From the IMG/VR virus record IMGVR_UViG_3300036944_001037, positions 1 through 32,762 of that record: a DNA stretch of 32,762 nucleotides; one strand, written 5' to 3'. Under the pieces are notes generated by a model that saw only the letters and a program-made list of their open reading frames with translations, was not told where the DNA came from and did not search any database. This document shows, piece after piece, positions 1 through 32,762 of this stretch. The translations under genes and the position numbers were made by a program. This stretch comes from a virus. The stretch's first letter is position 1; each line of letters starts with the position of its first letter.

Positions 1-26
1 TACGTAGAAAGAGGCGTGGTGGTTTA

Positions 27-3000
27 ATGGATAAAATAGTTGTATCAGCATCTGAAACAATCGTAGTAGAAACCGACACTTCCGGCACGGTACTAAGCGG
101 TGCCTTAATTAGTGGTGGCAGTGGCAGTGGTAACATTCGCTTAGCCGAAGCTGATGACGTAGATATGGTAGAGGCCGTTGATGGCTCAGTACCCGTTTAC
201 AATCCAGACACTGCTGAATGGAAAGCTACTAATGTTTTAAATAAGCAAGTAGTTGACGCAGGAACATATACTGCTCCAGGCTCTACCGTAAAAATAAAAA
301 CCTCCAATAATGACGGAGCACCTGCCAGCTTAGTAGCAGGTGAATTAGCATACTCATCTGTTTCCAATAGCACAGACCCAGAAGGCGATAAGCTTTATAT
401 TGGTACAGGACAAGGTAGTCCCGTAGCTGTTGGTGGTAAGTTTTATACTGACTTATTAAATACTACACCAGGTACTGTTACCCCAGGTAAAGCGGTTGTA
501 GTTGACACACAAGGTTCTGTTGACGAACTAACAATCGGCGACGTTAATATAGCCGATAATGCTGTACAAGCAGCAGGAACAAACCAAGATTTAGTTTTAT
601 CTGGGAACGGCACTGGCCAAGTATCTATAGACGGTACCTGGAAATTACCAAACCAGCGAGGTAGCGAAGGTTATGTACTTACCAGCGACGGTGCTGGTAA
701 TACTAGCTGGGACCCAGCAGCAAGCGTATTACTTATTGCTGCCAACACCGGTGCTGATAGCTTAAACCTACTAGAAGATAGTTTAAATTTTAGTGGTATT
801 AACGGCCTAACTACTGAATTTAACCCAAATACAAATACATTAATAGTATCTGCTGTAAATGCTAGCACTGGCGAAAAAGGTGTAGCAAGTTTTGTTGCTG
901 AAGACTTCATTGTAACAAACGGCACAGTTGCAGTTGACCCAGCCACTATTATAAATAAAATAGCTGCACTAGTAGGTGCAGGCTCATTACAAAACAACAT
1001 ATCAGTTAGCTATAACAGCGCAACTGGTAAGCTAGATTTTTCCGTACAAACTGTTGTGGGCCCAACAGGTCCACAAGGTATCCAAGGTATTCAGGGTATC
1101 CAAGGTATTCAAGGCGTTGTAGGCCCTACAGGTGCTCAAGGTGAACAAGGTATTCAAGGTGAGCAGGGCGTTCAGGGTATCCAAGGCGTTGTAGGCCCAA
1201 CAGGCCCAACAGGACCACAAGGTGAACAAGGCGTTCAAGGTGTTACAGGACCAACAGGAGCTGATAGTACAGTAGCAGGCCCAACAGGTGCTCAAGGTGA
1301 GCAAGGCGTTCAAGGTGTGGTTGGCCCTACAGGTGCTCAGGGCGAGCAGGGTATTCAAGGTATTCAAGGTATCCAAGGCGTTACAGGGCCAACAGGTGCT
1401 GACTCTGTAGTCCCAGGACCAACAGGTAGTACGGGTGAGCAGGGTATCCAAGGTATCCAAGGTATCCAAGGCGAACAAGGTATCCAAGGACCAACGGGTC
1501 CACAAGGTGAGCAAGGTATCCAAGGCGTTACAGGCCCAACAGGGGCTGATAGCACCGTAGCGGGTCCAACAGGACCGCAAGGTATTCAAGGCCCAACAGG
1601 TGCCGACTCCGTAGTGCCAGGACCAACAGGTCCAGTAGGCAAAGGTTTCAGAATTGCAAAGACTTATGCCAGTGTTGCAGTACTAGAAGCTGACTTAACT
1701 CCTAGTGGAATTACCAGCGGTGAGTTTGCTATTATTCGCACAGGTTCAATCAATGATCCTGAAAACTCCAGAATGTATGTTTGGGATGGCTCAAACTATA
1801 CTTATGTAAGCGATCTTTCTGGTGAACAAGGTATTGTAGGCCCAACAGGTGCTCAAGGTATTCAAGGCGTTACAGGTCCAACAGGTGCTGATAGCACTGT
1901 TGCAGGACCAACAGGTGCTCAGGGTATTCAAGGCGTTCAAGGTGTAACAGGACCAACAGGTGCCCAGGGTACGCAAGGTGAAACTGGAGCACAAGGTGTT
2001 CAAGGTGTTCAAGGTGATACAGGGCCAACAGGTCCACAGGGTATACAAGGAGAAACTGGAGCCCAAGGCGTTCAAGGTAACACCGGCCCAACAGGAGCTC
2101 AAGGCGATCAGGGTATTCAAGGTATCCAAGGCGTAGTGGGTCCAACAGGCCCACAAGGTATCCAAGGCGTTCAAGGCGAAGTAGGTCCTACAGGCGACCA
2201 GGGTATTCAAGGTATTCAAGGCGTTACAGGTCCAACAGGGGCTCAAGGCGAGACTGGTCTTACAGGTGCTCAAGGCGTTCAAGGTATTCAAGGCGTAGTG
2301 GGTCCAACAGGCCCACAAGGTCCACAAGGTATTCAAGGTGAGCAAGGAGTTGTAGGTCCTACAGGGTCGCAAGGTGCACAAGGTGCACAAGGTGACACAG
2401 GAGCAACAGGTGCTCAAGGTGCTCAGGGTATTCAAGGTGTTACAGGACCAACTGGTGCACAAGGTGACCAAGGTGACCAAGGTATTCAAGGTATTCAGGG
2501 TATTCAAGGTGAGCAGGGCGATACAGGACCAACAGGTCCTCAAGGCGTCCAAGGTATTCAGGGTATTGTAGGGCCAACAGGTGCTCAAGGAGCACAAGGT
2601 ATACAAGGTGAAACTGGTCTAACTGGTGCTCAAGGTGCACAAGGTATTCAAGGTAATACAGGTCCAACAGGGCCACAAGGTGCACAAGGTACTCAGGGTG
2701 TTCAAGGTGATGCTGGACCTCAAGGTCCTACGGGTTCACAAGGTGTTCAAGGTCAGCAGGGCGTACAAGGCGTACAAGGCGTAGCTGGTCCAACAGGTGC
2801 TCAGGGTGCGCAAGGCGATACTGGAGCACAAGGCGTTCAAGGTAATGCAGGTCCAACAGGTCCCCAAGGTGCACAAGGTATTCAGGGTAATACTGGTGCT
2901 CAAGGTCCAACAGGGGCTCAGGGTGTACAAGGTAACCAAGGTGTTCAAGGCGACACTGGAGCACAAGGTGCTCAAGGCCCTACAGGCCCTCAGGGTGTAC

Positions 3001-6000
3001 AAGGTACTCAAGGTTCACAAGGTGTAGCAGGCCCAACAGGTGCTCAAGGCCCACAAGGTAACACTGGCCCTACAGGAGCCGATAGTACTGTAGCAGGTCC
3101 TACAGGTGCTCAGGGTGCTACTGGACCAACAGGTGCTGCATCAACTGTTGCTGGACCAACAGGTCCACAAGGACAAGGCTTCCGTATTTCCAAAGTATAC
3201 GAGAGCGTTGCAGAACTAGATGCTGATACTTCACCAATAGATATTGTTCCAGGCGAGTTTGCAATTATTCGCACAGAGTCAGTTAATAATCCAGAAAACT
3301 CTAGAATATACTTATGGGATGGGGTAACTTACGGTTATGTAAGTGACTTATCTGGTGAACAAGGTATTGTAGGCCCTACTGGTAGTCAAGGTATTCAGGG
3401 CCCAACAGGTGCTACTGGTGCTCAGGGTCCTCAAGGTATTCAGGGCACTGCAGGTGCTAATGGTGCTAACGGTCTTAACGGTAATGATGGAGATACAGGT
3501 CCAACAGGTCCTCAAGGTGCACAAGGTATACAAGGTGAGACAGGTGCTCAAGGTGTTACAGGTCCAACAGGTGCCACAGGTGCACAAGGTGTTGTAGGTC
3601 CAACAGGTGTTCAGGGTGTTCAAGGCGATACTGGTGCCACAGGGCCAACAGGTGCTCAGGGTGAGACAGGTGCTCAAGGTGTTGCAGGCCCTACAGGTCC
3701 ACAAGGTATCCAAGGTACACAAGGTGTTCAAGGCGACACTGGTGCTATTGGAGACACAGGACCAGCAGGCCCACAGGGTATCCAAGGTGAACAAGGTATA
3801 CAAGGCGTTGCAGGTCCTACAGGTGCTCAAGGTATTCAAGGCGATACTGGTGCGCAAGGTATCCAAGGCGTAGCAGGTCCAACAGGTCCACAAGGTGAAG
3901 CTGGTGCTGACTCAACTGTAGCTGGACCAACAGGTGCTCAAGGTGTTGCAGGTCCAACGGGTGCTCAAGGTATTCAAGGTATACAAGGCACTCAAGGTGA
4001 GCAGGGCGACGTAGGTCCAACAGGACCACAAGGCGTTCAAGGCGATACTGGTGCCACAGGACCAACAGGTGCTCAGGGCGTTGTAGGACCAACAGGACCA
4101 CAAGGTGTTCAAGGTACACAAGGTGTGCAGGGAGACCAAGGCATTGCAGGCCCAACAGGGCCACAAGGTGCTCAAGGTACACAAGGTGTGCAGGGCGATA
4201 CTGGCGATACTGGTGCCACCGGACCAACAGGTGCTCAAGGCAGCCAAGGTATTCAAGGTATCCAAGGTGAGACCGGAGATACAGGTCCAACAGGACCACA
4301 AGGTGCTCAGGGTATTCAAGGTACTCAAGGTGACCAAGGCGTAGCTGGCCCTACCGGAGCTCAAGGAGCACAAGGTACACAAGGGGTTAAAGGAGATACT
4401 GGTGAGCAAGGTGTTCAAGGCCCAACAGGACCTCAAGGTGCTCAGGGTATTCAAGGTACTCAAGGCGAACAAGGTGTTCAAGGACCAACCGGTGCTCAGG
4501 GAGCACAGGGCGAAACAGGTGCACAAGGTGCTCAAGGTGTAGCAGGACCAACAGGTCCACAAGGTATTCAAGGCGTTCAAGGTGAAACTGGGGCCCAAGG
4601 TACACAAGGCGTTCAAGGTAACACTGGTCCAACAGGACCACAGGGTGTAGCAGGCCCAACAGGGGCTGATAGCACAGTAGCAGGACCAACAGGTGCTCAA
4701 GGCGTTACAGGACCAACGGGTGCTGCGTCAACAGTAGCGGGTCCAACAGGGCCAAGCGGCCAAGGCTTCAGAATAGCAAAAGTATACTCCAGTGTAGTAG
4801 AACTAGAAGCTGACACTATACCAGTAGATATTGTTCCTGGTGAGTTTGCAATTATCAGAACAGCAACTGAAAACGACTTAGAAAATTCTAGACTTTATCT
4901 TTGGGACGGCGTAGCTTACGCATACGTAAGTGATCTTTCTGGTGAACAAGGTATTGTAGGTCCAACAGGTGCTCAAGGTGTAGCAGGCCCAACAGGTCCG
5001 CAAGGGGCCCAAGGTATTCAAGGTCCAAATGGTGCTAATGGTGCTAACGGACTAAATGGTACTAACGGTACTGATGGTGCCGCAGGGGCTACAGGTGCTC
5101 AAGGAGAAGTAGGCCCTACTGGACCTCAAGGTGTTCAAGGAGACCAAGGCCCGCAAGGTGCTCAAGGTGTTCAAGGTCCAACAGGACCACAAGGTACTCA
5201 GGGTATTCAAGGTACTCAAGGTGTTCAGGGTGAAACTGGACCTACAGGACCTCAGGGATTACAAGGCGAAACTGGAGCTCAAGGCAGTGCTGGTGCTCAA
5301 GGTGTAGCAGGTCCAACAGGTCCTCAAGGTTCCCAGGGTACACAAGGTATCAAAGGAGACACAGGCGATACTGGGGCAGCAGGTCCAACAGGACCACAAG
5401 GTACACAGGGTACTCAAGGTACACAAGGTGTTGCTGGTTCAGCGGGACCAACAGGTGCTCAAGGTGTAGCAGGTGCTCAAGGTACTGCAGGCCCAACAGG
5501 TCCACAAGGTAACACAGGCCCAACAGGTGCTGCATCAACTGTAGCAGGTCCACAAGGCTTACAAGGTGTTGCAGGTCCAACAGGTCCACAAGGTGTTCAG
5601 GGTATTCAGGGTACAGCGGGTGCTACAGGCCCAACAGGTGCCGCGTCAAACGTTGCTGGTCCAACAGGTCCACAAGGTGCAGCGGGTCCAACAGGTGCTG
5701 GTGCTTCACTAACCGTAGTAGAGTACGATGCCAACGGCGACATTCAAACAGTTAGTAACATCAATACTCTTAAGTTTGATGCTGACAGTGGGTTTGACGT
5801 AGTAGATGGTGGTACTGGTGTAGCTAAAATTCAAATGAATTCTACTTTCAAGTACTGGGAAGTAGACGGTCAAACAACTCTAGTAGCTTCTGGACTAGAT
5901 ACTGTTGAGTTTGTTGCTGGTAATGGTATTTCTATTACAACTGATCCTAACGGCTCGCCAAAAAGTATTACTATTAATAGTGAGGCTACTACTGGCGGAA

Positions 6001-6968
6001 CAGTAAACGTAAATAGAAGCTACACAGGTACAGGTTCACAAACTGACTTTACGGTTACCACAGGTACAACAGCTAACTCAGTTATAGTTACTGAGAACGG
6101 TGTAGTGCAAGTACCTAATACTGACTATACTATAAGCGGTACTACACTTACTTTTACTACAGCTCCTCGTAATGGAATAGCTATACAAATTCGTGAGTTA
6201 AGTGGTACGCAAGGTCCAACAGGTCCACAAGGCGACGCAGGAACAACAGGCTCTGTAGGTCCAACAGGTGCTCAAGGTGCTCAAGGTAGTACCGGAGCAG
6301 CAGGTGCTGCAGGTCCAACAGGTCCACAAGGAACCGCAGGTATTGCTGGTACTAATGGAACAACAGGCCCACAAGGTGTAGCAGGTCCAACAGGTCCACA
6401 AGGTGTAGCAGGTCCAACAGGTGCAGACTCAACCGTAGCAGGTCCAACAGGACCTGGGGGTACAGCAGGTACTGCGGGCCCAACAGGCCCGGCAGGTGCA
6501 GCAGGTGCAGATGGTTCTACAGGTCCAACAGGGCCAGGTGTTGCTATAGCCGGTTCCAATACTCAAGTTCAGTTTAACGATAGCGGTGTAGCGGGAGCCA
6601 GTTCCAACTTAGTATTTGATAAAACTACTAATACGCTTACATCCAAAAATATTAGCTTACTTGGTGCGTTTACCGAAACAGTTTATACTATTACTGATGG
6701 TGGTTCAGTAGATATAGACCCAGCAAATGGAACAATTCAACTATGGACACTTGCGGCTAGCAGAACTCCTACAGCTTCTGCTTTTACAAACGGCGAGTCT
6801 ATTACCCTAATGATTAACAGTGGGTCAAATACTATTACATGGACTAGTCTTGCAGTTACGTGGATTGGCGGCAGTGCCCCTACACTGAGTAGTAGCGGGT
6901 ATAATGTTATAGCACTTTGGAAAGCTGGAACAACCATGTATGGTGCACTAATAGGAACAGCAGAATGA
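27..6968 (+). CDS. Giant collagen-like phage tail fibre / virion surface protein (2313 aa)
   Basis: This is a very long virion surface fibre, expected to trimerise through collagen-type G-X-Y repeats. Residues 1 to about 343 are a beta-rich N-terminal part including [13 protein letters not shown] and [10 protein letters not shown], wording common in structural proteins of marine T4-like phages. G-X-Y repeats (mostly GPTGPQG, GAQGVQG, GIQGIQG) fill about 344-537, 604-1049, 1115-1577, 1645-1893 and 2063-2172. They are broken by three copies of one globular module (about 538-600, 1050-1112, 1578-1641) and by [14 protein letters not shown] breaks. A beta-rich segment (about 1894-2062) and a C-terminal domain starting near [11 protein letters not shown], probably a trimerisation cap, complete it. 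The ATG at 27 follows AGAGG and GGTGG stretches. The next gene overlaps its stop as ATGA. The fibre role is inferred from architecture and neighbours. Confidence 0.88.
1640..1828 (+). repeat. Globular insert module, copy 1, in the collagen stalk
   Basis: This encodes about 62 residues: [18 protein letters not shown] at the start, [10 protein letters not shown] in the middle, then [16 protein letters not shown], after which collagen resumes with EQGIVGPTG. It is clearly homologous to the modules at 3174 and 4758. The fold is unknown; beta structure is likely. Confidence 0.85.
3174..3362 (+). repeat. Globular insert module, copy 2, in the collagen stalk
   Basis: Second copy: [19 protein letters not shown], then [19 protein letters not shown], then [16 protein letters not shown], followed by EQGIVGPTG. 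It begins about 512 residues after copy 1. The DNA has diverged from copy 1 while the protein pattern is kept, which suggests selection on the module. Confidence 0.85.
4758..4950 (+). repeat. Globular insert module, copy 3, in the collagen stalk
   Basis: Third copy: [54 protein letters not shown], then EQGIVGPTG. It begins about 528 residues after copy 2, so the three modules are almost evenly spaced along the stalk. Confidence 0.85.
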
Positions 6969-8638
6969 TTTTACAAGATCGTTTAAAAGGTATTCTTAAA
7001 GACACAATCCCACCAGCGCAAGCTGATGGGGGTATTACTTTATATAGTCTCCCTACTTCTACACTAACAAATGCTCAAACTACATACTCAATTCGCATAC
7101 CTAACGGAGTTACCTCAATTGCCGCTGTGGCAATTGGGGCAGGCGGTGCTGGCGGTGGTTGTAGTACAAGTGCCGGAGCTAGTGCAGGTGGTGGTGGCGG
7201 TGGTGGCCTTTCATATAGCAACTCTATAGCTGTAACGCCCGGCGAGACGCTAAGCGTACTTATCCCTAGTCAATCAAGTCAGGGTACTACAGCAGGCTCT
7301 AACGGTGCTGCAGGCCCATTTGCTAACTTGCAGCGTGGTGCTACAATTTTACTAAGTGCGCAAGGTGGTAGGGGCGGTACAGGTAGAACAAGTACTGCCA
7401 CTGCAGGGGCAGGCGGTGCTGGCGGTGCTGCTGCAAGCGGAGTAGGTACCGTTAAGTTTTCTGGTGGTGCTGGTGGTGCTGGCAGTGCCGGTACTGATAA
7501 TAGTTCTGGCGGCGGAGGTGCTGGTGGCTATGCTGGCAACGGAGGTGCTGGTGGTACTACTGCTGGTGCAGGCGTTGCAGGTACTGGCGGTGGCGGTGGC
7601 GGTGGTGCTTCTTACACTAATTCTATAATTGGTGGTAGTGGTGGAGGTACTTTATGGTACGGTCTAGGTACAAGTGGTACGGGCGGTACAAATAGTGCTA
7701 CTCAATCTATAAAAGACGGTAACTTAGGCTCATCTTTGGGCGGAAGTGAGGCGTTATTTATAACCCCAACTGCCGATAATTTTAATAATGCTCCTAATGC
7801 TGTAGGCACGCCCGGCGGCGGTGGCAGCGGTGCACCCTCTGGTGGTTCAGCATCCTATCGAGGTATGCGTGGGGCAGGCGGTGCCATTAGAATTTTATGG
7901 GGTAGTGGTTTAAATTTCGGTGACGCTGCTAGTGGAGTTGCCTATAATCGTATTAACTACAAGCGACATGTTACTAATGGTTATGGTACCAGTATGACTA
8001 TGCCAACTGTAGAGCTAGGCGACACTGTACTATTTGTTCAATTTTTACGTAGTAGTACAACTTACCCTGTTTACAATACCCCAACCGGTTTCACTAATAT
8101 AAAGTGGGTACAGGGAACTGGTGTATACCAAGGGCAAACAGTGTATGCAAGTTTAACAGTTGCCGCTAGACAAGTTTTATCTTCTGCTGAAAGCGGTACT
8201 ACCATAACAACAGACTATGCTGCTCTAGGAACAGACCAGTATCTTATTGTAATAGGTGGAACAAGCGGTGCAGCATACTCACCTAATGGTAGCGCTACGG
8301 CGGGGTATGGTGGACTATACAGTCAGTCTCCTACATATCCTTCATATTCGTACACATATACAGAATCCGGTATGGATGGCTATGCACAAGGATCTGCATT
8401 AGGCATGCTTTATATGCACAGCCCTGAAGTTATAGACCCTGCAGTACAGATGCTGTATGATGGTTCAATTTTAATACCGGGACCAAGTGCAGGCGTTGGA
8501 AGAGGTTCAGGTATATACTCAGCTATTAAGCTACGCGCGTATAAGCAGTCAGTAACCTCTTTAAATATTCCTGTAGGCATAACAACTGCAACCAGTGCAT
8601 CTACTGCCTATAATTTTTGGATAACTAAGTTTTATTAA
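6965..8638 (+). CDS. Glycine-rich adhesin-like virion protein
   Basis: 557 residues, starting [14 protein letters not shown]. The ATG at 6965 overlaps the fibre stop (ATGA) and follows AGGAA at normal spacing, so the in-frame extension back to 6917 is not used. Residues about 40-290 are very rich in glycine, in runs of G, A and S ([16 protein letters not shown]), with an [16 protein letters not shown] segment typical of phage glycine-rich domains. The C-terminal half, from about [10 protein letters not shown], has normal composition and looks beta-rich; I do not recognise it. Poly-glycine regions of this type form receptor-binding adhesin tips in T4-like phages (gp38 of S16-type phages); that role here is inferred from composition and from lying directly after the fibre. 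Confidence 0.75.
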
Positions 8639-8643
8639 ATAAT

Positions 8644-9096
8644 ATGTACATACGAGTAATTAATAATCAAGCGGTTTGGCCGTATACACTTGACGATTTA
8701 CGCAAGTCTATGCCCAATGTAAGTTTCCCGCACCCAACCACAGACGAATTACTAGCAAAGTATGACGTATTTCCTGTAACGATTGACCCTAAACCTCCAG
8801 TTGCTTATAACGAAGAAGCTACACGCCAAGATCCAGTACTAGAAGGTGGTGTGTGGGTACAGCATTGGGCAATAGTTACTGCAAGCACAAAAGTTGCTGA
8901 AGATCAGTATGTTGCCCAAGTTGCTAATATTCGAGATAAGCGAAATAGTAAACTACAAGAATGTGACTGGACACAGGCTAAAGATATTGACGATTCAGTA
9001 TCGGTACTTTGGCAACCATATCGCCAAGAATTAAGGGACGTAACGGAGCAGTCTGGGTTTCCGTTTGCAGTCGTGTGGCCACAAGAGCCGGTGTAA
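8644..9096 (+). CDS. Phage tail assembly chaperone-like protein
   Basis: 150 residues. The C-terminal half carries the pattern of the phage tail assembly chaperone family (Phage_tail_APC type): RDKRNSKLQECDWTQ, then WQPYRQELRDV, then a GFPF and WPQEP ending. The N-terminal half (MYIRVINNQAVWPYTLDDLR, with HPTTDELLAKYDVFPV) is the part usually found upstream of that domain in phage fibre operons. Such proteins are thought to help fibre or tail assembly. It starts 5 bases after the glycine-rich gene, with no convincing Shine-Dalgarno sequence, suggesting translational coupling. Confidence 0.72.
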   Translation: MYIRVINNQAVWPYTLDDLRKSMPNVSFPHPTTDELLAKYDVFPVTIDPKPPVAYNEEATRQDPVLEGGVWVQHWAIVTASTKVAEDQYVAQVANIRDKRNSKLQECDWTQAKDIDDSVSVLWQPYRQELRDVTEQSGFPFAVVWPQEPV

Positions 9097-9126
9097 TATT
9101 ATAATTTAAATAACCAAAGGATTACC

Positions 9127-10182
9127 TTGAAAATCGCAGTTTATGCCATTTCAAAAAATGAAGAACAGTTCGTAGAACGGTTCTGCCAATCAGCACGTGA
9201 CGCTGACTATATTGTAATTGCCGATACAGGTTCCACGGATAAAACCGTGGAACTTGCGAAGCAAGCAGGTGCACAAGTGCACCAAATCGCTATTAAACCG
9301 TGGCGATTTGATCGTGCGCGCGATGCCGCACTAGCACTAGTGCCTGGCGATGTTACCGTGTGCATTTCCCTGGACTTAGATGAAGTACTAGAACCTGGTT
9401 GGCGTGAGGAAATTGAACGTGTGTGGACTGAGCAAACTACGCGTTTACGCTACAAGTTTGATTGGGGTCAAGGTATCAGCTTTTACTACGAAAAGATACA
9501 TCACCGTGTTGGTTACCACTGGCACCACCCGTGCCATGAGTATCCTGTACCAGATGTGCGCACACAAGAAGTATGGGCACATACAGATATGTTGTTGGTA
9601 ACACACCATCCGGATAATTCAAAGTCACGTGGTCAGTACTTGGACTTGCTGGAACTAGCGGTTACAGAAGATCCAGACTGCCCACGTAACGCGTTTTACT
9701 ATGCTCGTGAATTAAGTTTTTATGGTCAGTGGCAAGCAGCTATTGATGCTTGCAATCGTTATCTACTACTACCACGAGCAACTTGGGCTAACGAACGCTG
9801 CTATGCTTATCGTGTAATGTCCAAGTCTTATGGCGAGCTTGGTGACAGAACCAATGCGCTAAAGTATGCGCGCCTTGCGTGTGCAGAAGCACCCGGCACT
9901 CGCGAGCCTTGGATGTGCTTAGCAAAGATTAGTTATCAGCTACAAGCCTGGGCCGAGTGTTACAGTGCTTGCTTAAACGCACTAGCTATAACCGATAAAG
10001 CACTAGTATACACAATGGACCCCCTGGTGTGGGCCGAACAACCACATGACTACTGTGCAATTAGCGCCTGGAACTTAGGCCTACGTGACGTAGCACTCGC
10101 CCAAGGTTTGTTAGCATTAGACTACGTACCTGATGACCCTCGCCTAATTAAGAATGTCGAATACTATCGAGGTACTACATGA
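9127..10182 (+). CDS. Family 2 glycosyltransferase with TPR-like C-terminus
   Basis: 351 residues beginning MKIAVYAISKNEEQFVERF. The start is TTG at 9127, preceded by AAAGG; there is no nearer ATG at this N-terminus. The GT-A fold signature is visible: KNEE near the start, ADTGSTDKTVELA for the nucleotide-sugar loop, and SLDLDEVLEPGW holding the DxD-type metal site. The C-terminal part (about 190-350) has repeated paired helices such as ALKYARLACAEAPGTREPW, resembling TPRs, as in other TPR-glycosyltransferases. It transfers a sugar to an unknown acceptor. Lying between tail genes, it may decorate the fibre or another virion protein; host surface modification is the alternative. The gene is unusually rich in inverted repeats near its 5' end. 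Confidence 0.82.
   Translation: MKIAVYAISKNEEQFVERFCQSARDADYIVIADTGSTDKTVELAKQAGAQVHQIAIKPWRFDRARDAALALVPGDVTVCISLDLDEVLEPGWREEIERVWTEQTTRLRYKFDWGQGISFYYEKIHHRVGYHWHHPCHEYPVPDVRTQEVWAHTDMLLVTHHPDNSKSRGQYLDLLELAVTEDPDCPRNAFYYARELSFYGQWQAAIDACNRYLLLPRATWANERCYAYRVMSKSYGELGDRTNALKYARLACAEAPGTREPWMCLAKISYQLQAWAECYSACLNALAITDKALVYTMDPLVWAEQPHDYCAISAWNLGLRDVALAQGLLALDYVPDDPRLIKNVEYYRGTT
9163..9343. repeat. Cluster of short perfect inverted repeats inside the glycosyltransferase gene
   Basis: Read directly: GAAC-A-GTTC at 9163-9171; AGAAC-G-GTTCT at 9174-9184; GTTCCACGG with CCGTGGAAC (9230-9238 and 9245-9253, 6-base loop); GGTGCAC-AA-GTGCACC at 9268-9283; CAAATCGC with GCGATTTG (9283-9290 and 9303-9310); and the 10-base palindrome GCACTAGTGC at 9334-9343. 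A further palindrome, TGTGCGCACA, lies at 9555-9564. Function unknown; local mRNA structure or protein-binding sites are both possible. Confidence 0.75.
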
Positions 10183-10529
10183 CAACAAGAATTTCAATTG
10201 ATAACTTAACAGATGCCTTAGCCGCAACTATAGCTTCAGGTGGTGGAGGTGGTGGAGCTTCTGCCGCGAATACCCGAACATATGCAGGCACTGGATCACA
10301 GACTACATTTGCTGTTACAGCTGGTCAGACGGTTAATTCCATTCTTGTATTAGAAAACGGTGTACTACAGTTGCCTACAACAGATTACACCGTTACAGGA
10401 ACAAACTTAGTATTTACAACGGCACCGGATGATGGTGTTGTTATTCAAGTACGAGAATTACCGTCTGGTGGCGGTTCAGGTGCAAGCGCGTCATCCGCTA
10501 TAGCCTTTTCATTGATATTCGGAGCATAA
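10179..10529 (+). CDS. Small virion-associated protein sharing a beta module with the giant fibre
   Basis: 116 residues. The ATG overlaps the glycosyltransferase stop (ATGA). After MTTRISIDNLTDAL, an opening resembling that of the LamG protein downstream, and a GGGGGG linker comes a module of about 65 residues: TYAGTGSQTTFAVTAGQTVN, LVLENGVLQLPTTDYTVTG, FTTAPDDGVVIQVREL. It matches, nearly position for position, the segment at about 1995-2062 of the fibre encoded at 27-6968 ([46 protein letters not shown]). A short Gly/Ser/Ala tail follows. This is probably a structural or fibre-associated protein; the exact role is unknown. Confidence 0.7.
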   Translation: MTTRISIDNLTDALAATIASGGGGGGASAANTRTYAGTGSQTTFAVTAGQTVNSILVLENGVLQLPTTDYTVTGTNLVFTTAPDDGVVIQVRELPSGGGSGASASSAIAFSLIFGA

Positions 10530-10530
10530 T

Positions 10531-10893
10531 ATGGCAAATCCAAACATAGTAGCAGTAGCATCCATTTATGGAAAAACGCAAGTTGTTAATCTAACTACAA
10601 CTACATCTGACGTAATCACCAACAGTTCGGCAAGTGATACAGTTATTAAATTGAATACAGTATTATTAAGTAATTATACAGCCAATGCTGTAGAAGCAAC
10701 TGTAATGATTAATCGTAGCTCGACTGTGTACTACCTAGCCGGAGCTGTTGTTGTTCCTGCTAAATCCACACTAGTTTTGATAGCTAAAGACTCAATGATT
10801 TATCTAGAAGAAGGTGATGTACTACAAGCAAATACATCTACAAACTCTGCATTATCTCTAACAGTCTCTTACGAATTAATTGGTAGCGAATAA
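10531..10893 (+). CDS. Hypothetical phage structural protein
   Basis: 120 residues, MANPNIVAVASIYGKTQVV onwards. The ATG lies 6 bases after GGAG and one base after the previous stop. The protein alternates short beta-like stretches rich in T, S, N and V (VVNLTTTTSDVITNSS, ATVMINRSSTVYYLAG, VVPAKSTLVLIAKDS, YLEEGDVLQANTS, LSLTVSYELIG). This resembles small beta-sandwich virion proteins that follow fibre genes in marine phages. No catalytic motif, signal peptide or membrane segment is seen. The structural role is inferred from position and composition. Confidence 0.62.
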   Translation: MANPNIVAVASIYGKTQVVNLTTTTSDVITNSSASDTVIKLNTVLLSNYTANAVEATVMINRSSTVYYLAGAVVVPAKSTLVLIAKDSMIYLEEGDVLQANTSTNSALSLTVSYELIGSE

Positions 10894-10894
10894 T

Positions 10895-11908
10895 ATGAGA
10901 ACCAGAAGTAACTATGGCATTATTGGAGAAGTCCAGACATTGACTTCCGGGTCTACTGCTGGCAGGGTATACGGTGCAGACGATCAAATGATTGGTAAAA
11001 GAAGAAATGCTTGGGCTTCGTTATTTACACCATCACTAGTAGCGGAAGTATATAACTCATCTACAGCTTCACCTTCTACTGGTACATTTACCGTGCCAGC
11101 AGGTGCAACTTACATTTACGTTTTTGCAGCAGCTGGTGGTGGCGGTGGTGGTATGGGTCTTTATCGAGACAACGGTGCTGCCGGCGGTGGTGGTGGTGCA
11201 GCAAACCTATCTGGTTATAAAATTGCAGTGACTCCAGGAGAGACCATTTCTTACTCTGTGGGTAATGGTGCTAGAAGCCGAGCTAGTGATGGTAGTGGCA
11301 CTGGATTCAGCGGGGCAGCAACTACTCTAACTCGTACCGCAACTAATATTTTTAACTTATCTGGTGGTGCTGGGGGCTCCGAGAATGGAGGCGGTGGAGG
11401 TGCTGGAGGTGCAAATAATGGTTATGGAGTTTCCGGTGGCGGTGGCGGTGGTGGTGGTCAGCGTAATGGCTCACCTTCTGGTGTTGGCGTTGATCAAACA
11501 AATGGATGTGCTGGTGGCGGTGGCGGTGGTGGACACTTAGGCAATAAGCCTGGCTCAGCTGGTGGAACAAGTGGAGTAAGTGTTGGCCCACATCAGTTTG
11601 GTCCTATCACTATTGCATTTGCTGGAAGTGCAGGCGGTGCTGCAGGAACTCCGCAAGCAAGCGGTAACGCTCCTCCAGGAAATGTAGGGCTAGCATACGG
11701 TGGTTATGGTAGTGCCCAAGATAGTAACACAGGCGGTGGTGGTGGTGCTGGTGCTGGTATACAGCCTACAGTTAATGGTACACCAGCAGCAAGTTTTCAT
11801 GGCGGCGGTGGCGGCGGTTATCGTTCATATATTACTGGAGATGCTACACCCCTATATGATGGTCGCGGCGGTGGCGGATTTTTGATTGTCGTAGCGTCTG
11901 ATACATAA
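10895..11908 (+). CDS. Glycine-rich adhesin-like virion protein (second copy type)
   Basis: 337 residues from the ATG at 10895, just after the previous stop; an upstream TTG at 10880 would extend it into the preceding gene and is less likely. The N-terminus (MRTRSNYGIIGEVQTLTS, then DDQMIGKRRNAWASLF) resembles a phage attachment segment. From about residue 65 a PAGATYIYVFAAAGGGGGG segment begins a long glycine-rich region with [17 protein letters not shown], homologous in layout to the protein at 6965. Blocks of six or more glycines recur through the region, and it ends GRGGGGFLIVVASDT. It probably folds as packed poly-glycine helices and may serve as an alternative adhesin. No separate C-terminal domain follows, unlike the first copy. 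Confidence 0.72.
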   Translation: MRTRSNYGIIGEVQTLTSGSTAGRVYGADDQMIGKRRNAWASLFTPSLVAEVYNSSTASPSTGTFTVPAGATYIYVFAAAGGGGGGMGLYRDNGAAGGGGGAANLSGYKIAVTPGETISYSVGNGARSRASDGSGTGFSGAATTLTRTATNIFNLSGGAGGSENGGGGGAGGANNGYGVSGGGGGGGGQRNGSPSGVGVDQTNGCAGGGGGGGHLGNKPGSAGGTSGVSVGPHQFGPITIAFAGSAGGAAGTPQASGNAPPGNVGLAYGGYGSAQDSNTGGGGGAGAGIQPTVNGTPAASFHGGGGGGYRSYITGDATPLYDGRGGGGFLIVVASDT

Positions 11909-11943
11909 ACCGGCCAACGGCCACGAACTAGATAGGAATATAA

Positions 11944-14541
11944 ATGACAACAAAAATAAGTAGAAGTAACATTCAAGCAGAGACGCTAAGCACACTTGAT
12001 GGTGGTGGCGGTAGTGGTGGCCCTAAAATTACTGCTATCCAGGTAACAGATAACAGCTACACCGTTCTTGACGATACTGCGGTTGCTTTAACAGGTGGAT
12101 ACATAAAGATCACTGGAAGCGGGTTTGCATCCGGTTGCCGTGTACTGATAAATAATACTCCTGCAGCCAGCGTTACTTTTGTCAACAGCACAACAGTACG
12201 CGCTCAAGTTGCTGCTAGGGATGCGGGTACATATCTTGTGTACTTGGTTAACACAGACGGCGGCGTCGCAATTGCAGTAGATGGTTTAACGTATAGTGAT
12301 ACGCCAACATGGTCAACAAGTAGTAGTCTAAGTACACAACAAACAGACTCCCCCATTAGTATACAGTTAAGCGCAGCTTCAGCACAAACGTTTACACTGA
12401 ATGCAAGCAGCACGCTACCTGCAGGCCTAACGTTATCAAGCGGTGGTTTATTGAGTGGTACTATTTCAGTTGCTCAAGCAACTACATACAGTTTTACGAT
12501 AAATGCTATTGATAATGAAAATCAAGATAGCCCAAGAACATTCAGTTTACTCGTAGCTGTGGCAATACTGGATCCGTATTTTTCGTCGACATCTTTATTG
12601 ATACCAGGCGTTGGATCAAATAATGGAACCAATAGTACTTTTTTAGACTCTAGCAGCAATAATTTTACTATCACTCGTAACGGAGACGCAATCCAAGGAA
12701 CCTTCTCTCCTTTTAGTGCAACCGGATGGAGTAATTACTTTGATGGCGCGGGGGGTTATTTAAGCGTACCTGATAGCGATACGTTTGATGGGTTTACTGG
12801 CGATTTTACTATTGAATTCTGGGTTAATTTTTCAACAGTAAGTGGAGCTGTACTATCTAAAGGCTGGAATGCAGGCAACACCTTTTCACCATATTTATTT
12901 TTAGTATCTAGTGGAAATTTAGTGTTATATGCATCAAGTAGTTCAGCATGGGACATTGCTACTTCTGTAACTATTATTCCATCAGTTGCTGCAAACACTT
13001 GGTATCATGTTGCTATTTCTAGATCGGGTAGCTCACTGCGATTATTTGCAAACGGGGTATTAGCAAATACAATTACTACAAGTGCAACATTTTATAATAG
13101 TCCATGGCCACTTACTATAGGGTCTGGACAAGACGGGTTTACGTCAATGGGCGGTGGGTACGTGTCAAATGTTCGTATAGTTAAAGGTACAGCACTTTAT
13201 ACTTCAGCATTCACTCCAAGCACATACCCACTGACGGTAGTTACCAATACGTCCTTACTGACATGCCAATCAAATAGATTTAAAGATAATTCAACCAATA
13301 ATTTTACTGTGACTCGTAACGGGAACGTGAATATAAAATCATTAAGCCCTTTTAATCCCAGTATACCATATAGCGCCAATGCTGTAGGCGGCAGTTGTTA
13401 CTTTGATGGTAGTGGAGATTATTTAACAATTCCTACTAATGCTGCGTTTGACTTTGGAACTGGTGACTTTACTGTAGAAGCTTGGGTGTACTTAAATTCT
13501 GGAGTATCGGAGTTTGCTTTGTTAAGTGGCAGCGCAATCCAGTCCAGCGATCTAGTTTACTATGCTAATAGTTTACGTTTTGGACGCAATAATACGGCGT
13601 GGGACACTACATTTGATTATACTTTTCTACCCAACCAATGGTACCATGTTGCGTTCGTAAAAGCTAGTGGTAATGCTAAAGCTTTTGTGAATGGAGTACA
13701 AATAGGAAGTGCAGGAAATGGGATCGAGTATGGTTCAGTTGGAGGAAATGTTATTATAGGTGCTTCTAGAGATCTATCTAGAGCGTTTCCTGGATACCTT
13801 TCTAACTACCGTATTGTTAAAGGTACAGCAGTATATACTAGTAATTTTACCCCTCCTACAAGCCCGGTTACCGCCATTGCAAATACTAGCTTACTGTTAA
13901 AATTTGCCAATCATAATATTGCCGATGCAACTTCTCGTAATTTAATAAGACCTGTAAATGATGCAAAAATATCAACCGCGCAAAGTAAGTTTAGTGGTAC
14001 AGGTGGTGGTAGTAGCATATATTTTGATGGTAGTGATGCTTTAGACGTTAGACTAGACAATATGCCATACTTATTAACTGATTTCCCTAAATCGGGATTT
14101 ATCGGAACACTTGAAGCATGGATAAGGCTAGACGCCTTAGAGTCTCCAAGATCTTGTCTGTTTAGTTATTGGTATAATAGTAATGGTTGGACTCTTGATG
14201 TCAATCCGAACGGGGATTTATTCTTTAGTATTAATGGCGGCGGTAATACTATCTTGCTTTCTCCAAATAAAATAACGACTGGAGCATGGCATCACGTGGC
14301 TATGGTTAACACAGGAAGCGCTATAAAATATTATCTCAATGGGGTTTATTCAGGTGAAAGCACTAATGCAACTGTAAGTGGTCCTATATATAGTGGGGGT
14401 CTAGGTCCTTTTTATATTGGAAATCGTGTGGATATGTCTCTGCCAACACGAGGATACATGAGCAATATACGTTTAACACGCGGCGTTGCAAGGTACACAG
14501 CAAACTTTACCCCACCTACAGACCCATTCCCAGTTCAGTAA
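11944..14541 (+). CDS. IPT/Ig-like and triple LamG-like (concanavalin A-type) virion protein
   Basis: 865 residues; the ATG at 11944 follows AGGAA. After MTTKISRSNIQAETLSTLDG and a short Gly linker comes an IPT/TIG-like segment (about 28-115, with GGYIKITGSGFASGCRVLI) and a putative Ig-like segment (about 120-205, with LPAGLTLSSGGLLSGT). Three LamG/concanavalin A-like domains follow, around 205-435, 436-665 and 690-865. Each has a YFDG start, an IEFWVNF/VEAWVYL/LEAWIRL strand, a WYHVA or WHHVA strand, a FANGV/FVNGV/YLNGV turn and an SNxRIVKG or SNIRLTRG end. Such domains commonly bind glycans. A surface or tail-associated carbohydrate-binding role is inferred. Confidence 0.78.
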   Translation: MTTKISRSNIQAETLSTLDGGGGSGGPKITAIQVTDNSYTVLDDTAVALTGGYIKITGSGFASGCRVLINNTPAASVTFVNSTTVRAQVAARDAGTYLVYLVNTDGGVAIAVDGLTYSDTPTWSTSSSLSTQQTDSPISIQLSAASAQTFTLNASSTLPAGLTLSSGGLLSGTISVAQATTYSFTINAIDNENQDSPRTFSLLVAVAILDPYFSSTSLLIPGVGSNNGTNSTFLDSSSNNFTITRNGDAIQGTFSPFSATGWSNYFDGAGGYLSVPDSDTFDGFTGDFTIEFWVNFSTVSGAVLSKGWNAGNTFSPYLFLVSSGNLVLYASSSSAWDIATSVTIIPSVAANTWYHVAISRSGSSLRLFANGVLANTITTSATFYNSPWPLTIGSGQDGFTSMGGGYVSNVRIVKGTALYTSAFTPSTYPLTVVTNTSLLTCQSNRFKDNSTNNFTVTRNGNVNIKSLSPFNPSIPYSANAVGGSCYFDGSGDYLTIPTNAAFDFGTGDFTVEAWVYLNSGVSEFALLSGSAIQSSDLVYYANSLRFGRNNTAWDTTFDYTFLPNQWYHVAFVKASGNAKAFVNGVQIGSAGNGIEYGSVGGNVIIGASRDLSRAFPGYLSNYRIVKGTAVYTSNFTPPTSPVTAIANTSLLLKFANHNIADATSRNLIRPVNDAKISTAQSKFSGTGGGSSIYFDGSDALDVRLDNMPYLLTDFPKSGFIGTLEAWIRLDALESPRSCLFSYWYNSNGWTLDVNPNGDLFFSINGGGNTILLSPNKITTGAWHHVAMVNTGSAIKYYLNGVYSGESTNATVSGPIYSGGLGPFYIGNRVDMSLPTRGYMSNIRLTRGVARYTANFTPPTDPFPVQ

Positions 14542-14556
14542 AGGTAATTATTTAAA

Positions 14557-14976
14557 ATGTTTTTTATTTTTAAATTTATACCAGACCTATTTTGGCTGGT
14601 ATTGTTAATAGCCGGATTATCCGGCTATTTTCTAAGCCACTTGATTCCGGTAAAAACATACGTTTTACCTATAAAAATTATAAGTGGTGTGGTAGTACTT
14701 TTAACAATTTTTGTTTTTGGCATGTTATACTGCGACAACACCTGGAAAGCGGCGGCTGCTGAGCTTGAAGCCAAAGTACGGGCCGCAGAGGCACAAAGTG
14801 CCGCCACTAATGAAACTATCAAAGAAAAGTTAGTTGTTAAAACTCAAATTATAAAACAACGTGGGGCAGACATAGTACAATACATAGACCGTGAAGTAAC
14901 AAAACACGACGCAGGTTGTGTAATCCCACCAGAGTTTGTTAATGTACATAATCGTGCTGCGGAGCCACCAAAATGA
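14557..14976 (+). CDS. Inner-membrane spanin-like lysis protein (Rz-like)
   Basis: 139 residues. Two hydrophobic segments (about 8-30 and 38-60) are followed by a helical, coiled-coil-prone periplasmic stretch (about 62-115, AAAAELEAKVRAAEAQSAAT onwards) and the ending CVIPPEFVNVHNRAAEPPK, a tail typical of Rz-like i-spanins. It would pair with the lipoprotein encoded next to bridge inner and outer membranes at lysis. The following gene starts inside its stop (ATGA), the usual i-spanin/o-spanin linkage. A single membrane segment is more common in Rz; the second one here is unusual. A perfect hairpin lies within codons about 17-25. Confidence 0.72.
   Translation: MFFIFKFIPDLFWLVLLIAGLSGYFLSHLIPVKTYVLPIKIISGVVVLLTIFVFGMLYCDNTWKAAAAELEAKVRAAEAQSAATNETIKEKLVVKTQIIKQRGADIVQYIDREVTKHDAGCVIPPEFVNVHNRAAEPPK
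14607..14629 (+). terminator. Terminator-like perfect hairpin inside the i-spanin gene
   Basis: AATAGCCGGA (14607-14616), loop TTA, TCCGGCTATT (14620-14629): ten perfect base pairs with a three-base loop, followed by TTC, giving a short T run. It lies about 50 bases into the coding sequence. Whether it ends or slows transcription is not known; it could be an attenuator of lysis gene expression or a chance product of the leucine/glycine codons. Confidence 0.45.
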
Positions 14977-15239
14977 AACTATTAATATTAGTTACCGCAC
15001 TACTTGTTAGCGGATGCTCCACAGTAGTGCCAGTTACACAGCGTTGGCCAGAACCACCTGGCTTACAAAGCCTACAACCGTGTCTTGAGCTTAAAAAACT
15101 TGAAGAATCAGCAACACTTAGTGGCGTAGCTACTACAGTAACCGGTAACTATACCGAATACTACCAGTGTGCTGTTAAGTTAGCTGCATGGCAAGAGTGG
15201 TACGCTAAACAACAAATTATTCACCAAGGACTTCGATGA
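14973..15239 (+). CDS. Outer-membrane spanin-like lipoprotein (Rz1-like)
   Basis: 88 residues. MKLLILVTALLVSGCSTVVP is a lipoprotein signal peptide with lipobox LVSGC (lipidated Cys15). The mature part opens with TQRWPEPPGLQSLQ, Pro-containing as in Rz1 proteins, and carries two more cysteines (CLEL, CAVKL). Together with the preceding gene it forms a two-component spanin pair that fuses inner and outer membranes as the last step of lysis in Gram-negative hosts. The ATG overlaps the i-spanin stop, and the endolysin start overlaps this stop. Confidence 0.75.
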   Translation: MKLLILVTALLVSGCSTVVPVTQRWPEPPGLQSLQPCLELKKLEESATLSGVATTVTGNYTEYYQCAVKLAAWQEWYAKQQIIHQGLR

Positions 15240-15865
15240 CACATCAATTAAGCTATGCTGAATTACAGCAGCTAATACCAAAAAATCCTTACATTAAGCA
15301 GTGGCATAACGCACTAGCACAGCTACTGCCAGACTACGAAATTAATACACCACAGCGAATTGCAGCTTTTATTGCTCAGTGTGCCCATGAAAGTGGCGGA
15401 TTTATTGCACTAAAAGAAAATTTAAACTACAAAGCGGCTACGCTACGTAAAATTTTTCCCAAGTACTTTCCAACGGACGCATTGGCGCAGCAATATGCTG
15501 CGCTGCCGGATAAACAAGCCGCCATTGCTAATTTGGTATACGCAAATCGCATGGGTAATGGTGGTCCTGAAAGTGGTGACGGTTATCGCTATTGTGGGCG
15601 TGGGCTAATTCAGTTAACCGGCAAAGACAACTACTCGTGGTTTGCCGCTAGCTTAGAGATTAGCGTTGAAGAGGCTGCTGAGTACTTAGAAACATTTGAA
15701 GGTGCTGCGCAAAGTGCTTGCTGGTTCTGGGAAACAAACAAGCTAAACCAGTGGGCCGATAAAGGTGATATCCTAACATTAACCAAGCGTATTAATGGTG
15801 GTACTATTGGACTAGAAGATCGCATTAAGCATTATGAGCATGCCCTGCATGTGCTAGGAGTATAA
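15236..15865 (+). CDS. Endolysin, glycoside hydrolase family 19 (chitinase-like)
   Basis: 209 residues, a single catalytic domain without a cell-wall-binding module or signal peptide, the usual size for GH19 endolysins of Gram-negative phages. AQCAHESGGF holds the likely general acid Glu52. ENLNY places Glu61 nine residues later, the same spacing as the catalytic acids reported for the SPN1S endolysin. GNGGPESGDGYRYCGRGLIQ and LTGKDNY are the family's substrate-cleft block. It cleaves the sugar backbone of peptidoglycan. The ATG overlaps the o-spanin stop and follows AAGGA at 5 bases. No holin is obvious next to it; candidates are the small membrane proteins further downstream. Confidence 0.92.
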   Translation: MTHQLSYAELQQLIPKNPYIKQWHNALAQLLPDYEINTPQRIAAFIAQCAHESGGFIALKENLNYKAATLRKIFPKYFPTDALAQQYAALPDKQAAIANLVYANRMGNGGPESGDGYRYCGRGLIQLTGKDNYSWFAASLEISVEEAAEYLETFEGAAQSACWFWETNKLNQWADKGDILTLTKRINGGTIGLEDRIKHYEHALHVLGV

Positions 15866-15866
15866 C

Positions 15867-16349
15867 ATGATTAAAAAGTTTTTAGTTGGTTTAAGTATAT
15901 TAGTTTCAGGTAGCTTACTAGCTCAGTCTGACCCTATTGTTACTGATTCTACTTCACGCAGTACAAGTGCTAGCACTAGTAGTAGCGTTAGCGATACCAC
16001 CGTTAAATCTCCACCACCAACAGCAGTAGCGCCTGCTATAACTGTTATTAACAGCGACGTGTGTGCTGTTGGATACTCTGGAGCAGCTCAAACTCAGATT
16101 TTAGGTATTTCTTTTGGAGCTACCACAACAGACAAAAACTGCGAAAGACTTAAACTAGCCAGGTCAATATACGACATGGGTATGAAAGTAGCTGCAGTTG
16201 CGGTTATGTGTCAAGACGAACGAGTATTTTCAGCAATGATAAACGCAGGAACACCTTGTCCAGTAGATGGAAAGATTGGTGAGCAAGCTCGTGAAATCTG
16301 GGAAGCTGAACCAGCACGTCAACCACAAAAAGTAAAAAGCAAGGACTAA
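15867..16349 (+). CDS. Conserved exported phage protein, four cysteines
   Basis: 160 residues. MIKKFLVGLSILVSGSLLAQ is a clear Sec signal peptide, cleaved near LLAQ-SD. A Ser/Thr-rich and Pro-rich spacer (about 22-58) follows. Then comes a compact domain with CAVGYSGAAQTQILGISFG, NCERLKLARSIYDMGMKVAA, MCQDERVFSAMINAGTPCP and a charged tail; four cysteines could form two disulfides in the periplasm. I recall similar domains in other environmental phage proteins but know of no assigned function. The ATG follows AGGAG one base after the endolysin stop. Lysis support, superinfection exclusion or a virion role are all possible. Confidence 0.65.
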   Translation: MIKKFLVGLSILVSGSLLAQSDPIVTDSTSRSTSASTSSSVSDTTVKSPPPTAVAPAITVINSDVCAVGYSGAAQTQILGISFGATTTDKNCERLKLARSIYDMGMKVAAVAVMCQDERVFSAMINAGTPCPVDGKIGEQAREIWEAEPARQPQKVKSKD

Positions 16350-16352
16350 GCC

Positions 16353-18317
16353 GTGAAAACGCTGGTTAAAGTCCTGCTAAGTTGCCTGCTAAGCTATTCA
16401 CTAGCACATGCACAAATAGTGACAGTTCCGATTCCTGGTAGTCCACTGTCATTAAATGTTATAGCTAACCCACAACCACTACAAAACATAAATACTAATC
16501 CAGCAGCCACTAGGTACCAACTGTGGGATGATGGCTCTGCCAATGTTCCACTACCTTTTACGTTTCCGTTTTTTGATAGAACATTTAATGATTCTACTAT
16601 GTACAGCAACGGAGCAGTACAGTTTGGGCCCTATAATTCTGGAAATAATACTTTTTGTTGTAGTGGGATTACTATTGATCGAAATACTCCAGCTGCATAT
16701 AACTACAGTATTTTAATGATGCAGACTGATATGTATGGGTCAACTGGATCTAATCATTACTCTCTTGGCACTGCCAATACTATGACTTATGGTTGGTACG
16801 GTGTCGAGCGTTTAGGAGATTCTGCCAATAAAACCAGCTTTGAGCTAAAAATTGATAGTTCTGGTGGTATAGACATGCGTTGGACTGGTGCGCTAATTAC
16901 CATGAATACTCCAGCTATTGGTGTAATTGGAGATGCTTCACGAGGCGAGTTTGCAATTATACAGCAAGGTAGTACTGGTCAGGTGGTAAATATTCCAGGA
17001 TTGACTCAAGTGACTACTGGTCCTGGTGTTGAGGTAGTTGTTGATCCTTGTGTATCAAATCCACTACATGCCCCGACTTGTGCTGGGTATCAAGCAGCTT
17101 ATCTAATACAGCAATGTTCTGCTAATCCACTATATTCAACTTCTTGCTCAGGATACGAGTCTGCGTATACAACTAGTCAATGTGCTATTAATCCACTATA
17201 CAGTACATCTTGTAGCGGGTATCAAAATGCCTACTACCAGCAGCAGTGTTCAATAAACCCATTGTATGATGTAAATTGCCCTGGATATGCAAGAGCGTAC
17301 TTAGATCAACAGTGCTCTTTGAACCCAATGTATTCTACTACGTGTTCTGGTTACGCTACTGCGTATAAAGCCCAGCAGTGTTCAATAAATGCTTTATATG
17401 CTACGGACTGTCCTGGATACGCCACTGCTTATAAAAATCAGCAGTGTTCAATAAGTGCTTTATATGCAACCGACTGTCCTGGATATGCCACTGCGTATAA
17501 AACTCAGCAATGTTCAATAAATGCCTTATATGCTACGGACTGTCCTGGATACGATGTTGCTTATTTAAAATCTAAGTGTATTATTGACTCACTATATAGT
17601 AATAAGTGTGAAGGTTATGCTACCGCTTATGCTATAAAGTACTTAACTAATACTAGTAACTCTGCAGCTGTAAATTCTGCACTATCAAATACTGCAGCTA
17701 CTAAAGCAAACGACCCGGCTAATACTGTTGTTGCTACTGATGCACCTAGTACTACTATATCCACGGACGGTAGTGTTTCTACTGGAGTATCTCCAACTGG
17801 TGATGTAAACGTTGATAAAGCAATATCAACAAAACCAGCATCAGCTAGTGGAGGTTCCCCTGCAGCTCCTGTACAATTAGTATCTGCACCACCGGCCGCA
17901 CCTGCACCACCAGCACAAAAACAGGAAGCAAAACCAGCAGGCCCTCAGCAAACACAATCTGCTGATGCGGGAGGTCCTAAGCCTGCACCAACTGCTCGTC
18001 AAGAAGTACAAGCCAAACGTGAAGCTGCTGCAAAAGCCAAAGCTGTAGAGTCGGGTAAAGCTTTAGCTGCTAGTATAGGTAAAGCTAATGATATGGAGCA
18101 GCAAAAACAGGTGCAAAATCTAGTTATTGAAGCTATGGGGTATACTCCTGGTTTTGATACATACTCAAAAGCAATTTTACAAGATGCTGTTGCGTATAAA
18201 CCGTTCACAATTTACGGCAGTCAAAAAACCATAGATAACCGTAGTAATTTAAAGCTATTTAGCGGTAATGATTCGCTACATAATCAAATGGTAGAATTAC
18301 AGTATAAAGGAAAGTAA
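16353..18317 (+). CDS. Exported protein with nine 22-residue cysteine repeats
   Basis: 654 residues, GTG start at 16353 after AAGGA. Signal peptide MKTLVKVLLSCLLSYSLAHA. Residues about 22-228 form a beta-rich N-terminal domain (LPFTFPFFDRTFNDSTMYSN, GAVQFGPYN). Residues about 233-430 hold nine tandem repeats of the form C-(S/A)-x-N-(P/A)-L-Y-x3-C-x-G-Y-x2-A-Y-x2-Q-Q, two cysteines each. A low-complexity Ala/Pro/Thr linker with AAPAPPAQKQ follows (about 431-570), then a helical charged stretch and a C-terminal domain ending MVELQYKGK. Secretion and regular Cys pairs suggest a disulfide-braced rod outside the cytoplasm. Function unknown; a virion or cell-surface role is possible. Confidence 0.7.
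   Translation: MKTLVKVLLSCLLSYSLAHAQIVTVPIPGSPLSLNVIANPQPLQNINTNPAATRYQLWDDGSANVPLPFTFPFFDRTFNDSTMYSNGAVQFGPYNSGNNTFCCSGITIDRNTPAAYNYSILMMQTDMYGSTGSNHYSLGTANTMTYGWYGVERLGDSANKTSFELKIDSSGGIDMRWTGALITMNTPAIGVIGDASRGEFAIIQQGSTGQVVNIPGLTQVTTGPGVEVVVDPCVSNPLHAPTCAGYQAAYLIQQCSANPLYSTSCSGYESAYTTSQCAINPLYSTSCSGYQNAYYQQQCSINPLYDVNCPGYARAYLDQQCSLNPMYSTTCSGYATAYKAQQCSINALYATDCPGYATAYKNQQCSISALYATDCPGYATAYKTQQCSINALYATDCPGYDVAYLKSKCIIDSLYSNKCEGYATAYAIKYLTNTSNSAAVNSALSNTAATKANDPANTVVATDAPSTTISTDGSVSTGVSPTGDVNVDKAISTKPASASGGSPAAPVQLVSAPPAAPAPPAQKQEAKPAGPQQTQSADAGGPKPAPTARQEVQAKREAAAKAKAVESGKALAASIGKANDMEQQKQVQNLVIEAMGYTPGFDTYSKAILQDAVAYKPFTIYGSQKTIDNRSNLKLFSGNDSLHNQMVELQYKGK
17049..17642 (+). repeat. Nine tandem 66-bp repeats
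   Basis: Nine in-frame repeat units of 22 codons. Units six to eight (about 17379-17576) are almost identical at DNA level, centred on words such as CAGTGTTCAATAAATGC and GACTGTCCTGGATA, while the outer units have diverged. The pattern fits recent duplication in the middle of an older array. Confidence 0.8.
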
Positions 18318-18319
18318 TT

Positions 18320-18886
18320 ATGTCCGAAGAAATCAAAAACGTCAACGCTAAAATTGACAGCATGGAAGCTGCTACAAAAAAGTATGCTAGTAAAGATACT
18401 GTTATTAGTATTGGTGGATATGAGTTTACTCCTGCCAAGCTTATGGTTGCGTTTACCTTAGTAAGCTCCCTTCTTGGTGGGTTATATGGAGCCTTTGAAG
18501 TATACAAAGACTACCAAGGAATGAAAAAGAAAATTGCAGAGTACGTATCACCAGACTTATCAGAATTTGATAAGCGCCTGGCAGTAATTGAAGAAAACTC
18601 TTCCAAAACAACTGACTATACTCGTGATATTAAAACAGATTTAAAAGCAGATATTCGTCGTAATGAGACACTAACGGAACAAATTGAACGTGCTGTTAAG
18701 CTAACTCAACGTGAAGCGGACCAAGACTTAAAGCTTTTAACTAAAAACGTCGAACAATCAATTCAGCGTACTCGCGACGATATGGATAAGTTAAAACGAG
18801 ATACTGATACTAAGATTGAAAAGCTAAATAGCTCAGTAGATTCTAAGATTCAGAAAGCTATTGATAACCCACTAGCAGGTAAATAA
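18320..18886 (+). CDS. Membrane-anchored coiled-coil protein
   Basis: 188 residues; the ATG follows AAGGAAAG. The N-terminus is helical and charged (MSEEIKNVNAKIDSMEAATK). One hydrophobic segment lies at about 37-58 (PAKLMVAFTLVSSLLGGLYG). After it comes a long charged helical stretch, about 65-188, rich in K, E, D and R with heptad-like spacing (SEFDKRLAVIEENS, LTEQIERAVKLTQREADQDL, RTRDDMDKLKRDTDTKIEKL), ending IQKAIDNPLAGK. This looks like a membrane anchor with a coiled coil; no family is recognised. The next gene starts within its stop (TAATG). A holin-associated or envelope role is speculative. Confidence 0.65.
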   Translation: MSEEIKNVNAKIDSMEAATKKYASKDTVISIGGYEFTPAKLMVAFTLVSSLLGGLYGAFEVYKDYQGMKKKIAEYVSPDLSEFDKRLAVIEENSSKTTDYTRDIKTDLKADIRRNETLTEQIERAVKLTQREADQDLKLLTKNVEQSIQRTRDDMDKLKRDTDTKIEKLNSSVDSKIQKAIDNPLAGK

Positions 18887-19173
18887 TGAATGATTTAAAA
18901 ATGTTTAAATGGTTAGGACTGCTACTACTAATACCTATTGCTTTAGCATACTGTAGTGAAGACAGATTTCGGTACCCTTGCCAAAACCCAGACAACTGGG
19001 ATAAAGCGATATGTCAAAAACCACAGTGCGATGTAACGCGAACCTGTCCGGAACACGTATTTAAAGGTCAGCGCGATCCTCGACTAGGTCCGCCCGAAGA
19101 AGCACAGAATATTCTAGCTAAACAACAACTTGGTCTAGCTAATAAACCAGAGGTAAAATGTAATGTCAAATAA
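18886..19173 (+). CDS. Small exported or lipoprotein-like cysteine-rich phage protein
   Basis: 95 residues. MNDLKMFKWLGLLLLIPIAL ends in ALAYC, which resembles a lipobox with Cys23 but has Tyr at -1, where Gly, Ala or Ser is usual, so lipidation is uncertain. The mature part contains FRYPCQNPDNWDKAICQKPQ and CDVTRTCPEHVFKGQRDP, with closely spaced cysteines suggesting disulfides. I recall similar sequences in environmental phages, without known function. The ATG overlaps the preceding stop. The next gene overlaps its 3' end by 11 bases. Confidence 0.62.
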   Translation: MNDLKMFKWLGLLLLIPIALAYCSEDRFRYPCQNPDNWDKAICQKPQCDVTRTCPEHVFKGQRDPRLGPPEEAQNILAKQQLGLANKPEVKCNVK

Positions 19174-19621
19174 TAACTTTCTATACACAGACGAGCAGTT
19201 AATGGCTCGCTTAAAGTTTTTCATAGGTGTATGTCTAGCACTAACATTAACTGGCATTGTTTTCGTAGTACTGTACTCACTTATTTTCGTAACACAGCCA
19301 CTAAATGCAATTAGTCCTATTGACCAAAAATTCTTTGAACTAATTGTACCAATTGCTACTTTTCTTACAGGAACACTAAGTGGTATTATGTTAGCAGGTG
19401 GATCAAAAGAAGAAGTCGATGCTACATTGGCCATGATGAAACAAGCTCAAGACAATGCAGCAGCAGCTGCAAAAACATCGTACATTCCTAAGCCTGAGCC
19501 AGTATTAGCTCCACAGCCAAGTTTTAGTACTACAGCGGGATTTAATGGAACTTCTATTGCAGAAGTACGAATGGTTAATGGCAAGCCAGCACCTCAACCA
19601 GCACCTCAACCGGAGATTTGA
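19163..19621 (+). CDS. Two-TM membrane protein (holin candidate)
   Basis: 152 residues. The ATG at 19163 lies within the previous gene and follows AGAGG. Two hydrophobic segments: about 17-42 (FFIGVCLALTLTGIVFVVLY) and about 60-80 (LIVPIATFLTGTLSGIMLAG). The C-terminal part is Ala/Gln-rich, then Pro-rich (KPAPQPAPQPEI). Size, two membrane segments and proximity to the lysis cassette make it a holin candidate, but there is no recognisable holin motif, and the long C-terminal tail is unusual for a holin. The next start follows directly after the stop. Confidence 0.6.
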   Translation: MSNNNFLYTDEQLMARLKFFIGVCLALTLTGIVFVVLYSLIFVTQPLNAISPIDQKFFELIVPIATFLTGTLSGIMLAGGSKEEVDATLAMMKQAQDNAAAAAKTSYIPKPEPVLAPQPSFSTTAGFNGTSIAEVRMVNGKPAPQPAPQPEI

Positions 19622-19825
19622 ATGAAAAAAGTAATTTGGGCCGTATTAATGGCAGCGGGAATTTTTGCAATAACTTATAATAACCCAACGTTTGCCGCTG
19701 AAACTAAAAAAGTTTGTGTAGATCAAACTGATGTTAAAACTAAAAAAGTTAAGCAAGTGTGTAAAGACGTAAAAGTACACAAGAAACTTGAGGGAACCAA
19801 AGTTCCTGATAAAAAGGCTAAGTAA
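19622..19825 (+). CDS. Small exported lysine-rich protein
   Basis: 67 residues. MKKVIWAVLMAAGIFAITYN leads into a signal-peptidase-type site near TFAAETKK. The mature peptide of about 42 residues is strongly basic with two cysteines (KVCVDQTDVKTKKVKQVCKD), which could form one disulfide. The repeated TKKV spacing is notable. It starts immediately after the previous stop. Function unknown; it is the last gene before a terminator-like dyad and the phoH promoter. A small basic exported peptide could act on the envelope, but this is speculation. Confidence 0.6.
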   Translation: MKKVIWAVLMAAGIFAITYNNPTFAAETKKVCVDQTDVKTKKVKQVCKDVKVHKKLEGTKVPDKKAK

Positions 19826-19833
19826 ATTTTCAA

Positions 19834-19862
19834 TTGACACCTAGTAAATCTCGTGGTACAAT
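19834..19862 (+). promoter_or_regulatory. Sigma70-type promoter for phoH
   Basis: -35 TTGACA at 19834-19839 and -10 TACAAT at 19857-19862, with a 17-base spacer. The predicted start lies near 19869, about 35 bases before the phoH ATG. The -10 box lies partly within a dyad (19846-19881). Confidence 0.85.
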
Positions 19863-19883
19863 TATGCGTTACCCGAGATTTTT
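19846..19883 (+). terminator. Terminator-like dyad overlapping the phoH promoter
   Basis: AAATCTCG-T-GGTA (19846-19858) pairs with TACC-CGAGATTT (19870-19881): 12 pairs with one bulged T and an 11-base loop, followed by a run of T to 19883. Transcripts arriving from upstream would form the whole hairpin and could terminate. Transcripts from the local promoter would start inside it and lack the left arm. It may also act as an operator. Confidence 0.6.
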
Positions 19884-19903
19884 ATAAACCAACAAGGAAG
19901 TAC

Positions 19904-20662
19904 ATGGCAAGAAATAGTGGTAAATCACATCGCACCTTTCCAGCAAAGAAGTCTAGTAATCGACCTTCGCAAGAAGAAAAGTCTAGACTGCGTCAAAGTA
20001 AGCATGAGGGCGTAGAAGAACCTCAGCCTCAACGAAACTATACCTTTAAAGAAGTTCAACCACTAAACTTTGTACAAGGTGAATACCTAGATGCAATTGA
20101 GAATAATGACGTTATATTTGGAATAGGTAGTGCAGGCACTGGTAAAACTTTTATTGCAGCAAATTATGCTGCACGCGAACTTTACTATAAACGAGTAGAC
20201 AAAGTTATACTAACGAGACCTAACATTGAAACAGGTCGCGGACTAGGTTTCCTACCGGGTACATTAGAAGAAAAGTATGCCCCGTATCTACTACCTTTTG
20301 ATTCAATATTTACTCGTGCACTTGGAAAAGGGTTTTACGAATACTGTTTAAAGTCAAAAGATATTGACCCTACACCCCTAGGCTTTTTACGAGGAACTAC
20401 ATTTGATAACTGCATTGTATTAGTTGACGAAGCACAAAACTGTACTCGTGAAGAAATGAAAATGCTCTTATCACGAATTGGTAAAAATTGTAAGATGATT
20501 TTTAGTGGCGATACAGAACAAGCCGACATTCCAGATAGTGGGCTTGAAGATGCTGTAGAGCGCCTTGAGAATATAGATGGAATTGAAGTAATTGAATTCC
20601 TAGATGAAGATATTGTACGTAGTAAGATGTGTAAACAGATTATTATGGCTTATAGGAATTAA
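19904..20662 (+). CDS. phoH: PhoH-family ATPase
   Basis: 252 residues. The ATG at 19904 follows AAGGAAG; an upstream in-frame GTG at 19853 lies inside the promoter and is rejected. A basic N-terminal tail (about 1-50) precedes the P-loop domain: Walker A GSAGTGKT (75-82), then LTRPNIETGRGLGFLPGTLE, a block typical of PhoH, Walker B IVLVDE (171-176) followed by AQN, and a SGDTEQ sensor-like motif. PhoH-like ATPases are common in marine and other environmental phages; their role is unsettled, with RNA handling or phosphate-stress links proposed. The gene has its own promoter and is followed after one base by the next gene. Confidence 0.93.
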   Translation: MARNSGKSHRTFPAKKSSNRPSQEEKSRLRQSKHEGVEEPQPQRNYTFKEVQPLNFVQGEYLDAIENNDVIFGIGSAGTGKTFIAANYAARELYYKRVDKVILTRPNIETGRGLGFLPGTLEEKYAPYLLPFDSIFTRALGKGFYEYCLKSKDIDPTPLGFLRGTTFDNCIVLVDEAQNCTREEMKMLLSRIGKNCKMIFSGDTEQADIPDSGLEDAVERLENIDGIEVIEFLDEDIVRSKMCKQIIMAYRN

Positions 20663-20663
20663 T

Positions 20664-21299
20664 ATGGCAAAAACATATAAACCAACAACAGGTATGGCTA
20701 CTGCTGCAAAGCGTGCCTTAAAATGGAAAGAAGACGGTGAACCTGGCGGTACGCTGGTTGGACTAGCTAGAGCTAATCAGCTAAAAGACCGGGAACCTCT
20801 AAGTGAAAGTGTTGTACTACGTATGTACTCATTTTTTAGCCGTCATGAACCAGATAAAAAAGCTACTGGTTTTCGGAGCGGAGAAGAAGGTTTTCCTAGT
20901 AAAGGCAGAGTAGCTTGGGACTTATGGGGCGGAGATGGTGGTTACAGTTGGAGTACTGCAAAACGTAATCAAATTATGCGCGCCCGTGAAGCCAAGGCAC
21001 TAAGATTAGCTAATGTAACTAAGGCACAAATACCTCAAGTAATGCTGCAAGCAGCAGCACAAACACTAGAAGATTACGCTAATGAAAATATTAGTGAAAG
21101 TCTAGATGCATTTGGCCAGTTTATGTACCATGCGCAGCTGTTACGAAATAATCACCTAGATACTTACCTACTAGACTTACACCTTGTAGACCAGCCGTAT
21201 CGTGATATACTAGTATTAGTATTTTCCGAGTTAGCTCCTGAAGATATTGTGGACTACAACGACATTGATGAACAAGATAGTTTAGAAGACACTCAGTAA
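20664..21299 (+). CDS. Conserved phage protein of unknown function
   Basis: 211 residues from the ATG at 20664, just after the phoH stop; an earlier in-frame ATG inside phoH is not needed. The N-terminal part carries a segment seen in many phage proteins: GMATAAKRALKWKEDGEPGG, VGLARANQLKDRE, RMYSFFSRHEPDKKATGF, GEEGFPSKGRVAWDLWGGD. I know this segment from phage proteins next to or fused with varied domains, but no activity is established. The C-terminal half is helical and acidic, ending with DIVDYNDIDEQDSLEDTQ. It is probably co-transcribed with phoH and ends at a strong terminator. Confidence 0.75.
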   Translation: MAKTYKPTTGMATAAKRALKWKEDGEPGGTLVGLARANQLKDREPLSESVVLRMYSFFSRHEPDKKATGFRSGEEGFPSKGRVAWDLWGGDGGYSWSTAKRNQIMRAREAKALRLANVTKAQIPQVMLQAAAQTLEDYANENISESLDAFGQFMYHAQLLRNNHLDTYLLDLHLVDQPYRDILVLVFSELAPEDIVDYNDIDEQDSLEDTQ

Positions 21300-21302
21300 A
21301 AG

Positions 21303-21335
21303 AAAAGCCCGCTATATTGCTATAGCGGGCTTTTT
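21303..21335. terminator. Bidirectional rho-independent terminator between convergent genes
   Basis: GCCCGCTATA (21307-21316), loop TTGC, TATAGCGGGC (21321-21330), flanked by AAAA on the left and TTTTT on the right, so it works in both directions. It serves the plus-strand phoH unit and the minus-strand Dps unit at the strand switch. Confidence 0.93.
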
Positions 21336-21337
21336 GT

Positions 21338-21775
21338 TTATATGTCCATGCTTGAGTACAGCATCCATCCGTGTTTGCGATGTGCATCAATACGTTCACT
21401 TAAAAAGGCACTTAAACCATGTTCAGCATATTGCTCTGCAAGAGCATATGCTTTTAACAATTCTTCGTGTACTTTTCCGTTATCTACGTATAGTGTGCGT
21501 AACATTTCATTTTTTGGTAATACTTCCAGCGTGTCAGTAATGCTGGAGTGTTCAGCTAGTTGTGAAAAGCTAGCAGGTACAAAACAACGTACTGCACGTA
21601 CGCGTTCAGCAAAGTCGTCTAGCTCGTCATCTACTTCATCATAAATTTTACCAAATAGCTCGTGATATTGCATAAAATCCGGGCCAGTTACATTCCAGTG
21701 AAAGTTTTCGGCTTTTACTAAGAACGCATAAGTTGTTGCAAAGGCGTTTTTAACCGCCATTTTTAAGTCTTCCAT
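21338..21775 (-). CDS. Dps/ferritin-like protein
   Basis: 145 residues. The ferroxidase pattern of Dps is present: NFHWNVTGPDF (His26), QYHELF (His38), then LDDFAERVRA (Asp53, Glu57), with the His-12-His-15-Asp-4-Glu spacing of bacterial Dps. Dps proteins form 12-subunit shells that oxidise and store iron and protect DNA. The basic N-terminal tail of E. coli Dps is absent, so direct DNA binding is less likely. The start (ATG 21775) follows AGGAAAATAAA; an internal ATG at 21760 is an alternative. It lies 1 base after the BclA-like gene and is last in its unit. Phage-encoded Dps or ferritin-like proteins are uncommon; host protection from oxidative stress during infection is inferred. Confidence 0.88.
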   Translation of the reverse strand: MEDLKMAVKNAFATTYAFLVKAENFHWNVTGPDFMQYHELFGKIYDEVDDELDDFAERVRAVRCFVPASFSQLAEHSSITDTLEVLPKNEMLRTLYVDNGKVHEELLKAYALAEQYAEHGLSAFLSERIDAHRKHGWMLYSSMDI

Positions 21776-21776
21776 T

Positions 21777-22751
21777 TTATTTTCCTGAAACTATAGCCCA
21801 TTGAGTGCCGTTAAATATTACAGTAACACAGTCATTAGAATCTAAAGTTTTGCTGTCATCACCATCAATTTGCTGTTCCCCGGTAGCTGTCAAGGTTATG
21901 TTGCCATTTACTTGATTTTTTACTACATAAGTTTTACCTAATACACCTACGGGCAACTTAATAGTTATGCCTTTAGTATTAGCGCCAATATAGTAATCGC
22001 TAGGTGATGCTGTGTAGCTAGTATTAGCTATTTTTACTTGAACTAGTCCCAAGGCATTACTTGTAGGTAGTTCAATAACTGGAGTAGATATACCACTATT
22101 GGCTGCTGCTAAAGCAACAGATGGAGTCAACTCAATAATTACAAGATGTGCAGAAGCCGGTCTTGTGCCTCCAGCATTGGGTGTAATTGTTAGTGCAGCA
22201 GCATTTCCTGCCGGGTTGCGTAAAGTTAAAACAGAGTTTAGTACATTAGTTGTAATAATTACTGATCCAGTAATTTGACTTGTACCTGTTGCACGCCCCG
22301 AAACAGTATAAGCTACGTCAACACCATTTAGTGTTAATATAAGTTGTCCAGCTTCGTCTACACTAACTTGAAATTGTACTAGGTATGAGGCAACTTCTGA
22401 TAAGTTAAAAGAGCTAGGAGATATGCGTGTAATAGTTGTGGCCGACGTAGGCCCATCTACAGGAAACTGCACATCTGCGCCTGGAGCAACTGTTGCAGCA
22501 TTATCTGGTGGCATTAGCGCAACAAAGTCAGCAAAGTTTGAGGTAGCAGCAGGCCCTGTTGGTCCAGCAGGACCTGTTGGGCCTGCAATTCCTTGGGGAC
22601 CAGTTGGACCGGCTGGACCGGCCGGACCAGGAGGTCCTGGCGGTCCGGAAATAGTGTTGTTTATAAATAAGTCGTTATCGCTACAAATCCCAGGAAATAA
22701 TGGAAACAAGGGAAGGGGCGGTAGTAACATTTGATTTTGTGTTTGATACAT
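21777..22751 (-). CDS. BclA-like collagen/jelly-roll surface protein
   Basis: 324 residues. A short N-terminal segment (MYQTQNQMLLPPLPLFPLFP) precedes a collagen stretch (about 36-68, GPPGPPGPAGPAGP onwards). Next is a domain (about 69-205) with FADFVALMPPDNAATVAPGA, SPSSFNLSEVASYLVQFQVS, EAGQLILTLNGVD and VSGRATGTSQITGSV. These match the C1q/TNF-like head of BclA-type exosporium glycoproteins and related Firmicutes collagen-like proteins. A second beta region (about 235-324, DYYIGANTKGITIKLPVG, KTYVVKNQVNG) ends the protein. The ATG follows GGAGA. Probably a trimeric virion decoration or adhesin. The head domain suggests gene exchange with Firmicutes or their phages. Confidence 0.82.
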   Translation of the reverse strand: MYQTQNQMLLPPLPLFPLFPGICSDNDLFINNTISGPPGPPGPAGPAGPTGPQGIAGPTGPAGPTGPAATSNFADFVALMPPDNAATVAPGADVQFPVDGPTSATTITRISPSSFNLSEVASYLVQFQVSVDEAGQLILTLNGVDVAYTVSGRATGTSQITGSVIITTNVLNSVLTLRNPAGNAAALTITPNAGGTRPASAHLVIIELTPSVALAAANSGISTPVIELPTSNALGLVQVKIANTSYTASPSDYYIGANTKGITIKLPVGVLGKTYVVKNQVNGNITLTATGEQQIDGDDSKTLDSNDCVTVIFNGTQWAIVSGK

Positions 22752-22765
22752 TTAATTCTCCATAT

Positions 22766-22802
22766 AAAAAAGCCCCCACGACTTGTGGTCTTGGGGGCTT
22801 TT
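22766..22802 (-). terminator. Rho-independent terminator after the Gly/Gln-rich gene
   Basis: On the minus strand: AAAAGCCCCC, a loop region, GGGGGC, then six T. Arms are at 22798-22793 and 22777-22772 on plus coordinates. It lies between the Gly/Gln-rich gene and the BclA-like gene. No separate promoter is visible for the latter, so some read-through is likely. Confidence 0.88.
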
Positions 22803-22815
22803 AAAACACTTAATA

Positions 22816-23727
22816 TTAACGAATGTTAGTATTTGTGTTGCTTGGGTTAGCTGTTAGTGTACCACTACCAACGTTGATTGCTTCGTTTGTAGAACGAATA
22901 GACTGACCTAAGCCCCAGATCATACTAGCCAATTGGCCGTACTGTTGTTGCTGTTGTTGCTGAGTCTGCATCTGGTTAATGTTATTGGTATTTGTAAGGG
23001 TAATACCATTAGTAGCTGCATCAAGAGCTGCACGGCTTCTTAGTGCAATAATTTCTGCATTAGCATCGCCTAGTTGACGATTTAATGTAGCTTCGTATTG
23101 TGCTGTAATTAGTGCGCGTGTTTGAGCTCCATCAGCTGCAATGTCTTTAGCCAACTCATAACGATTTTCCATTACGTTTTGGTTAACATCAGCAATACGT
23201 GAAGCTAAGCTAGACGTAATATTGTTGAACTGATTAGTAAGACCTAAACTTTGGTTAGCTTGTGAAGCTTCAAAAGTTGCAGCATTAACTGCAACCGACT
23301 TATCAACAGCACCAATACTTTGCATTAACTGCATATTTGCAGTTACTTGTTCTGGAGGGCTGCGTAGCATTGCTCCAGCTGCTCCGGCACCGTTTTCGCC
23401 GCCAAATAAACCGCCATTACCATTACGTAGTAGGCTGCCTAAGATCAATCCACCGATCAATCCACCGCCACTACCAAAACCTAGGCCGCCGTCTCCGCCG
23501 CCACCCATAATCATACTTGGTGTCATAATTTCTGCCATTTTATTTTCCTTTAAAGTTTCTTTAACTTGAGAGGCTAGTTTTGCATAGTATTCTTCTGCAA
23601 AGCTAGCTTGTTTTTTAAGCGCATCCATAGCTTCTTCAGCAGCTGCTGTAGAAATAGGTACGCCAGTCGTTGTATCATCCATATAATAAATTTCTGTGTT
23701 GTGGATTGATATGATACTGCGTATCAT
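22816..23727 (-). CDS. Conserved phage Gly/Gln-rich protein of unknown function
   Basis: 303 residues if started at 23727, whose ATG follows AAGGG about 27 bases downstream of the predicted transcript start. In-frame alternatives are 23682 (MDDTTTGVPISTAAAEE) and 23538 (MAEIMTPSMIMGGGGDGG, preceded by AAAGGAAAATAAA). The layout is a helical charged region, a glycine-rich hydrophobic stretch (LIGGLILGSLLRNGNGGLFG), a helical middle (SLASRIADVNQNVMENRYEL, AKDIAADGAQTRALITAQYE), a QMQTQQQQQQQYGQL run and a short tail. I recall the middle part from proteins in many phages, without known function; a structural or membrane-associated role is possible. It has its own promoter and terminator. Confidence 0.75.
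   Translation of the reverse strand: MIRSIISIHNTEIYYMDDTTTGVPISTAAAEEAMDALKKQASFAEEYYAKLASQVKETLKENKMAEIMTPSMIMGGGGDGGLGFGSGGGLIGGLILGSLLRNGNGGLFGGENGAGAAGAMLRSPPEQVTANMQLMQSIGAVDKSVAVNAATFEASQANQSLGLTNQFNNITSSLASRIADVNQNVMENRYELAKDIAADGAQTRALITAQYEATLNRQLGDANAEIIALRSRAALDAATNGITLTNTNNINQMQTQQQQQQQYGQLASMIWGLGQSIRSTNEAINVGSGTLTANPSNTNTNIR
23711..23727. promoter_or_regulatory. Perfect inverted repeat at the start codon of the Gly/Gln-rich gene
   Basis: ATGATAC (23711-23717), TGC, GTATCAT (23721-23727). On the minus strand it begins with the ATG proposed as start. In RNA it would be a seven-pair hairpin covering the start codon; in DNA it could be an operator downstream of the promoter. Confidence 0.5.
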
Positions 23728-23760
23728 CGCGCAGCCCTTAAAAATCTAAGAACTGATATA

Positions 23761-23789
23761 ATTATACAACAGTTTGCTATGTACTGCAA
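23761..23789 (-). promoter_or_regulatory. Sigma70-type promoter for the Gly/Gln-rich gene
   Basis: On the minus strand: -35 TTGCAG (23789-23784), 17-base spacer, -10 TATAAT (23766-23761). The predicted start is near 23754. The promoter lies between the inverted arms AGCCCTTAAAA (23733-23743) and TTTTAGGGCT (23796-23805). Confidence 0.82.
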
Positions 23790-23891
23790 CCCAACTTTTA
23801 GGGCTCCAGGAGCATAAATGCACGGTAATAAGAAATTATGCAGCGTATTTTTGGGTAAGTGCATAGGCGCACGGTAAGAAATTTTGACGAC

Positions 23892-23928
23892 AAAAAAGCC
23901 CCCGAATCTTTCGACGCGGGGGCTTTTT
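23892..23928. terminator. Terminator after the ribonucleotide reductase unit
   Basis: GCCCCCG (23898-23904), 12-base loop, CGGGGGC (23917-23923), with six A to the left and five T to the right. It would end minus-strand transcription from the RNR gene. The stretch from here to the promoter at 23761-23789 holds no gene, only an imperfect direct repeat around CACGGTAA (23821 and 23870). Confidence 0.9.
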
Positions 23929-23938
23929 ATTTGGCTAA

Positions 23939-25906
23939 TTATTTAATAGGGCAAGCACCTGTTGCACATTCTGCATCGGTGATTTCATCAAAACTATTAG
24001 TATTATTTAGGTCAACTTCACCTAGTGTCTTAACATACTCTTGGTATGCAACCTCATCTACAACTTCTTGCGGAAGGTATAAGTAGCCCAAGTCTTTAGC
24101 AGTCTTGGTAGGGTCTGTACGATAGATGAAACTTACACCAACATAACAATCCCAGTTATCTAGCAACCAATCAATAATTGCAGGAATCTCACTTGGATCA
24201 TAGCTAATAGTTACTGATGTGTTTTGTTGATTCCATGAAGTTTGTAGCAGTTTATAACGCTCAAGTTGCACAATAGCAGACTCGATGTTAACTTCCTTGC
24301 CATCAACTTTATCGAATGGAACTCCGTCCCACATTACCGGAAACGTAACAAGCACTCCAGAATCATCAACAGGATGATTAATAACACGGTAACCCGCTTG
24401 ACGTAGTTTTTCAACCACCGGGTCATGTTTACTAAATTGAACATTATTGAAAATATACTTTCCTAGAGGCTTATGAACACCCTCAGTTGTATCCATAATC
24501 TTGCTCAGTGTGCCACTAGGCTTGATACAAGTTACATTCTTAGGGGCTGGTAATCCGAGCTCTTGACTCATGCCAATAGCTGCGCCAGTAGCTGTACGCT
24601 TTAAGTACTCATAATCATAACTACCCATATCTGGACGCATAGCGATACCAGTTAAGCCTACACCGCAAAGTCGTAGGAAATAGTTGTTAAGATGCCAAGA
24701 TTCCTGAAGAATGCCGTCCTGAAGGTTAACACAGGTTTGTCTGTAGTTGGCACGAGCTGCCAGTCGTATAGCGTTGTGCAAACCGGCTGTGTCGCCTTTG
24801 AACTTGGCAATATCAGTTTCGGTAAGGTTACAGAAAGCCTTGTTACCGAGTAAGATTTCAACGCATGGATTGGCTCCCTTAAACCATGGAGCGCGTCGGA
24901 GTGCTTCAACTTCATTGATAAATCCTGGTTCACTTCCGCCAGCTTCTGTCATTAATCCAAAGATCTTTTCTAGATCGGACTTAAGTGGCTTCTTTTTAAA
25001 TACTAGCGAGTTATTAGATTGAGTACGGTGTGCGTTATTGTGCAACCACCAGTCTTTTTTGGCTACTGAGAACTCTTCCCACTCCGGTTGGTCGTAGTCA
25101 AAAAGTGCGATTTCAGCACTGCGGCGACTAGAAAGAATGGTACCCAGATGATTAACAATATCAAGAATGTCCATGCGAGTAAGCAAGCTATCAGCACGAC
25201 CATTAAGTATATTGGCGATAGCAACATAAGCTGTACTAATTGCTGCATCACCAGAGCTAATCCATCCATAACCTTTTAGCCTTTCACCGGCAGGGCGTAG
25301 CTGTGAAAAATCAAGTACCAGAGTATCAGCAGGATACTTACCCGCAATGAGCTTGCCAATAGACTTTGCCCAAGCTTCTGCACTATCTCCGACCTGAATT
25401 GTCCAAGTTTTAGTTTCAGCATCAAACCATTCACTATTAGCCTCGTTACCACCTTTGGTAGTACGAGTACTACGTACTACACGAATATTTTTAATAGGCT
25501 TTGAAAAGCCGTTTAGCGTACCAACAATCGGCTTGAAACCTACACCACAACCTTGTAGCAGCAACCATAGTACATCTACTACGTCATAAATTGTTTCAAC
25601 GTGTGTAAATGAGCAATTAAACTGCGATGCTTCGCGAGTTTTAGCAACATTAGTTCCACCAAGCCAAAGCGTACGACCACTCATTAATACTTTACGATCT
25701 AGCATTAGCTGCTCAAGATCATAAAGCTCTGCATACTCTACGTCGTTTAAGTCGCGTCCGACTGCTCGTGCCCACAACCACTCTTGGTGATCGATAACAC
25801 GGGCAACTGTTTCTTGCCATGTTTCAAATTGTTTTCCGTCGTCTGAAGTAGGGCGATTATATGTACGACGTGTAATTACTTGTGCTCGTGTTGAAACTGC
25901 TGTCAT
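23939..25906 (-). CDS. nrdJ: Class II (adenosylcobalamin-dependent) ribonucleoside-triphosphate reductase
   Basis: 655 residues, monomeric RTPR type as in Lactobacillus leichmannii. It reduces ribonucleotides to deoxyribonucleotides using a cobalamin-generated thiyl radical. Visible residues: Cys98 in QFNCSFTHV and Cys359 in KAFCNLTE form the reducing pair; NPCVEI gives Asn346, the thiyl Cys348 and Glu350. The spacing from Cys348 to Cys359 (11) equals the known 408/419 spacing. The C-terminal CATGACPIK gives the swinging pair Cys647/Cys652, five apart as in the reference enzyme. It ends the FEN-dUTPase-RNR unit before a strong terminator and supplies dNTPs for phage replication. Re-reduction may be served by the phage glutaredoxin at 29856 or host thioredoxin. 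Confidence 0.93.
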   Translation of the reverse strand: MTAVSTRAQVITRRTYNRPTSDDGKQFETWQETVARVIDHQEWLWARAVGRDLNDVEYAELYDLEQLMLDRKVLMSGRTLWLGGTNVAKTREASQFNCSFTHVETIYDVVDVLWLLLQGCGVGFKPIVGTLNGFSKPIKNIRVVRSTRTTKGGNEANSEWFDAETKTWTIQVGDSAEAWAKSIGKLIAGKYPADTLVLDFSQLRPAGERLKGYGWISSGDAAISTAYVAIANILNGRADSLLTRMDILDIVNHLGTILSSRRSAEIALFDYDQPEWEEFSVAKKDWWLHNNAHRTQSNNSLVFKKKPLKSDLEKIFGLMTEAGGSEPGFINEVEALRRAPWFKGANPCVEILLGNKAFCNLTETDIAKFKGDTAGLHNAIRLAARANYRQTCVNLQDGILQESWHLNNYFLRLCGVGLTGIAMRPDMGSYDYEYLKRTATGAAIGMSQELGLPAPKNVTCIKPSGTLSKIMDTTEGVHKPLGKYIFNNVQFSKHDPVVEKLRQAGYRVINHPVDDSGVLVTFPVMWDGVPFDKVDGKEVNIESAIVQLERYKLLQTSWNQQNTSVTISYDPSEIPAIIDWLLDNWDCYVGVSFIYRTDPTKTAKDLGYLYLPQEVVDEVAYQEYVKTLGEVDLNNTNSFDEITDAECATGACPIK

Positions 25907-25921
25907 TAAGTATCTTTCTAT

Positions 25922-26398
25922 TTATTGTCCGGTACTGCCAAATCCGCCAGTACCACGTTGTGTGTCATTCCAAATATCTTTGAATTCTGGTAGCAACACT
26001 GGCATAATAACCAGCTGAGCAATTCGATCACCAGTCTCGATTTTATAAGGGTCTTCGCCAATATTTTTTAGCAAAACTTTTAAATTTCCACGATAGTCAG
26101 CATCTATTACGCCAACACTATGAGGGATTGTAATGCCTTTTTTCCCTTGCGAGCTGCGATTGAAAATAAAGCCTCCATAGCCTTCTGGAATTTTTATCGC
26201 TATACCCGTATCAACAAGTTTTTGTTCTCCCGGATAGATTTCACAATTTTCATATGAAAACAAATCTGCTCCGGCGTCACTGGCATGTGCACGTTTTGGT
26301 AGCTGTGCTCCAGGCTGTACTTGACACTCCAGCTCTTGCTTGATGGGTACACCACGACTGTGGTCGTAATCTCGGTTAATGTTTAAAAAATGGCTCAT
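25922..26398 (-). CDS. dut: dUTP diphosphatase (dUTPase)
   Basis: 158 residues with all five motifs of the homotrimeric dUTPase: SDAGADLF (from Ser40), RSSQGKKG, GVIDADYRGNLKVLL, GDRIAQLVI and the C-terminal P-loop-like RGTGGFGSTG that closes over the substrate. It hydrolyses dUTP to dUMP, keeping uracil out of DNA and feeding dTMP synthesis. An extension of about 20 residues precedes the core. The ATG overlaps the stop of the upstream FEN gene (ATGA), and the RNR gene follows, so the unit joins nucleotide supply with replication. Confidence 0.95.
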   Translation of the reverse strand: MSHFLNINRDYDHSRGVPIKQELECQVQPGAQLPKRAHASDAGADLFSYENCEIYPGEQKLVDTGIAIKIPEGYGGFIFNRSSQGKKGITIPHSVGVIDADYRGNLKVLLKNIGEDPYKIETGDRIAQLVIMPVLLPEFKDIWNDTQRGTGGFGSTGQ

Positions 26399-27240
26399 TT
26401 TAGGTAAATTTGTAGGGTTTCGTCAATTACTTGAATATTATCAGCACCAATGGCTTCGCGACAGTGTGTTACCAAGTCCATTAGCTGATAGTTAAGCATT
26501 AAGGTGTCTTTGCACTTATTTAGTTCTTGGATATACTTGTATTTACCGGCAATAGGAATATTAGCAATAATATCATAACTGCTACCGTATTCATTAACAA
26601 GAGCCACGGCACGCTTGGGCCCAATGCCGGGAACTCCAGCCACATTATCGCCAGTGTCACCTGTAAGGCACTTAATACTAATGTAATCTTCTGGATTAAA
26701 GTCATAGTGGTCATTCCAGTTGTCTAGTGTGACTTCTTTGCGGGTAACGTAGCTAAATCGTGATACACCCGGACCTACAAGCAAGTCCCAGTCTCGATCA
26801 CTAGAGATAAGCCAAATGTCATCTGTGCTCAATTTAGACTTTTGCGATACAATGTAAGCTGCAATGTCGTCAGCTTCCACGCCTTGAAACTTAAGTACTG
26901 GGTAACTTGTAGTAGATTCGATAGTGGCAATTGTTGCTAAGAAGTCTTCAAAGAAAAGCTCAAAAGCTGCACGTTCTGCATCAGTTTGCTGTTCTTGCTT
27001 GTCTTTACGATTTTGCTTGTACTCAGGGCTAAGTGCTTTACGATACGAGCTACTACCCTGGTCACAAGTAATAATAACGTGCGACGCTTTATAGGATTTT
27101 TTAAGACTATCTACTGTACGAATATAGTCAGTAGCAAAATCAGTAGCGCCACTGTGCTTATATCGAAAAGCTAGGTTTAATGCATCAACAACCAGTAGTG
27201 TATTGTTTGATTCTGTGGCTTTTTTAAATGTAATACTCAT
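26395..27240 (-). CDS. 5'-3' exonuclease / flap endonuclease (FEN family)
   Basis: 281 residues. Acidic metal-binding motifs of the T5 D15 / T4 RNase H family are in order: LLVVDALNLAF (Asp19), GVEADDIAAY, LISSDRDWDLL and CLTGDTGDNVAGVPG, the last leading into the helix-hairpin-helix GVPGIGPKRAVALV. This family removes RNA primers and 5' flaps during replication. It is first in a unit with dUTPase and RNR. A consensus promoter with a palindrome over its -10 box lies just upstream, with a leader of only about 20 bases and weak Shine-Dalgarno sequence (AAAGAA). Confidence 0.92.
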   Translation of the reverse strand: MSITFKKATESNNTLLVVDALNLAFRYKHSGATDFATDYIRTVDSLKKSYKASHVIITCDQGSSSYRKALSPEYKQNRKDKQEQQTDAERAAFELFFEDFLATIATIESTTSYPVLKFQGVEADDIAAYIVSQKSKLSTDDIWLISSDRDWDLLVGPGVSRFSYVTRKEVTLDNWNDHYDFNPEDYISIKCLTGDTGDNVAGVPGIGPKRAVALVNEYGSSYDIIANIPIAGKYKYIQELNKCKDTLMLNYQLMDLVTHCREAIGADNIQVIDETLQIYLK

Positions 27241-27260
27241 AGTGTATTCTTTGTGGTTAA

Positions 27261-27295
27261 GTGTATATTATACACTAATAAGCTATTTAAATCAA
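27261..27295 (-). promoter_or_regulatory. Sigma70-type promoter with operator-like palindrome for the FEN-dut-RNR unit
   Basis: On the minus strand: -35 TTGATT (27295-27290), 17-base spacer, -10 TATAAT (27272-27267). The -10 sits inside the perfect palindrome GTGTATA-T-TATACAC (27261-27275), a good candidate repressor site. The -35 overlaps the last codons of the Hjc-like nuclease gene. Confidence 0.82.
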
Positions 27296-27750
27296 GTAAC
27301 AAATTGAGGTTGCTCCCACTTTAACCAATCTTCTAGTAGAGCTACATAAAACTCGTGCGATTCATGGTTATAGTATATACAACGGTAGTTTTGGCTATTA
27401 GGCATTTCGTCGAACGCTACAAATACCTTGCTTCGGTCAAACTTAAATATTAGTAGTGGCTTTTTACCTACTTGAGTACCCTGACGAGTAGTTTGTTCCC
27501 AAAACTCAACTAGCTGCGGAGTTTTTGAAGTAAGTAGATGTGAAGTAAGGTGGTCTTCTGCGTAACCTTTAACTTCTACACACCAAAGGTTAGTTCGCCC
27601 AGGTACGTATAAGTCGCCCTTTAGCAAATGTTTAGGGTCAAGAGCGCCACTACCAGGTACACGCTCCCACCCTAAATTGGTATGTTTTTTTAAAAGATCA
27701 CGTACTGTTGTTTCAGTACGTGCTCCTTTAGCTCTTGCGTCTACGACCAT
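27292..27750 (-). CDS. Hjc-like PD-(D/E)xK nuclease (putative Holliday junction resolvase)
   Basis: 152 residues. The N-terminal half matches the archaeal Hjc-type resolvase layout: KGARTE (Glu13) followed by RDLLKKHTNLGWERVPGSG, then GDLYVPG (Asp46) and CVEVKGY (Glu59, Lys61), giving the E...D...ExK catalytic set. The C-terminal half (PLLIFKFDRSKVFVAFDE, LEDWLKW) is less distinctive. It probably cleaves branched DNA during recombination or before packaging. It is last in the SbcD-Grx-SbcC unit; its start overlaps the stop of the Ala/Pro-rich gene (TAATG). Another PD-(D/E)xK nuclease role is possible. Confidence 0.75.
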   Translation of the reverse strand: MVVDARAKGARTETTVRDLLKKHTNLGWERVPGSGALDPKHLLKGDLYVPGRTNLWCVEVKGYAEDHLTSHLLTSKTPQLVEFWEQTTRQGTQVGKKPLLIFKFDRSKVFVAFDEMPNSQNYRCIYYNHESHEFYVALLEDWLKWEQPQFVT

Positions 27751-28046
27751 TACTCTTTGGTAGCTTTACGTGCAGGCTGTACAATTGGCTTGGCAGGTGC
27801 TTCAACAACTGCTGCTGCTGGTGGCTCTGGTGCTTTAACAGGGGCTGGTGCTTTAACAGGTGCTGCGGGTTGAAATTCCACAGTTTTTACCTCTAACTCG
27901 TCTACGCTATACATGATAGACCCAGATTCTGCTGTTAAACTTTCTAGCTCAGCTTGAGTAACTACCATATTTGGTGTTACTGGCTGACGAGCACCATTAC
28001 GCTCAATGGTTGGCTTGATAGCCTGGATTCGTTCGATTTTAATCAT
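27750..28046 (-). CDS. Hypothetical Ala/Pro-rich protein between SbcC and the nuclease
   Basis: 98 residues. The first 55 look like a small folded part (MIKIERIQAIKPTIERNGAR, then PNMVVTQAELESLTAESGS, MYSVDELEVKTVEF). The rest is a low-complexity tail rich in Ala, Pro, Lys and Val (APVKAPAPVKAPEPPAAA), ending KPIVQPARKATKE. Such tails act as flexible tethers. It starts 2 bases after the SbcC stop and overlaps the nuclease start, so it belongs to the recombination unit. No family is recognised; a linker or adaptor for the neighbouring nucleases is only a guess. Confidence 0.65.
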   Translation of the reverse strand: MIKIERIQAIKPTIERNGARQPVTPNMVVTQAELESLTAESGSIMYSVDELEVKTVEFQPAAPVKAPAPVKAPEPPAAAVVEAPAKPIVQPARKATKE

Positions 28047-28048
28047 AA

Positions 28049-29887
28049 TTATACCTCTATTTGTGATATATTATTGCTTTTTACCACATTAACTTTTTCT
28101 AGTAGTGGATGGCTGAAACCGTGAGACACTAAAAAGGTATTTAGATGTTCTTCTCGCAATAAAACTTCAATTAGACGCTCTTTGCCATCTATATCTAATG
28201 CTTCTACTGTCTCGTCTAGAATAAGTAGATTAATTCTAGAACTAGATAGGGTTTGCATTAGTTTACGTATGGCTAGTAGTGTCGCTACGTTAACCCTAGC
28301 ACGCTCTCCGCCGCTAAGTGCCAACATTTCTATGTCTTTGCCGTTATCAGTAATAACGACATTTAACTTATCAGATGCATTTACTCTGAAAGCAATCTGA
28401 AATCTACCGTCACTTAGTTCAACTAAGTACTTATTGGTTATTTCTTCTAAGTCTTTTACCAAACACTCGATTTTATACGCCACTAAGCCAGTAGTAGAAA
28501 ACGTCTTTGTGAGTACATTTATAATACTCATGCGCTCAGATAACTCATGCAGTTTATTGCTATAAGTTTCTAGCTCTTCGTTCATTTCAACCATCTGCTT
28601 AGAGATAGTCTCTACTTTGGCATTATGTGCACTAGCAGCTAAGTTAGCTTTTTCGGCTTTGGCAATAGCGGCTTTTAAAGTTGTTATACCTTTTTGAAGT
28701 GCTATAAACTTAGACTCTAGCTCATTCTTATCAAGTAAGTCTTCTTGAATAGACTCGTCAATTAGTGCATGATACTTTTCCCATTCGTCCTTAGCTTTAT
28801 TAGCTTCTTCCCAGGACTTCACTTCAGTAGCAATATTATTAGTAAGTAATTCAAGCTCACCTAGTCTTGCTGTAATTTCACTATTTCGTGTACTTGCAGT
28901 AACCTGAATAATGTTCTGTTCAGCCACTAACTCAGCAATTTTTGTTTCGTCAATTTCTTGTAAACAAGTAGGGCAGGTGCCATGCAGTGCTCCAATTTTC
29001 TTAACAAATGCTTGAGAATCCCGGATAGTTTTGGATAATTCTACCGATTCGGTACTTAGTGTAGAAGCTTCTACTCGCAACGGCTTAGGGTCTGCAGTAG
29101 GCTTTTCTGGAATAGGGAATAGCTTTAGCTTACCTTGAATCTGTTTGTAAGTATTATTTTGTGTAATCTTTTTATTTGTAGACTCAATATTAGTAATACT
29201 ACTATTGAGTTTATCAAGTTCTACTAGTTGTTCAGCATCAACTGTTTCTACTTCTACTAACTCTTGAGGAGTAAGATCAGTTTTTGCATATTTGTCTAAC
29301 CAAGCATTTACAGTATTAACTTGTGACTGCACTTGAGCAATATCTTTTGATAGCTCTTGCGCTGTTTCTTTAAATACTTCTTGTGCTTGCGTATACTTGC
29401 CTAAATTTAGGATTTCAATTAGAAACTTTTTACGAGCAGTATCAGGTGCTGTTAAAAATTCTAGACTTGAAGCATTTGACTGGTAAACAATTTGTGAAAA
29501 GGTTTTATGGTCAAATCCAAGTATTTCTTCAATATTTTTGTATGTTTGTGTAGCTGTATGTGCACTAATATCTACGCTATTTTTATATAGCTTAACTGTC
29601 TGAGCAGTGCCTCGTTTTGTCTCTATACGATACTCAGTACCGTCTTTATCAAATACTAGGGATATAGAGTACGACTTATCTTTAATGTATCGGTTAAGAA
29701 TATCTGCTTTTTTAATAGACTTGGAATTCTTATTAAATAGCACTTCTTCAAGTACTAGTGCAATGGAGCTCTTACCGTGACCATTTTTTCCAACTAACTG
29801 GGTAAGTTGTGCTGCGGAAAAGTCAATAGTATTATCTGTACCGTAACTAAATGCGTTAGACCAACTCAGTGTTTTTATTGTTATCAT
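28049..29887 (-). CDS. SbcC/Rad50-like recombination ATPase (T4 gp46-like)
   Basis: 612 residues, close to T4 gp46 and much shorter than bacterial SbcC. Walker A GKNGHGKS (33-40), a long coiled coil with a zinc hook CPTC (305-308), signature LSGGE (524-528) with RARVNVATLLAIRKLM following, then Walker B LLILDETVEALD (about 555-566) and a His-switch-type SHGFSH near the end. With the SbcD-like nuclease encoded upstream it forms an ATP-driven complex that processes DNA ends for recombination-dependent replication. Its 5' end overlaps the glutaredoxin gene by 32 bases, so expression is probably coupled. Confidence 0.93.
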   Translation of the reverse strand: MITIKTLSWSNAFSYGTDNTIDFSAAQLTQLVGKNGHGKSSIALVLEEVLFNKNSKSIKKADILNRYIKDKSYSISLVFDKDGTEYRIETKRGTAQTVKLYKNSVDISAHTATQTYKNIEEILGFDHKTFSQIVYQSNASSLEFLTAPDTARKKFLIEILNLGKYTQAQEVFKETAQELSKDIAQVQSQVNTVNAWLDKYAKTDLTPQELVEVETVDAEQLVELDKLNSSITNIESTNKKITQNNTYKQIQGKLKLFPIPEKPTADPKPLRVEASTLSTESVELSKTIRDSQAFVKKIGALHGTCPTCLQEIDETKIAELVAEQNIIQVTASTRNSEITARLGELELLTNNIATEVKSWEEANKAKDEWEKYHALIDESIQEDLLDKNELESKFIALQKGITTLKAAIAKAEKANLAASAHNAKVETISKQMVEMNEELETYSNKLHELSERMSIINVLTKTFSTTGLVAYKIECLVKDLEEITNKYLVELSDGRFQIAFRVNASDKLNVVITDNGKDIEMLALSGGERARVNVATLLAIRKLMQTLSSSRINLLILDETVEALDIDGKERLIEVLLREEHLNTFLVSHGFSHPLLEKVNVVKSNNISQIEV

Positions 29888-30128
29888 TTGCTAATTTCTG
29901 TTTTAGCTCCAGCAATCCACCAATATATTTTCCATCTAGGAATATCTGTGGAACACTACGAGCATTAGGAACTTTTTCAATTAAGTCTTTTTTAGTATAT
30001 CCATTAATTCCTAACATACGTTCATCAATAGATACACCTAGTACATCTAGTAAACGTTTTGCTTCTATGCAAGCGGGACAGTTGGTTTGAGACCATACTT
30101 CAGCCGATTTAATTGAGCTTTTCTGCAT
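29856..30128 (-). CDS. Glutaredoxin-like protein
   Basis: 90 residues from the ATG at 30128, which follows AGGAG at about 10 bases; a TTG at 30158 would add ten residues and is less likely. The redox site CPAC is in WSQTNCPACIEAKRLL. The glutathione-site block is NARSVPQIFLDGKYIGG, with the cis-Pro of glutaredoxins and GG ending. The gene overlaps SbcD by 20 bases upstream and SbcC by 32 bases downstream, so it is locked into the recombination unit. It may reduce the phage RNR's C-terminal cysteines or another phage thiol protein; the link is inferred from co-occurrence. Confidence 0.88.
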   Translation of the reverse strand: MQKSSIKSAEVWSQTNCPACIEAKRLLDVLGVSIDERMLGINGYTKKDLIEKVPNARSVPQIFLDGKYIGGLLELKQKLANDNNKNTELV

Positions 30129-31074
30129 GATTTTGCATCTCCTGTAGAACCCTATCAATAGTTGGTTCTGGTAGTTCTAATATATAAGTTAAATACTCTT
30201 TAACTTCCGCATCCAGAGACATTTCAGGGTCTAGCATTAGTGCGCTATCTGAGTCTCTTTTTATAACTTTACTAGCAATCAGCTCTGAATCTTGCAACTC
30301 TCCGAGTTCTTGCATGTCCCCCTGCACTTCATAGATTGTGTGGTCAAAGTCGGTGGCATTGGCGGAGGCGGAGGCCTCTTCAGCCGTAATGGTCTTTTTG
30401 AGTAGTTGTGGGAGGTTGAATTTCCTCCACTCATGACTGAGACTATCAACGTCAAGGATAATAGCGCCAGTATCGACTCGTCCACGGTGAAAACTAGTAG
30501 TATAAGGGCTGCCAGGATAAAGAATATTGCGCTGAGAGTTTTCATAACTATGTAAGTCGCCTGCTAGTACCAAGTTCCAGTTGTTGAATATATCCAAGTC
30601 TACTTCTGGTTTAACGTGTGGTGGAATTTCTCCACGAACATGGGTACATAGAATACGCCCGCTAAACACGCGCCCATTCTTTTCGTAATCTTTTAGTTTG
30701 TTATATGGTATAATATCTACGCCAAACTCTGTGTCTTCATAGTAGTCGTCAACTACAGTTACTAATGAATTCAGTCGGTTTGTAGCTTTTTTCAGATTTG
30801 TCAAGAAAGTAGTATCTTTCTTTAACATCTCGTGATTACCAGGATAAATTAACGTTGGCTTTGTAAAGGACTCAACAAAATCAAAATAAAGCTCGACTTC
30901 ATCCATTGTAGGCAGTCGATCAAATACGTCCCCACCAATAATAACTAAGTCTGCATCAGCCTGCATTTCCGCAAACTGGTCAATAAACATTTGAAATCTG
31001 TTTTTAGCCCAAGCTACTGGGACATTCTTTTGACCTAATTTAATGTGTACGTCTGCTGTGAATAATATTTTCAT
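30109..31074 (-). CDS. SbcD/Mre11-like nuclease (T4 gp47-like)
   Basis: 321 residues, near T4 gp47 in size. Metallophosphoesterase motifs in order: TADVHIKLG (Asp8, His10), IIGGDVFDRLP, YPGNHEM, LCTHVRGE and AGDLHSYEN, which together bind two metals. A C-terminal capping part from about LSHEWRKFNLPQLLKK follows. It is the nuclease partner of the SbcC-like ATPase encoded two genes downstream. The start lacks a clear Shine-Dalgarno sequence and lies just after the terminator of the SSB unit, so transcription may come partly by read-through. The GGAG-rich codons around 30355-30375 give a short run of Ala/Glu/Ser residues (AEEASASANATDFDH). Confidence 0.92.
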   Translation of the reverse strand: MKILFTADVHIKLGQKNVPVAWAKNRFQMFIDQFAEMQADADLVIIGGDVFDRLPTMDEVELYFDFVESFTKPTLIYPGNHEMLKKDTTFLTNLKKATNRLNSLVTVVDDYYEDTEFGVDIIPYNKLKDYEKNGRVFSGRILCTHVRGEIPPHVKPEVDLDIFNNWNLVLAGDLHSYENSQRNILYPGSPYTTSFHRGRVDTGAIILDVDSLSHEWRKFNLPQLLKKTITAEEASASANATDFDHTIYEVQGDMQELGELQDSELIASKVIKRDSDSALMLDPEMSLDAEVKEYLTYILELPEPTIDRVLQEMQNHAEKLN

Positions 31075-31085
31075 GTTTTATCAGA

Positions 31086-31123
31086 CAAAATAGCCCGCTA
31101 AGCTTTTACGTTTAGCGGGCTAT
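31086..31123 (-). terminator. Terminator after the SSB gene
   Basis: ATAGCCCGCTAA (31090-31101) pairs with TTAGCGGGCTAT (31112-31123), loop of 10 bases. On the minus strand the hairpin is followed by TTTTG. The stem shares GCCCGCTA with the terminator at 21303-21335. Its T run is short, so read-through into SbcD is plausible. Confidence 0.75.
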
Positions 31124-31130
31124 GTGTTAA

Positions 31131-31772
31131 TTAACCTAGTTCTTTAACAGCTTCTTGAGCAGATTCGTCACCTGCTTCGCTGTCGTCAGTGTTAGTTGTA
31201 ATTTTCTCCAACAGTGCTAGAACTTCTACTTCAGTTGGGCGTGGGTACTTTTCATCAATGGACTTTGCGGCTTCGGCAGCAGCGCGTTCTTCATCAGACA
31301 GTTTACGTGGTTTGCAACGCAACACACTCAGGTCGTAGCTAATATTAAAGGCTAGTGGGCCTGTTTTTGTACGCTTAAACACAACGTCCCAACCTGTATC
31401 GAAGTCAGTGGGGTCTCCCAAGTCTTCAGCGGCAGATACGATTTGCTCGAATAATTTCTTCTTGAGGTTTAGAGCTTTTACTTTACCATCTTTTGGATCG
31501 ATACAGTTAACTGTGTACGACCATGAGCATTTAAGGTCAGGAAAGAAAGCAGGTACGTGATCTTTTTCTACGTTATCGAATTTTTCTTTATCACGACTAA
31601 AAGCCAAGCACTCTACTGGAATATCTTTATTATTAGCGCCTTTAAGCCAATAGATATAGCGAGGAAGGACTCCACCAACCAATCGAACAGTGTTTTCACC
31701 GTCTTTGTATTCGTAAGCCTCAACTTTATTAGATTGTGCTTTGCCTTTTGTGTTTTTAAATGAAATTGCCAT
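31131..31772 (-). CDS. Phage single-stranded DNA-binding protein
   Basis: 213 residues. ENTVRLVGGVLPRYIYWLKG, PVECLAFSRDKEKFDN, WSYTVNCIDPKDGKVKALNL and a GPLAFNISYDLSVLRCKP segment match the layout of ssDNA-binding proteins in T4-like environmental phages. The C-terminus is acidic (TNTDDSEAGDESAQEAVKEL), as usual for SSBs that recruit replication partners. It would coat single strands during replication and recombination. It is co-transcribed with the small gene upstream from a consensus promoter and ends at a hairpin terminator. Assignment rests on remembered family pattern, not a search. Confidence 0.75.
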   Translation of the reverse strand: MAISFKNTKGKAQSNKVEAYEYKDGENTVRLVGGVLPRYIYWLKGANNKDIPVECLAFSRDKEKFDNVEKDHVPAFFPDLKCSWSYTVNCIDPKDGKVKALNLKKKLFEQIVSAAEDLGDPTDFDTGWDVVFKRTKTGPLAFNISYDLSVLRCKPRKLSDEERAAAEAAKSIDEKYPRPTEVEVLALLEKITTNTDDSEAGDESAQEAVKELG

Positions 31773-31774
31773 TT

Positions 31775-32149
31775 TTAGTTCTCGTATTTGAAGTGTATTT
31801 TGTTTGTTTTAATTTCGAGCAGAGGATTATTCTTTATAGTATCTAAATCAATATCCTTGAAGTAACTTAGGTCTAAGTAGGTAACTTTGTAAAATTTATA
31901 TAAACTATAGTCTCGCCTTCCTGCTAGTCGGATATACTGCGCTTTAAACGCATCATCACAAGTTTCACGAAAAAGAGGAGCGGCATTTAGTATAAAGCTG
32001 TTTCCGGATAAGTTGCGATAATTAATTCGGTCACTGCGGTTTTTCGGTATTAACTTTTTACTAAAATGCCTCTCTAACATAGATAACATTGCTTTAGGGT
32101 CACACTGTGATTCTGCTTCCAGTATTCCTAGGTTAAAAAAGAGTGCCAT
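31775..32149 (-). CDS. Hypothetical protein upstream of SSB
   Basis: 124 residues, MALFFNLGILEAESQCDPKA onwards, then MLERHFSKKLIPKNRSDRI, a LAGRRDYSLYKFYKVTYLDL stretch and the ending KTNKIHFKYEN. The protein is rich in Lys, Arg, Tyr and Phe, with no signal peptide or membrane segment; a basic aromatic surface would suit nucleic-acid binding, but no motif proves it. It lies about 12 bases after the predicted transcript start, making it almost leaderless, and 2 bases before SSB, so a replication-related role is plausible by context only. Confidence 0.65.
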   Translation of the reverse strand: MALFFNLGILEAESQCDPKAMLSMLERHFSKKLIPKNRSDRINYRNLSGNSFILNAAPLFRETCDDAFKAQYIRLAGRRDYSLYKFYKVTYLDLSYFKDIDLDTIKNNPLLEIKTNKIHFKYEN

Positions 32150-32167
32150 ATCTCGAACTCAGACTAT

Positions 32168-32196
32168 ATTATATCATAATGACCAGTACATGACAA
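32168..32196 (-). promoter_or_regulatory. Sigma70-type promoter for the hypothetical-SSB unit
   Basis: On the minus strand: -35 TTGTCA (32196-32191), 17-base spacer, -10 TATAAT (32173-32168). It lies in the short gap between the helicase stop and the small gene's ATG at 32149. The predicted leader is only about 12 bases. Confidence 0.82.
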
Positions 32197-32207
32197 GTGT
32201 AAATTTA

Positions 32208-32762
32208 TCATGCTGTTATTACCTGCCATCCCTTACGCAAATAAAGCGCTAGACGATCGTTGTTTTGCTTTTTATCTGCATATCCTGCAAAGTTAATATC
32301 AACTACTAGAGGATCTAATTTACCCTCATGCATACGCTGTACTCGCCCAACAATTTGCTCTAGCAAGCTATCGTTGCTCATTGGGGCGGCAAGTATGACG
32401 CAGGATAGGTTGTTAATAGAAATGCCCTCTGAGAAGATTTGCCTAGAGCCAGCAATGGCTTTTTTCTCTCCGCTAAGGATTTGTTGTTTGACAAGCTGTC
32501 GCTCTTCAAACTCTGTGTCGCCTGTAACAACCGCGCAATCATCACCAATATATTCCTTGATTTTATGTAAAAACTCTACTCGATCTGCAATAATCAGAAC
32601 CGAATGCCCACTACTAATATGCATCCTAGCTATGTCTGCAATAAAGAATCTGTATTTCTCAGACTCTAGTAACTCCGTTACTTTTTCTACCCAAGGAGCT
32701 CCAGGTTTTAGAGTAATACCACTCTTAACTATGTGAACAGTAGGGGTAAGTGTATGCGATTG
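32208..32762 (-). CDS. SF2 helicase, C-terminal part (UvsW-like), cut by window edge
   Basis: The reading frame stays open from the stop at 32208 to the window edge, giving at least 184 residues; the ATG at 32624 is internal and not the start. It is the second RecA-like domain of a DExD/H-type helicase: HSVLIIADRVEFLHKI (motif Ia/IV-like strand), VVTGDTEFEERQ, AIAGSRQIFSEGISI (motif V) and LLEQIVGRVQRMHEGK (motif VI with arginine finger). The order and the company of gp46/gp47-like proteins suggest a UvsW-type branch-migration helicase, but other SF2 phage helicases share these motifs. Confidence 0.82.
   Translation of the reverse strand, partial: QSHTLTPTVHIVKSGITLKPGAPWVEKVTELLESEKYRFFIADIARMHISSGHSVLIIADRVEFLHKIKEYIGDDCAVVTGDTEFEERQLVKQQILSGEKKAIAGSRQIFSEGISINNLSCVILAAPMSNDSLLEQIVGRVQRMHEGKLDPLVVDINFAGYADKKQNNDRLALYLRKGWQVITA

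Follow-up and report, generated by a model that had tools for sequence, protein, structure and literature searches.

The six consecutive genes between the GH19 endolysin gene and phoH in the 32,762-nucleotide stretch of viral DNA analyzed here (in the following, the window) belong to two modules with different distributions, which abut in this virus. Module A (15867-18886) consists of g1, g2 and g3, a conserved trio that is separate from g4-g6 and represents an undescribed three-gene set co-occurring in many different ocean and lake viruses. Module B (18886-19825) consists of g4, g5 and g6, which make up the downstream half of a lysis cassette with the order Rz-Rz1-GH19 endolysin-g4-g5-g6. An adhesin-like structure anchored in the envelope of the infected cell is the probable product of the trio.

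The initial annotation had described a block of six exported or membrane proteins, and all six ORFs were confirmed at the positions given, consecutively on the plus strand from the endolysin gene to phoH (Table 1). Their proposed targeting to the envelope agrees with their export or membrane signals. A hydrophobic segment occurs in 9 of the 32 window genes, and five of these nine lie inside the block (hypergeometric P of about 0.003, computed by hand); the four outside include the Rz and Rz1 genes just upstream and a LamG-like protein with an internal stretch. The readings of g1 as an exported protein with four Cys, of g2 as a Cys-repeat protein, of g3 as an anchored, coiled-coil-like protein and of g5 as a two-TM protein all held, the first two having a hydrophobic or export-like N-terminus. 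The protein g4 is Cys-rich as proposed and has a TM segment at residues 6-24, but its suggested lipoprotein nature was abandoned, as a strict lipobox was found in 0 of the 27 cassette relatives scanned. Small size and basic character were also seen for g6, but its export signal is the weakest of the six, with a hydrophobic start that stays below threshold in the window and passes in 38 of 59 relatives. According to a home-made rule used instead of SignalP, export-like N-termini are present in 121 of 128 g1 and 79 of 86 g2 relatives, compared to 108 of 682 called flanking genes.

Table 1 Features of the lysis cassette and the six-gene block in the window.
Feature	Position	Strand	Description
Rz-like inner-membrane spanin	14557..14976	+	Start of lysis cassette; phrog_2536 E 0.0054, phrog_8821 E 0.012 (weak)
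Rz1-like outer-membrane spanin	14973..15239	+	phrog_456 Rz-like E 1.1e-5
GH19 endolysin	15236..15865	+	phrog_181 endolysin E 1.4e-73
g1	15867..16349	+	Module A; exported four-Cys protein (C66, C92, C115, C131)
g2	16353..18317	+	Module A; modular exported protein, GTG start
g2 head	16476..16967	+	Beta-rich domain, residues 42-205; AF2 pLDDT blocks mostly 60-89
g2 stalk	17049..17642	+	Nine repeats of 22 residues with two Cys per repeat (residues 233-430)
g2 C-terminus	18105..18314	+	Constant among freshwater-type relatives, ends LHNQMVELQYKGK
g3	18320..18886	+	Module A; TM 41-59, coiled-coil-like, C-terminal NPLAGK
g4	18886..19173	+	Module B; membrane-anchored, Cys-rich; motif RY.CQ.P......C..P.C.....C
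g5	19163..19621	+	Module B; two TM segments and FVTQP motif; candidate holin
g6	19622..19825	+	Module B; small basic exported-looking protein
phoH	19853-20662		Downstream flank of six-gene block

The distribution of g1-g3 and g4-g6 in relatives rules out a single six-gene system. Each module holds together in relatives, but the block as a whole, which the initial annotation had treated as one set, is scattered. Within 4.5 kb of g5, the best 80 relatives contained g4 in 78 cases, g6 in 67, an endolysin in 63, Rz1 in 55 and Rz in 49, whereas g1 was found in just 13. Conversely, g4 was detected in 17 loci of the g1-based set of more than 130 loci, two of these 17 lacking g1. As g4 is thus rare in this set, the flanks that were fetched indicate that the trio mostly occurs apart from g4-g6. 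The endolysin gene abuts g4 in 45 of the 80 g5 loci, which include 16 without a testable endolysin-g4 pair, and the trio sits between the two in 5.

The integrity of the trio was assessed in 131 g1 loci, obtained through the g2 search (18), from phage records (11) and through g1 scans (102); three loci without g1 (L003, L026 and L033) were removed, and only the twice-fetched contigs L035 and L036 were dropped as duplicates. Where 3.5 kb or more of downstream sequence was available (91 g1 loci), g3 always follows g1 on the same strand, and this order was also seen in 67 of 67 loci that had been fetched with g1 and excluded from g3-profile building. With 2 kb downstream, the trio was counted in 101 of 103 loci (the misses being L113 and L136), and with 3 kb in 96 of 97; the trio loci, many of which are closely related, form 72 groups at 90% g1 identity. 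The weakest g3 match outside the profile-building set had an E-value of 0.0042 (L122). Distances between g1 sequences were correlated with those between g3 sequences (r = 0.834, n = 99), and 0 of 999 permutations reached a value as high. Likewise, the type of the g2 C-terminus matched the g3 type (both present in 74 loci, neither in 11, g3 only in 1 and g2 only in 0), although this agreement is confounded by kinship. A homolog of the window g2 was undetected in 18 of the 91 loci, among them every phage record except HTVC115P, so that g2 is assigned there by position and export signal. In one clade, g2 and g3 are separated by three additional genes for exported proteins (41, 39 and 36 ORFs).

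Pelagiphages, roseophages and uncultured phages harbor the trio in differing gene contexts. Its carriers include five podovirus-named pelagiphage isolates, the kyanovirus Mosig and two roseophages, and the trio is testable because the isolated phages HTVC023P, HTVC033P, Mosig and CRP-207 possess it. Neither a description of the trio nor a virion proteomics data set was found in titles and abstracts of the literature searched, and the available part of the text on the HTVC027P transcriptome, which concerns gene timing (PMC12753301), does not name its genes.

Relatives of g1 were confirmed in at least 597 viral stretches, and g1 matches phrog_20531 (E = 6.4e-17), which like phrog_25359 and phrog_20984 (see below) is an entry that carries no function. 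Its four Cys are invariant in the alignment of relatives, the first of them (residue 66) lying inside the domain. The AF2 model of g1 reached a pLDDT of 70.7 overall and >90 over residues 101-150. For both g1 and g2, searches with solved-structure profiles returned nothing convincing and Foldseek comparisons of the AF2 models with the PDB gave no match at E 0.001 or better; VIA-align 2 yielded best Z-scores of 2.2 for g1 and of 5.3 for g2 (over 52 residues in a helical C-terminal part), so that either protein may have a known fold. Alternating residues in g1 led us to consider a possible role as an outer-membrane hairpin.

The search with g2 yielded 19 loci, and its family comprises 105 ORFs in the fetched loci. 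The mean pLDDT of the AF2 model was 59.9, and the stalk was predicted to form helical repeats with values mostly between 63 and 91. In the window, the stalk or linker consists of nine exact Cys repeats, seven found by a pattern search and two more read off the printed sequence. The head of the window type was matched in 31 ORFs, other relatives having different domains at that place, and the C-terminus in 59 ORFs, near-identical ones being counted. The head swaps between unrelated types, while stalk and C-terminus persist, the latter being constant per clade. The alignment revealed no conserved Cys column near the N-terminus of g2. The protein at the g2 position is annotated as “putative carbohydrate binding domain containing” in two records; the window head itself had no match in the PDB (best Foldseek E = 0.36), and glycan binding by it is therefore a guess. 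In BFVD, three entries matched at E 0.001 or better, each of them labelled uncharacterised, and tblastn of the phage collection with g2, b2 and b3 gave no match.

A hydrophobic, membrane-type segment is present in 97 of 101 g3 proteins, and NPL occurs within the last 10 residues in 98 of 101. An alignment of the short with the long g3 type, made on the basis of position, showed the C-terminal NP alone to be nearly invariant. The coiled-coil form was judged by eye and would be located on the periplasmic side. One HTVC115P protein at the g3 position falls in phrog_20984.

Splitting the six-gene block places g4 and g5 in a lysis context. The Rz-like gene matched phrog_4952 (“signal peptide motif”, E = 4.7e-11) and has hydrophobic segments at residues 1-19 and 36-54, and the Rz1-like gene matched Pfam LysC just below the 27-bit cut-off (25.4 bits, E = 1.4e-5). 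The g4 gene immediately precedes g5 in all 77 loci that extend 400 bp or more upstream. At least 572 relatives of g5 were confirmed, and two TM segments were found in the window protein and in 60 of 60 relatives scanned. This protein matches phrog_25359 (E = 1.6e-17) and neither a named holin family nor any Pfam family; the Pfam matches of its relatives were all below cut-off, none of them to a holin. Its two TM segments and its place beside endolysin and spanin genes make g5 a candidate holin of the class-II-like type, or a candidate holin partner. In 41 of 60 cassettes, g5 is followed by another small protein with two TM segments, which is a rival candidate for the holin. The T4-type spackle family was matched weakly by g6 (E = 0.035). 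Distant relatives of g4 in L026 and L033 have starts that look lipobox-like by eye.

Our joint reading, which we put forward tentatively, is that module B completes the lysis cassette and that module A is an anchored adhesin-like complex for superinfection exclusion or a readsorption block. The g5 protein would act as holin or holin partner, tuned by g4 and g6 as small envelope proteins. In module A, g3 would be fixed in the inner membrane, its coiled coil reaching into the periplasm, and the C-terminus of g2 would dock on g3. The head of g2 would be exchangeable and carried by a long linker or by a stalk rich in disulfides; g1 would be an oxidised partner in the same compartment. The head might bind an envelope glycan or surface structure, and since incoming phages would use the structure thus occupied, the infected cell and its debris would adsorb or admit fewer phages. 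Against this model, the inner-membrane anchor would leave the head periplasmic unless something crosses the outer membrane. The trio probably does something general to infected aquatic bacteria.

A rather unlikely reading, but the main rival to an adhesin-like complex, is that the trio is a lysis accessory, a third spanin-type system in which g3 and g2, with its head on peptidoglycan or the outer membrane, would bridge the envelope and aid outer-membrane rupture or lysis timing. A GH19-type endolysin match was present in 13 trio records. In 7 of them, the trio and this match are no more than 1.3 kb apart, which also fits a lysis role, but in the other 6 the distance is 8-40 kb (derived by hand from the contig ranges, G001 and G002 apparently representing one virus). 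Similarly, a Pfam 3TM holin adjoins g1 in Mosig and comes shortly after g3 in G017 and G025, whereas that of CRP-810 is about 23 kb distant; ORFs of HTVC033P and MedDCM that resemble 3TM holins by eye are not holins according to Pfam PF11351 or PHROGs and were not counted. Further lysis-related neighbors are, in HTVC023P, a gene annotated as M15 peptidase about 1.9 kb past g1 and, in HTVC033P, one annotated as lysozyme that lies just upstream of the trio. In 12 of 101 loci, many of which are closely related, g3 is directly followed by a gene represented by a Peptidase_S11. In both roseophages, annotators named the gene at the g3 position “lysozyme”, although it has no lysozyme family in PHROGs. 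However, Rz and Rz1 are already encoded in the window, spanins are unlike the swappable heads of the trio, and the upstream neighbor in 21 loci lies on the minus strand and has a phage DNA polymerase as its representative.

That the trio encodes virion or appendage parts such as an adsorption fibre, with N-termini merely resembling signal peptides, appears improbable. The plan of variable head, stalk and constant base is fibre-like, the trio is close to TerL in Baldr and HTVC202P and to genes annotated as structural in HTVC115P, and g3 of CRP-207 weakly matches a tape-measure family (E = 0.0015), as coiled coils tend to do. This reading is opposed by the frequency of export-type N-termini in g1 and g2 relative to flanking genes, the membrane segment of g3 and the invariant Cys of g1. 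It is very improbable that the trio forms an auxiliary surface organelle, pilus- or curli-like, which aggregates cells or alters the host surface. The clade with three added exported genes and the curli genes mentioned in the accessible text on pelagiphages (PMC9599517) would be in line with such a structure, but none of the 40 trio records searched, which include many fragments, contained CsgG, while the control was positive in 4 of 14 genomes. The appearance of the additional clade-B proteins had pointed to a chaperone-usher pilus; an usher exceeded the cut-off in 0 of 30 records, many also fragmentary, with one sub-threshold match (G013, E = 7.6e-4). These proteins had no convincing Pfam family, and hhalign, run against FimC and FimA only, gave probabilities of 0.2 and 0.4 (of 100), respectively.

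Among known systems, i-spanins (Rz) combine an N-terminal TM segment with a periplasmic coiled coil, an architecture that g3 probably shares. In contrast to i-spanins, the partner genes in the trio encode exported proteins without a conserved N-terminal Cys, a small outer-membrane lipoprotein partner for g3 was not found in g1 or g2 as read from the alignments, and a true Rz/Rz1 pair also exists in the window. Lysis cassettes of the lambda type in Gram-negative phages combine Rz/Rz1, endolysin and holin. Module B resembles them in following Rz, Rz1 and a GH19 endolysin and in including a small two-TM protein, but g4, g5 and g6 match no named holin or antiholin family and g5 has an extra C-terminal tail. 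As in the T4 pair of holin T and antiholin RI, in the part of the source available (PMC11413866), the holin could be regulated by small exported proteins that are encoded next to membrane lysis proteins. However, T contains a single TM helix compared to two in g5, and g4 and g6 would be only putative counterparts of RI, g6 showing just the weak spackle match. Finally, pelagiphages are reported to carry a T8SS/curli multigene module (PMC9599517). The trio differs from it in the lack of CsgG in the records searched and, as far as the available text of that report describes the module, is similar to it as an exported multigene set common to several pelagiphage families.

The window, a record of 32.8 kb classed as linear and carrying tail genes, represents part of the genome of an uncultured tailed phage. 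All six plus-strand ORFs that the initial annotation had described between endolysin and phoH (g1 to g6) were present, and five of the nine window genes with a strongly hydrophobic segment (32 genes in total) lie within this block. Its reading of the six genes as one set was not borne out, as comparison of the relatives' loci revealed a composite block of two separately distributed units, g1-g2-g3 (the trio) and g4-g5-g6.

Positions of features in the window and in fetched loci (L numbers)
Feature	Locus	Position	Strand	Remarks
Six-gene block	window	15867-19825	+	upstream Rz-like, Rz1-like and, directly, GH19 endolysin; downstream phoH
Collagen-like tail protein	window	27-6968		2313 aa
Second collagen-like gene	window	21777-22751		opposite strand to the 2313-aa protein
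Dps-like gene (by eye)	window	21338-21775	-	phrog_3636 'DNA binding protein'
HTVC115P g3-type genes	L025	9803-10165, 10508-10936		one window-type, one short
Roseophage g3-position genes	L031	3292-3873		public label 'lysozyme'
	L032	7165-7587		public label 'lysozyme'
CRP-810 g1	L032	5779-6534		public label 'OmpA family protein'
Clade-B extra genes b2, b3, b4	L071	8366-9637		exported-looking; between g2 and g3; also in relatives
Peptidase_S11-type gene	L017	5033-5737		after g3
72-aa two-TM protein	L165	5439-5657		directly after g5

The g5 profile retrieved at least 572 confirmed relatives from IMG/VR, the best 80 of which were kept for locus counts. Among these, g4 lay immediately 5' of g5 in all 77 loci with ≥400 bp upstream, and g6 (67/80), the GH19 endolysin (63/80), Rz1 (55/80) and Rz (49/80) were found within 4.5 kb of g5, a distance at which g1 (13/80) and g3 (19/80) were less frequent. 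The endolysin directly abutted g4 (gap ≤80 bp) in 45 of the 80 loci; the trio intervened in five and other genes or gaps in 14, while 16 had no testable endolysin-g4 pair. Because of this conserved g4-g5 order, the nearby GH19 endolysin, Rz1 and Rz, and the endolysin abutting g4, we conclude that g4-g5-g6 is the tail end of a lysis cassette. Two TM segments were predicted for g5 in 60/60 scanned relatives. A second small two-TM protein, conserved and 72 aa long (SSKRVITFLAF...DSMMYIV...EKF), directly followed g5 in 41 of 60 cassettes and is a rival holin candidate to g5; no relative of it was found among the window's ORFs.

The g2 search yielded 19 loci and the g1 profile at least 597 confirmed viral stretches, 80 of which were kept; g1 was also found in 24 loci of genome assemblies, by their titles metagenome bins or single-cell genomes. 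Bins named Euryarchaeota (L118), Woesearchaeota (L131) and Actinomycetota (L120) contain g1, and these contigs are probably phage contigs misplaced by binning. From the 131 g1 loci, all 91 with ≥3.5 kb downstream (72 groups at 90% g1 identity) carried g3 downstream on the same strand, and 67 of them had been fetched with g1, outside the set from which the g3 profile was built. A homolog of the window g2 was detected in 73/91; the remaining 18, including ten phage records, had a g2-position gene without detectable relation to it. The distances of g1 and g3 were correlated (r = 0.834, a value reached by 0/999 permutations). The arrangement occurs in Pelagibacter phages Baldr, HTVC023P, HTVC202P, HTVC115P, HTVC033P and Mosig, an uncultured autographivirus, roseophages CRP-207 and CRP-810, and two Manatee Spring phages, one of which (MW202675) has g1, a helical g2-position protein, g3, g4, g5 and a chitinase-annotated gene in one row. 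Titles and abstracts of the literature searched contained no description of the trio.

In g1, an export-type N-terminus and a low-confidence stretch precede a domain with four invariant Cys (residues 101-150 with AF2 confidence, pLDDT, above 90); the model had no PDB match at E 0.001. The public label of CRP-810 g1, 'OmpA family protein', and the 'lysozyme' labels of roseophage g3-position genes look doubtful, since PHROGs showed neither family in these genes. The window g2 is modelled with a beta head (residues 42-205), nine exact, predicted helical repeats of 22 residues with two Cys each, and a low-confidence linker before a C-terminus common to relatives. Among the latter, other domains replace or duplicate the head, repeat number varies down to none, and pelagiphage g2-position proteins contain a long acidic stretch. 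A single membrane segment (97/101) and a coiled-coil-like body characterize g3, as does NPL close to the extreme C-terminus (98/101 g3 versus 6/682 flanking genes). The g2 C-terminal type tracked the g3 type (74 both, 11 neither, one discordant). As HTVC115P, with a window-type g2 end, has a window-type g3 beside a short one, the sequences hint at partner matching. In a second clade (clade B), the extra proteins amount to 41, 39 and 36 ORFs; none belongs to a recognised family, and b2 has two conserved Cys. The gene after g3 in L017 and 11 other loci, many of them close relatives, has a Peptidase_S11 (D-Ala-D-Ala carboxypeptidase family) representative.

Lysis genes are common neighbours of the trio, which would suit a lysis accessory. 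A GH19-type match was present in 13 of 43 records searched, with the trio ≤1.3 kb away in seven and 8-40 kb away in six; two of the records, G001 and G002, seem to represent a single virus, and in CRP-207 the matching protein may belong to the virion. The upstream neighbour in 21 loci was a long minus-strand gene, represented by a phage DNA polymerase. Given these distant and polymerase-flanked trios, a strict lysis role does not explain all contexts. We regard a lysis accessory as rather unlikely, ranking it behind superinfection exclusion or a readsorption block. Also ranked behind exclusion or readsorption block are a virion part, which we consider improbable, and a surface organelle, more improbable still. 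Curli and chaperone-usher readings were tested and found no support.

Our preferred reading is that the trio may serve superinfection exclusion or block readsorption; the combined account, in which it does so beside the lysis genes, is tentative, at somewhat below even chances. The trio would combine an anchor and a spacer with a head that can be exchanged while its docking end is conserved, and because of these features its predicted design resembles that of an adhesin or decoy more than that of an enzyme.
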